A DNA stretch of 64,000 nt from Candidatus Methanoplasma termitum. GTDB lineage: Archaea; Thermoplasmatota; Thermoplasmata; Methanomassiliicoccales; Methanomethylophilaceae. Positions 1 through 64,000 of this stretch are shown here, piece after piece. The stretch is from contig NZ_CP010070.1 of the NCBI RefSeq assembly GCF_000800805.1, positions 496,001 to 560,000 of the forward strand. Reading direction: 5' to 3'. How positions within the stretch are numbered: the first letter of the stretch is position 1; the number at the start of each line of letters is the position of its first letter. The position numbers were made by a program, and so were the translations under genes. The notes under the pieces are model-generated. The model searched no databases and was not told the origin of the DNA. It saw only the letters and a list, made by a program, of their open reading frames with translations.

Positions 1-495
1 CATAAGGAAGAAGAACACCGATGCGGTGAAGAATAAGAAATGCATCAGTGTGGTCATTTCCGGTTCGGTATACATTATGAAGAACATTAGCGCGGTTATC
101 AGAAGGAACCACGCTCCTCTCTTCCACTTTTTGAAATAAAAGTGTCCGAGCCCGAAGATACTGAACATCCCCGATAAGGGCCCTATCGGTCCGATGGGAA
201 GGAAAACGAGTATCCCGCCTATGACCGCAAGTGCGATCCCTATCCAGCCGTTCTTTACCATTTTCGGTCTGAAAGTTGCCATCTGGATCCTCGATCTCGG
301 CTCGCCGCATTTTTGGCATATGAGGTCGTTCGGGGACATCTCCGCCCCGCAGGCAGTACACTTATTCTTTTCCGGCTCGACAAAATGCCCTGCCGGATCT
401 ACTCTGATGGTGTTGTCTCTCTTCCTCCCGCAACGGTAGCAGAATTCGGATTCTTCGGGGATGTCGCTCCCGCACTCCGGGCAAATGTAATTCAT
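1..495 (-). CDS. Double zinc-ribbon membrane protein (C-terminus cut by window edge)
   Basis: The reading frame starts at an ATG at 495 and is still open at base 1, so only the first 165 residues are visible. Two CxxC pairs at Cys5/Cys8 and Cys19/Cys22 form one zinc ribbon, and Cys46/Cys49 with Cys60/Cys63 form a second. After about residue 75 come hydrophobic segments, with a GLGHFYF sequence between them that resembles the turn of TM2-type membrane proteins. It resembles the other zinc-ribbon membrane proteins at 11-16.8 kb. The ribbons may bind partner proteins or nucleic acid on the cytoplasmic face, but the function is unknown. Confidence 0.8.
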   Translation of the reverse strand, partial: MNYICPECGSDIPEESEFCYRCGRKRDNTIRVDPAGHFVEPEKNKCTACGAEMSPNDLICQKCGEPRSRIQMATFRPKMVKNGWIGIALAVIGGILVFLPIGPIGPLSGMFSIFGLGHFYFKKWKRGAWFLLITALMFFIMYTEPEMTTLMHFLFFTASVFFFLM

Positions 496-514
496 TTTAC
501 TCCTTCAACTGCAC

Positions 515-1318
515 TCACAAGTGCATATGGTATGTTCCGTTATTGTGTTTGACTTTAATATCATCATCGTACAGGTCGCTTATGATCTTTGATGTGAACA
601 GCGATGTCTTTTTCCCGTCGGCGAATATCTTTCCGCCCTTCATCATTATAATGCGGTCTATCCTGTCGGGAATGTCCTCAAGGCTGTGAGTCACAATGAC
701 AAGGCTTACGCCTGAATCTATGAGAATATCGAACATCTTCCTGAACTTTGATGCCATTGTGATGTCGAGGCCCGTCATAGGTTCATCCATTACGAGCGTG
801 GAAGGATCAGTGACCAAAGCTCTGGCGATCAATGCGCGTCTCATCTCTCCCAAGGAAAGCCCGTCCAGGGTTCTGTCCAAAAGATCATCGATGCCCATCA
901 TCACCGCTGTGTCATGGGCTTTTGAGATCATTTCTTCCGTAACGGTCATGCCTCTGAACACGTCCAAGCTTCCGAAGAATCCGGAAACGATCACCTCGCT
1001 CACTGTAGTATCGTCTTCGAACCGGCTTTGAAGGTCCATTGAGACGATGCCCATTTTGCTCCTCACGTCAAAGATGTTCCAATACGGGTCCCCGAATATC
1101 TTCATTACCGCGGGAGACTCCTCATTATAGAACGGACGTATCTCGCCCCTAAGCAGTTTTATAAGCGTGGTCTTGCCGGAACCGTTGCATCCGATTATCG
1201 CAACGCTTTCATTCTCTTCTATTGAAAGGTCAATGGAATCGAGGATCTTCTTTCCGTTCCTTACCACAGAAACATCCTTCATTTCCAGCATCTTCATGCC
1301 TGACCCATAGATAACCAT
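515..1318 (-). CDS. ABC transporter ATPase subunit (stand-alone)
   Basis: The 267-residue protein is a single ABC ATPase domain. It shows Walker A (GCNGSGKTT, near residue 43), a signature LSLGEMRR that departs from the usual LSGGQ, Walker B LVMDEP and the switch histidine in VTHS. No permease or binding protein lies beside it. The closest look-alikes I know are the ModF/YlmA-type ATPases, whose substrates are poorly defined. The start may instead be Met8 (MKMLEMKDV), because the first seven residues do not look like part of the domain. The ATP-binding role is certain; the transported substrate, or whether it transports at all, is not. Confidence 0.85.
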   Translation of the reverse strand: MVIYGSGMKMLEMKDVSVVRNGKKILDSIDLSIEENESVAIIGCNGSGKTTLIKLLRGEIRPFYNEESPAVMKIFGDPYWNIFDVRSKMGIVSMDLQSRFEDDTTVSEVIVSGFFGSLDVFRGMTVTEEMISKAHDTAVMMGIDDLLDRTLDGLSLGEMRRALIARALVTDPSTLVMDEPMTGLDITMASKFRKMFDILIDSGVSLVIVTHSLEDIPDRIDRIIMMKGGKIFADGKKTSLFTSKIISDLYDDDIKVKHNNGTYHMHL

Positions 1319-1381
1319 ACTAAAAAAGGTTACACAAAAAAGAAAGATTTGAAGATGTTTTTAAAAAATGTTTCTGGAAAT

Positions 1382-3148
1382 TTACGATTCGTTCCCTTCG
1401 TCAACAACCTCGATTCCCGTATCAACAGTCCTTTTGTTCTTCCACCACATTATGGCATATGCTATGATCAGAGTCGCTGCTGATAACGGAAGCGAAATGA
1501 TCAACGCATCGACGTATTGTATCGTTCCGCCAAACAATACTGGGTTTCCTGTAAGCCATTTACAAATAGGAAGGAATATCGACGAGCCTGAGTTGATGAA
1601 CAGTGCCCAAAACAAATACGAAACCGTTCCGACAGTTATGCTTGCAAGTGCGACGTTCTTCTTCGGATCCTTTCCGAATAATCCGTATATCATCAGAGGA
1701 AGGATCGCTGCTGCGGTCAGACCCATGAACAACGACGTCGCCTTTGCAACGATGTCGTTGGGCATAAGGAAACAATAAACAACGATAAGAACCATTACTA
1801 TTGCTGTTACTGATCTGTTGACGAACAGAGATTGCTGATCATCACTTTCTTTCTTCCTCCCACCTTTTCGCACACGTACTTTAAAATCTTCCCAAGTAGC
1901 CACTATATTGTCGCTGAATTTTGTGGATTTACCATCTTCTATTCTCTTTTTCTTCCAATCCTTCCACACTGCGAAAACGTCATGGCCTCCTGCGGTGCCG
2001 ATTGTGTGCATAAGTGCACTGAGTGTCGATATTGCTGCAGCGAGCAGAGCCAATATGAAGACACAAATGAACAGATCTCCTAAACTGTATTTTTTGAACA
2101 CCTCAAGCACATATTGTGGGATTATGTAATCAACAGGTATCGATTTGGCGTTCGCATAATCTGGCAGAGACAGCATATATTGACCGGCCGTCATACCGTG
2201 TTCTTCCATGAAGTAGACATTTGTAAAAGCACCTACTGTATAGGCACTGGCCACGATAGCAATCATGAATATGCTACCAATGATCAAAGACTTGTTAAGG
2301 GTCTTATTATCTTTAGCCGACATAAATCTGACGACCAGCTGAGGTTGAGTAAGTGCGCCGATTCCAACACCCAAGATAAATGTGGATATCACCAGCCAGA
2401 ACTCTTTTGAATTGAAAACAGGGAATGCCGCTAAATTCACACCTCCATCCAACATACCCTTTACAAAGCCATAATCCTTCAAAGAATCAACAGCATGTGT
2501 GAATCCGCCGACTGTTATGAGTGTAATAACTAAAATTACTATCATGCCGACGAACATTATCCCCGCCTGCAGAGCATCGTTATACATAACGGCGATTATT
2601 CCGCCGTACACTACATACGCTCCGACAATTACTGCCAAAATTATCAGAATAATATTGTAAAACTCCTGAAGGCCCATAAAGGTCACAACAGAATTCACGC
2701 CTGCTTTCAGGACTGCAGCGCAGTAGATAGGCATCATTACAATGATGATTACTGCAGCAAACATGCGAATTCCCTTCGATTTGAAAATTTTTCCGAAAAG
2801 ATCTGAGAAAGTCGACGCTCCCAACTTCAAACCTATTCTTCTTACTCTTCTCCCGAACACAACAAAAGCAATGAACAAGCCTAAGAACAGATTCAGGAAG
2901 CACAACCAGATCATTGTCATTCCATGTACGGCCGCTTGACCTCCGAATCCGACTATCGCAGAAGCGCTCAGGAATGTTGCGCCGTATGAAAGGGCGATTA
3001 TCAAGGGATTTGTTTTATTTCTTCCTAGAAGGAACTGCTTATTGCTTTTTGTGTGGTGGAAACCGTACCAACCCAAAAAGATCGTCGCAATAATGAAAAG
3101 GATCATCACTGCTATGAAAAGAGGGAAAGAAACCGCCTCATTAGCCAT
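1382..3148 (-). CDS. Sodium:solute symporter family protein
   Basis: The 588-residue, very hydrophobic protein has about 13 predicted membrane spans and the layout of the SSS family (proline/pantothenate/acetate-type symporters). The early spans contain the sequence SYGATFLSASAIVGFGG, typical of the first core helix that binds sodium and substrate. Two charged cytoplasmic stretches interrupt the spans, the larger near residue 400. Its ATG overlaps the TAA of the small upstream gene (TAATG), so the two are translationally coupled. The substrate cannot be read from the sequence; small organic acids or amino acids are the usual cargo. Confidence 0.9.
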   Translation of the reverse strand: MANEAVSFPLFIAVMILFIIATIFLGWYGFHHTKSNKQFLLGRNKTNPLIIALSYGATFLSASAIVGFGGQAAVHGMTMIWLCFLNLFLGLFIAFVVFGRRVRRIGLKLGASTFSDLFGKIFKSKGIRMFAAVIIIVMMPIYCAAVLKAGVNSVVTFMGLQEFYNIILIILAVIVGAYVVYGGIIAVMYNDALQAGIMFVGMIVILVITLITVGGFTHAVDSLKDYGFVKGMLDGGVNLAAFPVFNSKEFWLVISTFILGVGIGALTQPQLVVRFMSAKDNKTLNKSLIIGSIFMIAIVASAYTVGAFTNVYFMEEHGMTAGQYMLSLPDYANAKSIPVDYIIPQYVLEVFKKYSLGDLFICVFILALLAAAISTLSALMHTIGTAGGHDVFAVWKDWKKKRIEDGKSTKFSDNIVATWEDFKVRVRKGGRKKESDDQQSLFVNRSVTAIVMVLIVVYCFLMPNDIVAKATSLFMGLTAAAILPLMIYGLFGKDPKKNVALASITVGTVSYLFWALFINSGSSIFLPICKWLTGNPVLFGGTIQYVDALIISLPLSAATLIIAYAIMWWKNKRTVDTGIEVVDEGNES

Positions 3149-3297
3149 TATTCCTCACCCTTTATATCATCCTCGGTAATGTCCTCACCTTCTTTTTCTT
3201 TCCAGAAAACTGCCCAAATGCAGCAAGCTGCCACTGTTAAGAAACATCCTAAATACCCTGCGATAATGAATGGATCTGTCAGTCCAAAAAATGCCAT
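3148..3297 (-). CDS. 49-residue membrane protein coupled to the symporter
   Basis: This ORF begins MAFFGLTDPFIIAGY and ends in an acidic tail (TEDDIKGEE). One hydrophobic helix spans about residues 9-31. A strong ribosome binding site (GGAGG) sits a few bases before the ATG, and its stop overlaps the symporter ATG. Small single-span proteins encoded directly before SSS symporters are known in bacteria and archaea and are thought to act as accessory subunits. I assign that role from position and shape, not from a recognised motif. Confidence 0.75.
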   Translation of the reverse strand: MAFFGLTDPFIIAGYLGCFLTVAACCIWAVFWKEKEGEDITEDDIKGEE

Positions 3298-3410
3298 TTT
3301 TTCTCCTCCATGCTAAATGTTAACACGGTACATGGATTGCAATCGGGTTTATAATAATATACCATTAAGAACGTCAAAAAACAAGAATAAACACGCATTC
3401 TTTTATGGAA

Positions 3411-3424
3411 AGATATTAAATATC
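3411..3424 (+). promoter_or_regulatory. Likely TATA promoter of the SRP RNA
   Basis: An AT-rich AGATATTAAATATC element centred about 25-28 bases before the predicted 5' end of the SRP RNA fits an archaeal TATA box. Confidence 0.55.
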
Positions 3425-3444
3425 TTCCTTCAATAGGTATTGCC

Positions 3445-3750
3445 GTTAGGCTTGACCGGGGAGCTTGGCGTGCCCTTCACCCGCAATCGTCAATAGCGGG
3501 GGTGACAGCAGGGGGCGGCAGAGTTGAAGGTCCAAGCCCGCATAGCAACTATGAGATCTTGTCCTGCAGAGTCGGAGTTTGTGTGTCGAACAGCCGGAGG
3601 GTCGTATCGCGCACATTCATCGGGGGAACCGGGCCAGGTCCTGACGGGAGCAGCCTTACTCTGTGCTACTGACGTTTGCGGGGTCGCAGGGTTGAGAAAC
3701 GAAGCGGTCAACTTGGGACGGATATGATGTCCACCTCTGTGGCCTAACAC
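3445..3750 (+). ncRNA. Signal recognition particle RNA (archaeal 7S RNA)
   Basis: The ends pair: GTTAGGC at 3446-3451 region matches GCCTAAC at 3742-3748, closing helix 5 of an about 305-base RNA. Near 3633-3656 is the conserved SRP54-binding helix 8, with GGGCCAGG on the 5' side and GGGAGCAGCC on the 3' side, including the invariant AGCAG asymmetric loop. A TATA-like box lies upstream and a T-rich run follows at 3751. The apical loop of helix 8 reads TGAC where GGAA is usual. The RNA scaffolds SRP19 and SRP54 for co-translational membrane targeting; srp54 itself is at 27367-28719. Confidence 0.9.
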
Positions 3751-3751
3751 T

Positions 3752-4729
3752 TTATTTCTTTTTCGGACTGCAGCCGGTGATGATATCCTTCTCAAAATCG
3801 AAAAGCGTCATCGTCTTACCGCCCATCGTAAGTTTGAGTTTCATGCTGCCGTCGACCTTTCCCACGACGGCGCCGTCGCACTTCACACTCTTGAAAAGAG
3901 AGATTATCTCGGCGGAGTTCTCGGGGGGACAGGAGAACACAAACCCACAGCCCTGATAGGATAAGATCCATTGGATAAGATCGATCCCCTTCGGTGTCGG
4001 TATTTTGTTTATGTCGACGGTGCCTCCCTTCATTGATGTCTCGAGCATCATCCCGAGCGTCCCGATCGATCCGGGATTGCTCATGTCCTTTGCCGAATGA
4101 GTAAGGTGTTTCGATGCGATCACTGTCATCATGTCCATCTGAGCCTGAACAATGGAAGCATCCTTTCTCGTAGTGGTGTCCCAGGCGTATTTGAGCCCCT
4201 CGGGGAAGAATCCGTCGAGATCCATTACGAAGACGATGTCGTCGTCGTCCTCCGCTGTGCTGCTGAGTATGATGTCGGTTTTAGGCACCGTTCCGATGAT
4301 CGACATGTCGATCGCGTTATAGTTGCAGTCGGGGTGGGTATGCCCGCCCACGATCGGAACGTTGAACTTTTCGACCGCGGCCGACATACCCTTCAGTATC
4401 TGGCCGCATAGCCTGTCCTTAGAGATGGAAAGAACGTCGACCATCGCCAAGGACTTTCCGCCCATCGCCGCTATATCGTTGACATTCACAAGAACGGCAT
4501 AATAACCGGCATAGTACGGGTGAGAATTCACCAGAGATTCCATAATGCCGTCCGTCGCAAAAAGAATGTAGTTGTCGCCGTATTCCACGGCGGCGGCGTC
4601 CTCTCCCTCAGAGGCACCGATGAGGGGGAACTTCTTCGATGAAATGGAACTCACGATATCATGTATGGCCTTCTTGCGGGTAACTCCCGGAAATGTCCTG
4701 ATAGCATTGACGATGGCCTCCAGAGTCAT
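3752..4729 (-). CDS. Methanogenesis marker protein 2 (AIR synthase-related)
   Basis: This is a PurM/SelD-type ATP-binding protein of about 325 residues. It has the glycine-acid motif GEDAAAVEYGD near the N-terminus, where the family binds ATP and metal, and LVNVNDIAAMGG, a family hallmark. The start TLEAIVNAIRTFPGVTRK is what I know as the beginning of methanogenesis marker 2, found almost only in methanogens and of unproven function. I chose ATG 4729 over an upstream codon because a TATA-like ATTATTTATC lies about 25-30 bases before it and the longer form overlaps the protease gene. The 3' end abuts the SRP RNA on the opposite strand. Confidence 0.85.
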   Translation of the reverse strand: MTLEAIVNAIRTFPGVTRKKAIHDIVSSISSKKFPLIGASEGEDAAAVEYGDNYILFATDGIMESLVNSHPYYAGYYAVLVNVNDIAAMGGKSLAMVDVLSISKDRLCGQILKGMSAAVEKFNVPIVGGHTHPDCNYNAIDMSIIGTVPKTDIILSSTAEDDDDIVFVMDLDGFFPEGLKYAWDTTTRKDASIVQAQMDMMTVIASKHLTHSAKDMSNPGSIGTLGMMLETSMKGGTVDINKIPTPKGIDLIQWILSYQGCGFVFSCPPENSAEIISLFKSVKCDGAVVGKVDGSMKLKLTMGGKTMTLFDFEKDIITGCSPKKK

Positions 4730-4773
4730 GAACACACATAATGTACCGAAGATAAATAATACGTACCTCGGAA

Positions 4774-6342
4774 TCACCGCGGAATGACCGCTACAGCTAT
4801 CACAACGATCAGCACGAAGATCATGATCATTGAAAAAGAGCCGGTGATGCGCGAAACGAGCTCCTCTCTTTTCTTCTCGTCTTTCATCTTCAATCTTTCA
4901 AGTATTGCGCTGAGTCCGCCTTGGAAAATGAATCCCCCGTCGAAGGGGATCGCGGGAATGGCGTTGGACACCCCGAGCATTACGTTAAGCCAGAATATCC
5001 AATAGAATGCGCTCACGATTATCCAGAAAGCGCCGCCCAGCGGAACATCGAACCACCACTGGGCCCCGGAGGGGATCGGAGAGTATCCGATCATAGGCCC
5101 CGTTATGTAAGATATCAGCGATCTGCCCACACCGACAATGCCGTCCGCACCGTATATGGGGTTCCTTCCGATCTCAAGAGTTACATTCGGTGTTGTGAGT
5201 CTCATACCGGAAGTTGTCGTACTGACGCCGATGTATCCTATTCCGCCGTTGTTCCCCAGGGTGATCGTCTCGGTCTTCGAAGAACTGTCGATTGAGGAGT
5301 TGTCGTTGCCTCTGCCGACGTATTCTATCGCGGCAACATCGCCGGGCGAGGTGGTCTTCATAAAAGAAAGGAATTCGGCCATGTCATAGAATTGTGTTTT
5401 CTCACCGTCAATGGTTATCGAACGTATGAATGTATTTCTCATCAGTTTACCGTCGGCCGGACTCCCCCCGGTCACATTTTCAATGAATACCCCCCATTGG
5501 ATCGTAGTGCTTATCGGCGTATCTCTGCTGCTTTCGGTAATATATTCCACACTCACTAAGCTTCCGGGGGCGAAATCCACTGTGTTCGTGCCGTTGTAGT
5601 AGTACGCCTGCCCATCTACGGTCAATATTATCGCACTGGCGGGGATCCCGGCTTCCAGTGCGGGCGAGTCCCCGGTTACCTTGTAAACTGCAGTGTTGTC
5701 TCCGAAATCGGAGGATATCCCTCCCATCATCAACACTGCGAATATGAAAAACGCGGTTATCGCGCCGAGGAAATTTGTTGTTATCCCCGCCGAATAAAGA
5801 TCCAATTTTGCTCTTCTGGTGCTCTTCCCGATGTCCTCTTCGTTCGGTTCAACGAAAGCGCCCAACGGGACAACTCCGTACAGGGCGCCGGTGGAATCGA
5901 CGCGCATATCGTTCGCTCTTGTCTGGAAGCCGTGCGCAAGCTCATGGATGACCATCGCAACGAACAATCCCAGTATCGCATACCAGAAGAATTTTCCCGA
6001 CATGAGGGGGTTGATACCCGGTATAGCTAGCGCATACTCTATCCCCAGACCCGAACTGTTCAGGCTCGTGGGAAGGTTCAGGAGGCCTATTATCAGGATA
6101 TAGACGATGAACACCATCAGACAGAAAGACACAGTGATGGAGAAGATGCCGAAGAGCCTCCAGAATCTTTTGTATTTGGACCATCTTTCCATCAAGCTTG
6201 TTCCCAGTCTAGTCTTGATCATTATGCATGGGCCGTATTTCACAAGGCCGTACTTCTTTGCAGTAGGCGATCTCCATACCCAAACGTAGATCGGTACGTA
6301 AACGACTGCCAACATCAACAGGATCCAATAGGTTAGTTCCAA
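4774..6342 (-). CDS. Site-2 protease family intramembrane metalloprotease (M50)
   Basis: The 522-residue membrane protein carries the zinc motif HELAH at residues 133-137 in a transmembrane helix. A second conserved helix near residue 460 has NAIPAIPFDGG, the family's NPDG-like third zinc ligand region. A PDZ-like soluble insert lies between them (about residues 215-420). Such proteases cut membrane-anchored regulators inside the bilayer. The gene lies between marker 2 and mptE on the same strand, but promoter-like sequence before marker 2 suggests separate transcription. The natural substrate is not evident here. Confidence 0.88.
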   Translation of the reverse strand: MELTYWILLMLAVVYVPIYVWVWRSPTAKKYGLVKYGPCIMIKTRLGTSLMERWSKYKRFWRLFGIFSITVSFCLMVFIVYILIIGLLNLPTSLNSSGLGIEYALAIPGINPLMSGKFFWYAILGLFVAMVIHELAHGFQTRANDMRVDSTGALYGVVPLGAFVEPNEEDIGKSTRRAKLDLYSAGITTNFLGAITAFFIFAVLMMGGISSDFGDNTAVYKVTGDSPALEAGIPASAIILTVDGQAYYYNGTNTVDFAPGSLVSVEYITESSRDTPISTTIQWGVFIENVTGGSPADGKLMRNTFIRSITIDGEKTQFYDMAEFLSFMKTTSPGDVAAIEYVGRGNDNSSIDSSSKTETITLGNNGGIGYIGVSTTTSGMRLTTPNVTLEIGRNPIYGADGIVGVGRSLISYITGPMIGYSPIPSGAQWWFDVPLGGAFWIIVSAFYWIFWLNVMLGVSNAIPAIPFDGGFIFQGGLSAILERLKMKDEKKREELVSRITGSFSMIMIFVLIVVIAVAVIPR

Positions 6343-6368
6343 GACTCTACTTCCGGTAATCCCCCATA

Positions 6369-7064
6369 TTACTTTTTGTTATAAAAAGTACCAGACGGGC
6401 GCCTGACGGAAACCCCGGGCTCGTTGTGGTCGAATATTATCTTTTTCGCCCACAAGAGTTTCTTGGCTTTGACCCCGCTGTCGGTTCCCGCTTTTTCTGA
6501 AGGTCTCTCAAAATCGAACCCCAAAAGAAGGATGTCCTTCGCCCCGAAATGCCTTGCGATACATACCGCACGGTCCCCGTCTGTGAAACCTCCGTAGTTC
6601 GATAGGATGTTGTCTGGTCTGGACTGGGTCGTAAGAACCACGGGGCCTATGAAACTGTGTGCATATCTCTGTATAAGCTCGGAATTGTCACCGTGTGCGT
6701 GCATGAATGTCACGGCACCCGCCTTGCTGGCCTCTATCTGCGGCATAATATCGCCGTCCAGGTCGGTCACTACAATATCCGGCATGATGCCTATGTCCTT
6801 CAGCCTACCGACAGCCGACCCCGAGGCTATCAGCGTTCCTTTCGGAGGGTCCTTTTCGATCTCGTTCTCAAGATCATCACTGCATCCGAACACAGTCGCT
6901 TTCCGCTGGACCTTGATGTCATCATCAAAGATAAGGTCTGAATTCATCATCACAGCTTTCAGCAGACGCGCCGAACTCTCGTCTTCGGTTCTGGAATATC
7001 CGAAATCATAGAGGATGTCTTCGTAGATACGTTCCCATTCCTCAGGCAGCATCCTTTCCCGCAT
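6369..7064 (-). CDS. mptE: 6-hydroxymethylpterin diphosphokinase MptE-like
   Basis: The 231-residue protein matches the archaeal MptE family (DUF115, MJ1634-like), which transfers pyrophosphate to 6-hydroxymethyl-7,8-dihydropterin during tetrahydromethanopterin-type cofactor synthesis. Family features visible are IASGSAVGRL, PDIVVTDLDGD with the metal-binding acids, and HAHGDN. A GFDFERPSEKAG segment follows near the C-terminus. It overlaps the end of the DUF373 gene by 23 bases, so the two form an operon. Two ATGs (7064 and 7052) are plausible starts. Confidence 0.85.
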   Translation of the reverse strand: MRERMLPEEWERIYEDILYDFGYSRTEDESSARLLKAVMMNSDLIFDDDIKVQRKATVFGCSDDLENEIEKDPPKGTLIASGSAVGRLKDIGIMPDIVVTDLDGDIMPQIEASKAGAVTFMHAHGDNSELIQRYAHSFIGPVVLTTQSRPDNILSNYGGFTDGDRAVCIARHFGAKDILLLGFDFERPSEKAGTDSGVKAKKLLWAKKIIFDHNEPGVSVRRPSGTFYNKK

Positions 7065-8184
7065 CCTTTATCTCTTCTTCCGCGGCTTTGATGGTCCCCT
7101 TCATATGGCGCTGCAGCATAGCCGAGATAAGAGCGAGCACAATACCGCCCACAAGCTCCAGGCCGAAGAGGGTGTTGTTCTGCATTCCCATTTCCAAATA
7201 TGCAAGGATTATGTCCAAAGCGCCTGTTATGATAAGTCCGATCGCAACTATGTTTATGCTTCCGATAATGAAGCTAATCTTGATCTTCTTCGTTGAAAGG
7301 TATGTATCCACCAGGTCACCTACCTGATATATCAGGATCGCGAATATGATGAACCACAATGCGTTTGAGATGAACCATAGGCCGCCTTCGAGGATCGTAG
7401 GAACATAAAGTTCATTAAGAGACAGATACCCGGCAACCAGACCAACTATCACAAAAAGCAGGGCAAGAAAAATGAACGTAAAGGAAACGCTCCCGCTCCT
7501 TATCCTGTCGATCCATTTTACTCTGCGCGAAGAGACCCATTCTGCGACGTTGTACCCATACAGCACTATGAAAGCGCCGATAAGGAAAAAGACCATCGGC
7601 GTGGTCAGAACAGAAAGGGAAGCCCCCTCATTAAAGTACGATGCGAGCGCAAATATCAGGAAGACCGATGATATGAGGGCTACTATCACGCCTATCGGGG
7701 CAAGGAACCGCTTTTTCTTCGCGGGATCTTCTAGGATCTTAGAGATAATGTAGACTGTGCCCTCGAGTCCCGGGGCCTGTTTAACATACACTTTTTTGAC
7801 AGAATCTATGGGGATCCTTGAAGAGATGATCGGATAAACATACTCATCCTCTGCTCCGTCGCCGACAAGGATGACCCTTTCGGGGTTTACCTTTTTTAGG
7901 ACGATCTCTAGTTCATCAACTATTGCAGCATCGGACCGGTGGCCCACTTTCGCATTCCCGCCGATGAGTGCGACCTCAACGTTGTCATTCCCTTCTTTTT
8001 TGATCTCCTTGTAGATGTTAATCGCCGCATAAAGCGCATTGACGTCTGAGTCCTCCGGATCGGCTATACCTAACGCTGTCGCTGCGACCGAGCAATCCTC
8101 CACACCTATTACAGGCGTGTCGACATCGCCCTTGACACCGAAGTCGTCATCCCTATCCACGACCAGAACCAATGTCCTCTTCAT
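7042..8184 (-). CDS. DUF373 family membrane protein
   Basis: This is a conserved archaeal protein of 380 residues. The soluble N-terminal half starts with LVLVVDRDDDFG and contains GVEDCSVAATALGIADPEDSD and IGGNAKVG. About seven membrane helices follow from about residue 160, and the C-terminus is charged. DUF373 proteins are widespread in Euryarchaeota and have no established activity. The soluble part looks like a small-ligand or nucleotide-binding fold, which is inference. It is the first gene of an operon with mptE and is divergent from the MBL-fold gene. Confidence 0.85.
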   Translation of the reverse strand: MKRTLVLVVDRDDDFGVKGDVDTPVIGVEDCSVAATALGIADPEDSDVNALYAAINIYKEIKKEGNDNVEVALIGGNAKVGHRSDAAIVDELEIVLKKVNPERVILVGDGAEDEYVYPIISSRIPIDSVKKVYVKQAPGLEGTVYIISKILEDPAKKKRFLAPIGVIVALISSVFLIFALASYFNEGASLSVLTTPMVFFLIGAFIVLYGYNVAEWVSSRRVKWIDRIRSGSVSFTFIFLALLFVIVGLVAGYLSLNELYVPTILEGGLWFISNALWFIIFAILIYQVGDLVDTYLSTKKIKISFIIGSINIVAIGLIITGALDIILAYLEMGMQNNTLFGLELVGGIVLALISAMLQRHMKGTIKAAEEEIKDAGKDAA

Positions 8185-8298
8185 TAAAACTGGATTGTTT
8201 CAGGAATATAATAGAGTTCTGTGCAGAACGGCGGTTTTATATGTGTTTCAAGCTGTAAGTCAAAACAACCATTGCAAGTGTTTTTCTATAGCTACGGT

Positions 8299-8952
8299 AT
8301 GTCGGAGGCTATGCGCATAAGGTGGCAGGGTCATTCGTGTTTTGAGTTCTTCGGTCCGAAGAATTCTGTTATCACAGACCCTCATGACGGAAAGTCAATC
8401 GGGATAAAACCTCCCATCTCCAATGCGGATATCGTTCTTGTTTCCCATGACCATTTCGACCATAATGCTACAAGAATGATAAAAAACGAACATTCCACAA
8501 TCATCTCTCAAATCGGAAAACATGAAGTAAAAGGTACCGTTTTCGAGGGGTTGCCGTCTTTCCACGATGATCAGCAAGGGGCATTAAGAGGATCCAACAT
8601 AATCTACAAATTCAAAATGGACGGCATAAACATATGTCACTGCGGGGATCTGGGGGACACTCCCTCGGAAGATGTCATTAAAGCGATAAGGAAAGTAGAC
8701 ATTCTTTTTATCCCCGTTGGCGAAATCTATACATTGTCGATACCGCTGCTCAAGGACTTCATCCGCAGGGTAGAGCCGAAGATCGTAGTCCCGATGCACT
8801 ATAGGGTTGGGGGTATAACACTTCCGCTAAAAACCGTTGATGATTTCCTCAACGGAATACCGAAGGACAACATTCTTTACGTTGGGAACGAAGTTGAGCT
8901 GTCCACGGACGAACTCGATGAATTCTTAGGCGTCTGGGTATTTGACAGGTGA
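8299..8952 (+). CDS. MBL-fold metal-dependent hydrolase (UlaG/UPF0173-like)
   Basis: A metallo-beta-lactamase fold protein of about 217 residues. It shows the metal-binding HDHFDHN motif, a later HCGDLGD and a PMHYR near the C-terminus. I start it at ATG 8299 (MSEAMRIRW); the frame is open further upstream, but that region holds a TATA-like TTTTATATG near 8233 and does not look coding. Members of this group hydrolyse phosphodiesters or lactones, and the substrate here is unknown. Confidence 0.85.
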   Translation: MSEAMRIRWQGHSCFEFFGPKNSVITDPHDGKSIGIKPPISNADIVLVSHDHFDHNATRMIKNEHSTIISQIGKHEVKGTVFEGLPSFHDDQQGALRGSNIIYKFKMDGINICHCGDLGDTPSEDVIKAIRKVDILFIPVGEIYTLSIPLLKDFIRRVEPKIVVPMHYRVGGITLPLKTVDDFLNGIPKDNILYVGNEVELSTDELDEFLGVWVFDR

Positions 8953-9621
8953 TCAGTAGAGGACCAGTCCGTCCTCTATCTTCCCCATTTCGATCGGAGT
9001 GGTATCGTCGCCGACCAACGCACCTTTCGAGTTGCTCAGGATGCCCGCTCCGACATGTTTTGAACCGTGGTTGACAGAACCCTTTACAACGTTGACGCGG
9101 AGGATATCCCTTATCAGTCCGATGTCCTCGTCGGTAGCGTTCACGTTGCACAGGCAGCCTTTGTTGGTCGCCACGCATGCGGAACCGACCGTGTCAAAAC
9201 CGGCGATCTCGGACCTTACGGTCTGTACGCCGAGTGCCTCGGCGATCTTCTTCTCCGCAGAGGCACCTATTTTTGGGTTGATTATTGCGCCGTGATCATT
9301 TGCGAGAACGTTATTGCCGGCGGCGTTGACCTTGTCGCGAAGCACGGTGACGTGGATCTTTTCCTTTATCCTCTCCAGCTCGGTAGATTCGACCATTCCG
9401 GATACGACAGCGCCGTTGGAATTCATTCTTATCAACGAACCGAGAACAAAAGAACCCGAAATAGTTGTTAAGATAGTTTCCACACCCAGTACCGTCTCGA
9501 CATCCTCGACGAAACCGGGTGCGGAGTTTGCAGCCACAAGTGCGAGGCTCTCGTTCACCGATGCATAAACTCCGATGTTCGGAGTGCCGTTGCAGCGCGA
9601 GAGCCTCATCATCTTATTCAC
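8953..9621 (-). CDS. eif6: Translation initiation factor aIF6
   Basis: 222 residues, the usual aIF6 length, with the fivefold pseudo-repeat of the family: recurring NxxG and anchor segments such as TPNIGVYASVNE, LANDHGAIINP, VATNKGCLCN and LSNSKGALVG. aIF6 binds the large ribosomal subunit and blocks premature joining with the small subunit. Its start overlaps the L31e stop by 4 bases, as expected for the archaeal L39e-L31e-aIF6 operon. Confidence 0.97.
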   Translation of the reverse strand: MNKMMRLSRCNGTPNIGVYASVNESLALVAANSAPGFVEDVETVLGVETILTTISGSFVLGSLIRMNSNGAVVSGMVESTELERIKEKIHVTVLRDKVNAAGNNVLANDHGAIINPKIGASAEKKIAEALGVQTVRSEIAGFDTVGSACVATNKGCLCNVNATDEDIGLIRDILRVNVVKGSVNHGSKHVGAGILSNSKGALVGDDTTPIEMGKIEDGLVLY

Positions 9622-9881
9622 TCTGCCAAGGAGACTTCTACGAGCCCGTCATCGAATTTGACTGCCTTGACGGTCACTTTGGAAGGTGGGTGCCTTATGC
9701 CGTTCTCCCAGATCTTCTCGTTAAGCGAAGCGTCTATCCAGACGTTCTCTTCTTCGACCTTCATGTGTCTCATAATGTAGGCTCTGATCTCTTTTATCGC
9801 GCGGGCCGCCCTCTTTGTGCGGGGAGCCTGTTTGGTCTTCCTCAGCGGTATGACCATTATCTTTTCTATGTCATCTGCCAT
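9618..9881 (-). CDS. rpl31e: 50S ribosomal protein L31e
   Basis: 87 residues beginning MADDIEKIMVIPLRKTK, with the characteristic KRAARAIKEIRAYIMRHMKVEE and WIDASLNEKIWENGI segments. It sits near the exit tunnel of the large subunit. It lies between L39e and aIF6, overlapping the latter. Confidence 0.97.
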   Translation of the reverse strand: MADDIEKIMVIPLRKTKQAPRTKRAARAIKEIRAYIMRHMKVEEENVWIDASLNEKIWENGIRHPPSKVTVKAVKFDDGLVEVSLAE

Positions 9882-9887
9882 GCCAAA

Positions 9888-10043
9888 TCACTCCTTCAGC
9901 TTGGACATGCGCCAGGACCTTCTCTTGGGGTGGCGCAGGAATTGCCTGTTCGTTCTCATCATGACCCAGGCGGGTACACGGCGGTTCTGTTTGATTTTCT
10001 TATTAAGCCTGCCCTTCATGGCGGCCGGTTTTGTACTGGACAT
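9888..10043 (-). CDS. rpl39e: 50S ribosomal protein L39e
   Basis: A 51-residue, strongly basic protein, [16 protein letters not shown] to [11 protein letters not shown]. It contains the family core [16 protein letters not shown], and its length equals the family's usual size. L39e lines the peptide exit tunnel. It follows the PDCD5-like gene by two bases and precedes L31e by six. Confidence 0.97.
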
Positions 10044-10045
10044 AA

Positions 10046-10378
10046 TTATCTCCTCTCGATCTTGATCTCTCTTTGTTGAGGTGTGATCTTCTGTAAGATG
10101 TCTCTCAGCATGGCATCCGTTATGACACTCTGCAGCCTTCCGCTCTGTGCGATCTGTATGAGCTGCATCTCGATCATGTTGGCCTGTTCGGGGTTCGCAA
10201 GCTTAATGTTTGCGAGCCTGCCCCTGGCCTCAGGCGTGAGTATCTGTCTCAGGATGGATTGTTTCTGGTTCTCGAATTGCTGGGCCTTTTCCTCTTGGGC
10301 GGCCTGATTGGCCTGTTGGGCCTGGACCTCCTGCATTCTTTTCTGCCTAAGTGCTTCCAATTCGGGATCTTCAGTCAT
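10046..10378 (-). CDS. PDCD5-family DNA-binding protein
   Basis: 110 residues with the family order: a Gln-rich, charged N-terminal helix ([13 protein letters not shown]), then a three-helix core ending in [17 protein letters not shown]. The archaeal gene regularly sits between S19e and L39e, as here. The protein is reported to bind DNA, and its cellular role in archaea is unsettled. Confidence 0.95.
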
Positions 10379-10389
10379 GCTTTACACCT

Positions 10390-10818
10390 TCAGTTCTTTC
10401 CTTTGTCGAAGACCTCTTTTGCAGTGTTGTCGAGCAGCGACTGGCCCTTGGGGCTGATCATGCGGCCCTGTTTGCTTGTGGGCAGGAGGTATCCCGCCGC
10501 CTCAAGCTGCATCATACACTTTCTTGCAATGTTGCGGCTTCCTTTCACCGCTCTGTTCGGCATCGAACCTTTGTCTGCGAATCCACCGTACTCGGCTGCG
10601 AGTTTGGAGGACCCCATCGGTCCCTTTACATAGAGCTTCCTGAGGATGGAGGCGGCCCTTGTGTACCACCAGTCATCCTGTGTAGGTGCTCTCTCAGTGT
10701 GCCTGCCTGTCCTCGCGAACTCAGCCCACTCCGGAGGGACGATCTTGTCGTTTCCCTTCAGTTTTTCAGCGGTCTTGAGTATGAGTTCCTCGGCAGGGAC
10801 ATCATAGACTGTTACCAT
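10390..10818 (-). CDS. rps19e: 30S ribosomal protein S19e
   Basis: About 142 residues. It begins MVTVYDVPAEELI, the normal archaeal S19e start, and contains WWYTRAASILRKLY and GSRNIARKCMMQLE. I prefer ATG 10818 over the longer frame to 10896 because a GAGG sequence precedes it at correct spacing and the extra residues are not part of the family. A TATA-like TATATAA at about 10883-10890 could drive the whole S19e-PDCD5-L39e-L31e-aIF6 operon. S19e is needed for small-subunit maturation. Confidence 0.96.
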   Translation of the reverse strand: MVTVYDVPAEELILKTAEKLKGNDKIVPPEWAEFARTGRHTERAPTQDDWWYTRAASILRKLYVKGPMGSSKLAAEYGGFADKGSMPNRAVKGSRNIARKCMMQLEAAGYLLPTSKQGRMISPKGQSLLDNTAKEVFDKGKN

Positions 10819-10924
10819 GTTCATTCCTCGTTTCTTGTCAAAATGATGATTCTGACAACTACGAGCTTTGGTATAAGGGATGTTATATAAAAGCATAGCT
10901 AATTAAAACAGTGAAAAACCATCT

Positions 10925-10972
10925 CCGCACGTTCGGTCTGGCCCCCGTGCGGCCTGCGGGAGTAATTCCCGC
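10925..10972. other. Two adjacent GC-rich hairpins, possible small RNA or terminator
   Basis: CCGCACG at 10925-10931 pairs with CGTGCGG at 10946-10952. GCGGGA at 10956-10961 pairs with TCCCGC at 10967-10972. The remaining sequence from 10897 to 11096 holds no gene. On the minus strand a short T run follows the second stem, so this could be a terminator for the 11097 gene or a structured small RNA upstream of the S19e promoter. Confidence 0.35.
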
Positions 10973-11069
10973 CACGGCATGAATGAGAACTCATTACATG
11001 ATATCCGTGAAGCAGAGAATATCGACGAAGTATATGAATTGAACTGTTCTTTTATTGTAAAAAGAAAAC

Positions 11070-11090
11070 GGGCCCGCTAAAGCCCTTTTT
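11070..11090 (+). terminator. Weak stem with T run between genes
   Basis: GGGC at 11070-11073 and GCCC at 11082-11085 flank a short loop followed by TTTTT. The complementary strand also has a T-rich stretch, so it may end the 11097 gene as well. Confidence 0.35.
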
Positions 11091-11096
11091 AAAACT

Positions 11097-11732
11097 TTAT
11101 GAGGTGAAACGATCTTTTTCTTTGCGTATGATGAGGTAGAAGATCAGTCCTAATACGCCAACGATAATTCCATACCCGTAGGAAATGAATATGCCCAATG
11201 AGATATCATAAACTACGACATCACCAACTCTGGTCTCAGCATAAATCAAGACAATCCCAGAAATAATGGCGATCAAAAACCCAAGTACATAGTAGATGCT
11301 TGTTCTCTTGTGTTCTTCAAGCTTATACATATGAATACAACAAAGGATGATCAAAATACTGCTTATGAGCAGAAGAACTCCAACAAAAAGCGTCCAATAA
11401 AACGATGTTACTGCATCTGCAAAATATAGTGAGTTCGAGTAGCGTTCTATGTATAAGGGGCTCATCTGGATAAGCAACATGCCCTCAACAGAGGCGAATA
11501 TCAACCAAATAACTCCCAGCACAAACGGAACCTTCAGCCATTTACCCATTTCATGCTTTTGACCGTTTTGTTGGGTAGAGTTCTGATCGTTATTTTCAAC
11601 GATGTTGCCTACGTTGCTGTTTTCAGCGTAAACATTCTCGTTTGCATTTTCGGTCGTTTCGGAACTGCACGCGGGGCACACCCCGGTATCATCGTCGATT
11701 TCACTCCCGCATTCTGAGCATAATGATGCCAT
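11097..11732 (-). CDS. Zinc-ribbon membrane protein
   Basis: 211 residues. The N-terminus MASLCSECGSEIDDDTGVCPACSSE is a zinc ribbon with two CxxC pairs. An Asn-rich linker (about residues 26-60) and four membrane spans with a charged C-terminal tail follow. A TATA-like TATTTAATATAT about 25 bases before the ATG suggests a leaderless transcript. Its opening residues match those of the frameshifted gene at 15643-16165 (MASYCSKCG), so the two are paralogs. Function unknown. Confidence 0.8.
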   Translation of the reverse strand: MASLCSECGSEIDDDTGVCPACSSETTENANENVYAENSNVGNIVENNDQNSTQQNGQKHEMGKWLKVPFVLGVIWLIFASVEGMLLIQMSPLYIERYSNSLYFADAVTSFYWTLFVGVLLLISSILIILCCIHMYKLEEHKRTSIYYVLGFLIAIISGIVLIYAETRVGDVVVYDISLGIFISYGYGIIVGVLGLIFYLIIRKEKDRFTS

Positions 11733-11829
11733 AGTTACATATGTAGATGTAAATATATTAAATAGGCAGTAGCCCGGCCCTCCAGTTCAGATGAACGAAA
11801 AATGCACCAAAGTTTCTGCGACCAAACAC

Positions 11830-13713
11830 TTATCTGTGTCCTCCTCCGCCGCCGCCAAACCCGCCGCCACCGCCGCCGGAGAACCCCCCTCCGCCGCCCA
11901 TACGGCCGCCGCTGTTGTACCCTCCCCCGCTTCCGCCGGGGCCTGCGCTTCTGACGAACGCGGCGTAAGGAGCACGGCTGATCGAGTTCATACTGTGAAC
12001 AAGTCCCGCACTGTACATCACCGGAAGATAAGTGAAAGCAGGCGTATACAGACCGAGGTCCTTCAGTTCTGCGAACCGCACATCCAGTTCTTTGATCACC
12101 TTGTCGGCCACTCCCAGGGCCGTGGCGTAAACAAGATGCTGTTCCCAAAGAGGGAGTTCCATCGCTCTTCTTTCTTTCATCAGCGTCATATCTGTGTAGA
12201 ATTTCTTCAATGCCTTCGCTTTAGCGTATTCGTCCTCGCCGGCGACTGTAAGCGGTTTCGGCGTCCTTTCCGATGTGACCCCGACCAAAAGGAACGATAC
12301 CACCAAAGCACCGAAGAAGTACGGTATGTAGTCGCTGAACCCGGTGTAAATGGCGACGGCAATGATCGGTACGGCGAGGACGAGAGGTATCATGGGGACC
12401 TTGTTCCACTTCCTGCTCTGTTCTTCAAGGTTCGAGTCAACATACCCGCCTGCGGCGAATTCGTTCCTATCCGTATAGGAAAGATTGAAATTATCGGACC
12501 TGCGGCTCGCAAGATCCTTCTTCAGCTGGGTAAGCGTGATCCTGACCTCTTCCTTTCCCCTTACTGTGGAGAACAGCATGCTGTACACTCCCCTCTCGAA
12601 CCCGCTCACCGGAGCATTTTCGTTGAGAGAGACAAAAGCTATCTCCTTATCGCCGACCTTTTCGATCGCGATCGCTTTATTCAAAGCGAGATTCAGAATG
12701 GTGGCGGCGATCTTATTTCCAAAGTTGTTCCCCTTGAACAGTTTGTAATAACTGCCGAACTCCGCCTCGATATTGGGTTTGACCGAGGGTATCTCACGGG
12801 TATAGGGGTGGTTGAAGGTCGGCTTGTTGCGTTTGAAAAACTTGAATCTCAATAAGACCAACAAAATCGTGCCGAGCAGAAGCATGATTATCAGCACAAG
12901 CTGGATGTTCGCCAGCAGGATATGGAGATCCGTTGTGTCCCGGAAGTTCTTTTCCTCGGCCATTATCGAGTCGAATGTCCTGCCGCCGCTGGTTGGTATC
13001 TGCGGATATAGGCTGGTCTGCTTGCTTACCACACGTATCTCGAACAATGAATATGCTGCCAGATCCGGGCTTACAAAGATCGAATTTGCAGTGCCGCCGA
13101 TGAATTCGCAGCGGTTGCTTTGACTGTCCCCGTGGCCGAAAATGTATGTCTCGTTCTGAAGGCTCCCCGTCGGCATGTTGACCGTCACAGTGAGGTCCTT
13201 AAGATCGTTTGAGAAATATTCGAACACCTTGTAGTAGAATTCGATGCAGTCCGAATATTTTGTGACCGCATTGGAAACATTATACTGGAATGTCACTGTG
13301 TGTTCTCCGGAGTACGCTCTTTGGTAGAAAGCGTTGATCTCCCAATCGTTTGAATATGCTGTCTGGTTCCAGCCGTAGGAATACAAAGGTGCGGATGATG
13401 CTGCATTTTTACCGGCGTCGTATGGGACCAATGCGGCGGGCACACCGTCGATCGTGCAGGTGACAGAAGATATCCTGCCCGCCTCATCGTCCGATATGGT
13501 CCTGTACATCTCGCCGCTGTCTTCGCCTGACCACCTGAAATCATATGTTTCGGATATTGTTGCGCTGCCGTCGTTGTGGAGGTTAATGTGAACGTCTGTC
13601 TTGTAATGATCGAAGCCGTTGTTCTGTGAATCGTCCTGCGTCAATGAGAATACAAATATCACTACCATTATTGTTGCAAATACGCCCAGAACGATCAATT
13701 CCGGTCTTCTCAT
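11830..13713 (-). CDS. DUF2207 membrane protein with glycine-rich tail
   Basis: 627 residues: an N-terminal membrane helix (IVLGVFATIMVVIFVFSL), then an extracytoplasmic DUF2207 domain with SATISETYDFRW and later GEHTVTFQYNVSNAV. A membrane span near residue 270, a cytoplasmic region and a pair of spans near 440-480 follow. The last 35 residues are almost all glycine. DUF2207 proteins commonly sit beside LemA, as here (34-base gap). The pair is thought to act at the membrane, but no activity is established. The glycine tail resembles the ends of the bacterial TPM/YgcG-type proteins. Confidence 0.88.
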   Translation of the reverse strand: MRRPELIVLGVFATIMVVIFVFSLTQDDSQNNGFDHYKTDVHINLHNDGSATISETYDFRWSGEDSGEMYRTISDDEAGRISSVTCTIDGVPAALVPYDAGKNAASSAPLYSYGWNQTAYSNDWEINAFYQRAYSGEHTVTFQYNVSNAVTKYSDCIEFYYKVFEYFSNDLKDLTVTVNMPTGSLQNETYIFGHGDSQSNRCEFIGGTANSIFVSPDLAAYSLFEIRVVSKQTSLYPQIPTSGGRTFDSIMAEEKNFRDTTDLHILLANIQLVLIIMLLLGTILLVLLRFKFFKRNKPTFNHPYTREIPSVKPNIEAEFGSYYKLFKGNNFGNKIAATILNLALNKAIAIEKVGDKEIAFVSLNENAPVSGFERGVYSMLFSTVRGKEEVRITLTQLKKDLASRRSDNFNLSYTDRNEFAAGGYVDSNLEEQSRKWNKVPMIPLVLAVPIIAVAIYTGFSDYIPYFFGALVVSFLLVGVTSERTPKPLTVAGEDEYAKAKALKKFYTDMTLMKERRAMELPLWEQHLVYATALGVADKVIKELDVRFAELKDLGLYTPAFTYLPVMYSAGLVHSMNSISRAPYAAFVRSAGPGGSGGGYNSGGRMGGGGGFSGGGGGGFGGGGGGHR

Positions 13714-13746
13714 ATCATCCCCGCTCGAAGTATTCGATCAGTGTAC

Positions 13747-14310
13747 TCAGAACTTGACATGAACGTTCTGCATCTCTTCTTCCGGTGCGTCAAAGAACTC
13801 AGCTTCCTTGAAATTAAGCATCTTAGCAAAGACATTGCCCGGGAAGGATCTCACAGCTTTGTTGTATATCATTACGGAATCGTTGTAGAAGCTGCGCGAC
13901 GTGGCGATATCCTTCTCGATGCTGACCAACTCATGCTGAAGATTCTCGAAACTTGTGTTCGCTTTCAGCTCCGGGTATTGCTCGCCCAATGCGAACAGTT
14001 TGCTTAGCGCTTGGGTAAGCTGGTTGTTTGCCGACGAAAGATCCTTTACGCTTTCCGCCGTCGTTCCCAAACTTCTTGCTATGGTCACTTTCTCAAGAGT
14101 GTCCTGCTCGTGCTTTGCGTAACCTTTTACGGTCTCGACCAGATTCGGTACGAGGTCGAACCTTTTCTTACATTGGATCTTTATCTGGCTGAAGTTGTTC
14201 TCGACCTTCAATTTCTTATCTACAAAATTATTGTAGAACAGAATCAGAACTACGGCGAGAAGAATAACAACAACGACCAACGCGATCAAAACTATCGTCA
14301 GTGCCGACAT
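13747..14310 (-). CDS. LemA family protein
   Basis: 187 residues: an N-terminal membrane anchor, then the helical LemA domain with YNNFVDKKLKVENNFSQIKIQCKKRFDLVPNLV and the closing FPGNVFAKMLNFKEAEFFDAPEE. All are strong family hallmarks. It is cotranscribed with the DUF2207 gene downstream. LemA proteins are membrane-anchored helical bundles of unknown exact function, often next to proteases or TPM-domain proteins. Confidence 0.93.
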   Translation of the reverse strand: MSALTIVLIALVVVVILLAVVLILFYNNFVDKKLKVENNFSQIKIQCKKRFDLVPNLVETVKGYAKHEQDTLEKVTIARSLGTTAESVKDLSSANNQLTQALSKLFALGEQYPELKANTSFENLQHELVSIEKDIATSRSFYNDSVMIYNKAVRSFPGNVFAKMLNFKEAEFFDAPEEEMQNVHVKF

Positions 14311-14390
14311 TTTATCCCCTCTGTGGTTTCACTATCTGTGTGTAGATATAAATAACTGACAGACAGTAAATTTTTGTTAAGAACAGGGCG

Positions 14391-14969
14391 TTAAAATATC
14401 GACTCGTGGATGATGTCTCTGATCTCAGCGATCCTTTCCTCCTCGAACTCGGGATGTTCCTTGAACCATCTGACATTTAGTGGGGAAGGATGAGGTATCA
14501 CATACGCCGGTTTACCTTTGATCGTGTGATCCGAGAAAACAAGGTCTGTGAAATCGCTTTTCGGAAAGAAGAAGTCAGATGCGGCTTTACCGACGAGGAT
14601 GAAGATGTCGTTATTGATCAACTCTATCTCTTTGCTGAGCCATTTCTGAGCGCATATCTTCGGCGGAGGATTATCTCCTTTGTTCTTAGATTTTCCGGGG
14701 TAGCAGTGTCCCACTGATGTGATATAGAAGATGTCTGGGTCATAGAATGTTTCTTCGGAGATCTTGTACCAATCGTTCCTCAGTCTTCTGCCGCTTATGT
14801 CGTTGAAGGACCTGCCTGTGTTGTGTACGTGAACGGACGGGGCCTGGCTCACTTGGACTATCTTTGCATCAGAGTTCCCCATGCAGACGGGCCTGGGCTC
14901 GAAGCCGAAGAGATTCCAGCATTCCTTACAGGCGAATAACTCCTCCTTGAGTTTTTCCAAATCATACAT
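14391..14969 (-). CDS. Uracil-DNA glycosylase family protein (4Fe-4S type)
   Basis: About 192 residues. It has Cys pairs at the N-terminus (FACKECW) and in the middle (GHCYPGKS to ICAQKW), in the spacing of family 4-like UDGs that bind an iron-sulfur cluster. The HPSPLN motif near the C-terminus is the uracil-recognition loop. I choose ATG 14969 (MYDLEKLKEE) because a TATA-like TTTATTTAAT is about 25 bases upstream; the longer frame to 15017 crosses that promoter. The likely role is removal of uracil from DNA. It is divergent from the zinc-ribbon gene at 15020. Confidence 0.85.
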   Translation of the reverse strand: MYDLEKLKEELFACKECWNLFGFEPRPVCMGNSDAKIVQVSQAPSVHVHNTGRSFNDISGRRLRNDWYKISEETFYDPDIFYITSVGHCYPGKSKNKGDNPPPKICAQKWLSKEIELINNDIFILVGKAASDFFFPKSDFTDLVFSDHTIKGKPAYVIPHPSPLNVRWFKEHPEFEEERIAEIRDIIHESIF

Positions 14970-15019
14970 TGCAAAACCGAATTGATATTCATTAAATAAA
15001 CGTTCTACCATCAACAACT

Positions 15020-15490
15020 ATGGAAAATGGCAACTTCCCTACAAGTTGTAAAAACTGCGGTTCAACAATCAGCGGATCCGACAGGCACTGCAGATATTGC
15101 GGAGCTCCGGTAACGGTAACAGAAAATACCTCACAGAATATTTCGTACAACAATATCAAATTCAACAGCGGTAGATTGAGGAGTTTGGGCATTTGGTCGC
15201 TCTTATGGGCAGTCTTTGCTATTGCTGTCGGGCTGTTTTTATTGTCTGTGTTTAAGCAGGACGGATCATCGTTTACGGATATGATACGAACAACAGGCAT
15301 ACTGGCCGTTTTAAGCGGTATATTTTCTATGTTCACGGCGATACTGGCCTTCATCAGGAGAGGATTCATTGCTGCGTTTGCGTGTTGCATCATCTCGTCT
15401 GTTTTAGCTCTCCCCCTTATTTTGGGAGTTATAGGGCTGGTGGTGGCATATAGGCTGTACAAATACAGAGATGATTTTGTTGATCATTGA
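15020..15490 (+). CDS. Zinc-ribbon membrane protein
   Basis: 156 residues. The N-terminal ribbon CKNCGSTISGSDRHCRYCG is followed by a short polar linker and three or four membrane spans. TATA-like ATTAAATAAA lies about 25 bases before the ATG. It is similar in layout to the 16264 gene: ribbon, then IWSLLWAVFAIAVG-like first span, then a FSMFTAILAFIRR segment comparable to LMTAILVFIRK. Function unknown. Confidence 0.8.
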   Translation: MENGNFPTSCKNCGSTISGSDRHCRYCGAPVTVTENTSQNISYNNIKFNSGRLRSLGIWSLLWAVFAIAVGLFLLSVFKQDGSSFTDMIRTTGILAVLSGIFSMFTAILAFIRRGFIAAFACCIISSVLALPLILGVIGLVVAYRLYKYRDDFVDH

Positions 15491-15611
15491 GTGGCAAAAA
15501 AGTTCTATTCTGAATTGTGTGGATTTTATGTAAGCGGAATCTGATTCTTGTCCATTTCATCAACCGTCACCATTCAGGAATTAGAAATTTTTATATCAAA
15601 AGAGAATAGAA

Positions 15612-15641
15612 AAACGGCCGTTTAGGCCATTATTTTTTTAA
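15612..15641. terminator. Bidirectional terminator
   Basis: GGCC-GTTTA-GGCC is flanked by a T7 run on the plus strand and a T5 run on the minus strand. It lies between the convergent ends of the 15020 gene and the frameshifted 15643 gene. Confidence 0.5.
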
Positions 15642-15642
15642 T

Positions 15643-16165
15643 TCATTTCTTTACCAACAAGATAAGGGCCAATAATACTCCGATGATACCGATTATGGGG
15701 ATAAGTATCAGTGTGACTCCAATCAGGCTGGCTACAAGTAGTATGGAACCGATCAGGAAAAATATCGCCGCCTGTTTAACATTGCTCCCGTTCTTGATCG
15801 TGACCGCACCGATTATGATCAGTATGCCACCCACGATGGTTATTACGCCCGAAAGGATGCTGTAATTCCAAAAGTCAACGAATCCAAGTAAAATGGATAA
15901 TATACCTGCTAACAGCCCTCCCAAATAATAAGTTCTGGTCGGTATCGGGCTTGATTTCACGTTTGTATTAGAAGTATGTTCCTTGTTGATTTTTTTCAGG
16001 TTCGTAACTTCCGCTGCTGTGTGCACCTTCGTTGCTATTCGAAGTGTAACCGCTACCAGACGGGTTGCTACTGTTTCCTTGACTCATGGTATCGAACCCG
16101 CATGATGGACAAAATCTTTCTCCATCTCCGAGCTGTCTACCGCATTTTGAACAGTAAGATGCCAT
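15643..16165 (-). pseudogene. Zinc-ribbon membrane protein, frameshifted at an A7 run
   Basis: The N-terminal frame (16165 to 15968) encodes MASYCSKCGRQLGDGERFCPSCG and a Ser/Asn-rich linker, then stops. A second frame (16026 to 15643) encodes four membrane spans without a sensible start. Both frames overlap at a run of seven A on the coding strand (15990-15996). Removing one A, or a +1 slip there, joins them into about 170 residues, the size and layout of the neighbouring paralogs. This could be a true pseudogene, a phase-variable switch, programmed slippage, or a sequencing error in a homopolymer. Confidence 0.75.
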
Positions 16166-16263
16166 AATTGTAAGTAGGTTATTTCGTATTTAACTATATT
16201 GTCTTTTTTAACATGCCGTTTGCCCAGTCATAATTAAATACAAATTATGTGCCTTTCACCGAT

Positions 16264-16806
16264 ATGGAAGAGAAACAGGCTTTTTGCACCATTTGCGGGG
16301 CCCAGTTAAAAGACTCTGATACATTCTGTACTAAATGCGGTGCAGAGGTCGGCGTTACACCGACACAGATGTCAGCTCCACAAAACGTGCAACACATCGA
16401 TTCAAAAAGAAGCACGACATTGTGGGTGATAATCATATTTGCGATAGGTTGGGCGATCCTTGGGATATATTCCGGCCTGAGCACATTACTCAACGCTCAC
16501 GATATGGTCTATAGTGCTCTTACTCCGGACATCTTGGATCAACTTGAAACGATTGGTTTTGATCCGCAAACGCTTGTTGATGTGTTTACTATTGTGGGGG
16601 CTCTTATGCTAATAAGCGGAATAATGTCCCTTATGACGGCAATCCTTGTCTTTATCAGGAAGCAACACACCGTCGCGCTCATATTGTGCATAATCGGCTC
16701 TGTGCTGATGTTGATAGGGCTTTTCGGCATAATCGGCCTGATCGTTGCATACTTCCTTAACAAGTCAAAGCATGAGTTCGCCCCATCCAAAAAGGGAACG
16801 TTATGA
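16264..16806 (+). CDS. Zinc-ribbon membrane protein
   Basis: 180 residues: ribbon FCTICGAQLKDSDTFCTKCGAE, a linker rich in Thr/Gln/Ser, then about four membrane spans. ATG 16264 is preferred over 16249 because a TATA-like AATTAAATAC lies about 25 bases upstream, indicating a leaderless start. Its stop overlaps the next ATG (ATGA), so it is translated together with the 16803 gene. It resembles the 15020 protein. Function unknown. Confidence 0.8.
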   Translation: MEEKQAFCTICGAQLKDSDTFCTKCGAEVGVTPTQMSAPQNVQHIDSKRSTTLWVIIIFAIGWAILGIYSGLSTLLNAHDMVYSALTPDILDQLETIGFDPQTLVDVFTIVGALMLISGIMSLMTAILVFIRKQHTVALILCIIGSVLMLIGLFGIIGLIVAYFLNKSKHEFAPSKKGTL

Positions 16807-17330
16807 AGATCACAGGCAGGGCAAATATATCCTGGCTGCTGGTCGCTGCGATCATCGTCCTGGCCATCGTGATCTTAATGATCGCTGTGCTCGGGTATGA
16901 GAATATCGGCATGTACATTCTGTTGACGGCGGCGGTTCTTGTCCTCACTTTTCTGTTGTTGGCGATCGTGTTAAAGGACAGGAAGACCGCTTCGGAGCTG
17001 GGATATGACGGCTTAACGGTACGCGGCGCTATGTTGAGTGTGAAGATCCCGTACAGCGATATCACTTCAGTGGAAATAAGAGATGAAATAAACTTCGGCC
17101 TGCGCGTAGGCGGATATGCCGGAATGAAGAGGCTCGGAGGCAAATTCAGGAACAGCGAGTTCGGGGTCTACGACCTAAGTGCGATAGTCTCGGTCAAGAA
17201 GTACATCGTTGTCAGAAGTAACAACAGAAGGGTCTTGGTGTTCAATCTCGAAACAGAGGCTGAAACTGTCAGTTTTTATGAAAGGCTGAGCAAATGGACC
17301 GGCAGAGGTCCTAAAACGACAGATAATTAA
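16803..17330 (+). CDS. Membrane protein with a PH-like domain
   Basis: 175 residues. Two membrane spans (residues about 10-30 and 38-58) are followed by a soluble beta-rich domain with YDGLTVRGAMLSVKIPYSDITSVEI, a pattern typical of bacterial PH-like (membrane-tethered) domains. It ends with a helix (ETVSFYERLSKW). It overlaps the zinc-ribbon gene by ATGA. Unknown function; the domain call is by pattern only. Confidence 0.7.
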   Translation: MKITGRANISWLLVAAIIVLAIVILMIAVLGYENIGMYILLTAAVLVLTFLLLAIVLKDRKTASELGYDGLTVRGAMLSVKIPYSDITSVEIRDEINFGLRVGGYAGMKRLGGKFRNSEFGVYDLSAIVSVKKYIVVRSNNRRVLVFNLETEAETVSFYERLSKWTGRGPKTTDN

Positions 17331-17337
17331 AAAGAAA

Positions 17338-17353
17338 AGCGGGGGTTCCCGCT
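17338..17353. terminator. Hairpin between convergent genes
   Basis: AGCGGG at 17338-17343 and CCCGCT at 17348-17353 with a GGTT loop lie between the 16803 gene and rubrerythrin, with short A/T tracts on both sides. Confidence 0.5.
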
Positions 17354-17355
17354 GT

Positions 17356-17895
17356 TTACCAGTTCTGTGACTGTACTTCAAAGAAGGACTGGGGGTGGTT
17401 GCATGTGGGACATACGGCCGGAGCTTCTTTTCCCACGTGTAAATAACCGCAGTTCTGGCATTTCCACACTACGACCTTGTCCTTCTTGAACACTTTGCCG
17501 TTCTCTATGTTCTTCAGGAGTTCCAGATATCTTTTCTCGTGTACGGCCTCGATCTCGCCTACCAGTTTGAACTGGTCTGCGATCTGTTTGAACCCTTCTT
17601 TCCTTGCGGTGGCCTCGAAATCCTTGTACATCTGAGTGTGCTCGTAGTTCTCGCCGGATGCGGCGTCTTTCAGGTTCTCGACCGTTTCGGGTATGCATCC
17701 GCCGTGGAGTGCTTTGAACCAGAGTTTTGCGTGCTCTTTCTCGTTCTCTGCGGTCTCCATGAATATGTCTGCGACCTGGTTGTATCCTTCTTTCCTTGCC
17801 TGTGAGGCATAGTACGTATATTTCGTCCTAGCCTGGCTTTCGCCGGCGAAAGCGGTCATAAGGTTAGCCTCTGTCTTGGATCCTTTTAGTTCCAT
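17356..17895 (-). CDS. rbr: Rubrerythrin
   Basis: 179 residues. The ferritin-like diiron domain has two ExxH-containing helices (ENEKEHAKLW and GEIEAVHEKRY). A C-terminal rubredoxin domain has Cys pairs CQNCGYLHVGKEAP and CPTCNHPQSFFE. Rubrerythrins reduce hydrogen peroxide in anaerobes, taking electrons via rubredoxin or similar donors. A TTTTATTTC element about 30 bases upstream is a plausible TATA box. Cytoplasmic. Confidence 0.96.
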   Translation of the reverse strand: MELKGSKTEANLMTAFAGESQARTKYTYYASQARKEGYNQVADIFMETAENEKEHAKLWFKALHGGCIPETVENLKDAASGENYEHTQMYKDFEATARKEGFKQIADQFKLVGEIEAVHEKRYLELLKNIENGKVFKKDKVVVWKCQNCGYLHVGKEAPAVCPTCNHPQSFFEVQSQNW

Positions 17896-17998
17896 ATGTT
17901 CACCGGTTCGTGATAAAGTGTTATTGAAATAAAAGGGCTTTTGTTACATTTGTATACTGTCTCTCATCTATATTGTGAAAAGTCTGCTGCTTACGCAG

Positions 17999-18619
17999 TT
18001 ATTTCCGGAATAGCGATTTCTTTTTCAGATTGCCTTCCGAGTCGAACTTCCTTTTCATAAGAAGGTCGTAATTCTTCCTTGCCGGTTCGTTGTTCGGATC
18101 CAGTCTGAGCAGGATCTCCAGCTCTTCTTTGCCTTTTTTGTAATCTTTCAGATCGTTCAGCAGCAGGACCGCATAATTCTGGTGGAATTCGGGTTTGTTC
18201 GGCTTAAGCGCTATCGCTTTTTCGTAGTATTTGGCGGACCTCTTGAAATCCGTTTTCTGGATCCTGAGGAATACCGCATATGCGCTGTAAACATCGGCGT
18301 CAGGAGATACAACCAGCAGTTTTTCGTAAAGCCCTTCCATCCTCTTGTTGTTCTTTTTGTGTTTGATGAGAACGGTCACAAGCGCTTTCAAAGCATCCAC
18401 GTTGTCAGGGTCCTGTTCAAGAACAATGTCCAATTCCTTGACCCCCGCATCGATCTCTTTTTTATCATAAACGAGTGTTCTTGCGAGCTGTATCCTTGCC
18501 GTCGTGCTTTCCGGGTATTTTTCTAAAAATGACCTCAGAGTGCTTATCGCGCCGTCGGGGTTGCCGCTCTCGGCCTGCCTTTTCGCTTTGGAAACAGCTT
18601 CGTACTCCGGGTCTGCCAT
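17999..18619 (-). CDS. Tetratricopeptide-repeat protein
   Basis: 206 residues made of about five TPR helices pairs, for example AISTLRSFLEKYPESTTARIQLA, ELDIVLEQDPDNVDALKAL and YEKAIALKPNKPEFHQNYAVLL. The C-terminus is basic (KFDSEGNLKKKSLFRK). TPR arrays bind other proteins; no partner can be named. It lies 43 bases downstream of the 18663 membrane protein and may share its transcript. Confidence 0.85.
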   Translation of the reverse strand: MADPEYEAVSKAKRQAESGNPDGAISTLRSFLEKYPESTTARIQLARTLVYDKKEIDAGVKELDIVLEQDPDNVDALKALVTVLIKHKKNNKRMEGLYEKLLVVSPDADVYSAYAVFLRIQKTDFKRSAKYYEKAIALKPNKPEFHQNYAVLLLNDLKDYKKGKEELEILLRLDPNNEPARKNYDLLMKRKFDSEGNLKKKSLFRK

Positions 18620-18662
18620 GAACAGACGAAGGATGCCGTGTTAATAACATTTGTGAGAACGA

Positions 18663-19853
18663 TCACTCTTCTTTTGACCGCATATAGCTTTTGATGATGC
18701 CGTTCTTGAATCCCTTGTAATATGTGTTCACGTAGACAAAAGAGGTTATTATAGATATCAACGCGACGAACGCAATATATCCGATGTATGTCGTCACTAT
18801 TCTGGACAGGTCCATACCCAGATACACCGAGAGCGTCAAAAGCATCATAAAAAATGTTATCGCAAAGAATCCCTGATAGAGTCTGCCCTTCATCCCCTTC
18901 CATAGATAGAAGTCGCGGGGTGCGTCCGAAGTTATCTTGGCACCTATGGATTTCACTATGCTCCACGGTATCACGAGTGTGGAGATGAAAAGGGAAAGGA
19001 ACATCCCTATCAGCAGCATCTCATCGAATGATACGATCTGAAGGAACAGCGGGTTGATGAAGATGTACGAACAGATCACGATACCCAGAACGAATATGCT
19101 GAAAGCGGTGTTCATAAAAAGCTGGACGTTGAACTTCCCTTTATCGGCCTCTGGTTCGAATTCGACGCCGTGGATATCAATGATGTCCGGGATCTGGAAC
19201 AACCAGTCCGCAATGCGTCTCCTCCTGCTTTTCGAGGGTACCTCCAACGACCTCAGTACTCTGTAGAAGTAGCTTCTGAAGTACCCGACGATCACCGAGA
19301 CGACGCCGTATGCGACAAAAAATACCACGATCGTAACGGAATAAAGCGCTACCAAGAAAGAATAGATGCTTACGCTCGCCCCGAATATGTCGAAATATCT
19401 CACAACAAAGTCACTGAAACCTAAGTTTGTGCCAAGCGGATACAGGATCACCGACAAAAGGATCGGGATGAATACGATCGCCGGGATGACATACCATCTG
19501 GATATCACCCCTCTGTCGGAGAGGAACATGCACGCAATGCCGAGTACGGTGAATCCGAGCATGAACCCGAGGCAGATCCCGAACACGACCCCCATCACCG
19601 TATAGTTGTGCAGGTAGACCACCAAAGCGAGGATCAACACCGCACAGACCACCAAAAAAGGAGGGAATATCTTCAGAACAAGCCTGTCGAGTTTGTCGTG
19701 TTTGGTCTCCTCGTCGAGGTTGACGACGCCTCTGAGATATGCAATAAGATTCAGCTTCCTTTCTTTGATCCCGTCAGACGCATCATATACATTACTCCCG
19801 GGGGCGTGTGGATTCCGCTTCCTTTCTTTGATCCCGTCAGACGACTCTCCCAT
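18663..19853 (-). CDS. Multi-span membrane protein with N-terminal repeat
   Basis: 396 residues. The N-terminus contains a duplicated SDGIKERK motif. About nine membrane helices follow, with a large cytoplasmic loop around residues 180-220 (SKSRRRRIADWLFQIPDIIDIHG). A TATA-like TTATAATAAG lies 25 bases before the ATG, and the gene is divergent from hmgA. I do not recognise the family. The coding DNA has two near-identical 27-base copies at 19751-19780 and 19817-19845, which produce the protein repeat. Confidence 0.75.
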   Translation of the reverse strand: MGESSDGIKERKRNPHAPGSNVYDASDGIKERKLNLIAYLRGVVNLDEETKHDKLDRLVLKIFPPFLVVCAVLILALVVYLHNYTVMGVVFGICLGFMLGFTVLGIACMFLSDRGVISRWYVIPAIVFIPILLSVILYPLGTNLGFSDFVVRYFDIFGASVSIYSFLVALYSVTIVVFFVAYGVVSVIVGYFRSYFYRVLRSLEVPSKSRRRRIADWLFQIPDIIDIHGVEFEPEADKGKFNVQLFMNTAFSIFVLGIVICSYIFINPLFLQIVSFDEMLLIGMFLSLFISTLVIPWSIVKSIGAKITSDAPRDFYLWKGMKGRLYQGFFAITFFMMLLTLSVYLGMDLSRIVTTYIGYIAFVALISIITSFVYVNTYYKGFKNGIIKSYMRSKEE

Positions 19854-19925
19854 TGCTTCAATAAAGCCCTTCTTATTATAAGCTATATTCGATAGTTATA
19901 TTATCACTGAAACAATTCCACCGAT

Positions 19926-21080
19926 ATGGAAGAGAGGAAGGGCCTGAAGAACCGAGGATATTCTCATTTTGATGTCAATGACAGACGACAGGCGGTCGAA
20001 GAGTTCACAGGGAAAAAGCTTGAAAGCATCTCTAAGTTCTGTTTTGACGCCGAGAAGGCTTCCAAGAACATAGAGAATATGATCGGAGCCACCCAGATAC
20101 CTCTCGCGATCGCGGGTCCCGTCTTCATTAAAGGGGACCATGCCAAAGGAGAGTTCCTTGTTCCGCTTGCTACCACCGAAGGTGCGCTTGTGGCATCGAT
20201 AAACAGAGGGATGACCGTAATAACAAACAGCGGCGGGGCAAGAGTTAAGGTATTCCAGGACGGGATGACCAGAGCGCCCGTCTTCAGAACAGATGGAATA
20301 GATCACTGCTCAAAGGTCATCGAATGGATCAACGACAACAGAGAGATGCTTTCTTCCGTCGTAGATACCACAACGAACCACGGAAAACTGACCTCGATCG
20401 AATCTTTCCCGGCGGGAAGGAACCTGTTCATCCGTTTCACCTACGGAACGGGAGATGCCATGGGAATGAACATGGCGACGATAGCGACCGAAGCAGTATG
20501 CAGGCAGATAGAGAATCACACCGGAGCGGTCATGATATCGGTATCGGGGAATCTTTGCACCGACAAAAAGGCCGCGGCTATAAATCTGATAAGGGGCCGC
20601 GGCAAATCGGTCATCGCCGAAGCCGTGATCCCGAAGGATATCGTAGAGAACAAGCTTCGTTCCACGGTGGACGCCATTGTCGAAACGAACATCAGAAAGA
20701 ACTTCGTAGGAAGCTCGCTTTCGGTCACAATGGGCGCTAACGCCCACGCAGCCAATATGGTGGCTGCATTGTACATTGCGACCGGACAGGACCCCGCACA
20801 GGTCGTCAGCGGAAGCATGGCCACGACAATGTGCGAAGATATGGACGGCGATCTGTACATTTCCGTAAGGATGCCGTCGGTCGAAGTGGGGACCGTCGGA
20901 GGTGGAACAAGACTGCCGTTCCAGGCCGAGGCGCTCAGCATAATGGGATGTCTGGGTGACGGAATGGCAAAGAAACTGGCAGAGATAGTTGCGGTAACGG
21001 TGCTTGCCGGAGAATTGTCAACGCTCTCCGCTCAGGCGGCAGGCCATCTCGGAAAAGCTCATCAGGAGCTGGGACGCTGA
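19926..21080 (+). CDS. hmgA: HMG-CoA reductase (class I)
   Basis: 384 residues. It reduces HMG-CoA to mevalonate with NADPH, the committed step of archaeal isoprenoid lipid synthesis. Catalytic and binding segments are in family order: PLATTEGALVASINRG with the catalytic Glu, GDAMGMNMA, the lysine in SGNLCTDKKAA, GANAHAANMVAAL and VGTVGGGT. A histidine near the C-terminus (GHLGKAHQELGR) fits the catalytic His. A TATA-like TTATATTATC about 25 bases upstream supports a leaderless start. It is followed closely by pheT. Confidence 0.96.
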   Translation: MEERKGLKNRGYSHFDVNDRRQAVEEFTGKKLESISKFCFDAEKASKNIENMIGATQIPLAIAGPVFIKGDHAKGEFLVPLATTEGALVASINRGMTVITNSGGARVKVFQDGMTRAPVFRTDGIDHCSKVIEWINDNREMLSSVVDTTTNHGKLTSIESFPAGRNLFIRFTYGTGDAMGMNMATIATEAVCRQIENHTGAVMISVSGNLCTDKKAAAINLIRGRGKSVIAEAVIPKDIVENKLRSTVDAIVETNIRKNFVGSSLSVTMGANAHAANMVAALYIATGQDPAQVVSGSMATTMCEDMDGDLYISVRMPSVEVGTVGGGTRLPFQAEALSIMGCLGDGMAKKLAEIVAVTVLAGELSTLSAQAAGHLGKAHQELGR

Positions 21081-21084
21081 TCTG

Positions 21085-22740
21085 ATGCCGGTAATAAATT
21101 TCAAATACAGCGATCTTTGCGATCTGATCGGAAAAAAAGTGTCCGAAGAGATATTGGTGGAGAAGATACCCCTGATAGGTGCGGACATGCACCACATAGA
21201 AGGCTTTACGGAGGATCTTTCGGTGGAGTTCTTCCCAGACAGACCGGACCTGTTCAGCGTCGAAGGTCTGGCAAGGGCGCTCAGGGCATTCTTGGATATA
21301 GAGCCGGGTCTGAAGAAGTATAAGGTCTCCGGTTCAGACTGCATTGTGACCGTGGATGAATCTGTACGTGACGTAAGGCCGTGCTTCGCATGTGCGATAG
21401 TTAAAGGTCTCAATGTCACCGACGATCTGATAAGGTCCATGATGGAGCTTCAGGAAAAGCTCCATATGACCATCGGGAGAAAAAGGAACAAGATCGCCAT
21501 CGGCCTCCATGACATGGACAAAGTAAGGCCGCCGTTCGTCTACACAGCGGTAAGACCGTCCGAGGTATCTTTTGTACCGTTGAACGGCACCGAAAAAATG
21601 GATCTGAACGAGATATTGAGAACCCTCGATAAAGGAAAGGATTACGCACATCTTCTCCTCGGGAAAGAGAGATATCCGATCATCCTGGATAAGAACAACG
21701 ATGTTCTGTCCTTCCCGCCGATAATAAACGGCGCACTTACCACAGTCACCACCCGAACAAAGAATATTTTCATCGATGTCACCGGGAACGATCAGAAAGC
21801 CGTCAAAGGAGCTTTGGATATTGTCGCTACAGCGCTGGCCGAGCGGGGCGGGAAGATACATTCAGTCAAACTTATCAACGGGAGTTCCGAATACTCCCCC
21901 GTTCTCACCGAGACAGAAGTAACGATCTCTGTTTCAGAATGTAATAAATTCTTAGGTCTGGGTCTTTCCGGCAAGGAAATGAAAAAGGCCATAGAAAGGA
22001 TGGGTGTGAGTGCTTCTGTAAAAGGAGACAACATCAAAGTGTCGATCCCGCCGACAAGACTTGATATGATGCACAAGGTCGACGTTTTCGAAGATGTTGC
22101 GATCGGCTACGGGTTCGAGAAGTTCGGCGGACCCTACATATCCCAGCAGACGTCCGGAAAGCTGGACTCGAACTCATCATTCTCAGATAAAATGAGGACG
22201 GTGATGATAGGTCTTGGATTCACAGAGGTCACGACCCTCACGCTGAGCAACCCGAAGGATGAGTTCGAAAGATCGGGGCTTCCGGAGAAGGTTTCTACTA
22301 GTGTCAAAAACCCAATTACTGAGGACCATACGTGCTTGAGATCGTACCTTATGCCCAGTCTGATGAGGATCCTCAGACATAACAAACATAGGGACCTGCC
22401 TCAGAAGATATTCGAGATAGGCTTTGTTTCCGATAGCCACATAACTACACCGCACCTTTGCGGCATGGTCGCAGCATCGAGAACATCCTTCACCGAAATA
22501 AAATCCATTACAGAAGCCGTTGCAAGAGAGATGGGCATCGAATACAAAGTCTCCCCCTGCGCATACAGAACGTTCATTGACGGAAGAGGCGCATTCATCT
22601 TCTCGAAAGGAGAGAACATCGGGTTCTTCGGTGAATTGTCGCCGAAAGTGATAACCGATTACGAAATGACCCATCCGGTGATGATGTTCGAGATCGACGT
22701 TTCAAAAGTAATAGATGAAAAAGCAGGGAGATTGTTCTGA
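21085..22740 (+). CDS. pheT: Phenylalanyl-tRNA synthetase beta subunit
   Basis: About 551 residues. It starts MPVINFKYSDLCDLIGKKV, the usual archaeal PheT beginning. I take ATG 21085, four bases after the hmgA stop, not the longer frame that overlaps hmgA. The B3/B4 editing-type domain is followed by the B5 domain (VSIPPTRLDMMHKVDVFEDVAIGYGFEKF) and a catalytic-like domain (VKNPITEDHTCLRSYLMP). PheT pairs with PheS, which is not in this window, to charge tRNA-Phe. It likely shares the hmgA transcript and is followed two bases later by the peroxiredoxin gene. Confidence 0.95.
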   Translation: MPVINFKYSDLCDLIGKKVSEEILVEKIPLIGADMHHIEGFTEDLSVEFFPDRPDLFSVEGLARALRAFLDIEPGLKKYKVSGSDCIVTVDESVRDVRPCFACAIVKGLNVTDDLIRSMMELQEKLHMTIGRKRNKIAIGLHDMDKVRPPFVYTAVRPSEVSFVPLNGTEKMDLNEILRTLDKGKDYAHLLLGKERYPIILDKNNDVLSFPPIINGALTTVTTRTKNIFIDVTGNDQKAVKGALDIVATALAERGGKIHSVKLINGSSEYSPVLTETEVTISVSECNKFLGLGLSGKEMKKAIERMGVSASVKGDNIKVSIPPTRLDMMHKVDVFEDVAIGYGFEKFGGPYISQQTSGKLDSNSSFSDKMRTVMIGLGFTEVTTLTLSNPKDEFERSGLPEKVSTSVKNPITEDHTCLRSYLMPSLMRILRHNKHRDLPQKIFEIGFVSDSHITTPHLCGMVAASRTSFTEIKSITEAVAREMGIEYKVSPCAYRTFIDGRGAFIFSKGENIGFFGELSPKVITDYEMTHPVMMFEIDVSKVIDEKAGRLF

Positions 22741-22742
22741 AA

Positions 22743-23210
22743 ATGGAGGTCGGCGACCGTTTTCCTAAGTTCGCTCTCAAGGACGAGAACGGCGAGGTGT
22801 TCAACAGCGACTCTCTGAACGGATTAAGATACGTCATTTACTTCTACCCGAAGGACGGCACATCCGGATGTACAAAGGAGGCGCAGGATTTCACTGCGGC
22901 GTATGCAAAGTTCATGCTCAGGAACATCCCCATCATAGGTGTTAGCAAAGATACGGTCGATTCTCACCGGAAGTTCAGAGAGAAGTACTCGCTTAAGGTC
23001 AAGCTCCTGAGCGACCCGGAACACACCCTGACAGAAGAAGCAGGCGCCTGGGGCACCAAGATGATGTACGGCAAAGAGGTCCGGGGAACGATACGTTCTA
23101 CTTTCATCATCGGGAAAACCGGCATAGTTGAGGCTGCCTGGAAGAATGTAAAGGTAGACGGGCATGTTGAGAAAGTTCTTGAAAAAGCGATATCGCTGAC
23201 AAAAACGTGA
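22743..23210 (+). CDS. Peroxiredoxin, Bcp/PrxQ type
   Basis: 155 residues in the thioredoxin fold, with FYPKDGTSGCTKEAQDF containing the peroxidatic Cys. The second Cys that many Bcp proteins have five residues later (CxxxxC) is Gln here, so it probably works as a 1-Cys enzyme or uses a resolving thiol elsewhere. It reduces peroxides using thioredoxin-like donors. It starts two bases after pheT, apparently as the last gene of hmgA-pheT-prx. Confidence 0.92.
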   Translation: MEVGDRFPKFALKDENGEVFNSDSLNGLRYVIYFYPKDGTSGCTKEAQDFTAAYAKFMLRNIPIIGVSKDTVDSHRKFREKYSLKVKLLSDPEHTLTEEAGAWGTKMMYGKEVRGTIRSTFIIGKTGIVEAAWKNVKVDGHVEKVLEKAISLTKT

Positions 23211-23270
23211 AATATTCTGGTTTAAAGGTACTTAGTTATATATATAATCAACAAGCGGTATGATGACACC

Positions 23271-25520
23271 ATGTCCGACTTTGAGGAGATCAAGGCTCTT
23301 GCGGAAAAAGGAGATCCGGAGGCGCAGAGAACATTAGGCTGGATATACCTTAACGGCGACATTGGTGAAGTAGATGAGAAAGAAGCGTTCAAATGGATAA
23401 TGCTTGCCGCCGAGCAAGGAGACGATGATGCATTGATCGGGGTCGGATGGTTGTATTTCAGCGGGATCGGTACCGATCAGAATTATCAGGAAGCGTTCAA
23501 ATGGTTCAGACTTTCGGCCGAACGGGGCGATATAAGAGGACAGTTCAACGTCGGATTGATGTACCTCGACGGCAAAGCCTTTGAAAAAGATGAGAAAGAA
23601 GCGTTCAAATGGATCATGCCCGTCGCCGAACAAGGAGACGCGGACGCACAGCTCATCATCTGGGACATGTATATGAATGGGATCGGGGTAGAGAAGGATA
23701 CGGAGACGGGGGTCAAGTGGCTCAGATTAGCGGCCGTTCAGGGAGATGAAGTAGCGCAATATAATTTGGGATGGTCATACGACACCGGGTTCGGCGTGCC
23801 TCAGGATGACGATGAAGCATTCAAATGGTATATGTTGTCGGCGGAGCAGGGCTATTCGTGGGGGCAGTATAACATCGGGTGGATGTATCTGAACGGTCAA
23901 AGCGTCCCAAAGAATGAGACGGAAGCGCTCAGGTGGTTCAAACTCTCCGCCGAACAAGGGAATGAGGATGCATTCTACAATCTCGGTCAGATGTACAGCG
24001 AGGGGATGGGCGTTCCTCAGGATCACGAAGAGGCCGTAAGATTATACACCATTGCCGCAGAAGGGGGCAACTCCTGGGCTAAATATAATCTGGGACACAT
24101 GCATTTTAATGGCATACATTTCAAAGAGGACTATACCAAAGCCTATGAATGGTATTCGGCGGCAGCCGAAGACGGGCTCGCTGATGCGCAAAACAACATC
24201 GGGTGGATGTACGAGATCGGAGCCGGCGTGGAACAGGACCACGAAGAGGCGGCCAAGTGGTATCGGCTTGCCGCAGAACAGGGTGAAGCGATCGCACAGT
24301 TCAACTTGGGCGTACAATACGAGAAGGGCTTGGGTGTTCCTCAGGATCACGAGGAAGCCGCAAGATTGTACAGGCTTGCCGCGGAACAGGGGTATGCCGA
24401 AGCGCAGAGCAATCTCGGCTTCCTGTACAGCGGGGGGAAAGGGGTACCCCAAGATCATGAAGAAGCGGCCAGATGGTATCTGCTTGCCGCCGAACAAGGC
24501 GATGTTAAAGGACAATACAACCTCGGATGCATATTCGAAGACGGAATAGGTGTTGAGCAGGATCATGCCGAAGCGGTAAAATGGTACAGAATGGCCGCCG
24601 AACAGGGTGATGAGGATGCACAGTACAGTATTGGGTGGATGTACGAAAGCGGCCTCGGCGTCAAAGAGGATCATGCCGAAGCGGTGAAATGGTACAGGAT
24701 GGCCGCCGAAAACGGGAACATCGAGGCAGTGAACGACCTCGGCCGCATGTATCTTGACGGTAAAGGCGTCAAGCAAAATCATGCCGAAGCACTCAGGTTG
24801 TTCAGATCTGCCGCCGAAGAGGGTGACATGTGGGCGCAGTATAACCTCGGGAATATGTACGAAAGCGGTTCAGGTGTCAAGCAAGATTATGCGGAAGCAC
24901 TAAAATGGTACAGATTGACCGCTGAGCAAGGCAATCCTCTGGGACAGTATAATGTTGGGATTATGTATCAGAACGGCAGAGGGGTCAAAGAGAATGATGC
25001 CGAAGCATTCAAATGGTTCAAGCTATCCGCAGAACAAGGAGATGCGGACGCACAATACAATCTCGGGACCATGTATCTGAATGGCCAAGGTGTTAAGAAA
25101 GATTATGCGGAAGCGATGAAGTGGTTCAGACTGTCGGCGGAACAGGGCAATGCGTGGGGACAGTACAACCTCGGGAATATGTACGAGAACGGGTTCGGTG
25201 TCAATGCGAACGGTCCCGAGGCGGCCAGATTGTATCTTCTGGCTGCCGAGCAGGGCCATGCTTGGGGTCAATATAACCTTGGGGCAATGTATCTGAACGG
25301 GATGGGAGTAAGACAGAACCTTTCCGAATCATTCAAATGGTTCAAACTCTCAGCTGAACAAGGAGATGCGGATGCACAATGCAATCTCGGCGTGATGTAC
25401 GAAAAAGGGATCGGTACGCCCGCCAACCTCGCCGAAGCCGTAAAATGGTATCGTCGCTCCGCAGAACAGGGGCATGCAAAAGCACAACAGCATATTGCCA
25501 GAATGAAACAGAAAATGTGA
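23271..25520 (+). CDS. Sel1-like repeat protein, about 20 repeats
   Basis: 749 residues built almost entirely from 36-residue Sel1 repeats of the form AxxNLGxMYxxGxGVxxDxxEAxKWYxxAAEQG. There are about 20 copies and no recognisable signal peptide or membrane span, so it is likely cytoplasmic. The array ends AKAQQHIARMKQKM. Sel1 arrays form curved alpha-solenoids that bind proteins. TATA-like TTATATATATAATC precedes the ATG by about 30 bases. Neighbouring repeats are very similar at DNA level, so copy number may change by recombination. Confidence 0.92.
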   Translation: MSDFEEIKALAEKGDPEAQRTLGWIYLNGDIGEVDEKEAFKWIMLAAEQGDDDALIGVGWLYFSGIGTDQNYQEAFKWFRLSAERGDIRGQFNVGLMYLDGKAFEKDEKEAFKWIMPVAEQGDADAQLIIWDMYMNGIGVEKDTETGVKWLRLAAVQGDEVAQYNLGWSYDTGFGVPQDDDEAFKWYMLSAEQGYSWGQYNIGWMYLNGQSVPKNETEALRWFKLSAEQGNEDAFYNLGQMYSEGMGVPQDHEEAVRLYTIAAEGGNSWAKYNLGHMHFNGIHFKEDYTKAYEWYSAAAEDGLADAQNNIGWMYEIGAGVEQDHEEAAKWYRLAAEQGEAIAQFNLGVQYEKGLGVPQDHEEAARLYRLAAEQGYAEAQSNLGFLYSGGKGVPQDHEEAARWYLLAAEQGDVKGQYNLGCIFEDGIGVEQDHAEAVKWYRMAAEQGDEDAQYSIGWMYESGLGVKEDHAEAVKWYRMAAENGNIEAVNDLGRMYLDGKGVKQNHAEALRLFRSAAEEGDMWAQYNLGNMYESGSGVKQDYAEALKWYRLTAEQGNPLGQYNVGIMYQNGRGVKENDAEAFKWFKLSAEQGDADAQYNLGTMYLNGQGVKKDYAEAMKWFRLSAEQGNAWGQYNLGNMYENGFGVNANGPEAARLYLLAAEQGHAWGQYNLGAMYLNGMGVRQNLSESFKWFKLSAEQGDADAQCNLGVMYEKGIGTPANLAEAVKWYRRSAEQGHAKAQQHIARMKQKM

Positions 25521-25535
25521 TTATCACCCATCGTA

Positions 25536-26477
25536 TTATTTCATTCTCGGTATCATTGCCGCAACGACAGACTGTTCCGTCAATGTTTTCCTGTCAAGCA
25601 GTCCCTTGCTCAGAAGACCGACCGCGCCCTGTTTTCTTCCTATTTCCGGGTCCCCATAGAGCTTATGCATCGCTTCGCTCACCGTCATTCCGTTCAATAC
25701 GAGCTCGGCCACATCATCCGGGTATTTGAAACCGGGACCGACCCCCACGGTCATTTCTCCATTCTTATCAAGTATCGCACAGTACTGGAAGTCATACAGT
25801 CCGTCCTCCGTTCGGAATACGCCCGCTTCTATTCCTACAGCGAGATCGTTATCGCCTATTGCGGACCTCGCGCGGTTTACGGCCCCTGTGCGTGTTTGGA
25901 GTTCCATCGGCTGTTCGGGGACCCCGCTCTCCACATCGACCGGCATTATTATCACGCTGCCGAAGATCTTTTCCATGACCGATCTTACCGCTTCCAGTTT
26001 TACCCTGTTAGTTGATCCTACGGCTATTTTAATGGAATCTCCGCTGCCGTCCCTGGCATATTCTCCGTTCATTATCCCCGTCGAACTGATCTTTTCGTCG
26101 TTGTACGCATCTACTATGGGGATAACGACGATCTTCAGAGGCCGTACGCCTCTTGACATTCTCTCGATGTTGACCTTCTCTGCGTTGGGGGCCGTCTCTT
26201 CGGAAACAACGAGGATGTCTGCTCTGTCAACTTTCTTTTTGGGCCCGTATATATCGACTATTTCTTCTATTTCCCACGGCTTGTCCATTTTTTCAAGGAA
26301 TGCTTCCAGTTCCTTTTTTCTGAGATAGTATGGGATCGTCTCTTTCTTCGATGCGGATGCCATACTGTCCGATGTCAATCCGATAATGACGCTGTCGCCG
26401 ACCTCGAAGGCCTTCTCGATAAGCCTTTTGTGGCCTTCGTGCAGTATGTTGAAAGTACCGGCGGCAATAGATATCAT
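25536..26477 (-). CDS. Phosphopantetheine adenylyltransferase fused to a YjjX/DUF84 NTPase
   Basis: The protein of about 313 residues has two domains. Residues about 1-150 are the archaeal PPAT type, with AAGTFNILHEGHKRLI (the HxGH nucleotidyl-transfer motif) and a late ISSTGIM. It makes dephospho-CoA. Residues about 155-313 match the inosine/xanthosine triphosphatase family (IAVGSTNRVKLEAVRSV, VGIEAGVF, GRKQGAVGLLSKGLLDR), which clears deaminated purine triphosphates. The domains are encoded separately in many archaea. ATG 26477 is chosen because TATA-like AATATTATAG lies about 25 bases upstream. Confidence 0.9.
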   Translation of the reverse strand: MISIAAGTFNILHEGHKRLIEKAFEVGDSVIIGLTSDSMASASKKETIPYYLRKKELEAFLEKMDKPWEIEEIVDIYGPKKKVDRADILVVSEETAPNAEKVNIERMSRGVRPLKIVVIPIVDAYNDEKISSTGIMNGEYARDGSGDSIKIAVGSTNRVKLEAVRSVMEKIFGSVIIMPVDVESGVPEQPMELQTRTGAVNRARSAIGDNDLAVGIEAGVFRTEDGLYDFQYCAILDKNGEMTVGVGPGFKYPDDVAELVLNGMTVSEAMHKLYGDPEIGRKQGAVGLLSKGLLDRKTLTEQSVVAAMIPRMK

Positions 26478-26532
26478 TTTTTCACTGGTCACTATAATAT
26501 TCGTCTGCGTTAAAAAAAGATTACACTACGCC

Positions 26533-26739
26533 TTACACAAACATGTATATTGCGACCAGAACGAGCGTCACCGCAACGATCACCAACCATATCAGGCCGA
26601 GCTTTTTCAGTTTGCTCTTCGCCTCTTTGCCGGTCGACTCCTTACATTCGTCACCGCAGAACAATCCGTCGCCGGTGAAGGCCTTGCCGCATTTGTGGCA
26701 ATGTTTGTGCTGAGGTATCTTTTCAGGTTGGTCTGCCAT
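26533..26739 (-). CDS. DUF2116 small zinc-ribbon membrane protein
   Basis: 68 residues: a ribbon CHKCGKAFTGDGLFCGDEC, a basic linker (GKEAKSKLKKLG) and one C-terminal membrane span. This fits the DUF2116 family of archaeal zinc-ribbon proteins. It follows trmY by 32 bases, probably on the srp54-trmY transcript. Function unknown; its position after SRP54 hints at the membrane. Confidence 0.85.
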   Translation of the reverse strand: MADQPEKIPQHKHCHKCGKAFTGDGLFCGDECKESTGKEAKSKLKKLGLIWLVIVAVTLVLVAIYMFV

Positions 26740-26771
26740 GTTCCCTCATCTCCTGTTCAGCATAAAAAGGT

Positions 26772-27362
26772 TCAGTGGACTTTTCTGTCGATCTCGTTGT
26801 GTACGACGATGATGCAGTGGTCGGCATGAAGGCTGTGCGGCCCTATCGACACCTTATGGGGATCGAAGCTCAAAAGCAGACCCTCCTCATCTTCGGTAAG
26901 GTCCCTGTTGTCGCTTATCACAAATACCGTATCGTCCGGTATCTCCGTTTCTCTGATATCGGAACCGTCCTCTTTCAGGTAGATCAGCTCCCCCTTTTCC
27001 GAAAGCATCGAAATGACATCGCTGAACGACATCCTCGATACATATATCCCGGGTGACGATCTTTTTTCGCCCGTGTCCAACTTTTTTATCAGGGCGTTCC
27101 TGATCAGCGAGGATGTGCTCCTTTCGTCAGGGTTGAGGTACCTGAGTTCCGCTCCCGACATCCTTACCGTCTTCGGGGGGTCCTCTCCTCCCTGCAACAC
27201 AAGGAACAGTTCCGTATCCTTTCTCAGGTCGTGGCTGAGGAAGAATGCGGAATTGACGCATCTGATCAGTATGTCCAATCTCCCCGCCCCTCCGGCGATA
27301 TCGTCAAGTTTGAAGTCACCGGTGGTAACGGCTTTATGTCCGACGATAACGAAATATCTCAT
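26772..27362 (-). CDS. trmY: tRNA (pseudouridine-54 N1)-methyltransferase TrmY
   Basis: 196 residues of the SPOUT-fold TrmY family. Visible features are MRYFVIVGHKA at the N-terminus, GRLDILIRCVNSAFFLSHD, and the knot segment VSIGPHSLHADHCIIVVHNEIDR, where S-adenosylmethionine binds. It methylates N1 of pseudouridine 54 in archaeal tRNA. Its ATG lies 4 bases after the srp54 stop. Confidence 0.94.
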   Translation of the reverse strand: MRYFVIVGHKAVTTGDFKLDDIAGGAGRLDILIRCVNSAFFLSHDLRKDTELFLVLQGGEDPPKTVRMSGAELRYLNPDERSTSSLIRNALIKKLDTGEKRSSPGIYVSRMSFSDVISMLSEKGELIYLKEDGSDIRETEIPDDTVFVISDNRDLTEDEEGLLLSFDPHKVSIGPHSLHADHCIIVVHNEIDRKVH

Positions 27363-27366
27363 CGGA

Positions 27367-28719
27367 TCACTGGAGGTCCTGCAGGCCGTCCATATCCATC
27401 TTTTCCATCTGCTGCATCATCTTTTTGCGCACTTTGCGGTCTTTACCCATGGAACCGAGCATCTTCTTGCTCTGGTTGTACTGCTTGAGCAACCCCCTTA
27501 CATCCTGCGGGGTCACACCGGCACCTTTTGCGATACGTTCTATGCGCTTCCCCTTTATGACATTGGGTTCGTCCTTCTCCTCGACTGTCATGGAGTCCAT
27601 TATCACTCTGAATTTGATAAGTCTCTTCTGCGACTCTTCATAGTCGATCTTGCCTTCCATGTTGCTGAAACCTGGGATCATGGACATGACCTTCTGGAGA
27701 GGGCCCATTTTGCTCACGGCGGCCATCTGATGATACATGTCGGTAAGCGTGAACCTTCCGGACATCATGTTCTTTGCGAGCTGTTCCATCGCCGCCTCGT
27801 CATCCATCTCGTCCTTGGCCATCTCCACCAACGTGGCGAGATCGCCCATCCCCAACAACCTGGAGATGAATCTCCCAGCATTGAACGGTTCGAAGTCGCG
27901 TATGTGCTCTCCCGTACCGATGAATATTATCCTCGCTTTGGTCCTTGCTACCGCCGACAACGCACCGCCTCCCTTTGCCGTGCCGTCCATCTTTGTCAGT
28001 ATGACGGCGGTCACTCCGACCGCTTTGTTGAAAGCGTCCGCCTGGGGGCCGGCCTGCTGTCCGACCTGCGAATCCAGGACCAGCACCCTTTCGTCGGGTT
28101 TTGACGCTTCCGCTATATCTTTGAGTTCCTGTATCAGGTCCTCTTCAAGCGCATGGCGTCCGGACGTATCGATAATAACTATCTTCTTGTCGGAGAATTT
28201 CTTCTTTCCGTTTTTCACAATCTCCGCGGCGTTCTTATTGCCGGGCTCGCCGTAGACCTCGACATTGATCTTCGCTCCGAGCTGCTGAAGCTGATCGAGC
28301 GCCGCGGGCCTGTAGACGTCAGCCCCGATAAGGCCGACGCTGAATCCTTTTTTTGAGAGGAACAGCGCAAGTTTTCCCGTGGTCGTCGTCTTGCCCTGAC
28401 CGTAAAGACCGACCATCATGATGGTCTGCGGCTTCAGGACCAGCCCTTCGCCGTTGTCAAGAAGGGATACCATTTCATCGTGAATGATGCGAACGACATG
28501 ATCCTTGGAACTCTTCCCCGCGGGAGGTTTTTCGTTCAGTGCGCGTTCTTGGATCCTGTTCGTTATCTCCAAGACCAGCTGAACGTTGACATCGGCTTGC
28601 AATAAAGCTCTCTGCAATTCTTTAGATATCTCTCTGACCAGCTCTTCATCGACCACAGATGAGCTTCCGATGCGCGCTATAACGTCCCTGAGCGACTTTC
28701 CCAATCCTTCCAGAACCAT
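27367..28719 (-). CDS. srp54: Signal recognition particle protein SRP54
   Basis: 450 residues: an N domain, a GTPase G domain with G1 GLYGQGKTTTTGKLA, DTSGRHALEEDL (G3) and TKMDG (G4), and a Met-rich M domain ending in KKMMQQMEKMDMDG. The G1 loop reads GLYGQGKTT, normal for SRP54. It binds the SRP RNA (3445-3750) and signal peptides and docks to FtsY. A structured leader or small RNA lies upstream (28774-28836). It heads an operon with trmY and the DUF2116 gene. Confidence 0.97.
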   Translation of the reverse strand: MVLEGLGKSLRDVIARIGSSSVVDEELVREISKELQRALLQADVNVQLVLEITNRIQERALNEKPPAGKSSKDHVVRIIHDEMVSLLDNGEGLVLKPQTIMMVGLYGQGKTTTTGKLALFLSKKGFSVGLIGADVYRPAALDQLQQLGAKINVEVYGEPGNKNAAEIVKNGKKKFSDKKIVIIDTSGRHALEEDLIQELKDIAEASKPDERVLVLDSQVGQQAGPQADAFNKAVGVTAVILTKMDGTAKGGGALSAVARTKARIIFIGTGEHIRDFEPFNAGRFISRLLGMGDLATLVEMAKDEMDDEAAMEQLAKNMMSGRFTLTDMYHQMAAVSKMGPLQKVMSMIPGFSNMEGKIDYEESQKRLIKFRVIMDSMTVEEKDEPNVIKGKRIERIAKGAGVTPQDVRGLLKQYNQSKKMLGSMGKDRKVRKKMMQQMEKMDMDGLQDLQ

Positions 28720-28773
28720 GAGATCATACCTGCTATTGTTTCAATCGTATTTTAGAATATGGTAATAAAGGTG

Positions 28774-28836
28774 CGGGAACAGGCCAGCCAGTCAGAAGGG
28801 ATGGGATGCACTCTACAGAGCCGGCCTTTTTCCCCG
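28774..28836 (-). ncRNA. Long hairpin upstream of srp54: leader structure or small RNA
   Basis: CGGGAA at 28774-28779 pairs with TTCCCCG at 28830-28836, and GGCCAGC at 28782-28788 pairs with GCCGGCC at 28820-28826. On the minus strand a TATA-like TTTATATAG (28859-28868) lies about 25 bases before the hairpin's 5' end. Transcription may therefore start at the hairpin, giving either a structured srp54 leader or a separate small RNA. No known RNA family is recognised. Confidence 0.35.
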
Positions 28837-28934
28837 TAAATAGTGATTGGCGGAGATGCTATATAAACGTTTTCAATCAATAAAATAAAGATAAGATATA
28901 TAGAAGGGGTTTGGACCCCGCAAAAGCGGGAGTT

Positions 28935-29984
28935 TTAAAGGTAACCGGACTTCTGAAGTGCCATCAGGTTGTCAGTGCTGAGCTTCTCGCCCGCCTTGAA
29001 GCGCTCGAAGATCTCCTTTGCCTCTTTCTTGGACTCGTTGTCGACCTTCTTCTTCTTGGCGGCTGTCTTCTTGCTCCTGGCGCCGGCCACATCTTTGTCC
29101 ATCTCGTGAACGGACTTGATCTGCTCGATGTGCTTTTTGTGCTCTTCATCGGCGGCCTGTTTGCTTTCGATGAACTTCGCCTGCGCCGCGTCGGCCTCTT
29201 TCCTGAGTGCGTCGGCCTCTTCGTAGAGCTTCATCATCTTGTCGTGTGAAGCCTGCGCCGCTTCTGCGTATTCGGATACTTGTTTGTGCGCGGCCTCTGC
29301 CTGCACTTTTGCATCTTTGAGCTGCTGGATGACCTCTCTGATCTCCCCGTTCTGCTCAAAGGATTTCTCTCTTTCCTGTATTTGTTTTGCGATTACGGAT
29401 ATCTGCTTGACGATCTCGTTCTCTTTTTCTTTTCCGAGAGATTTCGTCTGCTGTGTGTACTCCAGATCCTGAAGCTGCTTCTTGAGCTGTTTTACGGGCA
29501 CTTCGTTCTTGTCCTCGCTGGGCCTTTCCGGCTTCAGCTGGGCTATCTGCTCTTTCAGGGCGGTGACCTTTTGGTTGCGCTCATCCCTTACAACCTTGGT
29601 CTCTCTGACCTTCTGGTTGAAAGAGTCGCGCTCCTCTCTGCACTTACCAGCCTCGTCCACCAATTCGCGGACCTTGTTGTTCAAAGAATCTCTCTTTGCC
29701 TTCCACTCTTTGGTCTGGTTGTTCAGTTCGTCCCTGAGGCGCCTGTGCCTTTCCGCATCATTGTTCAGAATGCTGCGCTTCTGTTCAAGGTCGGCGAGCT
29801 CTTCGGGGGACATCTGCTTGCCTTCCTCAGAAGGTTCATCTGTCTCCGCATCTTTCCCGGCCGTTTTGGCCGAGGGCTCATCGATCTTAGCTTCCTGTTC
29901 TTCAAGAGCGTCAACGTCTTTGGACGCCGACTCCTGTGCTTCCTGAGAATCAAATTGCTGTGTTTCCTCCACAAATTTATCCAT
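28935..29984 (-). CDS. Coiled-coil protein (COG1340-like)
   Basis: 349 residues. The first 60 are acidic and disordered. Residues about 65-290 are a long coiled coil rich in Glu, Lys and Gln (RSILNNDAERHRRLRDELNNQ, NNKVRELVDEAGKC). A basic segment GARSKKTAAKKKKVDNE and a short helical end (IFERFKAGEKLSTDNLMALQ) follow. It resembles the archaeal COG1340 coiled-coil proteins, whose role is unknown. A TATA-like TTATATAAC about 70 bases upstream suggests its own promoter. No membrane span is seen. Confidence 0.82.
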   Translation of the reverse strand: MDKFVEETQQFDSQEAQESASKDVDALEEQEAKIDEPSAKTAGKDAETDEPSEEGKQMSPEELADLEQKRSILNNDAERHRRLRDELNNQTKEWKAKRDSLNNKVRELVDEAGKCREERDSFNQKVRETKVVRDERNQKVTALKEQIAQLKPERPSEDKNEVPVKQLKKQLQDLEYTQQTKSLGKEKENEIVKQISVIAKQIQEREKSFEQNGEIREVIQQLKDAKVQAEAAHKQVSEYAEAAQASHDKMMKLYEEADALRKEADAAQAKFIESKQAADEEHKKHIEQIKSVHEMDKDVAGARSKKTAAKKKKVDNESKKEAKEIFERFKAGEKLSTDNLMALQKSGYL

Positions 29985-30134
29985 AATTCATCACTCAATC
30001 GTTCGACTTAGCCATAAGCAAAAGTATGGCCCACTTTCGAGCCGTTATATAAGGGTATCCTTTATAAAGATTTCTGATTAACCTTCGTCATGTCCGTATC
30101 TCTGCCGGCATGGCCTTGATATTTGCCGTCCGCC

Positions 30135-31724
30135 TCACATATTTTTCAGCAGGAGCTTGACGAGCATCTCGTTGTTCTTTTCCGTGGCGATGTCCAATGC
30201 GGACTTCCCTGCGTTGTTGACCGCGCCGGCCTGCGGGTCGCCAAAGTCGAAGAGGTTCTCCGCCATCTCCTTTGCGGCCTTCGCGTTGGAATTATTCGCA
30301 ACGTAAATGAGGGGAGTGTTCCCGTTCTTGTCTCTCGCGGCAATGTTGGCGCCTTTCTGGAGAAGCAGCATCTGTATCTCATCCGCCATGCGCATACTGT
30401 AATTAGGGTCCCCGATGCATGATAGCATCAGCGGGGTCTGACCGTCGATATTGGATCTGTTGACATCGGCACCGTGGCTTATCGCACTGTTGACGACATA
30501 CCAGCGGAGGGTCTCGCGAGTCACGAACATCTCCATGTCGCCGTTGCTGTCGCGAAGGGCCCACATCAATAAAGTATCGGATCGATCATTCACGAAAGCG
30601 TTGATGTCCATTCCGGAAGCTACCATGGCATCGATGATCCTGGTCGGATTCTTCTTCTCGAAATTTTGAGAGACCGAGTGCATCTCCCCTCCTTTGAGCC
30701 AAGTGATAGCGGTCCTGCCGTCGCCCGTCTTCAGGTTGGGATCCGCGCCGAGACCCAGAAGAAGCTTTACCGTTTCCGCATCGCAGTTGCGGCAGGCCCC
30801 GGCAAGCGGCGTGCCTTCGCCGTAGCCGTATATGTCCTCGACCGCATTCACGTCCGACCCGAGTTCGATCAATGCTAGTATGGCTTCACGATCTCCCTTC
30901 AATGCCGCTTTGACGATCGTCAGGCCTCCCGCCTTTGCCGCAAGTTCCGAATTCGCTCCCGCATCGCCGAGTTCGCCTTTCAGGAGCGCTCCGATCTTCT
31001 TGGTGCCGCGCCGCTCTGCCAGCACATGGGCGGTCTCGCCCATGTTATTCTTGTCCTCCGGGTCGACGCCCGAGTCAAGGAACGCCTTTGCGCCTACGAA
31101 GGCCTCGTTGAGATAGAACTCCATTGATCTCTTGGAGTCTTCCATGTTCTTTTTGACGAACTCCCGTCCTGCGGGCAGAACGCCGCCCGGCGCCTCGTCA
31201 TTATATCTTTTCTCCGCAAGGCGGAAATCGTTCAATGGGTTGTATAGGGATTCGATAAGGTAATGAATGCCGTTGTTCCCGGAATCGTCGGCGCGTGTTA
31301 TACGAACTCCTTTGTCATGGAGCGCCTTGATCATTTCGCCGTTGCCGTTCTTCGCGGCGATGAGGTAGATCATCTCTCCCCTGTTGTCTTTCAATGCCGC
31401 GTTTGCTCCGCCGTCGATAAGCGCGCATGTCACTTCGTATGCGGAGTTCTCGGGGCGGATATACAACAGCTGTTTCTGTCTGGCGACAAGTATGAGCGGG
31501 GTGTCGCCCGAACTGTTCTTTGAGTTCGGGTCGCATCCTTCCGCCAGCAGGTATTTCACCGCAGAGGGATGCAGCATTTGAGATGCTAAGTGAAGAAGAG
31601 TTCTGCCGTTGTCGAAAGATGCTTTCTTGTCCGGCATCTGTTTGATCATTTCGAGAACGTTGTCGAGAGTTTCCTTTCCGTATTGGATCTCGTTGTATGC
31701 CATCACTATTTTCATGAACTCCAT
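30135..31724 (-). CDS. Ankyrin-repeat protein
   Basis: About 529 residues from ATG 31724 (an upstream GTG at 31736 is also possible). Repeated ankyrin units span nearly the whole protein: NGRTLLHLASQ, SGDTPLILVARQ, GTPLAGACRNCDAETVKLLLGLGADPN, DGQTPLMLSC, NGNTPLIYVAN and AGKSALDIATEK. No signal peptide or membrane span is seen, so it is probably cytoplasmic and protein-binding. Some units are interrupted by long insertions, for example around residues 170-215. Ankyrin proteins are common in host-associated microbes; the partner is unknown. Confidence 0.9.
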   Translation of the reverse strand: MEFMKIVMAYNEIQYGKETLDNVLEMIKQMPDKKASFDNGRTLLHLASQMLHPSAVKYLLAEGCDPNSKNSSGDTPLILVARQKQLLYIRPENSAYEVTCALIDGGANAALKDNRGEMIYLIAAKNGNGEMIKALHDKGVRITRADDSGNNGIHYLIESLYNPLNDFRLAEKRYNDEAPGGVLPAGREFVKKNMEDSKRSMEFYLNEAFVGAKAFLDSGVDPEDKNNMGETAHVLAERRGTKKIGALLKGELGDAGANSELAAKAGGLTIVKAALKGDREAILALIELGSDVNAVEDIYGYGEGTPLAGACRNCDAETVKLLLGLGADPNLKTGDGRTAITWLKGGEMHSVSQNFEKKNPTRIIDAMVASGMDINAFVNDRSDTLLMWALRDSNGDMEMFVTRETLRWYVVNSAISHGADVNRSNIDGQTPLMLSCIGDPNYSMRMADEIQMLLLQKGANIAARDKNGNTPLIYVANNSNAKAAKEMAENLFDFGDPQAGAVNNAGKSALDIATEKNNEMLVKLLLKNM

Positions 31725-31858
31725 GTTAATTCCCACTGTTTTTCATTACCGGACATCATCGTCATATGGTAATAGCTAACACAAACACGCTCATGCTATT
31801 TTTTATATACTGTGCTGCTACAAAAATCACTTCCTATAAAAGATATAAATAATGTTAT

Positions 31859-31879
31859 TCAATCCGACATTCGATTTAA
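31859..31879. promoter_or_regulatory. Operator-like dyad before purB, matching the TetR palindrome
   Basis: TCAATCCGA (31859-31867), CAT, TCGATTTAA (31871-31879) directly abuts the purB ATG. It differs at three of 18 half-site positions from the perfect palindrome before the TetR gene at 33491-33515 and has the same 3-base spacer. TATA-like GATATAAATA lies upstream at about 31841-31850, so a bound repressor would cover the transcription start. Confidence 0.55.
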
Positions 31880-33247
31880 ATGAAAGGCTCGATATGCCCT
31901 CTCGATTATAGGTACGGCCGCAACGAGATGAAGGCCATCTTCTCCGAAGAAAGCCGCATACTGTACAGGATGAAGGTTGAGGCCGCGCTTGCAAAAGCGA
32001 ACGCATCATTGGGCATTATCGGTAAAAACGATGCCGACGAGATAGCCAGGGTCGCTTCGCTGGATATTGTGAAGATGAGCCGCATAAAGGAGATCGAGAA
32101 GGAGATCAACCACGATACGATGGCAATGGTCAGAGCGATGACCGAACAATGCAGAGGAGACGCGGGGAAATACGTGCACCTCGGCGCAACGTCAAATGAC
32201 ATAATAGACACGGCGACCGCTCTCCAGATCAAAGATGCGCTGGAGATAATACAGCAAGATATGGACGAATTGCTCTGTACCTTGGCAAAGATCGCCAAAA
32301 GAGAACGGAACACGCTGGAGGTCGGAAGGACGCATGCGCAATTCGCCATTCCCATAACGTTCGGCTTCAAGATGGCAGGGTACATAGCGGAGGTCCTCAG
32401 ACACAGGGAAAGGCTGTTCGAGATCATACCGCGAGCCTGTGCGGGGAAGATGGCCGGCGCAGTTGGAACGGGTGCCGCCCTGGGTAAGAACTTTGTAAAG
32501 ATCCAGATACTCACAATGCAGGAACTCTCTCTGACATATGAGCCTGCGGCAACACAGGTCGTCGGACGCGACAGATATACCGAGCTTATTTGTCTTTTAG
32601 CGAATATCGCAACCTCACTTGAGAGGTACAGCACCGAGATCAGGAACCTGCAGAGAACGGAGATCGGCGAGGTCTCGGAAATGTTCGACGCAGAGCGGCA
32701 GGTCGGAAGCTCGACCATGGCGCAGAAAAGGAATCCTATCAATTCAGAGAACATTACCGGGTTGGCCAGGATAATAAGGGGGTTTGTGATACCGACGTTC
32801 GAGAATCAGGTGCTTTGGCACGAGAGGGACCTTTCGAACTCATCCGCGGAGAGGTTCACAATACCGCATGTCTTCGTTCTTCTGGATGAGATGCTTGTGA
32901 AGATGGACAAGATCTTCGCGGGATTGGAGATAAATGCGGACAGGATGCGGAAGAACATCGAGCTGTCCCGCGGCCTCATCATGGCCGAGCCGGTGATGAT
33001 GAAGCTTGTTGAGAAAGGCATAGGCAGACAGGATGCCCACGAGATCCTGAGGGACGCATCTATGACCGCAATAGAAAGAGATGTCGACTTAAAGGATGTC
33101 CTGTTGGAAAGAGATGATATAAGGGGTGTCCTGTCCGTGAAAGAGATAACTTCCGTCATGGATCCGGAGAATTATACCGGAAGTGCGAAAGATATCACGG
33201 ACAAAATGGTCTTGGCAGCAGAAGAAGCACTTGGCAGGAAGGTGTGA
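31880..33247 (+). CDS. purB: Adenylosuccinate lyase
   Basis: 455 residues of the fumarase/aspartase superfamily. It contains the signature GSSTMAQKRNP with the mobile catalytic loop, HLGATSNDIIDTA, and GRTHAQFAIP with the catalytic His. It cleaves SAICAR and adenylosuccinate, releasing fumarate, in purine synthesis. It is followed two bases later by the small membrane protein gene. The TetR-like operator at its start suggests control by the regulator at 33517. Confidence 0.96.
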   Translation: MKGSICPLDYRYGRNEMKAIFSEESRILYRMKVEAALAKANASLGIIGKNDADEIARVASLDIVKMSRIKEIEKEINHDTMAMVRAMTEQCRGDAGKYVHLGATSNDIIDTATALQIKDALEIIQQDMDELLCTLAKIAKRERNTLEVGRTHAQFAIPITFGFKMAGYIAEVLRHRERLFEIIPRACAGKMAGAVGTGAALGKNFVKIQILTMQELSLTYEPAATQVVGRDRYTELICLLANIATSLERYSTEIRNLQRTEIGEVSEMFDAERQVGSSTMAQKRNPINSENITGLARIIRGFVIPTFENQVLWHERDLSNSSAERFTIPHVFVLLDEMLVKMDKIFAGLEINADRMRKNIELSRGLIMAEPVMMKLVEKGIGRQDAHEILRDASMTAIERDVDLKDVLLERDDIRGVLSVKEITSVMDPENYTGSAKDITDKMVLAAEEALGRKV

Positions 33248-33249
33248 TA

Positions 33250-33432
33250 ATGGCATCGGAGAGAAAGCAGAAGAATATGAGATATGGTTTGATCATCGGT
33301 GCCGTTGTCGGTGTGGCGATATTCGCAGCTACGTATACTGTGAACAACAATCTGGTGTATCTTATCTTCATACCCATCGCGGCGGCCATGGGCTGGGCAA
33401 CGCAGTACGTCAAAGACGACGACTTCGAGTAA
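33250..33432 (+). CDS. Small two-span membrane protein
   Basis: 60 residues: a basic N-terminus (MASERKQKNMR), two hydrophobic helices (YGLIIGAVVGVAIFAATYTV and LVYLIFIPIAAAMGWATQYV) and an acidic end (KDDDFE). It begins two bases after the purB stop and is surely on the same transcript. A GTG overlapping the purB stop is another possible start. I do not recognise it. Confidence 0.7.
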   Translation: MASERKQKNMRYGLIIGAVVGVAIFAATYTVNNNLVYLIFIPIAAAMGWATQYVKDDDFE

Positions 33433-33490
33433 AGATCGATACACCAAGAGTGTTATGAGCATATTTTGAGAAATAGAAATAACTCTAAAT

Positions 33491-33515
33491 AATTAAACCG
33501 ACGTTCGGTTTAATT
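33491..33515. promoter_or_regulatory. Perfect palindromic operator of the TetR gene
   Basis: AATTAAACCGA, CGT, TCGGTTTAATT: an 11+3+11 perfect dyad ending one base before the ATG at 33517 and overlapping the region just after the TATA-like CTAAATAATT. TetR regulators usually bind such dyads upstream of their own gene, so autorepression is likely. Confidence 0.75.
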
Positions 33516-33516
33516 A

Positions 33517-34194
33517 ATGGTGACCGGGACTACGCAGAATAAAAAGAGCGACCGCACAAAGACGGAGATCATCAGAGCCGCTACGGACCTGTTCGCCCGG
33601 AACGGTTATGAATACACTACAATAGAAGATATTCTGAGAGAGTGGGGAGGATCAAAGGGCAGCCTGTATTACTACTTCAAGTCCAAAGAAGAGATATTGG
33701 ATGCCGTTGTGCAGACGCTCGTTGAAAACGAGGAGGAACGCATAAGGGATATCCTTTCCGAGAACGAGTTCGGCACGCTCGAAATGCTTAATCTTTTCTT
33801 GGCGGCATGTCTCGGCAGGAACCGACAGCTATACGGTCTGGAAGCCGAGATATACCGCAGCAGGAACATCACACTCTCATACAGGATCGCCAAAATGTAT
33901 ATCGAGAGGAGCATCCTTCTTCTTGAACCGATAATTCGGAAAGGGGTCGATGAGGGGTTCTTCAAGACCGACCATCCCGCCGAGACCATAGAATTTGCGC
34001 TCATCGTCGAGGAGTTCGTTTTCAAATACCCTATGTTCGAATGCGGCGATGAGCAGTATTTGCGGAAGATCTCCGCGTATCAGTCATTGCTGGAAAATAT
34101 GCTTGGGCTTGAGAGGGGCAGTCTGGACCAACTGTCGGATTTCTGCGAAATAATAAAGAACAATCAAAGGAGAGGCATACATGATAAAGTTTGA
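33517..34194 (+). CDS. TetR/AcrR family transcriptional regulator
   Basis: 225 residues. The N-terminal helix-turn-helix region TEIIRAATDLFARNGYEYTTIEDILREWGGSKGSLYYYFKSKEEIL is the classical TetR DNA-binding domain. An all-helical ligand-binding domain follows. It overlaps the next gene by 14 bases. With the palindrome in front of it and a degenerate copy in front of purB, it likely controls its own operon and perhaps purB. The ligand is unknown. Confidence 0.93.
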   Translation: MVTGTTQNKKSDRTKTEIIRAATDLFARNGYEYTTIEDILREWGGSKGSLYYYFKSKEEILDAVVQTLVENEEERIRDILSENEFGTLEMLNLFLAACLGRNRQLYGLEAEIYRSRNITLSYRIAKMYIERSILLLEPIIRKGVDEGFFKTDHPAETIEFALIVEEFVFKYPMFECGDEQYLRKISAYQSLLENMLGLERGSLDQLSDFCEIIKNNQRRGIHDKV

Positions 34195-34627
34195 TAATTG
34201 GATCGTTTGGTTAAAAATCGTGAGTTTGGTGTTCGCGGCGTTCGGGGTCTTCATGGCCTTGTTCAACCGAACGCATGTGTTCGATATAATGTTCAGCAGT
34301 CAGATCGACCCCGCATTCTTTGGCGGTTCCGAACTTTCCGGGGAGATGATACGTTTCCAACAGTGGATCTACGGCGTCTTGGGAGCGACCTGCGTCCTTG
34401 TCGGGATAATGATCTTTTTCATTGTGGACAATTCGTACAGGAACAAAGAGCGCTGGGCATGGAACTGCCTGTTATTGGGGCTGGCAGCTTGGATGCTCAT
34501 CGATCTGTCCGTCTCTTTGTACTTCTCGGTCTATTTCAATGCCGCTTTCAATGCCGTTCTATTCGCTGCGATCATTGTTCCGCTTTTATTTACCAGAAAG
34601 TACTTTTCGATAAAAGAGGCGACATAA
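34181..34627 (+). CDS. Four-span membrane protein
   Basis: 148 residues with four hydrophobic helices (about 9-29, 58-82, 92-112 and 115-135) and short loops. The start overlaps the TetR gene by 14 bases, and the next gene starts at the following base, so it is part of the TetR operon. Overall shape resembles DoxX/DUF-type small membrane proteins, but no motif allows a call. Confidence 0.75.
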   Translation: MIKFDNWIVWLKIVSLVFAAFGVFMALFNRTHVFDIMFSSQIDPAFFGGSELSGEMIRFQQWIYGVLGATCVLVGIMIFFIVDNSYRNKERWAWNCLLLGLAAWMLIDLSVSLYFSVYFNAAFNAVLFAAIIVPLLFTRKYFSIKEAT

Positions 34628-35044
34628 ATGGGAAACGACGTGAAACAGGCGCAGGACTATTTCCGCAACGGGCTTTACTGCTCCCAGGCCGTATTGATGA
34701 CCTTTTGCGAAAGATATGGTCTGGATAAGGACACCGCTTTTAAGATATCCTGCGGGCTGAACAGCGGCGCCAGATGCGCGGACATTTGCGGGGCCGCCTC
34801 CGGAGCGATACTGGTGATCGGTCTCAAACACGGCGGTTCCAAAGAAATATGCAACGCGAAGACGGAAGAGTTCTTGAGAAGCTTTAAAGATAAGACGAGC
34901 GGGATACTCTGCCGCGACATTCTGGGGTGCGACATATCAACCGAGGAAGGCAGGGACAAGGCAAAAAGAGAGGGGCTGTTCGGCACTGTATGCGTAAGTG
35001 CCGTTGCCGGTGCCGCAAAGGCATTAGATGAATTGGGCTATTGA
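34628..35044 (+). CDS. C_GCAxxG_C_C family redox protein
   Basis: 138 residues. The conserved cysteine pattern is present: YCSQAVLMTF, SCGLNSGARCADICGAASGA, then single Cys at NAKTEEFLR-preceding, LCRDILGC and VCVSAVAG. This family is assumed to bind a metal or act in redox chemistry. It is encoded directly after the membrane protein, as in many anaerobes where it pairs with a small membrane component. Third gene of the TetR operon. Confidence 0.88.
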   Translation: MGNDVKQAQDYFRNGLYCSQAVLMTFCERYGLDKDTAFKISCGLNSGARCADICGAASGAILVIGLKHGGSKEICNAKTEEFLRSFKDKTSGILCRDILGCDISTEEGRDKAKREGLFGTVCVSAVAGAAKALDELGY

Positions 35045-35053
35045 TAATACAGT

Positions 35054-35338
35054 TCAGCTTTTCCATCTTTTCAGGGTCGGCAGGTATTCTCTCAGCTGTT
35101 CTATCGCTTCCTCTTCCGTCATTTCGATGCCAGTGCTCCTTATCCACTCATCCAGAAATCGGATGTTGCTTTGGATCATCTCTTCCAATGTCATCTTTCT
35201 TGTGAATGCTCCGTCCGCAAAACAGTAGAAGCAATAGTCATCGGACCTACTTCCGTCCTTGTTAGTACCTTTCATCTCATCGTCTTCCAGCGGCATCCCG
35301 CAGCTTTGACAAACAGGAAGATCGTCCATCTCGTCCAT
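35054..35338 (-). CDS. Putative zinc-ribbon protein
   Basis: 94 residues. The N-terminal CQSCGMPLEDDEM and YCFYCFADGAF segments match the putative zinc-ribbon family (PF12674-like). A helical acidic tail (MTEEEAIEQLREYLPTLKRWK) follows. It is convergent with the 34628 gene. Probable metal-binding regulator or stress protein; role unknown. Confidence 0.8.
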   Translation of the reverse strand: MDEMDDLPVCQSCGMPLEDDEMKGTNKDGSRSDDYCFYCFADGAFTRKMTLEEMIQSNIRFLDEWIRSTGIEMTEEEAIEQLREYLPTLKRWKS

Positions 35339-35447
35339 TTATAACTCACCGATATAATATCGGCCTCGGCGCATAAGTATCTGTTGCCCGCCTTTGTTTT
35401 TTTATGAAAGATTTATATCCATTGCGACAATGAACATATACCCAAAT

Positions 35448-35521
35448 GGGCAAGTAAATCAGCCCGGTAGATTGCTACCTTCGCAAGGTAGAGGCCGCGA
35501 GTTCGAATCTCGCCTTGTCCA
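35448..35521 (+). tRNA. tRNA-Ala (anticodon CGC)
   Basis: 74 bases form a full cloverleaf. The acceptor GGGCAAG pairs with CTTGTCC, with G3-U70, the alanine identity pair. The D stem is AATC/GATT, the anticodon stem CTACC/GGTAG with loop TTCGCAA, and the T arm GCGAG-TTCGAAT-CTCGC. Discriminator A is followed by encoded CCA at 35522-35524. TATA-like TTTATAT at about 35411-35417 precedes it. Confidence 0.95.
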
Positions 35522-35635
35522 CCACTCTTCACATCAAAAGTTGGTAAGTTTCTGTCCAATTTCCGTCCCGGCATCATAGGAACTTCCACAATCCATTCAA
35601 TAATTTTTATACACTCATAAAATATACGGTGTCTC

Positions 35636-36085
35636 ATGGAACCGATAGCGATAGTCCTAATAATAATCGGGCTTGTCCTGCTGACGATAGAAGCACTCAC
35701 GCCGGGGTTCTTCGCTGTTATACCGGGGGCGGTCCTTGTTGTTCTGGGAATACTCGGTTACTTCATCGACGGTTTCTTCGAAAATGTTCTTCTTTTGGTT
35801 GGATCCGCGATCATCGTTACATTGGTCGTTTCGTTCATAACCATAAAGGGGTATCAGAAATTGGCCAAACCGGAACCCCCCACAACGACCGTTGCCAGCT
35901 CATTGATCGGAAGGGGCGGAGTGGTCACAGTTGACGTAAGGCCCGGTAACCTAAAAGGAAAAGTGAAGATCGGTTCCGAAAGCTGGAGCGCAACATCCGA
36001 GGATCACATAAAAGTTGGAACCGACGTTATCGTTTACGATGCGGAAGGGGTTCATGTCAAGGTCAGAAAAACCTCAGATCCATAA
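35636..36085 (+). CDS. NfeD-like membrane protein
   Basis: 149 residues with three or four membrane spans at the N-terminus and a C-terminal OB-fold-like soluble domain (SLIGRGGVVTVDVRPGNLKGKVKIGSESWSA), the NfeD pattern. NfeD proteins partner with SPFH/stomatin proteins, and such a gene follows 45 bases downstream. The short form without the ClpP-like protease is typical of this pairing. Confidence 0.9.
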   Translation: MEPIAIVLIIIGLVLLTIEALTPGFFAVIPGAVLVVLGILGYFIDGFFENVLLLVGSAIIVTLVVSFITIKGYQKLAKPEPPTTTVASSLIGRGGVVTVDVRPGNLKGKVKIGSESWSATSEDHIKVGTDVIVYDAEGVHVKVRKTSDP

Positions 36086-36130
36086 CTTATATTTTTTATA
36101 TTGTTCATCCGATACCCCTATGGTGACATT

Positions 36131-37219
36131 ATGGAAGATTGGATCTACGGGCTGGTAATAGTTATCGTCGTCGCTCTCATCGCAATAGTGATGAGCGGCG
36201 TCAAGATCATCCAGCCTTACGAACAAGGAGTCTATATGAGACTCGGAAAGTTCATAAGAGTCCTGAACCAGGGATTGAACTTTGTCGTGCCGCTGATTAA
36301 CGTTGTAGTGAAGATTGATCTTCGTACACAAGTGCTGGATGTTCCTAAACAGGAGGTCATCACAAAAGATAACTCTCCTGTCGGCGTCGACGCTATCGTG
36401 TATATAAAGGTCACCGACCCCCGCAACGCGTTCTTCGAGATAGTCGATTACAGGTTTGCGACAATGAACCTTGCACAGACCACTTTGAGGTCGATCGTGG
36501 GTGAGATGGAGCTTGACGAGATACTTTCGAACAGGGAAAGGATCAACACACAGCTCAGGGACATACTGGATGAGAACACCGACAAGTGGGGTGTAAAGGT
36601 CGAGAGCGTCGAGATAAGAGAAGTGGACCCGGCAAAGAAGGTCAAGGACTCGATGGAAGAGCAGACATCCGCCGAAAGGAGAAGGCGTGCCGCGATACTT
36701 CAGGCCGACGGTCTCAAGAGGGCCGCCATCATGGAAGCCGAGGGTAAAAAGAAATCAAGGATACTTGAAGCGGAAGGTCTTCAGCAGTCCATGGTCCTGG
36801 AGGCAGAGGGTAAAAAGGTCGCCCTTATACTGGAGAGTCAGGGAGAGGCTCAGAAGCTCAGGATCATGTCGGTAGGCGCTGCGGCGCTTGATTCCAAGGC
36901 GCTCTCCGTGCTTCAGATGGAGACAATGAAGAGCGTAGGAAAGGGGCAGGCCACTAAGATATTCTTCCCGATGGAGGTCACAAGACTGATGGAAGGGATA
37001 TCCGAATATGTGGGAAGCGCAAAGAACGTTCCCGACAGACAGGTCTCTACAATGAAGGACATGGAGAAGATGTTCGGAGATGTCGACGATATCCTCGGCC
37101 CAATTCCAAAAGATACAGAGATCAAGGAAAGGCTTGAAAGAGCCGATAAGATCGCCGCGGCGGAAGTCGCTGAAACAGCCGACCTGGCAAACACGATCTC
37201 AAAGGCTCAGCCGAAATAA
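36131..37219 (+). CDS. SPFH/stomatin-like membrane protein
   Basis: About 362 residues from ATG 36131 (MEDWIYGLVIVIVV). An N-terminal membrane anchor is followed by the SPFH domain (VKIIQPYEQGVYMRLGKF, LNFVVPLINVVVKIDLRTQVLDVP, AIVYIKVTDP) and a long charged coiled coil with repeated EAEG units (IMEAEGKKKSRILEAEG). These form large ring-like scaffolds in the membrane and influence membrane proteins and proteases. It works with the NfeD-like protein upstream. Confidence 0.93.
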   Translation: MEDWIYGLVIVIVVALIAIVMSGVKIIQPYEQGVYMRLGKFIRVLNQGLNFVVPLINVVVKIDLRTQVLDVPKQEVITKDNSPVGVDAIVYIKVTDPRNAFFEIVDYRFATMNLAQTTLRSIVGEMELDEILSNRERINTQLRDILDENTDKWGVKVESVEIREVDPAKKVKDSMEEQTSAERRRRAAILQADGLKRAAIMEAEGKKKSRILEAEGLQQSMVLEAEGKKVALILESQGEAQKLRIMSVGAAALDSKALSVLQMETMKSVGKGQATKIFFPMEVTRLMEGISEYVGSAKNVPDRQVSTMKDMEKMFGDVDDILGPIPKDTEIKERLERADKIAAAEVAETADLANTISKAQPK

Positions 37220-37315
37220 ACCATTTCTTCTTCCCTTTTTTCTAACCTTACTTTAATATGAAAGTCTATTTGGAGTAATATCGAAATGATGTTCGGAACG
37301 GCGGTGAGATAAACG

Positions 37316-38008
37316 ATCAACGACGAGATCACAGATCTGTTAAGTAAAGAAGGCTGTAGCATCGTCGGTTTTGCCGACATAAGCTCTCTGTCAAAAGAAT
37401 CAAGGCAGAATTTCGATCGCGGCATCGTCATCGGTCTGTCGTTTTCGAGAGATGCAATGAAGGAGAATAAAGATGGTGATCCGCACAGATACTATGACGA
37501 GTATCTTGCCATGAATGAACGTCTTCCCATGCTTGCGCGCAAGGTAGAGGGCCTTCTCATCAGCAATGGCTACAAGGTCCTTTCAAAGCTGCCGACGACA
37601 ATCGTACAGGATAAAGACAGGCGTACGGTCCTGCCCCACAAAACTGTGGCAACGATGGCAGGCATCGGTTGGATAGGGAAGAGTGCAATGCTCGTCACGA
37701 ACGAGGTCGGTTCGGCACTCAGGTTGATAGTTGTTCTGACAGATGCGCCGCTTGAATGCGGCACACCCATTAAGAAATCGCAATGCAGCCCGGAGTGTGC
37801 GATATGTGCCTATGTATGCCCCGGAAGTGCAATTCAGGGAACGATATTGTGGAAGGTAGGAATGGATAGGGAGCGTTTCTTCCACGCGGAAGACTGCTAC
37901 GCGGGCGCCCGAGCCCGAGCAAGAACCGAACTGAATATTGACGCGACCATTTGCGGCCTGTGCATGTCCAACTGCCCCTTTACAAAACAGGGACTTGGGT
38001 ACGAATGA
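37316..38008 (+). CDS. QueG-like 4Fe-4S protein with no normal start codon
   Basis: From about 37313 the frame reads TINDEITDLLSKEGCSIVGFADISSL, the usual start of the epoxyqueuosine reductase-like family. It ends in two Cys motifs (CSPECAICAYVCPGSAI and CGLCMSNCPF) for two 4Fe-4S clusters. There is no ATG, GTG or TTG between the in-frame TAA at 37310 and Met at 37457. An ATGATG at 37286, 25 bases after a TATA-like TTTAATATG, opens the same frame but meets that TAA after eight codons. GGTGAG at 37303-37308 could serve translation from ATC at 37316. It may use an unusual start, or be a fresh nonsense mutant. Confidence 0.65.
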   Translation: MNDEITDLLSKEGCSIVGFADISSLSKESRQNFDRGIVIGLSFSRDAMKENKDGDPHRYYDEYLAMNERLPMLARKVEGLLISNGYKVLSKLPTTIVQDKDRRTVLPHKTVATMAGIGWIGKSAMLVTNEVGSALRLIVVLTDAPLECGTPIKKSQCSPECAICAYVCPGSAIQGTILWKVGMDRERFFHAEDCYAGARARARTELNIDATICGLCMSNCPFTKQGLGYE

Positions 38009-38124
38009 CCCCTCGGGCACAATTTTTTGAATGAAGTGTTAATCCGCTTATAATTTCATAATAAGTAAAAATTAAGGGAAGTTTGGTAAAAGGTTTAAAG
38101 ACTCTTTCAAGAACAGCTGCGAGC

Positions 38125-39540
38125 TTACAGGCCGTAGTTCTTCTTGTTGTAGTTCGGAACAAGCTCTTTGTACTTCTTGTCGCAGTACTCGGCGAACTTG
38201 GCCTCATCCGCGGGCAGTGCCTCGAGTTCTTTGATGATCGCGTTGAGAACATCTCTCTGTTTCGTGGTCAATCCGAGCTCTTTTGCATCGTTGCCTGCTT
38301 TTACGACCTTTGCTGCCGCGAGACCTGCTGCTTTTGCCCTGAGGTAAATGTTCTTTCCCTCTTTCGCAATTGCCTCTCCAACCTTGAATGCGTTGTCGTA
38401 GGCGAGCATGTATCCCTCGGGTCCTCTTGTCCTGTCCGTTATCATGTACAGGTCTCTGAGGGTTTTCTCCTGTCCGGTCGCGATGGCGGTGTTCATCAGG
38501 GCTACTTCGTAACCCAGTGATCCGAGCCAGCACTGTACAGATGATCCTCCGAACTCAGGGTGGTACTCAACGGACTCGTTGGACCACAGGTCGGTGATCT
38601 GTGCCATCAGGTTACCCTGCAGGTCCGCGTGTGCGCACTGGCAGTTCTTACCCTCTTGGGCAGCCGGCCTTCCGGTGATCGTCTTTATTATCGGTCCCTC
38701 GTATCCGCAGTCTTTGTCCGGTCCTGTTGCTCCGCACTCCATTGCAACCATGGTCCTTGCGGCCGAGATTGCCCTTGTTACTGCAGAGAAGGTCTTCTGA
38801 ACATCCTGGTCCATCATTCCGCCGGCCATGAACATCGAAACGTTCGCTCCGGAACAGTTGGTGTCTCCGCCGGGTGTGACTTTGTTCTTCTTTGCGATGC
38901 TGACGAACTCAGACCATACGTACTCCATGTCGATGGCTCCGAGGTATCCTACACCGTACAGGAACGCAGTTATGTCCTGGCTCGTGACTGCGTAGTCAGC
39001 GAGTTCTTTTCCGCCCATTGTCTCACAAGACAGGACGTTCGCGCCGTTCTCACAAGCGACCTCTGCTGCCTGGAAGAGTGCCTCGGGGTATGCTTTTCCG
39101 CCTACTCCTTTTGCCTTCTTTGCTCCAGTGCGGAGTCCCTCTTCTGCCTCACGCTGGTCAGGGATTGTGTGCCTGACTGCAGTGTTTATGCCGAAGTCTT
39201 TGTGGAATTTCTCTGCGATCTCTGCCTGTCCCTCTACAACGGGTACTGCGAATTTCTTGTCACCCATCTGGGAAACCCACTCTGTCTCCAACTGGAGGTC
39301 GGGGAATCCGAGTGTGATCGCTCTGTTGAGTGCATCTTTGGAGATGTAGTCAACGTACTCTTTTCTGAGCCTGGCCGGGTCTTTCTCAGTTCCGGGCCTG
39401 GGTGCATAGTTCAGTTCGGGTATGACCCTTCCGGCACCTGCTTTTATTCCGAATCCATAGGAGACGGGGGATTTTGCTGTTCCGAAAACGATCTCGTCCG
39501 GGCTTGAGTATGCCATTTTTGTGAATCTTGTTGCTGCCAT
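38125..39540 (-). CDS. mtaB: Methanol:corrinoid methyltransferase MtaB
   Basis: 471 residues. It transfers the methyl group of methanol to the Co(I) of MtaC, the entry step of methanol methanogenesis. The zinc ligands known from Methanosarcina barkeri MtaB (Glu164, Cys220, Cys269) correspond here to Glu173 (CETMGGKE), Cys229 (GDTNCSGAN) and Cys278 (DKDCGYE), a constant offset of nine. The start AATRFTKMAYSSPDEIVFG and end VPNYNKKNYGL fit the family. It starts 2 bases after mtaC. It does not belong to the amber-containing methylamine methyltransferases. Confidence 0.97.
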   Translation of the reverse strand: MAATRFTKMAYSSPDEIVFGTAKSPVSYGFGIKAGAGRVIPELNYAPRPGTEKDPARLRKEYVDYISKDALNRAITLGFPDLQLETEWVSQMGDKKFAVPVVEGQAEIAEKFHKDFGINTAVRHTIPDQREAEEGLRTGAKKAKGVGGKAYPEALFQAAEVACENGANVLSCETMGGKELADYAVTSQDITAFLYGVGYLGAIDMEYVWSEFVSIAKKNKVTPGGDTNCSGANVSMFMAGGMMDQDVQKTFSAVTRAISAARTMVAMECGATGPDKDCGYEGPIIKTITGRPAAQEGKNCQCAHADLQGNLMAQITDLWSNESVEYHPEFGGSSVQCWLGSLGYEVALMNTAIATGQEKTLRDLYMITDRTRGPEGYMLAYDNAFKVGEAIAKEGKNIYLRAKAAGLAAAKVVKAGNDAKELGLTTKQRDVLNAIIKELEALPADEAKFAEYCDKKYKELVPNYNKKNYGL

Positions 39541-39542
39541 GT

Positions 39543-40325
39543 TTAAGCACCTCCGGTGATCTCATCCCACTCTGCCCTGATCTTCTTCCAGCCGTATCCG
39601 GCTTTGATCTTGTCTGCGATGGGCGGTGTCTGCGGGGCTTTCTGAGAGAATATTCCCATGTCGAATGACTCGGCAAAGTCTCTGTTGACTGCGCCACCGG
39701 CTGCCATGAACGGAATGTCAACTTTCTTGGCTTTCAGTTTCTCGGCTGCCCTGGGGAATGCCGTCATTGTCGTGGTCATGAGTGCTGTTCCGGTGACCAT
39801 CAGGGGCTTTGCTTTTATTACCTCTGCGACGACCTCGTCAACAGGCACATCTTTTCCCATGTCGATGACCGAGTATCCGCTGGATCTCAGCATGACTGCG
39901 GCGATGTTCTTGCCGATGTCGTGGGGGTCTCCCTCTGCAACGTGCATTACTACGAGACCTTTTGTCTCTCTTCCACCCTCGATCTTTTTCTCTGCGATCG
40001 CAATTCCGATTTCCATCGTCTTTGCGGCCATCATGATCTCAGGCAGGTAGTAAATGTGGTCTGCGTAGAGCTTTGAAACGATTTCCATTCCGACGACGAG
40101 ACCTTTGTTGATAACGTCGAGGGGTTTCTGTGTTTTCAGCGCGTCAGTTGTGGCAGGGCCTACGTCCTTGAATTTCATCCAAACGACGGTCTCTGCTACT
40201 TTCTTGAGCGCGGGATCCTTCGGCAGCATTTTCTCAGCGATCTTCTCGGGGGAAGCTTCGTTCTGAGCTTTAATGTCATACCTTGTGAGGATCTTTGCGT
40301 AGTCTACTCCTTTTGAGCTAACCAT
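39543..40325 (-). CDS. mtaC: Methanol corrinoid protein MtaC
   Basis: 260 residues: a helical cap domain (about 30-115) and a B12-binding Rossmann domain. The DPHDIGKN motif supplies His135 as the lower axial ligand of cobalt. It accepts the methyl group from MtaB and passes it to MtaA and coenzyme M; mtaA is not in the window. A strong AAAGGAGG ribosome binding site lies 10 bases before the ATG. First gene of mtaCB. Confidence 0.97.
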   Translation of the reverse strand: MVSSKGVDYAKILTRYDIKAQNEASPEKIAEKMLPKDPALKKVAETVVWMKFKDVGPATTDALKTQKPLDVINKGLVVGMEIVSKLYADHIYYLPEIMMAAKTMEIGIAIAEKKIEGGRETKGLVVMHVAEGDPHDIGKNIAAVMLRSSGYSVIDMGKDVPVDEVVAEVIKAKPLMVTGTALMTTTMTAFPRAAEKLKAKKVDIPFMAAGGAVNRDFAESFDMGIFSQKAPQTPPIADKIKAGYGWKKIRAEWDEITGGA

Positions 40326-40348
40326 AATTTTTTTCCTCCTTTGTGTGC

Positions 40349-40402
40349 AGCCGATATGCTCGGCTTACACTGCATATTTAATTGGGCCGTTTCTATATAA
40401 TA
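40349..40402 (-). promoter_or_regulatory. mtaCB promoter and leader hairpin
   Basis: On the minus strand a TATA-like ATTATATAG lies at about 40393-40402. About 45 bases of leader follow, holding a hairpin AGCCGA/TCGGCT (40349-40365), then AAAGGAGG and the mtaC ATG. A further AT-rich block upstream (40440-40460, TTTATAAATAATAG) could be a second promoter. The rest of 40403-40551 is AT-rich with no gene. Confidence 0.5.
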
Positions 40403-40551
40403 GGTTTTATGGCTGGCTAATATATCCATACATATAAGTCTGGACGAAACGTTTATAAATAATAGTAGAAACTTTTGGGAATTGCACAGCCATATTTGAA
40501 TAAAATAATTTTTTCAGCAGAATATTTACGATATTCGTATAATTTCAAAAA

Positions 40552-41907
40552 TTAATTCTTTGCGTATTTGTAACAGTTCCCGACAAATCTCCCGGGTATT
40601 TTTGGGTTGGAAGCGAAGTGAATGTGTGTATATCCCGCGACGGTATTCCCGACCACCATACCGTCCCTGCCGTTCTCGATTCCGAACCCTCTGCTGAGAC
40701 GGAACGCATACTTTTCCTGTTTAGCTGACGTCTTTGAATAATGGAACTCGTGTCCTCTGACCGACCAACCTTTCTCACAGAGCATATTGTCTTCCGCGGC
40801 GGTCATCTCGACATAACCGAGGGTCGCCCTGCTGTCGGTCATATTCGACACCGAATCGAAAACACCGCACATCTTGTGCTCCTTTCCATCCAGATCTATC
40901 AGGGACTCGGAAAGATACATCATGCCCCCGCATTCGGCATATATGGGCATCCCGTCATCGGATGCTTTTTTCACGGCAGCCATCATCGAAGAATTCCTTT
41001 CCAGATCGGCCGAGAACAACTCCGGGAATCCGCCTCCGAAATATAGGCCGTCGACGTCTGGAAGGTCGTCATCGATCGGAGAGAAAGGTACTATCTCCGC
41101 ACCCGCCTCCTCCAGAGATTCTATGTTATGTATGTAATAAAAATTAAACGCTTTGTCCTTTGCGACACCGATCCTGACCTTCTTTTTTGGTGGAGTAGTT
41201 TGCCTGTACTCCCTTGATATCGGTGGTGCCGATCTTGCGATGTTTAAGATCTTCTCTATATCGACGCATTTCTCCACATGCTCGGCGATCTTCTCATACT
41301 TTTCGCGGTCGTAGTTCTCCGCTGCGGGAATGAGGCCGAGATGTCTGCTTTCCAGCTTCATGCAGTCATCCCTGAACACCCCGCCCAGGCATGGTATCCC
41401 CTTCAGGGAGCTCTCGAGTATCCTCATATGGTTCGCGCTCCCGACGCGGTTGAATATCACTCCGGCAAGGAAAACATCTTTGTCGTAATCTTTGAACCCG
41501 GCCGCGATCGCACCCGCGCTTCTGGCCATTGATCTGGCATCTATCACTAATATCACCGGGGCCTTCAATATCTTTGAAAGATGGGCGGTCGAACCCTCTT
41601 CGTTGATGCCGTCGACACCGTCGTAAAGCCCCATCACTCCTTCGATGACCGAAATCCCGGACCCTTCCGAACCATTGACGAAGAGTCTTTCCGCCTCGCT
41701 GCCGAACATCCATGTGTCAAGGTTCCTGCATTCTTTTCCCAGTACCATGGTGTGATGCATAGGATCGAGATAATCCGGCCCGGTCTTGAACGATTGAGGG
41801 TCCAGTCCTTTTTTCTGGAGGGTCATCAACAGCCCCATGGTTATTGTCGACTTTCCGGCTCCGCTGTGGGTGGCCGCAATAACTACTCTGGGGATGTTTT
41901 TAGGCAT
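40552..41907 (-). CDS. Cobyrinate or Ni-sirohydrochlorin a,c-diamide synthase (CbiA/CfbB)
   Basis: About 451 residues. An ATP-binding deaminase-like half (IAATHSGAGKSTITMGLL, KTGPDYLDPMHH) is joined to a class I glutamine amidotransferase half with AECGGMMYLSES, whose Cys is the nucleophile, and HIHFASNP. It amidates two carboxylates using glutamine and ATP, either on cobyrinate (B12) or Ni-sirohydrochlorin (F430). The two families cannot be separated by eye; a methanogen may need both. The mtaCB context favours neither strongly. ATG 41907 is preferred to an upstream TTG. Confidence 0.9.
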   Translation of the reverse strand: MPKNIPRVVIAATHSGAGKSTITMGLLMTLQKKGLDPQSFKTGPDYLDPMHHTMVLGKECRNLDTWMFGSEAERLFVNGSEGSGISVIEGVMGLYDGVDGINEEGSTAHLSKILKAPVILVIDARSMARSAGAIAAGFKDYDKDVFLAGVIFNRVGSANHMRILESSLKGIPCLGGVFRDDCMKLESRHLGLIPAAENYDREKYEKIAEHVEKCVDIEKILNIARSAPPISREYRQTTPPKKKVRIGVAKDKAFNFYYIHNIESLEEAGAEIVPFSPIDDDLPDVDGLYFGGGFPELFSADLERNSSMMAAVKKASDDGMPIYAECGGMMYLSESLIDLDGKEHKMCGVFDSVSNMTDSRATLGYVEMTAAEDNMLCEKGWSVRGHEFHYSKTSAKQEKYAFRLSRGFGIENGRDGMVVGNTVAGYTHIHFASNPKIPGRFVGNCYKYAKN

Positions 41908-42036
41908 GTTGGATGTATAGTCCAATTGAGATTCAAACTATAAATAATATTGCTGGCACGACCCCTCTGAGAATATGTATGCTTTTGCGTCTGATTGAAA
42001 GAATAATATATCAACTTGAACAATTACACCGCCAAT

Positions 42037-42624
42037 ATGTATGTTTATATCATCGGCGGATTCCTTGGGAGCGGGAAAACCACACTTTTAATGAAACTTG
42101 CTTCCATGTACAGTAAAAGAGGCGTTAAAGTAGCGATATTGGTGAACGAATCCGGAGAGATCGGCGTCGACGGCGCCACCCTCAAAGCGGAGGGGTACGA
42201 CGCGGTAGAATTGCCTGACGGCTGCATATGCTGCTCCCTTTCGGGAACACTGCAGAGCGCTCTTAAAAACATAAAAAGAGATATTGATCCGGATATCCTC
42301 ATAATCGAGCCTACCGGCCTCGCTCTTCCCCACAAGGTAAGGGAATTGGTGAATATATCGATGATAGATCCCGATGAGATGTATATCATCGGCATAGCGG
42401 ACATTCAGAGGTTCGACGACCTGATAAAAAGGAAAGAGGAGTTCTTTAAACGCCAGATGTTCGCCGCGGATTTCATTCTGATCAACAAGAGCGACCTCGC
42501 CACGCCCGAGAAAATGAAGGCGGCGATCCAATGGCTCAAAGCAGAGTATCCCGACAAACCGATGATCCCGGTATCCACCAAGACCGGGGAGAATCTGGAT
42601 AAAATATACGAGATGATGAAATGA
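42037..42624 (+). CDS. CobW/HypB-like metal-related GTPase
   Basis: 195 residues from ATG 42037, with TATA-like AATAATATATC about 30 bases upstream. Walker A is GGFLGSGKTT at residues 7-16. The metal-binding CxCC (GCICCSL) is near residue 67, EPTGLA is the Walker B region, and INKSDLA gives guanine specificity. It has the COG0523-type GTPase domain but lacks their C-terminal domain, so it is closer in size to UreG and HypB. Such proteins deliver Zn, Co or Ni to enzymes. Its stop overlaps the next ATG (ATGA). Confidence 0.88.
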   Translation: MYVYIIGGFLGSGKTTLLMKLASMYSKRGVKVAILVNESGEIGVDGATLKAEGYDAVELPDGCICCSLSGTLQSALKNIKRDIDPDILIIEPTGLALPHKVRELVNISMIDPDEMYIIGIADIQRFDDLIKRKEEFFKRQMFAADFILINKSDLATPEKMKAAIQWLKAEYPDKPMIPVSTKTGENLDKIYEMMK

Positions 42625-43271
42625 GCGGACACCACCACGATCACGATAAAGAATGCCACTGCAAAGAATGCGAGACGGAAAGGCACGATGAAGAGAAGAC
42701 CTCGATAGAAGAAGCGGGAGGGGTCGCAGTAGGCCTTACCGGCCACATACACGGATACAACGCAGATGTGGGCGCGCGTTTCTCGAACGTATTGCTGACA
42801 ACAGGCAAATGGGTCGAGAAAGAATCGGGTTCGCTGCTCGGACACATCAAAGCCGCGATATACAATTCAGACGGGAAAGGATTGACATTCAACCTTATCA
42901 ACGTAAAGAACGGCGTCGAGCAGCACGGTACGCTCCCGCCGCAGGAGATCGTCAATTTTAATTTCATGTCGGCCGTGGTCGATGTGGACCCTCATGATCT
43001 GGAACATGTGATGCTGGATGCTTTGGTGGACAGCGGGATCGACTACTATCTGGAAAAACATCATCACCACCATGATCACAACCATGGTCATCATCACGAA
43101 CACGATCATCATCACCACGATCATGATCACAACCATCACCACCATCACGATGGTGAGAAGGGCGAGAAAGAGGTCTGCAGCTGCAAAGCATGTGAGGACC
43201 GCAGGATCGAAGTGGCCGAAAGGGCCGAAAAAGGAACCATTTGGGATAAATTGAGGAGGAAGAACAAATGA
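42621..43271 (+). CDS. His-rich protein, probable metal carrier
   Basis: 216 residues. The N-terminus SGHHHDHDKECHCKECE and a C-terminal run (about residues 150-175) of repeated His, Asp and Asn are strong metal-binding sequences, followed by CSCKAC. The middle (about 30-145) is a conserved-looking folded domain with GLTGHIHGYNADVGARFSNVLL. It overlaps both neighbours by ATGA, so the three genes are translated as one unit. No named family is recognised. A metal store or chaperone for the GTPase is inferred from its composition and position. Confidence 0.75.
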   Translation: MSGHHHDHDKECHCKECETERHDEEKTSIEEAGGVAVGLTGHIHGYNADVGARFSNVLLTTGKWVEKESGSLLGHIKAAIYNSDGKGLTFNLINVKNGVEQHGTLPPQEIVNFNFMSAVVDVDPHDLEHVMLDALVDSGIDYYLEKHHHHHDHNHGHHHEHDHHHHDHDHNHHHHHDGEKGEKEVCSCKACEDRRIEVAERAEKGTIWDKLRRKNK

Positions 43272-44899
43272 CAAAGGGATACGGAATATCTCTGGATATG
43301 GGTACCAGTGGTACGAGAGCGCATGCTGTGGATCTTTCCAGCGGAAAGATATTGTCAACATCTGTTACGGAATGCCACCCGCTGCCGGGTGCTAACATAA
43401 TGGATCACCTGACATTCTGCATCAATGTGGGGACAGATCTCGCGCACGAGATAGTAATAGATACCGTGAACAAGGTAATCAAGACCCTCGGTATCGATCT
43501 GAAGAAGGTCGAGAGGGCCGCGATCTGCGGCAACCCCATACAGCTTTCGCTGTTCCAAGGGTTGCGTGTGGACGATCTCGCCTTTGCGGGAGAGAACGCT
43601 CACAAAGCAAGAGGCATAAAACCCGTGGACAGGAACGCCGGTGTTTTCTCGGCCGTTGACGTGGGAATGGAAGTACCTGACGGCTGCGAACTCTTTGTTC
43701 CGCCTTCGATAAGGCATGAGATCGGTGCTGATGCCCTCGCAATGATGTACAAGAGCGGATTCCTTGAGCAGAAAGAGAACTGCCTTGTAACTGATTACGG
43801 GACAAATGCGGAGATGGCCCTGAAAGTGGGTGACGACATCTTTACCGGTTCGGCCGCCGCCGGTCCCGCGATGGAAGGCCAATCGATAAAATACGGTATG
43901 CTGGCAGGCCCGGGCGCCATCAGCGACCTCGAGTACGACTTCAATTGGAGGAACATGGTACTGGACGAGAGCATCATGGCACAGCCCGGAGACAAGGTCG
44001 ACTTCAACCTGAATATGGTCATCGAAGAAGGGCCTATGCACGGTAAGGCAAAAGGCATCACCGGGACCGGCGTTGTCGCCGCGGTCGCCGCCGCCCTTCA
44101 CGACAACCTCTGGGAGAAAGGAAAACTCAACACAAAGGACGGGAAGATGTACTTCCAGGATGGAGTATATATTGATTCTCATGACATTGGCGAAGCGTGC
44201 AAAGCTATCGGTGCAATGAGGGCGGGTCACTTCACACTTCTTGAGAAAGCAGGAATAAAATTCGACGAACTCAACATCATGTACATGGCAGGTGCCTCCG
44301 GGACCTATGTGGATGCCGTCAAAGCGAGAGAAGTGGGCCTCCTGCCTCCTTCCTGCAAGAAGATCTACCAGTACGGTAACACATCGCTTGCAATGGCCAC
44401 GGACATCCTGAAGAACCCCGAGCTCCTTGACGAGCTTCAGACCATAGCAGACGGGATCAGGGCCAACCACGTGATGTTCGCTTCGGATAAGACATTCGAA
44501 CAGATCTACATCATGGAGCTTGCGTACTGGGACGAGGGAATGAGCATGGACATGTACAACATGTTCAACGAGATCGAAGGCATCCAGGAACTGCCGCCCG
44601 TCAAAGGGAACCCCGAGGTCATCAGGGTGGTCAAGCGTGACATCCCCGATCTCGGTGCCAGAGGACTCCGCATCATAAACGACATCGGAACAGAGCTGAA
44701 AGGATACATGAAGGGATGCACCGGCTGCAAGAAGTGCGAGAAGGAGTGTCCCGAGAAGGCGCTCACCGTGATGAAGGACAAGCAGATCGTTGTGAGAACG
44801 AAGAACTGTCTCGGCACCGCCTGCCTGAGATGTCAGTTCTCATGCCCCGAAAAGGTCTACTTGTACGACACTCTGAAGATCGAAAACAAGAAAAAATAA
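43268..44899 (+). CDS. ramA: Corrinoid protein reductive activase (RamA-type)
   Basis: 543 residues. It carries an ASKHA-type ATPase fold (YGISLDMGTSGTRAHAVDL, VTDYGTNAEMALKV, AGPAMEGQSI, ITGTGVVAAVAAAL). The C-terminal Cys-rich region has CTGCKKCEKECPEKAL and CLGTACLRCQFSCPE, for two 4Fe-4S clusters. RamA reduces inactive Co(II) corrinoid proteins to Co(I) with ATP. In this window the likely client is MtaC, encoded nearby on the other strand, though methylamine corrinoid proteins elsewhere are possible clients too. Confidence 0.9.
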   Translation: MTKGYGISLDMGTSGTRAHAVDLSSGKILSTSVTECHPLPGANIMDHLTFCINVGTDLAHEIVIDTVNKVIKTLGIDLKKVERAAICGNPIQLSLFQGLRVDDLAFAGENAHKARGIKPVDRNAGVFSAVDVGMEVPDGCELFVPPSIRHEIGADALAMMYKSGFLEQKENCLVTDYGTNAEMALKVGDDIFTGSAAAGPAMEGQSIKYGMLAGPGAISDLEYDFNWRNMVLDESIMAQPGDKVDFNLNMVIEEGPMHGKAKGITGTGVVAAVAAALHDNLWEKGKLNTKDGKMYFQDGVYIDSHDIGEACKAIGAMRAGHFTLLEKAGIKFDELNIMYMAGASGTYVDAVKAREVGLLPPSCKKIYQYGNTSLAMATDILKNPELLDELQTIADGIRANHVMFASDKTFEQIYIMELAYWDEGMSMDMYNMFNEIEGIQELPPVKGNPEVIRVVKRDIPDLGARGLRIINDIGTELKGYMKGCTGCKKCEKECPEKALTVMKDKQIVVRTKNCLGTACLRCQFSCPEKVYLYDTLKIENKKK

Positions 44900-44931
44900 G
44901 TGGGGCATTCCGCCCCACCAAACATTTTTTT
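44900..44931. terminator. Bidirectional terminator between RamA and the ABC operon
   Basis: GTGGGGC at 44900-44906 pairs with GCCCCAC at 44912-44918. A run of T follows on the plus strand at 44925-44931. Confidence 0.7.
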
Positions 44932-45694
44932 AATTTTCCATTACGTTCTCTTTTTCGAGTTCGGTCAATATCTTCTTACGAAGAGCCGTGAACTCAGGCG
45001 TGGCGCGATCCCTCGGGCGCGGCCAAGGGATCTCGATTATTTCCTTTATGGTTGCGGGGCGCTTGGAAAGGATAACGATCCTGTCAGAAAGGAATACTGC
45101 CTCATCGACCGAGTGGGTGACGAACACTATTGTTTGATCGTCATTCTCTATTATCTTGAGGAGTTGGACCTGCATGATGTTCCTTGTCTGGGCATCCAAA
45201 GAACCAAACGGTTCATCCATGAGTATCACCTCCGGATGTCCGACAAGTGCTCTCGCAATGCCAACACGCTGCTTCATGCCTCCAGACAGCTCGCTTACTC
45301 TCGAATCGATGAAATTCTCCAGACCTGCCAGCTTAATGTATTTCTCTGCCCTCTCGCGACGTTCTGCTTTGGGGACCTTCGATATCTCCATCCCAAACTC
45401 TACATTCTTCCTTACGGTTCTCCATGGGAACAACGCAAAGTCTTGGAACACCATGCCTCTATCCGCTCCTGGCTGAGTTATAGGCACATCGTTCAGAAGG
45501 ATGTGCCCTGATGTGGGTTCTTCCAACCCCGCGATCAGTCTGAGGATGGTGGTCTTGCCGCTGCCGGATGGGCCGACGAGAGTTACGATCTCCCCCTTCT
45601 TTATCTCGAGATTGAAGTCTTGCAACGCCACCACTTCTTTGTCTTCTGCCTTGAAGACCTTAGACAGATATTCTAACTTGATTTCTCCGCTCAT
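44930..45694 (-). CDS. ABC transporter ATP-binding protein (SsuB/TauB-like)
   Basis: 254 residues. Walker A is GPSGSGKTT near residue 41, Q loop VFQDFALFPWRTV, signature LSGGMKQRVGIARAL, Walker B VILMDEPFGSLDA and switch VTHSVDEA. The sequence is typical of the nitrate/sulfonate/taurine subfamily. Its start overlaps the permease stop by four bases. Last gene of the SBP-permease-ATPase operon. Confidence 0.94.
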   Translation of the reverse strand: MSGEIKLEYLSKVFKAEDKEVVALQDFNLEIKKGEIVTLVGPSGSGKTTILRLIAGLEEPTSGHILLNDVPITQPGADRGMVFQDFALFPWRTVRKNVEFGMEISKVPKAERRERAEKYIKLAGLENFIDSRVSELSGGMKQRVGIARALVGHPEVILMDEPFGSLDAQTRNIMQVQLLKIIENDDQTIVFVTHSVDEAVFLSDRIVILSKRPATIKEIIEIPWPRPRDRATPEFTALRKKILTELEKENVMEN

Positions 45695-46635
45695 TCAATC
45701 CCCATCCTCTTTGTAAGCACCTTGTGAACATACTCAAACATTCCGGTCGTAAGTATTCCAAGCACTGCGATAATGCCTATTCCGACGAACACATTCGGCC
45801 AGAATCCGATAGATGCTTGTATTCCTACGAAATAACCTATTCCTCCGCCGTAAGAAGCGTACAGTTCGGATGCGACGATACACATCCACCCTATACCGGA
45901 GCCGATTTTTACTCCGTACATTATATACGGAAGAGCACAGGGGAACATTACCTTATAGAAGATCTGGGCCTTCGATGCACCGAGAGTTTTGGACGCATCG
46001 ATGAGGTTCCTGTCTATCTTTGTAACACCGAACGTGGTGTTCGAAAGCAGCGGGAAGAATATTCCTATGAACACCACTAACATCGGACCCCAAGTGTATC
46101 CTGTTGCAAAGAGAAGTACAGGGGCCCATGCGATAGGTGCTATCGGTCTCAGTATCTCCAACATAGGATTCATGAATTCGCTAAGTGTCTTCGATGAACC
46201 CATCAGAAGTCCCATTGGCACGGCAACCAGCATTGCAAGGACGAACCCGCCGAGGAATCGCTCTAAGCTTATTCCGATGTGCGCCCACATCGTCATTCCA
46301 GATATTGGATCCCCATATGAAAACAAGTTAACAAATGCGGTCCAGACCTGTGTAGGCAGAGGGATCGCAGCCGAATTGACAATATACGAAACGTTCCACC
46401 AGATCAGAACGAAGATCGTCAAAGATGCGATAATGATCAGGACGGTCCTTATCAATCTGTGAAAAATATTCTCCTTGTCGTAAGGAATTTTTTTACCTAC
46501 TCTGTTCATTCCGCCGTTAAAAGTTGTGATTGATCTTTTGAAACCGTTACCTACTCTCTTCAGTCCGCCGTTAAAAGTTGTGATTGATCTTTTGAAACCG
46601 TTACCCTCACTGCTATGATTTGACTTTGTTCTCAT
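45691..46635 (-). CDS. ABC transporter permease with duplicated N-terminal segment
   Basis: 314 residues. After an unusual N-terminus the protein has six or so membrane spans and the EAA-type loop (DASKTLGASKAQIFYKVMFPCALPYIM) of SsuC/TauC-like permeases. The first 47 residues hold two near-identical 18-residue units (GNGFKRSITTFNGG), encoded by a 54-base tandem repeat at 46498-46605. They are not part of the usual family and would lie in the cytoplasm. Confidence 0.92.
   Translation of the reverse strand: MRTKSNHSSEGNGFKRSITTFNGGLKRVGNGFKRSITTFNGGMNRVGKKIPYDKENIFHRLIRTVLIIIASLTIFVLIWWNVSYIVNSAAIPLPTQVWTAFVNLFSYGDPISGMTMWAHIGISLERFLGGFVLAMLVAVPMGLLMGSSKTLSEFMNPMLEILRPIAPIAWAPVLLFATGYTWGPMLVVFIGIFFPLLSNTTFGVTKIDRNLIDASKTLGASKAQIFYKVMFPCALPYIMYGVKIGSGIGWMCIVASELYASYGGGIGYFVGIQASIGFWPNVFVGIGIIAVLGILTTGMFEYVHKVLTKRMGIE
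46498..46605. repeat. 54-base tandem repeat in permease 5' end
   Basis: Two in-frame 54-base copies differ at only a few positions; each encodes 18 residues of the permease N-terminus. Confidence 0.9.
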
Positions 46636-46639
46636 AATA

Positions 46640-47752
46640 TCACCACATATTGACTGTGTTCAACACAACAGGAGGAGATCCAACGAAACCGATCTGGACC
46701 ACTCCCGACATTAGGGCATTCATCACATCTCCACCAGCGCCGAAAGGTGTGCCGAGGTTGAGGGTCAACCCGTATTCGGCGAATATTCCTTCTCTTATCC
46801 CTATATGCAGTGCTATTTGGTGAATATCTTGCGCTAACACACCTACATTGATATTAATGTTTGAAAGATCCGAGTAATATGTCGACGGGCGACCCGCTGC
46901 GAGTGAGATGTAACTGTCATCCACCAGCCAATTAGCGAAAGCGGTAGATGAGTCGAATCCAATTTTATTGATTGTGTTCTTAAGAAGCCCCAGGCTTGAG
47001 TATGTATCCACCATCGTCTCGATACCGGCCCTCAGATTATCCAGTGAGTATGTGTAAACGACGTTTTGAAGTGCTGCGTTAATGACCATTTCGTTGCTTA
47101 CTCCGGCGATGCTCTTTACGTACTCGACAAGTTTAGCATGGTTCGGACTGCTGACATTAACGGCATCTTGCAGCCACACCACAGATGCCGAATATGCAGA
47201 CAGGAATCTCAATACTGCGTTAGGGTTGTCATATACGAACGCTCTGCTTGCGGCCACTACACAACACGGATGTCCCTCCCACAGTTCGCTTGTTGTCCCC
47301 ACACCGTATGCGTTATAAACTCCGGATTGCACTGTGATGTTACTGTAGTGTGCTTCCCACGGTATTCCCCCATCGATCTGCCCCCCAAGCAACGATGTTC
47401 CCATATTCCCTGGAGCGACTGCCGTCCAATAGACTGTATCGCTGTTCCTGACGTCATTGTAAAGTTCGAACTTTAAACCGAGTGTGTTAACAACAAAATC
47501 CATCAAAATCATGTGCTGGATAGATGAGGGGCCCGGGGTAGCAAAAACATGCCCGCCCCAATTAGTTGTTGTATTCGGATCAAATGTTAACCCTATTACA
47601 GAATTACTGGCGAATATTCCAGATCCTTCCTCGTTCACCATTGCCACTATAACAACACGATCTTTCTGTTCAGCATTTTTAGAGAGATATATTGCGCTTC
47701 CGGCAAGGACAACAATAAGAATCACTACGACTGTCCAAACTTTAACGTTCAA
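46640..47752 (-). CDS. ABC transporter substrate-binding protein, apparently circularly permuted
   Basis: About 370 residues from TTG 47752 (a GTG at 47782 is also possible but lies at the TATA box). The N-terminus has a signal-type membrane segment. The next segments VIVAMVNEEGSGIFAS, HVFATPGPSSIQHMILM, IPWEAHYSNI and EGHPCCVVAAS match the middle and later parts of SsuA/NMT1-type binding proteins. The last 70 residues (VGVLAQDIHQIALHIGIREGIF to VQIGFVGSPPVVL) match what is normally the N-terminal start of these proteins. The order of lobes is thus rotated. Likely membrane-anchored outside the cell. Confidence 0.85.
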   Translation of the reverse strand: MNVKVWTVVVILIVVLAGSAIYLSKNAEQKDRVVIVAMVNEEGSGIFASNSVIGLTFDPNTTTNWGGHVFATPGPSSIQHMILMDFVVNTLGLKFELYNDVRNSDTVYWTAVAPGNMGTSLLGGQIDGGIPWEAHYSNITVQSGVYNAYGVGTTSELWEGHPCCVVAASRAFVYDNPNAVLRFLSAYSASVVWLQDAVNVSSPNHAKLVEYVKSIAGVSNEMVINAALQNVVYTYSLDNLRAGIETMVDTYSSLGLLKNTINKIGFDSSTAFANWLVDDSYISLAAGRPSTYYSDLSNININVGVLAQDIHQIALHIGIREGIFAEYGLTLNLGTPFGAGGDVMNALMSGVVQIGFVGSPPVVLNTVNMW

Positions 47753-47780
47753 CGACTCACATCCAAAAAAAAGAACTGAC

Positions 47781-47825
47781 ACAATATATATAACCTTTTT
47801 AGGATATTTTATCCTATTTAGGATA
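47781..47825 (-). promoter_or_regulatory. Promoter with three alternating TAGGATA half-sites
   Basis: TATA-like TTATATATA lies at 47784-47794 on the minus strand. Directly upstream are TAGGATA (47800-47806), TATCCTA (47810-47816) and TAGGATA (47819-47825), making two overlapping inverted repeats with 3- and 2-base spacers. The layout is similar to binding sites of DtxR/MntR-type metal regulators (TTAGG-type half-sites), but the regulator is unknown. It would control the ABC importer. Confidence 0.6.
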
Positions 47826-47939
47826 ATATTTTTGTACCATTGCCATTAATGGAACGTATCTTAATAATTGCTGTATCTTCAAAAACATTATTGTTGGTTT
47901 CTGGATAAAAAATATGAACCTACAAAGGATGCTGCAATC

Positions 47940-48623
47940 ATGTTCGTTCACGTCAACGGAGTGGAAATCTATTATGAGATAGATGGTGACGGCTCGCCTA
48001 TCATACTTCTGCACGGCAACGGCGAGCACCACCGCATATTCGACCGTCTTGTCGACGACTTGAAAAAGAACCATAAGGTGTTCTCGATGGACACGCGCGG
48101 CCACGGAGAAAGCGAAAAGGTGGACTCGTTCCATTATTCGGATATGGTAGAAGATGTCGCCGCCTTCATTCGTGAGCTAAGGATCGAAAGACCGATCGTA
48201 TACGGCTTCAGCGACGGCGGTATCGTGGGGCTCATGCTCGCTTCGAAATATCCGGATGTCCTGTCAGGGCTCATCGCAAGCGGCCCGAACCTCACCCCCA
48301 AGGACGTCATACTGAAGGAACGTCTGCCGATGCGGATCGTGAACATCTTTAAGAGGGACCCTAAAGTAAAAATGATGATCGAAGAACCGAACATCACCGA
48401 TGAGGATCTCATGAGGATCAAGATTCCGGTGTTGATCACGGTCGCGGAAAAGGACATCATCCCCATATCGCATGCGGAACATATCGCAAACACGGTCGGG
48501 AACGGAAGTCTTATCATCGTTCCTTATGAGGATCATGCGAGCTACATTGTGCATTCGGACAGGTTGTTCCCGCTTATATCGGACTTCGTTGAACGAGTCT
48601 CTGTCGCAGACCGGCAGATCTGA
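47940..48623 (+). CDS. Alpha/beta hydrolase
   Basis: About 227 residues from ATG 47940. It has HGNGEHHRIFD at the oxyanion hole, nucleophile elbow GFSDGG, TVAEKDIIPISHAE with the acid, and the catalytic His in YEDHASYIV. A typical small soluble hydrolase. It lies divergent from the ABC importer, with AAAGGA before the ATG. Substrate unknown. Confidence 0.9.
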   Translation: MFVHVNGVEIYYEIDGDGSPIILLHGNGEHHRIFDRLVDDLKKNHKVFSMDTRGHGESEKVDSFHYSDMVEDVAAFIRELRIERPIVYGFSDGGIVGLMLASKYPDVLSGLIASGPNLTPKDVILKERLPMRIVNIFKRDPKVKMMIEEPNITDEDLMRIKIPVLITVAEKDIIPISHAEHIANTVGNGSLIIVPYEDHASYIVHSDRLFPLISDFVERVSVADRQI

Positions 48624-48635
48624 CCGAAGCAATGA

Positions 48636-49118
48636 TCATGCTTTCGGCCTCGGTTTCCTCTTTCCGGTGAACTCGGCGGAGACTATCTTGTACACACAGA
48701 CTGCTTTTGCCTGATCGGCGGTAAAAACAGCTTCCTTCCCTGACTGATGTTTGAACATTATCGATAACGCTTCGCATTTTTCAACTGCGTCCTGAATGAA
48801 GAACACCTCGCCGTATCCGATCATGCTTGCAAAGTAATAGCCTGAGTTGCACGGAGTATCCGTGAACATCGGCTCGCCTTCGCTCGCCATTTCAAAGCAG
48901 ACCTTGTTATTCTTTCTGAGAATGTCAATCTTCTTCCCTTCATGCGCACTGTGAAAGTACAGTTCTAAAACACCGTTCTCAAGGAATTTGTAACCGAAGC
49001 TCAGGGGGACCACATACGGTGCGCCGTCGTCGACCATCGCCACATGGCAGGTCTTGCACCGAAGGATGATCTTCTCTATTTCATCCCTATCTTTTACTTC
49101 CCTGTCCTTTCGTCTCAT
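48636..49118 (-). CDS. NimA-like flavin-binding protein (pyridoxamine oxidase fold)
   Basis: 160 residues of the FMN-binding split-barrel type. Features are MRRKDREVKDRDEIEKIILRCKTCHVAMVDDGAPYVVPL, the start seen in 5-nitroimidazole reductase NimA-like proteins, and YYFASMIGYGEVFFI. It presumably binds FMN and reduces a nitro or similar group. Two or three bases separate it from the TDT transporter gene upstream, so they form an operon. Confidence 0.88.
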   Translation of the reverse strand: MRRKDREVKDRDEIEKIILRCKTCHVAMVDDGAPYVVPLSFGYKFLENGVLELYFHSAHEGKKIDILRKNNKVCFEMASEGEPMFTDTPCNSGYYFASMIGYGEVFFIQDAVEKCEALSIMFKHQSGKEAVFTADQAKAVCVYKIVSAEFTGKRKPRPKA

Positions 49119-49121
49119 TTT

Positions 49122-50066
49122 TCACGCCGTCGTCCCCGGACCCTTTGCGGTCCGGTACAGATATATGACATATCTTATGAACACGTATACGACCATAAGT
49201 ATCGCCGCGGCCACGGTTATCTCTCTTAGTATCACGAATATCTCGACGGACGAGAGCCCATAGTATTCGCCGAACCTGTAGAACGACACTGCGCTTATCA
49301 CAAGAGGGAAAGTGAGCGCCGCATAACTGGGATAGAACTTACTGTTGAGCATTTTCGGCATGTATGCCATAACGGCAATGTAGCTGACAACACTCAATAT
49401 GATCAGCAAAATAAGGACGAACTCGGGCGGCGAACCGCCGAACGCCGAGAGACCGCCGACTATGCAGAGGTTGGCAGGGGCGGCGAATATCGCGATCTGA
49501 GGGGTCAGCGGTTCCGGGATCTTCCTGACCTTCAGCGTACGGTAGGCCGCCAGCGGTAAAATGATCAAATACCCTATGAGTCCGCACCAGAATAATATCT
49601 TTCCGAGATCCTGCATCCCGAACGTCGGAGAGGTTACGCTTGCCACCACGTATCCGACAAATACGATGACCCAGCTCGGGAATACCGTCATCATGTTGAA
49701 TTTGAGCATGAATTTTTTTACAAAGAAGAACATGAACACAAAACTCATTATGATCGCTCCGAGCCAGACCGCAAGTGCGACATCGAAGGCGAAGTTTTTT
49801 ATGTATGTGGAAAGGAGCATGAGCGTCATCGTATACGTCGGCAGAACTGCGAAAGCGGCGGGATTCTCTATGTCCTTGATTATCCCCCGCCAATCTACAA
49901 CTATCCTGATCGTGAACAATGCCATTATTATTGCCGACAGTGCCGCAAGTATGCTGTACGAATAGAGATCATACCTCTGGGAAAGAAAGATATCGAGGGA
50001 TGCGAGCGCCAATGCCAGGCCGCATATCGGTACCGGTACCTTGGAAATGAATTGTCTTGCGTTCAC
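49122..50066 (-). CDS. TDT family transporter (TehA/SLAC1-like)
   Basis: 314 residues with about ten membrane helices in the layout of the tellurite-resistance/dicarboxylate transporter family (KVPVPICGLALALASLD at the start, then FVGYVVASVTSPTFG and FAAPANLCIVGGLSAFGG in the middle). These conduct anions such as C4-dicarboxylates, chloride or sulfite. It is followed by the NimA-like gene. Confidence 0.85.
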   Translation of the reverse strand: MNARQFISKVPVPICGLALALASLDIFLSQRYDLYSYSILAALSAIIMALFTIRIVVDWRGIIKDIENPAAFAVLPTYTMTLMLLSTYIKNFAFDVALAVWLGAIIMSFVFMFFFVKKFMLKFNMMTVFPSWVIVFVGYVVASVTSPTFGMQDLGKILFWCGLIGYLIILPLAAYRTLKVRKIPEPLTPQIAIFAAPANLCIVGGLSAFGGSPPEFVLILLIILSVVSYIAVMAYMPKMLNSKFYPSYAALTFPLVISAVSFYRFGEYYGLSSVEIFVILREITVAAAILMVVYVFIRYVIYLYRTAKGPGTTA

Positions 50067-50208
50067 AATGATGTCCTCTTTACTCTGTACGCACTCTGCT
50101 GAATATAAGCTTACGTTCTGTGCGTTCTGGCATAGTCTGCGTTCTCATAAAGGGCATGCGCACACTATCGGCGCATTCTGAACAAAACCCTTGTGCAGGA
50201 TGGTTTAG

Positions 50209-50291
50209 TGCAGGAGAAGGGATTTGAACCCTTGTATCACTAAGAACAGGATCCTAAGTCCTGCGCCGTTTCCGTGCTTGGCTACCCCTGC
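50209..50291 (-). tRNA. tRNA-Leu (anticodon TAG)
   Basis: 83 bases with acceptor GCAGGGG/CTCCTGC, anticodon stem CAGGA/TCCTG with loop CTTAGGA, a long type II variable arm and T arm AAGGG-TTCAAAT-CCCTT. Discriminator A; CCA is not encoded. It reads CUA leucine codons. The flanks 50067-50208 and 50292-50416 hold no genes; the first has several short TGCGTTCT-like repeats. Confidence 0.93.
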
Positions 50292-50385
50292 TTACTTAGA
50301 CCTGACGACCGTTTTCTTTATTATCATTTTCCTCTCGAATAATGTGTTATGGAGGATTTTGACCGCAATTTACACGGATGCGACA

Positions 50386-50412
50386 CCAAGACGACGCCGA
50401 GTGTCGTCTTGG
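50386..50412. repeat. 10-bp inverted repeat beside the KilA-N gene
   Basis: CCAAGACGAC at 50386-50395 and GTCGTCTTGG at 50403-50412 form a strong hairpin, followed by TTTT on the plus strand. It lies just beyond the 3' end of the KilA-N gene. It may be a terminator or a mobile-element end. Confidence 0.6.
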
Positions 50413-50416
50413 CTTT

Positions 50417-51205
50417 TCATTTTTGTTTTACAGGAACCAATATTCCAGAATTCTTTCCACCTTCTTTCTGAATATATCCTTTATCTGCCAGCTTTGCCAG
50501 AGTCCTCTGTGCTGTTCTGGGATTAATATCCATTATTTTGGGTATATCTGCAGTTTTCCGTACTGTTCCTTCATAGATCAGCTTATAGACCTCCGACTCG
50601 GTTTCTGTCATGTTCAATGTATTCATAAATGCCATTTCAGAATCATTTGTTTCTCTTACATCTGGAGAGAAACCAAGGACGTTGAGAATTGTGTTGGGTA
50701 TCTCCTTTATTGCATTTGTGTGAAAAAGATAGTTCACTTTTGCAAGTTCGCGTTTTGCATTCCATTCCAGTGTTTTCTGTTCTTCTTCTCTGAGGCGCTG
50801 ATATTCACGTATCATATACAGTTTGAACTCTACCGATACCCAGGATGCGAATTCGAAAGCAATGTCCTTGTGCGCAAATGTTCCTTGGCTATAACGCCCG
50901 CGGCTGGCCGTTATGCCAATAGCGTTTGTTTTTCCCACCCACTGTTCGACTGACAGTGTGAATGCGTTATATCCCGCCTCGTTTCTAAAGAGGTCGAATT
51001 CGACCCCTTTAAAATCGGGGTTGTTCAATGTTTCCCACAATCCGAGAAAGGCAATAGTCTCTTTTTTTCTTAGCCGATTCTTGATCACGTCTTTTGTGCT
51101 CTCGTTCTTAAATCTGGCTATATCTGTCAGCGAGATATAATATTCTTGTGCGATGCGTTTGTATCGAACATCAATGCCTTTAACAGTTAACTTATCTTCT
51201 GTCAT
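50417..51205 (-). CDS. KilA-N domain protein with C-terminal winged helix
   Basis: About 262 residues. The N-terminal KilA-N-type region (YYISLTDIARFKNES and ETLNNPDFKGVEFDLFRNEAGYNAFTLSVEQWV) is a DNA-binding module known from phages and viruses. A helical middle follows, then a winged-helix-like end (LTETESEVYKLIYEG, TADIPKIMDINPRTAQRTLAKLADKGYI). ATG 51205 follows an AAGGAG site. KilA-N genes next to tRNAs usually mark old integrated elements. No integrase or other phage gene is seen here. Confidence 0.85.
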   Translation of the reverse strand: MTEDKLTVKGIDVRYKRIAQEYYISLTDIARFKNESTKDVIKNRLRKKETIAFLGLWETLNNPDFKGVEFDLFRNEAGYNAFTLSVEQWVGKTNAIGITASRGRYSQGTFAHKDIAFEFASWVSVEFKLYMIREYQRLREEEQKTLEWNAKRELAKVNYLFHTNAIKEIPNTILNVLGFSPDVRETNDSEMAFMNTLNMTETESEVYKLIYEGTVRKTADIPKIMDINPRTAQRTLAKLADKGYIQKEGGKNSGILVPVKQK

Positions 51206-51226
51206 CTCTGCTTCTCCTTTATGCAA

Positions 51227-51699
51227 GGTGTTCCTTCACAGAGGACAATATTCGGGGTCGCAGGCCGTATTGTACTCTAGGTCCTCAGTAGCGACAAAAT
51301 GCTTCCTTTATCCGTTATCGCTACGGGCCGAGCCTTGTTTTCCTTACCGAAAATATGAGTGTGAAACGAGTATAAAGTCTCCAGGGGGGTATCCGAAACT
51401 GATCCATATAAAACAGTGATCCTCCTATGATGTAGTGCCAACAAACAACCACAGAAAAATCATTTGCGGGAGGGATATCCAGACATAAAGATGGATCCGT
51501 TCGTTCCAGATGCCGTGCGCATCCATCCGAACTTGTTTTCGGCACAAATAAGAAACCGAAAGTGAGATGCGGGGGGAGTACATTTCATACAAGGCGACAT
51601 GTAACGGGTGCGGTGTAGGGTTTATCCAACACGGTCTGTTACTAACGAAACCCAATTAAATAAAAAACAGATATACATTGAGAAAGAGGAGCCAAGATA
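51227..51699. other. Gene-free stretch between KilA-N and iorA
   Basis: About 470 bases without a convincing gene on either strand. It holds the promoter side of the KilA-N gene, an inverted repeat GTAGCGA (51288-51294) / TCGCTAC (51318-51324), and at its right end TATA-like AATTAAATAAA (51653-51663) for iorA. It may be the remainder of an integrated element. Confidence 0.5.
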
Positions 51700-53511
51700 A
51701 TGAACATTCTTGATAACAGCGGCAAAGGCCTTTTGCTCGGTAATGAGGCCATCGTAAGGGGCCTGATAGAGTCCGGAGTGAAGTTCGCATCCACATATCC
51801 AGGTACCCCTTCCTCTGAGATCGGCAACATATTGTCGGAGATCTCGGAGAAGATCGGGATGTACTTCGAGTTCTCCACCAATGAGAAAGTGGCGCTCGAA
51901 GCCTCCGCTGCGGCAGCCTGCTCGGGTGTAAGATCCTTCGCTTTCATGAAACATGTCGGCGTGAACGTGGCCGCCGATTCTTTGATGACGTTGGCGTACT
52001 CCGGAGTAAGGAGCGGGATGCTCGTACTCAGTGCCGACGACCCTTCTGCGCACAGTTCTCAGAACGAACAGGATAACAGATACTTCTCTTTGCTGTCCTT
52101 GCTGCCGATGATCGAGCCCTCGACCCCGGCCGAGGCAAAAGAGATGATAAGCTATGCGTACGAAGTATCGGAGAAGCTCAGCCTGCCGGTGATATACAGG
52201 ACAACGACCAGGGTCAACCACGCAAGATCGATCGTGGAGTTAGGACCGAGAGCGGACACACCCGCGAAAGGACACTTCGTCAAGGACGACAGAAGGTTCG
52301 TATGCATACCTGCCTTTGCTAAATTCAACAGATTGAAACTGCTTGAGCAGAACAAAAAGGCGCAGGAACTGTCGGAAATATCGCCGCTCAACCGCATCGA
52401 AGGCAGAGGCGATGTGGGTGTGATCACATCCGGAGTAAGCTACACATACATCAAAGAATACACATCAGGCGCATCGATCCTCAAGATCGGGTTCACTAAT
52501 CCTCTTCCGGAAAAGAAGATCGCCGATTTCGTTAGGGGAAAAAAATACATTATCGTCGCCGAGGAGCTGGAGCCTTTCCTGGAGGACCAGGTATTCCGTA
52601 TCTGCGCACAGAACGGCATAAACGTTCCCATTTACGGAAAGAGGTCCGGACATCTGCCCAGAGAGTGGGAATTCTCTCCGGACACGATGAAGAAGCTCAA
52701 GGACCTTCTCAAGGTAAGAGAAATGCCTACGCCTCTTGCCCAGCCTGACATAAAGCTTCCCAACCGCCCCGCGACATTGTGCGTTGGATGCCCCCACAGA
52801 GGCATGTACGCAGCTTCAAAGAAGGCCGTGGGAAAAAGAGATGTGGTCTATTGCTCGGATATCGGCTGTTATACTCTCGGGGTGCAGCCGCCGTTCAACG
52901 CCGCCGACTTCGTACTTTGCATGGGAGGCGGGACCGGAGCCGCGGGAGGGTTCGAAAAGGCCACCGATCAGAAAGTTGTATCTTTCATAGGAGATTCGAC
53001 ATTCTTCCACGCAGGCATCGGACCGCTTACATCCGCGCTTTTCAACGGCCACAAGATCGTACTTGTCATACTGGATAACAGGACGACCGCGATGACCGGC
53101 CATCAGCCAAACCCGGGCACCGGAAGGGACTTCGGTACGAACCGCACCGGACCTATCGACCTTGAGAATATGGTCAGAGGACTCGGTATCGAATTCATAA
53201 GGACCGTTAACCCATATGACGTAAAGGCAGCAGAGAAAGTGATGAGGGAGGCTCTGGACCATGACGGCATCGCCGTCGTCATATCCAAGTGCCCGTGTCC
53301 TCTGGAGCTTAAGAAGAGCAAGACCCTGGTAACAAGGGAGTGTCACGTCAACCAGGATAAATGCATCCATTGTTTCACCTGTGTGAAAACAATATCATGT
53401 CCGGCTCTTTTCAAGAAAGGGGAGACAATCACGACCGATCCGACGCAATGCATAGGATGCGGTATGTGCGCGAATGTGTGCCCCAAGGGTGCGATAGAGG
53501 TGGGAAAATGA
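51700..53511 (+). CDS. iorA: Indolepyruvate:ferredoxin oxidoreductase alpha subunit
   Basis: 603 residues. The N-terminal pyrimidine-binding domain (LLGNEAIVRGLIESGVKFASTYPGTPSSE) is followed by a thiamine diphosphate domain with GDSTFFHAGIGPL and LDNRTTAMTGHQPNPG. The C-terminal ferredoxin domain has two Cys clusters (CIHCFTCVKTISCP and CIGCGMCANVCP). It oxidatively decarboxylates aryl pyruvates to acyl-CoA with ferredoxin as acceptor. A GAGGAG site precedes the ATG. Cotranscribed with iorB. Confidence 0.96.
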   Translation: MNILDNSGKGLLLGNEAIVRGLIESGVKFASTYPGTPSSEIGNILSEISEKIGMYFEFSTNEKVALEASAAAACSGVRSFAFMKHVGVNVAADSLMTLAYSGVRSGMLVLSADDPSAHSSQNEQDNRYFSLLSLLPMIEPSTPAEAKEMISYAYEVSEKLSLPVIYRTTTRVNHARSIVELGPRADTPAKGHFVKDDRRFVCIPAFAKFNRLKLLEQNKKAQELSEISPLNRIEGRGDVGVITSGVSYTYIKEYTSGASILKIGFTNPLPEKKIADFVRGKKYIIVAEELEPFLEDQVFRICAQNGINVPIYGKRSGHLPREWEFSPDTMKKLKDLLKVREMPTPLAQPDIKLPNRPATLCVGCPHRGMYAASKKAVGKRDVVYCSDIGCYTLGVQPPFNAADFVLCMGGGTGAAGGFEKATDQKVVSFIGDSTFFHAGIGPLTSALFNGHKIVLVILDNRTTAMTGHQPNPGTGRDFGTNRTGPIDLENMVRGLGIEFIRTVNPYDVKAAEKVMREALDHDGIAVVISKCPCPLELKKSKTLVTRECHVNQDKCIHCFTCVKTISCPALFKKGETITTDPTQCIGCGMCANVCPKGAIEVGK

Positions 53512-54092
53512 GATACACAGTGCAGATCGTAGGAGTCGGCGGGCAGGGTGTGCTTCTGGCATCCATGGTGCTTGGCACAGCGGCAATGAGGGGCGGACAC
53601 GAAGTATCCATGAGCGAGATCCACGGGATGGCCCAAAGAGGAGGCAGCGTGATATCCACACTTCGTTTCGGCGATGATGTGATCAGTCCTCTCGAATCGA
53701 CGGGCGGGGCGGATCTAATCATGGGATTCGAGCCGGTGGAGACATGCAGATATCTCAGTCTCGGGAACAAGAAGACATTCGTTCTTATGAACCTGGATCC
53801 GACGTACCCATCGATGGTCGCGGCCGGATTCGAAGAGTACCCTGCCATTCAGGGACTTGTGGACTCGGTGAAGAAGATCACTCCGAATCTCAAAACGATC
53901 GAAGCAACGAAAGTTGCTGTATCAGCCGGTAAAGCGATCGCGGCAAATGCGGTGATGATCGGCGCCGTCGCGGCGGTGAAAGGATTCCCGCTGAAGAAGG
54001 AACTCCTGAAAGAGGTCCTGCTGGAGACCGTGCCGGAGAAATCTAAGGATCTGAATTCGAAAGCCTTCGATATGGGTTACGAACTTATCTGA
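53508..54092 (+). CDS. iorB: Indolepyruvate:ferredoxin oxidoreductase beta subunit
   Basis: 194 residues. It begins MRYTVQIVGVGGQGVLLASMVLG, the typical start of the gamma/beta-type subunit, and contains SEIHGMAQRGGSVISTLRFG. The ATG overlaps the iorA stop (ATGA), so the longer upstream frame is not used. Forms the complex with IorA. Confidence 0.95.
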   Translation: MRYTVQIVGVGGQGVLLASMVLGTAAMRGGHEVSMSEIHGMAQRGGSVISTLRFGDDVISPLESTGGADLIMGFEPVETCRYLSLGNKKTFVLMNLDPTYPSMVAAGFEEYPAIQGLVDSVKKITPNLKTIEATKVAVSAGKAIAANAVMIGAVAAVKGFPLKKELLKEVLLETVPEKSKDLNSKAFDMGYELI

Positions 54093-54102
54093 AAACTTAA
54101 GA

Positions 54103-54345
54103 GAAGAACTTAGCGGGGAGCAATAGGGGGGAGACTCCCCGCTGTTTTTTGTTGATCTTGAGTTCTTAAGGTGTTTTCTGTTCTTATCAGGAAGAACTTA
54201 GCGGGGAGCAATAGGGGGGAGACTCCCCGCTGTTTTTTGTTGATCTTGAGTTCTTAAGGTGTTTTCTGTTCTTATCAGGAAGAACTTAGCGGGGAGCAAT
54301 AGGGGAGACTCCCCGCTGTTTTTTGTTGATCTTAAGTTGTTATCC
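54103..54345. repeat. 88-base repeat, three copies, each with a terminator hairpin
   Basis: Copies start at 54103, 54191 and 54279, exactly 88 bases apart. The first two are nearly identical; the third lacks two G in the loop and diverges after about 54340. Each holds AGCGGGGAG pairing with CTCCCCGCT followed by GTTTTTTG, a strong terminator for iorAB. The third copy reaches the 3' end of the convergent FtsZ-like gene. Confidence 0.92.
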
Positions 54346-55045
54346 TGATTCCGTTGCGTACACGGATCTCCGGCATCTTGCCCGAGCTGTTCCTCTTCGT
54401 GTATTTGCTCTGGACCATCTCGATCTCGCTCTTTATTCCGGAGACGATCTTCGCTACGGTCTCATCAACGAAAGGCATTATCGTTTTGTTGACTGCGTTC
54501 AATGCCTCGCTCATTGTTGCGTTCGGCATTATCTGGAGGATCTTGTCGTTCTCTATTGTGAACGTGTTGGGGCATACCGCCCTTATGTGTCTGAGGCCCT
54601 CTCTTGCGACGGGGATCTTGCTCGTCTCGAATGAGAACGGGTTGATCCCGATCGTGAATGTCATTATGTCATGGCGGTTGCAGATCTTTGCCACTTCGGA
54701 CGTTGCGCCGGTTCCAGTTCCGCCGCCGAGTCCGGTGATCAGGAATACTATGTCGTATCCGATCAGCTCCTTTTCGATCTCTGTCTCATGGACCTGAGCG
54801 CACTTTCTGCCGAGTCCCGCATCTCCGTTCGTACCCTTTCCCTGCGTGACCGCTTTGCATATGTATATCTTCTTATCTGCGGCTGTTTCGTCCAGGGCCT
54901 TCCTGTCTGTGTTAATGGCAATCGTATCTACCGGTGCGAGCGCCTTGTAGAATGTGCTTACTACATTGCATCCCGCGCCTCCGAGACCGACCACTGCCAC
55001 GCGAGGCTCGATCTGGATATCAGCTTCTGTTGTGTTTGCGTCCAT
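54332..55045 (-). CDS. FtsZ-like GTPase lacking the C-terminal domain
   Basis: 237 residues. The tubulin/FtsZ nucleotide-binding half is complete: VVGLGGAGCNVV, INTDRKAL, LGRKCAQVHE, tubulin signature GLGGGTGTGA, and FTIENDKILQ. The usual T7 loop (NxDxxD) and the whole second domain (about 130 residues) are absent. The end is a basic tail (KYTKRNSSGKMPEIRVRNGI). It follows a CdrS-like regulator, as ftsZ2 does in many archaea. It can probably bind GTP but may not polymerise normally. Confidence 0.88.
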   Translation of the reverse strand: MDANTTEADIQIEPRVAVVGLGGAGCNVVSTFYKALAPVDTIAINTDRKALDETAADKKIYICKAVTQGKGTNGDAGLGRKCAQVHETEIEKELIGYDIVFLITGLGGGTGTGATSEVAKICNRHDIMTFTIGINPFSFETSKIPVAREGLRHIRAVCPNTFTIENDKILQIMPNATMSEALNAVNKTIMPFVDETVAKIVSGIKSEIEMVQSKYTKRNSSGKMPEIRVRNGIRITT

Positions 55046-55078
55046 ATTTCGTGCATCCCCATGTTTTTACCGGCGAAG

Positions 55079-55094
55079 AGGTGCCGAAGCACCT
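55079..55094 (-). promoter_or_regulatory. UUCG hairpin between the CdrS-like and FtsZ-like genes
   Basis: AGGTGC-TTCG-GCACCT on the minus strand. It lies in the 87-base gap before the FtsZ-like ATG and could modulate relative expression. Confidence 0.4.
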
Positions 55095-55132
55095 TCCCAT
55101 CCTTCACCGGATCGTTTTTCCCATCCTTTTCT

Positions 55133-55489
55133 TCATTTCATCGCTGAGGTCTTTTGCGCCATCGCCAAAGCGCGGTTCGCAGCTTCCACTTCGGACTCCT
55201 TTGTGACAATTCTGTCCATCGTGCATTTCCTGACGAACTCCTCTTCATCGAAGGCAACGCCTTGTTCCACCATCAGTCTGATGGCTTCCATCTGTACCTC
55301 TTTGAAACGGACGAAGATCCCGTTTCCCGCACCGTTGGCACCCTCCTTTTTCAGGTTTATGTAGCCAATGATCGCGTCCCTGATGAAACGGGAGCGACTT
55401 TTTACTCCTATCTCGACCATGAAGTCATCCATTGTTTGGGTGTCTTCTTTTCCCATCCTGATCGTGATCGATTCTTCCATCTCTCCCAT
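55133..55489 (-). CDS. CdrS-like ribbon-helix-helix regulator
   Basis: 118 residues. The N-terminal ESITIRMGKEDTQTMDDFMVEIGVKSRSRFIRDAIIGYI is a ribbon-helix-helix (CopG/Arc) DNA-binding fold. An extra helical domain follows and may help dimer or ligand contacts. In haloarchaea the short RHH protein CdrS is encoded just before ftsZ2 and controls cell-division genes. The same order here supports that role. Three GTAAGAC boxes occur in the region upstream of it. Confidence 0.8.
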   Translation of the reverse strand: MGEMEESITIRMGKEDTQTMDDFMVEIGVKSRSRFIRDAIIGYINLKKEGANGAGNGIFVRFKEVQMEAIRLMVEQGVAFDEEEFVRKCTMDRIVTKESEVEAANRALAMAQKTSAMK

Positions 55490-55820
55490 TTCATCATCTC
55501 CAAGTGTTGTAGAGTCCCATCCCTTCGCACTTGTGTATTACTGCCAATGTAATATTACATATATAAAACTTCTTACAATTGTAAGACAATAATCAGGTTT
55601 TGTAAGACTTATCTATCATTTCTTTGATAATTATTCAAAGATTTGATGTCAATTCGTCTTGGTCATACATCGTGTAACGCAATAAAAATGTTTCCACAAT
55701 AATATCATGAAAATAGTAAGACAATTCGAAGATCATTCTTTAAGGGCACGCTCATATTCTTTTATAGTATATTATTTAATTAAGAGTGATATTAAAGCGT
55801 AAACACCCCAGAGGGCTCAG
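55490..55820. other. AT-rich divergent regulatory region (CdrS-like / leuS)
   Basis: No gene. It contains a perfect 14-base palindrome CTTACAATTGTAAG (55572-55585) extended to GTAAGACA, further GTAAGAC boxes at 55602-55608 and 55716-55722, and TATA-like ATATATAAAA (about 55558-55567) for the CdrS-like gene. TATA-like TATTATTTAAT (about 55770-55780) could serve leuS. Confidence 0.6.
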
Positions 55821-58691
55821 ATGTCCGGTTACAGTGAAATGGAAGGAAAATGGCAAGCGGAATGGTCAAAGAACAAACTCGACCGGGCGAACACGGAACT
55901 CGGAAAACCCAAATTCATGCTCATATTCGCTTATCCCGGAGTTACGGGATTCCTTCATGTCGGACACCTCAGAGGTTACACATACGTTGATGCCATCGGC
56001 AGATACAAGCGCATGACCGGATACAACGTCATGTTCCCGGTGGGCACTCACGCGACCGGTAACGGCGCCATAACTCTTGCTTCAAGGGTCGCGAACAAAG
56101 ATGAGGATTTCATAGAATATCTTTTAAGGAACGGCTGCCCGAAGGAGAAACTGAACGATCTGAAGGACCCGATGAAAGTGGTCGATTATTTCAACGAGGT
56201 CTATGTGAACGATTACTGGAAGAGATTCGGATTCCTTGCCGACTGGAGAAGGTTCACGTGCACTTTGTATCCCGATTACACAAAATTCATTCAGTGGCAG
56301 TTCAAAAAGCTGAATGAACAGAATCTACTGATCCAAAAACCGTATTACTCCCCGACCTGCCCGGTACACGGACCTGTCGCGGTGGATGCTTCCGAAACGG
56401 ACATCTCGAAAGGCGGCAACGCCGAGGTCCAGGAATATACCCTTTTAAAGTTCAAACACGGAAAAGAGTACTTGGTCGCTGCCACGCTCAGGCCGGAGAC
56501 CGTTTACGGTCAGGTATGTTTCTGGGTGAACCCCGACGTGGAATACACCAGGATAAAGAAAGGCGGCGAGACCTGGATCGTTTCCAAACCGGCGGCGGAG
56601 AAACTTCAGCTGCAGAAGGACGGCGTGACGATATTGTCTCCCATATCCGGAAAGGACATGATCGGATGGACGTGCGAGGCGCCTATGCTGCATAAGAAAG
56701 TTCCGGTACTTCCCGCATCGTTCTCCGATCCGAACGTGGGAAGCGGGCTGGTGACATCGGTACCTTCCGACGCCCCCGACGACTGGATATCGCTGGAAGC
56801 TTTGAAGACCGATACCGCTCTCGCAAAGAGATACGGCCTGTCCAAAGAACTTCTCGATTCTGTTATTCCCGTTTCCATAATATCGATCGAAGGTTACGGA
56901 GAATTCCCCGCTCAGGACATCATAAAAAAGATGGGGATAACTCAGCCGGGGGATCCGAGACTCGACGAAGCTAAAAAGCAGGTGTACAAGGACGGCTACC
57001 ATATGGGCCGCATGAAGGACATCTGCGGGAAATACGGAGGGATGAGGGTCGAGGAGGCCAAGGACAAGATGAAGCAGGCGATGATCGATTCCGGGGAGGC
57101 GGAATTGTTCTTCGATCTCACCGAGGAGGTGGTCTGCAGGTGCGGACAGCCCGTAAGAGTGAAAAGGATCGACGATCAATGGTTCATCAACTACGGTGAC
57201 GAGAGCCTTACGGAAAGGACCGACAAACACTGCTATGACATGGAGATCTATCCTCCGGAATTCTACGAGAATGTTCATTCCACTCTCAAATGGTTCAGGG
57301 AACGCGCGTGCGTGAGACAAGGCAACTGGCTGGGGACGAAGTTCCCCTATGATGAGAAATGGATCATCGAAGCAATATCGGATTCGACGCTTTATCCTCT
57401 GTATTATATCATCTCGATCTATGCGAATGAGAAAAAGATAGTTCCAGAGAACATGACTGAAGAATTCTTCGATCATGTGGTACTGGGCAAGGGAGATGTA
57501 AGGACCGTATCAAAGAACACCGGCGTTTCCGAAGACCTATTGAAAAAGATACGCAGGGACGTGAAATACTGGTACCCGCTGGACATCAACCTCGGCGGGA
57601 AAGAACATATGACTGTGCATTTCCCCGTTTATCTGTTCAACCACAGTGCGATACTTCCCGATGATATGCTGCCGAAGGGTATCATTGTCAATTGGTACAT
57701 CACCGGAAAAAAGAACAAGATCTCCAAATCCAAGGGCGGTGCGCAGCCGATACCGGGAGCCGTAGAGCAGTTCGGCGTCGATGCGCTCAGACTGTACTAT
57801 GCGCATGTTGCGTCCATGTTCGTGGATGTCGAGTGGAGCGAGGACATCGTCATCACGTACAGACAAAGGCTGGACAGGATAATGGGCACCGTTGAAGAGC
57901 TGCTCTCATCGGGCACCGGTGATAAGAAGGAGATCGACAGATGGCTGATATCCAGATTCAACGGCTATTCCGCTTCCGCAAGGGCGGCGATGGAAAAATA
58001 CGACCTCAGGCAGATGGCCACCGCAGTCTACTTTGAAATGCTGAACGACATAAAATGGTACGGCAGGAGAGGCGGGAAGAATAAAGAGACCATTTCTGAG
58101 GCGTTGAGGATCTGGATCTCCATGATGACGCCGATCACCCCCCACACCGCAGAAGAGATGTGGAGCAGGGCGGGATTCAAAGGATTGGTCTCATCCTCGC
58201 AGCTTCCCGAGCCGGGCATGACGTCGAGCTCCGCCGAATACGGCGAAGGATTGATCAGAGATGTAATGTCAGACATTACCCAGATCAAAAAGGTCACGTC
58301 CGCGGAACCGAAGAGGATATTCCTCTACACTACCCCTTCATGGAAAACGAATGTCATGAAGATGGGTCTGGAAATGACGGAGGAAGGTAAACTCGACATA
58401 CCCACACTGACAAAGAAGTGCATGGCGGACGAGGAGCTCAGAAAGAACGGCAAGGCCGTAACGGAATTCGTTAAGAAAGTTGTTACAGATCTATCCAGAT
58501 CGTCTTCCTCATCGAAGAGGGATATGATCGAAATGGATGAGTACTCATTGCTGACCTCGGCGAAGGATTTCCTGAAAGAAGAGCTCGGTGCGGAGGTCGA
58601 CGTGTTCTCGGCAGACGATGAAAAAGCGTACGATCCGCAGAACAAGTCAAGGGCCGCTGTACCTGGGAGACCGGCGATTTATCTTGAATGA
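55821..58691 (+). CDS. leuS: Leucyl-tRNA synthetase
   Basis: 956 residues, archaeal/eukaryotic LeuRS type. HVGH (in GFLHVGHLRGYTY) is the HIGH motif, and KISKSKGG (near residue 640) is the KMSKS motif. The editing domain is inserted between them (TLRPETVYGQVC). An anticodon-binding and C-terminal domain follow (WISMMTPITPHTAEEMW). A CTCAGATG start context gives no clear ribosome site. It charges leucine tRNAs, including the one at 50209-50291. Confidence 0.97.
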   Translation: MSGYSEMEGKWQAEWSKNKLDRANTELGKPKFMLIFAYPGVTGFLHVGHLRGYTYVDAIGRYKRMTGYNVMFPVGTHATGNGAITLASRVANKDEDFIEYLLRNGCPKEKLNDLKDPMKVVDYFNEVYVNDYWKRFGFLADWRRFTCTLYPDYTKFIQWQFKKLNEQNLLIQKPYYSPTCPVHGPVAVDASETDISKGGNAEVQEYTLLKFKHGKEYLVAATLRPETVYGQVCFWVNPDVEYTRIKKGGETWIVSKPAAEKLQLQKDGVTILSPISGKDMIGWTCEAPMLHKKVPVLPASFSDPNVGSGLVTSVPSDAPDDWISLEALKTDTALAKRYGLSKELLDSVIPVSIISIEGYGEFPAQDIIKKMGITQPGDPRLDEAKKQVYKDGYHMGRMKDICGKYGGMRVEEAKDKMKQAMIDSGEAELFFDLTEEVVCRCGQPVRVKRIDDQWFINYGDESLTERTDKHCYDMEIYPPEFYENVHSTLKWFRERACVRQGNWLGTKFPYDEKWIIEAISDSTLYPLYYIISIYANEKKIVPENMTEEFFDHVVLGKGDVRTVSKNTGVSEDLLKKIRRDVKYWYPLDINLGGKEHMTVHFPVYLFNHSAILPDDMLPKGIIVNWYITGKKNKISKSKGGAQPIPGAVEQFGVDALRLYYAHVASMFVDVEWSEDIVITYRQRLDRIMGTVEELLSSGTGDKKEIDRWLISRFNGYSASARAAMEKYDLRQMATAVYFEMLNDIKWYGRRGGKNKETISEALRIWISMMTPITPHTAEEMWSRAGFKGLVSSSQLPEPGMTSSSAEYGEGLIRDVMSDITQIKKVTSAEPKRIFLYTTPSWKTNVMKMGLEMTEEGKLDIPTLTKKCMADEELRKNGKAVTEFVKKVVTDLSRSSSSSKRDMIEMDEYSLLTSAKDFLKEELGAEVDVFSADDEKAYDPQNKSRAAVPGRPAIYLE

Positions 58692-58755
58692 TGCCCCCTT
58701 ACCTTAATGTCACGTTGAATGCTTCGGCCTTTCCCTTGATCTCTGCGATAAATCT

Positions 58756-58794
58756 TTGTGTGTTCAGAGTAATCTGAAAACTTTGAACACACAA
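58756..58794. repeat. 11-bp inverted repeat upstream of the nucleotidyltransferase
   Basis: TTGTGTGTTCA at 58756-58766 and TGAACACACAA at 58784-58794 are perfect inverted copies with a 17-base gap, between leuS and the next gene. They may form a hairpin or be a regulator site. Confidence 0.6.
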
Positions 58795-58853
58795 GGTTTC
58801 ACCAGAGCCGATATTGCATAATTATTATAGGTTTCCACTTGATACAGTAATAT

Positions 58854-59174
58854 ATGAGCTCCGCAGACACAGGCTGTAATGTCACTCTCGATGAATTAAA
58901 GGAGATAATCGCACCTATCGCCGAAAAATACGACATGATCCGCGTATATTTATTTGGGTCGAGAGCACGCGGGGACTGCAATTAGAAAAGCGATTTTGAT
59001 TTTTGTGTTGTCGCTCCTGAAGGATGCACTCTCTTTGACCTCGGTGGGTTTCTTTATGACTTAAGGGACGCTCTCGGGTCGGAGGTGGATGTTGTCTGCG
59101 AAGAAGGCGTAAAGAGAAGACCACACCTCATGGAGGAAATGCTGCGCGACAGGAAAGTCGTCTTCGAAGCGTGA
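58854..59174 (+). CDS. Minimal nucleotidyltransferase with one in-frame TAG (possible pyrrolysine)
   Basis: 107 codons from ATG to TGA, with TAG at codon 44 (58983-58985). Before it: LDELKEIIAPIAEKYD and YLFGSRARGDCN. After it: KSDFDFCVVAPEG and, later, EVDVVCEEGVKRR and MEEMLRDRKVVFEA. These are the GS and DxD elements of MNT-type nucleotidyltransferases, with the TAG exactly filling one residue between them. A TATA-like TTATTATAG lies about 25 bases upstream of the ATG. It may be read as pyrrolysine or be a nonsense mutant. A HepT-like partner is not seen. Confidence 0.75.
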
Positions 59175-59236
59175 CTTCGAGAAAATAGGGGAAATCTTCA
59201 GTCTGTTGGGTGTTTCTGGATGTGCCCCGAAAGGGT

Positions 59237-59779
59237 TCATTCCCATCTCTTGTATAGGTTATGATCTATCCCGACCCTGTCCAAACATTTCCCAACGACG
59301 AAGTCGACCATATCTTCCACAGACCCAGGCTTGGGATAGAATCCCGGATTGGCATCCATTATCACTACGCCGCACCTTGCAAGTTTCAACTCATTTTCCA
59401 GCATAATCGCACTCTTCGGCGTCTCTCTTACGACCAGAATGACCTTTCTGCCTTCCTTGATGCTGACCGCTACCGCCCTGGATATCAGAGTATCGGATAT
59501 CCCGGATGCGAATTTTGCCACAGAGGACTCGCTGCACGGAGCAACGAACAAACAATCGTAATGGTAAGATCCGGAGGAAATGGAAGCGAATAGATCATCG
59601 TCATCGAAGACCTTGTCAGCCATCGCTTCCGCTTGTTCGACGGACATCCCCATCTCTTCGGGAAGGATCATCTTTGCGGCCTTGGACATCACCAATATCT
59701 TCTCTCCGGGAAGCTCTCGGAGGAGGCGTACCCCATAGATACTGCCCGAGGCGCCTGTGATCGCTACCACCGACCTCAA
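59237..59779 (-). CDS. ubiX: Flavin prenyltransferase UbiX
   Basis: 180 residues. MRSVVAITGASGSIYGVRLLREL at the start and MDANPGFYPKPGSVEDMVDFVVGKCLD at the end are UbiX hallmarks; SGSYHYDCLFVAPCSESSVAKFASG lies in the FMN site. It attaches a prenyl group to FMN to make the cofactor of UbiD-type decarboxylases. It starts 4 bases after the aCPSF1 stop. Confidence 0.96.
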   Translation of the reverse strand: MRSVVAITGASGSIYGVRLLRELPGEKILVMSKAAKMILPEEMGMSVEQAEAMADKVFDDDDLFASISSGSYHYDCLFVAPCSESSVAKFASGISDTLISRAVAVSIKEGRKVILVVRETPKSAIMLENELKLARCGVVIMDANPGFYPKPGSVEDMVDFVVGKCLDRVGIDHNLYKRWE

Positions 59780-59783
59780 ATCA

Positions 59784-61688
59784 TCACCTTAATCTTATTG
59801 TCTCAAGGTTCAGCGGCGCTTTCGTCTCGATGTTGAATTTCTTGTATATGGATGATGCCAGATCCGTACATTTCCTGTCCTCCCCGTGGCCGATTATTAT
59901 CTTGCTCGGCTTAGGTTCGAGGGATTGGATATACTTCATCAACTGCTTACGGTCGGAATGTCCCGAGAATCCGTCGACCGTGACGCGGTTCATCTTTATG
60001 TCCAGGTCTATCTGCTTGCCCTTGCTGTTTAGAGTTATGTCCTGACGCCCTCTCTGTATCGTTCTTCCCAGACTTCCTTCCGATTGGTATCCGACGAATA
60101 TCAGGGTGTTCTTTGCGTCATCCGCCCATTCTTTGAAGTATTCCATCACGGGGCCGCCGGCCATCATACCGCTTGTCGCCAACACTATGCAGGAGTCGGG
60201 CGAGTGGCAGATCTCCTCTCTCATTATGGAGGTCTCCACCCTCTTGAATATCGGCGACAGGAAGGGATTCTCGTTCTGCTGGAATATCTGCGTCCTAAGC
60301 TGACTGTTCAGATATTCCGGGTATGCGGTGTGGATCGCCGTCGCCTCCCATATCATTCCGTCGAGATAGACGTTCATCTGGGGGATCTTTCCCGTGCGCA
60401 TGAGCTCCTCGATAACCAGCATGACCTCCTGGGACCTTCCCACCGCGAACACTGGGATGAGTACTTTCCCGCCGAGTTCTGCGGCCTGCTTCAGGATCTC
60501 TTTCATCTCTTCCGATGCGTCCACCCTGGACGGCTGCACGTCGTTGTGGCCGCCGTATGTCGATTCTATGACCAACGTCTCCAACCTCGGGAACCTGTTG
60601 TTGGCGGGATTGAAAAGCCATGTCTTCTCGTATTTCGTGTCTCCGGAAAAAGCGACGTTGTGCAATCCGTCGCCGATGTGGAAATGAGCTATCGCGGAAC
60701 CGAGGATGTGTCCTGCGTTATGGAATGTCAACCTTACATCGGGTGCGATGTCGGTCGTTTCGTTGTATTTGAGTGTGATGGTGTGCATTATCTCTTTGCG
60801 CACGTGCTGAGCCTCGTACTGCTGTTTCTTCGCCTCGCCGAACCCGAGTTTGATGTTGTCAAGCTGGAGAAGTGCCATAAGATCTCTCGTTGGTGGTGTA
60901 CAGTAGACCGGCCCTTCATATCCATACTTATAGAGTGCTGGTAGCGTTCCGCAGTGGTCCATATGCGCGTGTGTGACGACCACAGCATCAATCTTTTCCA
61001 ACGGCTGCACTTCCGGTATCCCGAAATAGGGGGTGGCGTCGCTGCTCGGATCGAGACCGCAGTCGATGAGGATCTTGCTGTCCCTAGTCGTCAAAAGCGA
61101 TGCGGACCTGCCTACCTGCCTGAATCCGCCCATGGTCGTTATTCTTACCCACTGATCCCCCAGCATAGCTGGCCTGACGAGGTTCCTTGCGACTGATTTC
61201 AGCATCTTGTGCCTGTCGTCCTGATATGTGCGTATGTATCCTCTGACATCGGAAACGGTCTTTGACGGTATGGGGGGTGCCCTGATCACCTTTACATTCC
61301 AACCCGATTCTTTCTTTATGTCTGACAGCAGCTGGCCTTCTTTCCCGAGAACCTCGTTGGGATTTATCGCCTCGATTATCGCTTCGCCTGTCTCCTCGAT
61401 GAAATTGACGTCAAAGACCTCTGCCGATCCCGGTATCATGGAGAGGATCTTCTCCCTTACCGTTTCGGTGTCCTCCAATGTGGTCGGGTCCGGCCTTATG
61501 TCCACTCTTCTCCTCAGGTTCTGGGCGAGGGTCCTCGGCAGTTCGTCGTTTCCGGAGAATTTGTCGTATTCCGTTGTATAGATCACGACCACGGAGCCCT
61601 CGAAGGCTATCGCCGATACGTTCATTTCCTTTGGTATCAGCTTCTCTACTTCTTCCCTTAGGTTCTCAAATATTCTATCCGGGTTCAT
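59784..61688 (-). CDS. aCPSF1 ribonuclease (KH and beta-CASP)
   Basis: 634 residues: two N-terminal KH-type RNA-binding domains (about 1-150), a metallo-beta-lactamase core with THAHMDHCG and GHILGSAIAHFHIGD, and a beta-CASP domain ending in GFSGHSDRKQLM and IIGHGEDRKC. It is the archaeal CPSF73-like nuclease that cleaves RNA 3' of U-rich sites and drives transcription termination. Encoded before ubiX on one transcript. Confidence 0.96.
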   Translation of the reverse strand: MNPDRIFENLREEVEKLIPKEMNVSAIAFEGSVVVIYTTEYDKFSGNDELPRTLAQNLRRRVDIRPDPTTLEDTETVREKILSMIPGSAEVFDVNFIEETGEAIIEAINPNEVLGKEGQLLSDIKKESGWNVKVIRAPPIPSKTVSDVRGYIRTYQDDRHKMLKSVARNLVRPAMLGDQWVRITTMGGFRQVGRSASLLTTRDSKILIDCGLDPSSDATPYFGIPEVQPLEKIDAVVVTHAHMDHCGTLPALYKYGYEGPVYCTPPTRDLMALLQLDNIKLGFGEAKKQQYEAQHVRKEIMHTITLKYNETTDIAPDVRLTFHNAGHILGSAIAHFHIGDGLHNVAFSGDTKYEKTWLFNPANNRFPRLETLVIESTYGGHNDVQPSRVDASEEMKEILKQAAELGGKVLIPVFAVGRSQEVMLVIEELMRTGKIPQMNVYLDGMIWEATAIHTAYPEYLNSQLRTQIFQQNENPFLSPIFKRVETSIMREEICHSPDSCIVLATSGMMAGGPVMEYFKEWADDAKNTLIFVGYQSEGSLGRTIQRGRQDITLNSKGKQIDLDIKMNRVTVDGFSGHSDRKQLMKYIQSLEPKPSKIIIGHGEDRKCTDLASSIYKKFNIETKAPLNLETIRLR

Positions 61689-61739
61689 ATGAAATCCAGC
61701 TTGTTATGGTGGAATTAAAAGATGTTTGAAAGAAAGGAA

Positions 61740-62438
61740 TTAGTTCGGATATGCGAATCCGAGTTCTTCGCATCTTGCTTTGATGCTTTCCTGGGGTATC
61801 TCCTCGTAGCCTTTCGGCCCGATGTATGAGATGAGCATGCCGTCCCCCGATCCGCTGTCCCTCCTCCTGGAAGAGTTTAGCGCTGTAATTGCAACATCTA
61901 TTGCTTCTTTTTTACTCATGTTCTTTTTGAACGAGGCTTCAAGGGAACCCATTGCGAACGTAGAGCCGGAACCTATCGACATGTAGTTGTCCTCGATGTA
62001 TCCTCCGGCACCGTCGACGCTGAACACATGGCCGCCGGTGGAGTCGTGGCCGCCCACTATCAGTCCGAGATAGAATCCGTTGCGCATGACGTTGGCGACG
62101 AGTGTCGCCGCCGCTTTGACGGACATCGGGGATCCTCTTTTCATCGAATAGATGGAAACTTCGCTCTGAATGAACCTTACCATCAACTGAGCGTCGCCTA
62201 CTACTCCGGCGATCGTCATTCCGAGGTTGTCTGCGAGCGGGTAGACCTTTTGAACATTGCTGTGTGCGATCATGTGGCTCATTGTCGCTCTCTGGTCGGA
62301 CGCGAGGATCACACCGTCTTTTATCTTCATACCGATGGTGGTCGTTCCGGTCTTAAGCGTCTCCTCGCTGCCGGATACTTCCGGAGGCAAGGTCCTGATT
62401 GTATACTCTCCAAGTTCAATTGTTTCCTCGTTGCTCAT
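61740..62438 (-). CDS. psmB: Proteasome beta subunit
   Basis: 232 residues with a 31-residue propeptide ending in LKTG, after which Thr32 (TTTIGM) becomes the N-terminal nucleophile. ASDQRATM and GSGSTFAMG are core motifs. It forms the catalytic rings of the 20S proteasome; the alpha subunit is not in the window. TATA-like TATATAAG lies upstream (about 62522-62530), with a roughly 60-base leader holding a CAGCAT/ATGCTG inverted repeat. Confidence 0.96.
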   Translation of the reverse strand: MSNEETIELGEYTIRTLPPEVSGSEETLKTGTTTIGMKIKDGVILASDQRATMSHMIAHSNVQKVYPLADNLGMTIAGVVGDAQLMVRFIQSEVSIYSMKRGSPMSVKAAATLVANVMRNGFYLGLIVGGHDSTGGHVFSVDGAGGYIEDNYMSIGSGSTFAMGSLEASFKKNMSKKEAIDVAITALNSSRRRDSGSGDGMLISYIGPKGYEEIPQESIKARCEELGFAYPN

Positions 62439-62853
62439 TTTTTTCCCTTCATGTAATGAAATGCAGCAAAATGCAATCTATCAGCATAACAAAGATGCTG
62501 CTGACCACATTGATACTCTCTCTTATATACTTTATTAGGGTGGTTTATAGGAAACCGTCACCGTGCCGATCGGTCCTGAAGTTCACCGCTCTTTCTATAT
62601 TAGCCCGAGATGAGTTGATATAACGGCGTTGTAACGGCCGCTACACGGACATTTACACGGACATTTACCTGGACATTTACCTGGACATTTACCTGGACAT
62701 TCGAAAGTGATGAAGAGGTCATTGATGTCTGGTTATAATGGATCGTACTCCGACCAAAGCGTTTCGGCAAGCAGGAATCTTCAAAGTACAGAGACTTGAG
62801 TTCAAAAAAAATGTCGGAAAAATGTTTGAGGGAAAATGTTTAGTCGGGGTCGA
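62439..62853. other. Gene-free stretch with 12-base tandem repeats
   Basis: No gene seen. Contains the psmB promoter and, at 62647-62700, four and a half copies of a 12-base unit GGACATTTACCT (or CAC). It lies downstream of the adhesin-like gene, which is on the minus strand. Confidence 0.7.
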
Positions 62854-64000
62854 TCACTTGAACATTACGTTCCTGTGCACTCTCCTCTTCTCCATCTCCG
62901 CGACCATCGGGAGTCCGACGGCGACTCCGGTATCCTTCGTGACGGCCGAGACGGTCACGACGGCATCTTTCTTCGCCTTGATCCTGCACTTGCCCTTCGA
63001 GTTCGTTTCCACGATACCGGACTCGGTCTTGCCGTCCTTTACTATCGTGTATGCGACCGCCGCTGCCTTCACTCCTTCGTCTCCCTGTGTCACGTTGAGG
63101 AACAATCCTCCTCTGAACCAGAACGCTATCAGGAGCAGTATCAGGAGCGCTATCAGCAACAGGGCGACCCACCAGACCCATGCACCTATGCCGCCCACAC
63201 GTTCTGTGTCAGTGGGGCCCGGTCCGGGTCCTGGGCCGGGACCAGGTCCTGGGCCTGGCTCGACGGGTTCCGCCGGAGCGGCCGTACTTTTTACCTCGAT
63301 CTTATGATCCCCGTCTACGCTGTGGAACGTGTACGAACCGGAGTTGATATCGGCTTGCGTTAAAGGCGTTACGTCCACCGTCACCGACATTATGCGGTAA
63401 CCGCTCTTCGCAGAGAAGGTGAACTTCTTATCGATGCCTCCGTTGACCGTCACCTTTCCCGATGGCGATATGGTGGAGTTGCCGTCGGCAGAGGCCGTTA
63501 TTATGTAGGTATCGGGGCCTGCCTGTATGATGTCCGGCTTCCCGCTGCCGTTGGTGTCGTATCCCCACACTGCGTAGACGGTGACGTCGGAACCGTTCAG
63601 GGTGACCGACGTTACCATGGTCGACGGAAGGGTGTCGGCCGCTCTGAGTATCGTCGATGTCTGAGTTGTGCTCCAGCCCACCAGCAGCACGTCCTCGCCG
63701 CCGACCTGCGCGTGCGTCGGGTCGGCGTAATTCGCGTCTTCCGCCTGCAGGGATGCCTCGTCGAGGTTGTAGGTGCTGTCGGGCAGGTTCGCTATGGTGT
63801 ATGAGGTGGCGCTGACGCCGAAAACACCGCCGTTCGCATTCAAGATAAGATCGTCGTAGCCGGCGTTATTGATTATGCCCCAGCCGTTGGTTGTCAGACC
63901 GGTCGTGGGGTTAATGCCGGCAATATCCGCGAACGGAATCGGAAGCCTGTAGTCACCGCCATATGAATTGAGAGTGCCGTTCCCCCCTGCGCCGACCAGC
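62854..64000 (-). CDS. Adhesin-like surface protein (N-terminus cut by window edge)
   Basis: The frame is open to base 64000, so 381 C-terminal residues are visible. Extracellular part: a Listeria-Bacteroides-type repeat region (LLVGWSTTQTSTILRAADTL to VTVYAVWGYD) and an InlB B-repeat-like segment (FTFSAKSGYRIMSVTVD, YTFHSVDGDHKIEV). Then comes a Pro-Gly linker (about seven PG pairs), a membrane span (WWVALLLIALLILLLIAFW) and an unusual soluble C-terminal domain of about 95 residues. Surface proteins of this type are common in gut methanogens. Confidence 0.85.
   Translation of the reverse strand, partial: LVGAGGNGTLNSYGGDYRLPIPFADIAGINPTTGLTTNGWGIINNAGYDDLILNANGGVFGVSATSYTIANLPDSTYNLDEASLQAEDANYADPTHAQVGGEDVLLVGWSTTQTSTILRAADTLPSTMVTSVTLNGSDVTVYAVWGYDTNGSGKPDIIQAGPDTYIITASADGNSTISPSGKVTVNGGIDKKFTFSAKSGYRIMSVTVDVTPLTQADINSGSYTFHSVDGDHKIEVKSTAAPAEPVEPGPGPGPGPGPGPGPTDTERVGGIGAWVWWVALLLIALLILLLIAFWFRGGLFLNVTQGDEGVKAAAVAYTIVKDGKTESGIVETNSKGKCRIKAKKDAVVTVSAVTKDTGVAVGLPMVAEMEKRRVHRNVMFK

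Follow-up and report, generated by a model that had tools for sequence, protein, structure and literature searches.

The locus and its genes

The genome of Candidatus Methanoplasma termitum consists of a single contig of 1,488,669 bases (NZ_CP010070.1). The stretch analysed here, hereafter the window, comprises 64,000 nucleotides of this contig (positions 496,001 to 560,000) and harbours three consecutive genes on the same strand: a short GTPase of the COG0523/CobW type, a His/Asp-rich protein designated MID and a predicted corrinoid reductive activase, RamA (Table 1). An ATGA overlap is present at each of the two joints, GTPase/MID and MID/RamA; coordinates and overlaps agree with a preliminary description of the locus. 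Upstream of the trio, and divergent from it, lie mtaC and mtaB together with a gene of the CobB/CfbB family that, among the loci mapped, is restricted to the genus of the window (L034-L038). The genes of an NMT1-type ABC transporter are situated downstream and are convergent with the trio.

Table 1. Predicted features of the locus, in window coordinates, with the basis of each assignment
Feature	Coordinates	Strand	Basis
mtaB, methanol:corrinoid methyltransferase	38125..39540	-	PF12176 642.8 bits; NF040651 654.3 bits vs cut-off 720
mtaC, corrinoid protein	39543..40325	-	B12-binding domains; NF040669 278.1 bits vs cut-off 450
CobB/CfbB-family gene, between mtaCB and the trio	40552..41925	-	Curated profile and locus maps
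Short COG0523/CobW GTPase, 195 aa	42037..42624	+	Pfam, curated profiles, motifs read from the sequence
MID, His/Asp-rich, 216 aa	42621..43271	+	Family not in Pfam
MID core domain, predicted beta-alpha-beta-beta-beta-beta-alpha-beta fold	42696..43061	+	Structure model
RamA, corrinoid reductive activase, MtaB-linked clade, 543 aa, C-terminal 4Fe-4S region	43268..44899	+	TIGR04270 and tree
ATPase of the NMT1-type ABC transporter	44930..45694	-	PF00005 129.1 bits
ABC transporter permease	45691..46635	-	PF00528 62.6 bits
NMT1-type substrate-binding protein, circularly permuted, invariant HxCC and DxHQ motifs	46640..47782	-	PF13379 57.5 bits

The GTPase: a CobW-type G domain

The window GTPase matches the Pfam family PF02492 with 135.9 bits against a cut-off of 20.7 and displays a Walker A motif (GGFLGSGKTT), GCICC at residues 62–66, a Walker B motif with a glutamate (IIEPTG) and NKSD. 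The C-terminal domain CobW_C (PF07683) is common, if not universal, among COG0523 proteins. Pfam scans revealed no match to this domain in the window GTPase or in MID, nor anywhere in the genome. Judged by these profiles and motifs, gene 1 codes for a G domain of the COG0523/CobW type, devoid of CobW_C. The protein had previously been viewed as a UreG/HypB-sized GTPase with a CxCC motif: GTPase and motif stand, but the UreG/HypB type does not, as the scores fall far below the curated cut-offs for UreG (TIGR00101, 14.4 bits vs 204.2) and HypB (TIGR00073, 45.5 bits vs 121.2). The CobW-related selenoprotein profile NF041053 was likewise rejected (106.2 bits over the full length vs a cut-off of 180).

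The cysteine motif is a consistent feature of these GTPases. GC[IV]CC is found in 54 of 56 type-1 proteins (the types of locus are defined below), the exceptions being one GCACE and one 70-aa fragment, in 12/12 of type 2 and in 11/11 of type 3. The window GTPase aligns with residues 3–169 of YjiA (E 4.9e-16) and CxCC is conserved between the two. The position of YjiA Glu37, which the title of PDB entry 4ixn places among the residues changed in a triple mutant, is taken by Val36.

MID: an unnamed domain family widespread in one order

MID carries His/Asp runs at both termini around a core of ∼120 aa and, by inspection, a CxCxxC motif near each end (CHCKEC and CSCKAC). Pfam scans returned no family for the window protein and no credible family for 33 members (best E 0.013), and the MID profile found nothing better than E 0.52 among PDB sequences. 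The core (42684-43064) is modelled with a pLDDT of 92.9 and a pTM of 0.85. A G-H-x-K motif, in which G, H and K are invariant, runs through the 33 members of all types. With the threshold set at E<1e-3, a single type-1 query recovers 49 of 50 type-1 cores and 29 further entries, namely types 2 and 3 plus some type-1 repeats; since one query reaches the cores of the other types, these are treated as one family. On profile and alignment evidence MID is an unnamed domain family of its own. The His/Asp runs noted earlier are real, as is the lack of a Pfam family for the central domain, which is no longer merely unrecognised: it constitutes a family of its own that appears to replace the CobW C-terminal domain.

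The window core as sole query finds matches in 106 of the 147 genomes of the order, and a profile made from divergent type-1 sequences extends this figure to 135. The same profile detects MID in 71 of the 74 high-quality genomes and in 29 of 30 genera. In a draw of 389 genomes across the phylum, 53 match and every one falls within the order. No MID was found in plasmids. A contig scan with three peptide patterns taken from family f1, which is of limited use for distant relatives, yielded 62 matches, those closest to the window protein including 'Candidatus Methanoplasma' genomes. The number of histidines in the tails varies from 0 to 50; this variation indicates that the His tail is not essential to the family.

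Three types of GTPase-MID locus

MID genes were always found with a GTPase gene: all 72 MID genes examined, a sample enriched for such loci in which those of types 2 and 3 were chosen by their GTPase and from which a contig-end ORF (L050) was left out, have a same-strand short CobW GTPase no more than 300 nt upstream, and in 54 of the 72 the two genes overlap by four bases. MID and RamA lie within 300 nt of each other in 34 instances and share a four-base overlap in 16 of these. The arrangement of the trio occurs far above chance. It is conserved across Methanomassiliicoccales, the check that the preliminary description had proposed, and the trio represents a real, order-wide module that is a variant of the COG0523 metal transferases.

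Type-1 loci display the arrangement of the window, with GTPase-MID-RamA opposite mtaCB; RamA is absent from the fetched stretch in 15 of 50. In type 2, GTPase2-MID2 follow genes for a corrinoid protein and a methyltransferase of the UroD type and are themselves followed by a small protein and a HyuA-type protein. The small protein was labelled "ZnRib" by eye and has no Pfam match, and the HyuA protein shows no ferredoxin-type Pfam match. The genome of the window also contains a type-2 locus (L114). In type 3, the neighbour of GTPase3-MID3 is a radical SAM gene or topoisomerase I and, once, a RACo-like gene (named from its similarity to the activase sequence in L091); no methyltransferase is evident near these pairs. 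The ∼800-aa neighbour of type-3 pairs, for which a P-type ATPase or CODH had been considered, proved, in four scanned copies, to be DNA topoisomerase I. UroD/MtaA-family genes adjoin both type-2 pairs and several solitary pairs. Variation is also found at the level of whole genomes. Among the matches listed, four genomes (G076, G082, G116 and G117) have the GTPase with RamA and MtaCB and the GTPase-MID pair elsewhere, and two (G034, 99% complete, and G024, 94%) keep the pair, with no MtaB found.

Split and fused forms

Some COG0523 proteins of 357–384 aa hold the two parts in a single chain. A MID-like domain is detected at the C-terminus of 11 of 13 such fused proteins with the MID profile (E<1e-3, best 1.6e-9), and hhalign alignments of MID with these C-termini reach Prob 85–96. 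CobW_C is absent from all eight of the 13 fused proteins that were scanned with Pfam; a canonical protein in L121 does have it, and genome-wide the domain occurs in one of 24 near-complete genomes. As MID-like domains end fused COG0523 proteins, with no CobW_C detected in those scanned, genes 1 and 2 are read, with good confidence, as a COG0523 metal transferase split into two. The last Cys of CxCC is kept in only 4 of the 13 fused proteins. A recurrent neighbour of ∼210 aa gave no Pfam match in three copies scanned.

MID is best read as occupying the CobW_C place in COG0523 proteins, and no homology is claimed: membership of CobW_C was rejected on hhalign Prob values of 0.3–0.4 against eight canonical sequences and on the lack of a PF07683 match in MID members. 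Among PDB structures, the MID model comes closest in fold to YjiA (1nij), at a weak Foldseek E of 0.014 (prob 0.99), and no match attains 0.001 or lower. In the VIA comparison, YjiA residues 214–318 score Z 6.5–6.8, tied with unrelated folds, and other rows rise to Z 8.4.

RamA and the type of methyltransferase

The preliminary description had named the third gene as RamA, an identification borne out by TIGR04270 (735.1 bits vs a cut-off of 500) and by a ferredoxin-like region at the C-terminus: as far as these profiles go, gene 3 is RamA, a corrinoid reductive activase. A second RamA of the same genome sits between two pyrrolysine MtmB genes and belongs to a different clade.

The association between RamA and the GTPase was surveyed in 24 near-complete genomes, picked for completeness and contiguity, in which 58 RamA genes score above the family cut-off; the sets of MtaB, GTPase and RamA genes of the order are the strongest matches listed. 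When RamA lies within 6 kb of MtaB, a short GTPase is found within 3 kb in 19 of 21 cases among these matches; in the two exceptions (G037 and G038) mtaCB lies between RamA and the pair. Away from MtaB, the GTPase is within 3 kb of only 2 of 37 RamA genes among the matches listed, one being next to an MtaB fragment at a contig end (G119) and the other belonging to a type-2 pair (G142). Not one of the 18 RamA genes within 8 kb of MtmB has a GTPase within 3 kb, again among the matches listed in the 24 genomes. For this association Fisher's exact p is 4e-11, with counts that ignore the relatedness of the genomes. The RamA tree follows the same division: 40 of 41 GTPase-linked copies fall in one clade of 43 rows, and two separate clades of 7 and 11 have no GTPase link. 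The remaining linked copy, L063_3_1616, is on a long branch and its placement is unsure. A simple rule emerges from this pattern: methanol RamA copies come with the GTPase pair and methylamine copies without it.

Whether linked to MtaB or to MtmB, RamA proteins are members of one cluster-bearing family and serve corrinoid proteins. MtmB uses pyrrolysine and is not, to our knowledge, a known zinc enzyme. The MtmB-linked RamA copies have no GTPase and the two settings differ in the substrate methyltransferase; zinc for the methyltransferase is therefore favoured over clusters or cobalt. MtaA and MtaB are described as Zn-dependent in the available part of one study (PMC2770081). The earlier proposal of a metal maturation step for MtaB zinc, corrinoid cobalt or the clusters thus fits as regards a metal-chaperone GTPase, and of its three targets zinc is the one that the MtmB comparison favours.

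A different explanation is that the pair acts on corrinoid activation, by MeaB-like gating of RamA docking to MtaC or by corrinoid loading, with the metal motifs being structural or regulatory. The overlaps of MID with RamA in almost half of the close pairs are consistent with such a role, as are the HyuA-type ASKHA protein that follows type-2 pairs and the RACo gene near one type-3 pair, both ASKHA-type like RamA; moreover, G3E relatives such as MeaB serve B12 enzymes, according to the available part of the same study (PMC2770081). However, methylamine RamA loci activate corrinoid proteins too, yet among the matches listed they are devoid of the pair, and the type-1 loci that have no RamA in the fetched stretch point in the same direction. 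Metal handling is also a better fit for CxCC and the His runs, and a role in corrinoid activation is considered unlikely.

The linked transporter

Of the 37 type-1 loci in family f1, 24 have the NMT1-type transporter alongside; it is also encountered at loci without RamA and MtaCB. The model of its binding protein (pLDDT 93.4) resembles nitrate, bicarbonate, sulfonate and Thi5 proteins as well as one zinc-bound protein, and H137, C139, C140, D285 and H287 are kept in all 30 sequences aligned. MID tails are richer in histidine at loci with the transporter (24 vs 26 loci, the count leaving out L050, L065, L066 and L082; Mann-Whitney p 8e-6, with relatedness ignored and the comparison confounded with family). 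These observations would suit a pair that belongs functionally to the transporter, in taking up and storing a metal or its chelate, and that neighbours the methyltransferase genes through shared regulation. Against this, the transporter is absent from all 13 loci of families f5 and f6, although GTPase-MID-RamA-MtaCB stay together there, and the range of fold matches implies that the cargo need not be a metal. Such an origin of the association appears improbable. Less probable still is a role of the pair in providing cobalt to corrinoid synthesis or iron to the RamA 4Fe-4S clusters: CobW serves B12 synthesis in the available part of one account (PMC7895991), a CobB/CfbB gene intervenes between mtaC and the trio in the genus of the window and RamA has its C-terminal cluster region, but that neighbour is limited to one genus, MtmB-linked RamA of the same cluster-bearing family serves corrinoid proteins without the pair and the HyuA protein of type 2 shows no ferredoxin-type match.

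A putative zinc-loading step in methanol methyltransfer

The preferred reading is that the GTPase and MID are halves of one COG0523-type transferase, most likely loading zinc into an MtaB-type methyltransferase, a proposal for which our confidence is evenly poised. The GTPase would be the G domain that holds the metal at CxCC, and MID the separate C-terminal-type half, whose His/Asp runs would bind metal and which would probably recognise the client. In a GTP-driven step the pair would load zinc into MtaB, the Zn-dependent methyltransferase of the methanol system; at other loci the client would be a UroD/MtaA-type enzyme. RamA, whose gene overlaps that of MID in the same run, would keep the partner corrinoid protein MtaC reduced. 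The GTPase-MID complex, zinc as the metal, MtaB as the client and MtaC as the substrate of RamA are all putative; taken by itself, the assignment of zinc to MtaB-type enzymes carries a confidence that is again about midway.

Several observations temper this reading. The pair persists in the two genomes in which no MtaB was found, and type 3 has no evident methyltransferase. In the window GTPase a valine stands at the position of YjiA Glu37, and most of the fused proteins do not keep the final Cys of CxCC. The YjiA fold match is weak, MID has no profile kinship with CobW_C, its His tail is highly variable and the association counts leave relatedness aside.

A coupling of the pair to RamA is possible. 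In a bolder version, which we regard as doubtful, GTPase, MID and RamA would form one machine: GTP-driven zinc loading of a methyltransferase of the MtaB/UroD type would be coupled to ATP-driven corrinoid reduction, MID would be a new client-recognition domain in the CobW_C place and would, in family f1, be fed with metal or a metal chelate by the permuted NMT1-type transporter.

We know of no corrinoid methyltransfer system with such a dedicated metal-loading step, and zinc acquisition by MtaB and MtaA is, as far as we know, unstudied. The module provides a named, conserved and testable pair for this process and makes the metal-loading step of the methanol route to methane amenable to experiment. 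If the proposal is true, an active methanol methyltransferase produced in a heterologous host may need the pair. Furthermore, with MID the COG0523 proteins, for the majority of which no client is known, gain an unnamed domain family that occurs in 71/74 high-quality genomes of the order.

Comparison with known systems

Part of this picture has precedents. The available part of Haas et al. 2009 (PMC2770081) places COG0523 subfamily 13 beside mtaA, mtaB, mtaC and ramM in methanogens, including Methanosarcina, and the link between the GTPase and RamA, on which the preliminary description built, had therefore already been reported for Methanosarcina. In the same portion of the paper MA4382 is recorded as seen in methanol-grown cells and co-regulation of the COG0523 gene MA4381 with znuABC is predicted. 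Methanosarcina acetivorans, used as a control genome, has PF02492 matches and no CobW_C, which leaves room for MID in this genus. In the open-access literature searched, no publication came up that names the His-rich partner or describes the split form or the restriction to methanol loci; the words RamA, CobW, COG0523 and MtaB are absent from the main text of Borrel et al. 2014 (PMC4153887), and neither CobW nor COG0523 occurs in the text of a survey of archaeal gene fusion and fission (PMC11237513). The association of COG0523 with mtaABC/ramM is thus known. What appears to be new, as far as these searches go, is the family of the partner protein, the existence of the transferase in a split and a fused form, and the absence of the pair from RamA loci for methylamines.

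The nickel GTPases UreG and HypB resemble the window protein in being G3E-type P-loop GTPases of similar length; the latter, however, scores below both curated cut-offs, and no urease or hydrogenase genes were identified beside the pair, a neighbourhood that the preliminary description had proposed as a test. Gene 3 conforms to the RamA family (TIGR04270), exceeding its cut-off, and lies in the MtaB-linked clade. YjiA (PDB 1nij, 4ixm, 4ixn) shares the alignable GTPase domain with CxCC, and its C-terminal half is a weak fold match for MID; the differences are that YjiA is one chain and the window system two genes, that Glu37 is replaced by Val and that MID has no sequence kinship to CobW_C. Subfamily 13 parallels the window system in gene context, its COG0523 GTPase genes also neighbouring those for methanol methyltransfer and a homologue of RamA, but the available part of its description (PMC2770081) makes no mention of a separate C-terminal-type partner, of a split or of an absence from methylamine RamA loci. 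In eukaryotes, the accessible part of one study (PMC10642216) reports that ZNG1 passes zinc to MetAP1 and that Arabidopsis ZNG2A has His/Asp or His/Glu stretches between its GTPase and C-terminal domains. The COG0523 G domain with CxCC and, in ZNG2A, these stretches recall the window system; ZNG1 and ZNG2 are each encoded by one gene, whereas the archaeal system is distributed over two, with another C-terminal domain and with a putative client and metal.

Additional GTPase–MID and RamA loci

The genome of Candidatus Methanoplasma termitum harbours a second GTPase–MID pair, which belongs to the HyuA/UroD-type methyltransferase class (Table). The second RamA gene of this genome is flanked by two pyrrolysine-type MtmB genes, each of which contains an in-frame TAG; an Amt-like gene and one for a corrinoid protein lie close by.

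At two comparison loci, L063 and L051, two MID domains are accommodated within one protein, 322 aa long in L063, and the second copy lacks the G-H-x-K motif. Single-chain proteins in which GTPase and MID are fused are adjoined by a gene of ∼206–217 aa (loci L214–L217, L219, L220 and L223). As a Pfam scan of three copies of this gene returned no match, its product may be an unnamed partner of the fused proteins. At loci L122, L091, L131 and L132, type-3 GTPase–MID pairs adjoin a gene for DNA topoisomerase I, an enzyme that here bears C4 zinc ribbons: this adjacency may reflect either chance synteny or a zinc link.

Genes neighbouring the trio

Among the mapped loci, only those from the genus represented by the window carry a CobB/CfbB-family gene that separates the trio from mtaCB; the window's copy scores over the cobB cut-off and under that of CfbB.

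Profile comparison indicates that the NMT1-type binding protein, encoded convergently with the trio, is circularly permuted with respect to solved relatives: profile positions 326–368 match the N-terminus of THI5 and positions 131–208 match NrtA 199–276. Four relatives (L164, L165, L171 and L173) display a different permutation, and double forms of ∼750 aa are also found, for instance in L178 and L060. Both the second permuted form and the double proteins are expected under permutation through duplication.

Table. Coordinates of the features discussed
Feature	Location	Strand	Remark
CobB/CfbB-family gene	window 40552–41925		between mtaCB and trio
NMT1-type binding protein	window 46640–47782	−	circularly permuted
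Gene run with the second GTPase–MID pair	L114 4078–9407 (G000:C1:917000–930000)		corrinoid protein, UroD-type methyltransferase, GTPase2, MID2, small protein, HyuA-type protein
Second RamA locus	L094 5181–11037 (∼608–614 kb)		
Duplicated MID	L063 4523–5491		
Duplicated MID	L051 4852–5808		
Double binding protein	L178 8781–11039		
Double binding protein	L060 6484

What the first reader, a model, noticed from the sequence alone, without database searches (positions are those of the whole stretch)
58854..59174. One in-frame amber codon in a minimal nucleotidyltransferase: candidate pyrrolysine protein
The frame runs ATG to TGA over 107 codons, interrupted only by TAG at codon 44. The TAG sits in the loop between GSRARG and the DxD motif and adds exactly one residue to the expected spacing. 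The gene has a leaderless-type promoter, and no TAG stop was found elsewhere in the window. Known pyrrolysine proteins are mostly methylamine methyltransferases, so a nucleotidyltransferase would be new. A plain nonsense mutation remains possible.
Basis: partly seen in the sequence, partly recalled or inferred. Interest (0 to 1): 0.82.

Follow-up and report, generated by a model that had tools for sequence, protein, structure and literature searches.

The report
Antitoxin-like gene with in-frame amber codon
A small nucleotide-transferring enzyme gene in a methane-producing archaeon carries one internal UAG codon that this organism can almost certainly read as the rare amino acid pyrrolysine; the gene looks intact on both sides, and it adds one protein to a type of case already predicted many times in this archaeal order.

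Summary
In detail: 58854-59174 is one frame with a single TAG at codon 44. It lies in a 1,488,669-bp Methanomassiliicoccales genome, probably Ca. Methanoplasma termitum. The product is a minimal nucleotidyltransferase of the MntA (type VII antitoxin) kind. With the TAG read as a residue, its catalytic motif GSX10DXD has exactly the canonical spacing. Homologs align without gaps there, mostly with Glu at the site. All 15 strongly conserved columns after the TAG are kept.

The genome has pylB, pylC, pylD, pylS and a tRNA-Pyl-like gene, and two mtmB genes with in-frame TAG. TAG ends only 9 of 333 sampled ORFs of 150 aa or more, and two of those nine are mtmB. So the TAG most likely acts as a Glu/Lys-to-Pyl substitution at a tolerant site. 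There is no sign that Pyl has a special role.

The gene is an orphan antitoxin homolog without HepT, in an insert between leuS and a flavoprotein gene found only in this species. A recent nonsense mutation cannot be excluded. Similar Pyl proteins are already predicted in this order. The most interesting relative is in genome G057: an MntA with TAG at the same column, beside an intact HepT toxin gene.

The parts
58854..59174 (+). MntA-like minimal nucleotidyltransferase gene (106 aa if UAG is a residue), orphan
58983..58985 (+). in-frame TAG, codon 44, predicted pyrrolysine; homologs mostly have GAG/GAA here
58956..59000 (+). catalytic motif GS-X10-DXD (G35 S36 ... D47 F48 D49), with the TAG as one of the ten X residues
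   Evidence: sequence; motif definition PMC7641770
59088..59090 (+). third metal-ligand Asp (D79), 30 residues after D49 as D71 is after D41 in S. oneidensis MntA; conserved in 26 of 27 homologs
58692..59236 (.). insert of 545 bp between leuS and the flavoprotein gene, not found in the other genomes of the genus
58751..58799 (.). imperfect palindrome (20-nt arms, 85% complementary) upstream of the gene; a second copy of its core elsewhere in the genome
55821..58691 (+). upstream neighbour: class I aminoacyl-tRNA synthetase (called leuS here)
59237..59779 (-). downstream convergent neighbour: flavoprotein (UbiX/Pad-like)

Best explanation
The gene encodes an orphan MntA-like nucleotidyltransferase whose codon 44 mutated to UAG, from an ancestral sense codon that was probably Glu or Lys. 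In this organism tRNA-Pyl reads UAG, so the product is a full-length protein with pyrrolysine in the variable loop between the GS and DXD halves of the active site. Shown: intact frame, conserved sequence after the TAG, exact motif spacing, complete pyl gene set, near-absence of TAG as a stop in the sample, other in-frame TAG genes in the same genome. Inferred: that UAG is actually decoded in this mRNA, that the residue is Pyl, and that the replacement is near-neutral and not functional. The cellular target is unknown. By family it would transfer AMP to a HEPN protein; no cognate HepT lies next to it, and the genome's only detected HepT has its own MntA.
For: PylS, PylB, PylC and PylD all exceed their NCBIfam cut-offs. 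A tRNA with CUA anticodon lies just upstream of pylS. Two mtmB genes carry in-frame TAG in the same cluster. TAG ends 9 of 333 sampled ORFs of 150 aa or more, two of them mtmB, versus 213 TGA and 111 TAA. The closest homolog is 82% identical after the TAG and 61% before it; 15 of 15 conserved columns after the TAG are kept; at most 7 amino acid changes fall on this branch after the TAG against at least 9 silent ones. Position 44 is variable and mostly GAG/GAA in homologs. An MntA in genome G057 has TAG at the same column next to an intact HepT, and G057 has pylS. ramA in the window's genome has TAG as codon 2 where its closest relative has AGA.
Against: No proteomic or transcript evidence. The gene is an orphan in a species-specific insert, so its loss could be harmless and a recent nonsense mutation would leave no further trace. 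No homolog at the same locus exists to date the TAG. Among in-frame stops in the family the TAG excess is weak (4 TAG, 1 TAA, 0 TGA; P about 0.08), and in G031 the TAG copy sits beside a frameshifted HepT.
Confidence: 0.72

Rival explanations
1. A recent nonsense mutation in a dispensable orphan antitoxin gene: the gene is on its way to decay and the TAG is of no consequence.
For: No HepT partner in the window, a species-specific insert, and a relative (G031) whose TAG copy lies in a decaying pair.
Against: No decay after the TAG. In a cell with tRNA-Pyl a UAG is read anyway, so a UAG mutation is not a plain null mutation.
Confidence: 0.17
2. Sequencing or assembly error at one base (true codon GAG, AAG or CAG).
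For: One base separates TAG from the codons homologs use most (GAG, AAG).
Against: Complete single-contig genome. An independent genome shows TAG at the same column, so the state itself is plausible.
Confidence: 0.05
3. Pyl at this site was selected for a function, such as a reactive imine near the ATP site or making the enzyme depend on pyrrolysine supply.
For: Two MntA proteins of different subfamilies have TAG at the same column inside the catalytic motif, in two genomes with pylS.
Against: The closest homologs of both lack it. The column holds about 2.5% of all one-step TAG opportunities in the family, so a second hit there among three other TAGs has a chance of about 7%. The column is variable and mostly Glu.
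Confidence: 0.06

Closest known systems
MntA antitoxin of the HepT/MntA (HEPN/MNT, type VII) toxin-antitoxin system
   Same: NTP_transf_2 fold, GSX10DXD motif, third Asp at the same spacing, about 100-residue minimal form; most homologs found here sit directly before a HepT gene
   Different: No adjacent HepT; one X of the motif is encoded by TAG; scores 42.7 bits against the NCBIfam cut-off of 60
Predicted non-methyltransferase pyrrolysine proteins of Methanomassiliicoccales (Borrel 2014, PMC4153887; ISO4-H5, PMC5011839)
   Same: In-frame TAG in one species, sense codon in homologs, host with pyl cassette and few TAG stops
   Different: A nucleotidyltransferase/antitoxin homolog does not appear among the 16 proteins of PMC4153887 or in the passages of PMC5011839 read here (full gene list not seen)
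MtmB and other methylamine methyltransferases
   Same: UAG read as Pyl in the same genome
   Different: There Pyl is conserved and catalytic; here the site is variable and Pyl occurs in single species

Membership tests
Pyrrolysine-containing protein | Host has pylBCD, pylS and tRNA-Pyl(CUA) | tested here: met
Pyrrolysine-containing protein | In-frame UAG with homologous, conserved sequence on both sides | tested here: met
Pyrrolysine-containing protein | UAG rarely used as stop in the host | tested here: met
   9 of 333 ORFs of 150 aa or more in a 464-kb sample (31% of the genome), two of the nine being mtmB
Pyrrolysine-containing protein | Pyl found in the protein by mass spectrometry or structure | not testable with these tools
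   no proteome data available here
MntA (type VII antitoxin) | NTP_transf_2 domain (PF01909) | tested here: met
   49.1 bits against cut-off 21
MntA (type VII antitoxin) | GSX10DXD motif | tested here: met
   met only if UAG is counted as a residue; motif from PMC7641770
MntA (type VII antitoxin) | Score above the NCBIfam MntA_antitoxin cut-off | tested here: not met
   42.7 bits against 60; the genome's own paired MntA also falls short at 56.9
MntA (type VII antitoxin) | Adjacent HepT gene with RX4HXY | tested here: not met
   none in the window; the only HepT detected in the genome is at G000:C1:819084-819359 with its own MntA

The most novel reading that the evidence does not exclude
In some Methanomassiliicoccales the antitoxin of a HepT/MntA pair carries pyrrolysine inside its catalytic motif, so the cell must keep reading UAG to restrain the toxin. 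Such a pair would lock in the 22nd amino acid. G057 (L037) has the intact pair; the window's gene would be an orphan of the same kind.
Probability: 0.1. Interest if true: 0.75.

Novelty: new member of a known kind. Interest (0 to 1): 0.42.

Why it matters
It is one more well-supported case that UAG behaves as an ordinary sense codon in this archaeal order, so genes there are cut short or missed by standard annotation. The relative in G057 makes a sharper question testable: whether an addictive toxin-antitoxin pair can depend on pyrrolysine translation and so help fix the expanded code.

Tried and rejected
Restart after the TAG: the first in-frame start codon is a GTG close to D79, beyond the DXD motif, so no active protein could result. 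A PYLIS-like RNA structure after the TAG: z = -1.5, not distinctive. Single-sequence structure prediction: pLDDT 60, and below 50 at residues 35-49, so not used. Collection scans of genome contigs and viral contigs gave no relatives. A TAG excess among premature stops in the family: only suggestive. The unrelated inserts at the same junction in G006 and G011 contain no trace of the gene. The paper on an archaeal code with all TAG as Pyl that I recall (Science 2025) is not in the held library and is not used as evidence. ARAGORN does not report the tRNA-Pyl; it was found by eye, and its predicted fold was not distinctive (z = -0.33).

Full report
Observation. The frame 58854-59174 reads ATG to TGA with one TAG at codon 44 (58983-58985), exactly as described. 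It is a true gene: with TAG read as a residue it matches Pfam NTP_transf_2 (7.4e-13, residues 16-95) and Polbeta. It has homologs in 31 of 101 related genomes and in 56 of 147 genomes of the order at a stricter threshold. The window is G000:C1:496001-560000 of a complete 1,488,669-bp contig. Size and GC fit Ca. Methanoplasma termitum (1.49 Mb, 49%, PMC5011839); this identification is an inference.

Decoding machinery. The genome has PylS (270 bits, cut-off 178), PylB (462/348), PylC (334/248) and PylD (203/150) in one cluster. A tRNA with a CUA anticodon loop lies just upstream of pylS (L064, about 9107-9038 on the minus strand; identified by sequence, as ARAGORN does not list it). Two mtmB genes with in-frame TAG stand next to the cluster. 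In a 464-kb sample (31% of the genome), selected ORFs of 150 aa or more end in TGA 213, TAA 111 and TAG 9 times. Two of the nine are mtmB. Three others, with Pfam-supported proteins, have another stop 7-11 codons later. So UAG is a rare stop here and is available as a sense codon.

The site. Counted as a residue, codon 44 gives GS-RARGDCNOKS-DFD, exactly GSX10DXD, the active motif of MntA antitoxins (PMC7641770). The third Asp (D79) lies 30 residues after D49, the same distance as D41 to D71 in the S. oneidensis enzyme. Homologs align without gaps across the site. Their commonest codons there are GAG (14 of 49) and GAA (10), then AAG (3) and CCG (3). Seventeen of the 49 codons are one base away from TAG.

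Selection after the TAG. The nearest homolog (L003, G001) is 61% identical before and 82% identical after the TAG. Every one of the 15 columns after the TAG that are at least 90% conserved among 27 homologs is kept. dN after the TAG against L003 is 0.12 with dS saturated. On the window's own branch at most 7 amino acid changes (1 resolved, 6 unresolved) stand against at least 9 silent ones. There is no decay. This does not exclude a very recent nonsense mutation, because no homolog at the same locus exists.

Context. In ten other genomes of the genus leuS and the flavoprotein gene are directly adjacent; two others (G006, G011) carry unrelated inserts there. The window's species has a 545-bp insert that holds only this gene and an upstream palindrome. 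Most homologs lie next to a HepT gene; this one does not. The only HepT found in the genome by PF01934 (819084-819359) is paired with another MntA without TAG. The gene is thus an orphan MntA homolog.

Other TAG cases. In the family I saw TAG in four places (window, G057, G031, G032), TAA in one and TGA in none. Given codon make-up, four or more TAG of five has P about 0.08. G057, G031 and G023 have pylS over the cut-off; G032 does not. G031's HepT is frameshifted. In G057 the MntA has TAG at the same column 44, its nearest relatives have GAG there, and the adjacent HepT is intact with an RX4HXY motif (RDIIAHNY). That is the strongest functional argument that such a UAG must be read, though it rests on one draft genome. 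In the window's own genome ramA begins ATG-TAG-TAT where its closest relative has ATG-AGA-TAC.

Mechanism. Most likely a sense codon (GAG/AAG type) mutated to TAG in a cell where tRNA-Pyl reads UAG, so the mutation acted as a missense change to Pyl in a tolerant loop and was kept by drift. Borrel et al. proposed this process for M. alvus (PMC4153887). Decoding in this mRNA is inferred, not shown.

Comparison and verdict. As a phenomenon this is known: 16 extra Pyl proteins in M. alvus and 46 amber-containing genes in ISO4-H5. A nucleotidyltransferase is not among the 16 in M. alvus and not named in the passages of the ISO4-H5 paper that I read, so this is a new member of a known kind. The possibility of a pyrrolysine-dependent antitoxin, best seen in G057, is the part worth a test.

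Noticed in passing
L064:11694-13310 (G000:C1:609693 onward): The ramA-like corrinoid activation gene between the two mtmB genes begins ATG-TAG-TAT; the closest relative (G013, 87% over the first 200 aa) has ATG-AGA-TAC. Pyl as residue 2 of a key methanogenesis protein is possible, or initiation at TTG codon 7.
   Followed up: partly
L037:881-1192 and 1182-1529 (G057:C110): MntA gene with in-frame TAG at the same alignment column, overlapping an intact HepT gene with RX4HXY, in a genome with pylS.
   Followed up: partly
window 58751-58799 and G000:C1:267452-267476: A palindrome TTCARAGT-N9-ACTYTGAA occurs without mismatch only twice in the genome, each time upstream of a gene; possible operator of a shared regulator, or a repeat remnant.
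   Followed up: partly
L062:13706-15196: DDE transposase-like ORF with TAG after 394 codons and 101 further open codons; the weak Pfam match continues past the TAG.
   Followed up: partly
window 58692-59236; L091:2041-3111; L100:412-961: The leuS-flavoprotein junction holds different inserts in three species of the genus and none in ten others, so it looks like an insertion-prone site.
   Followed up: partly
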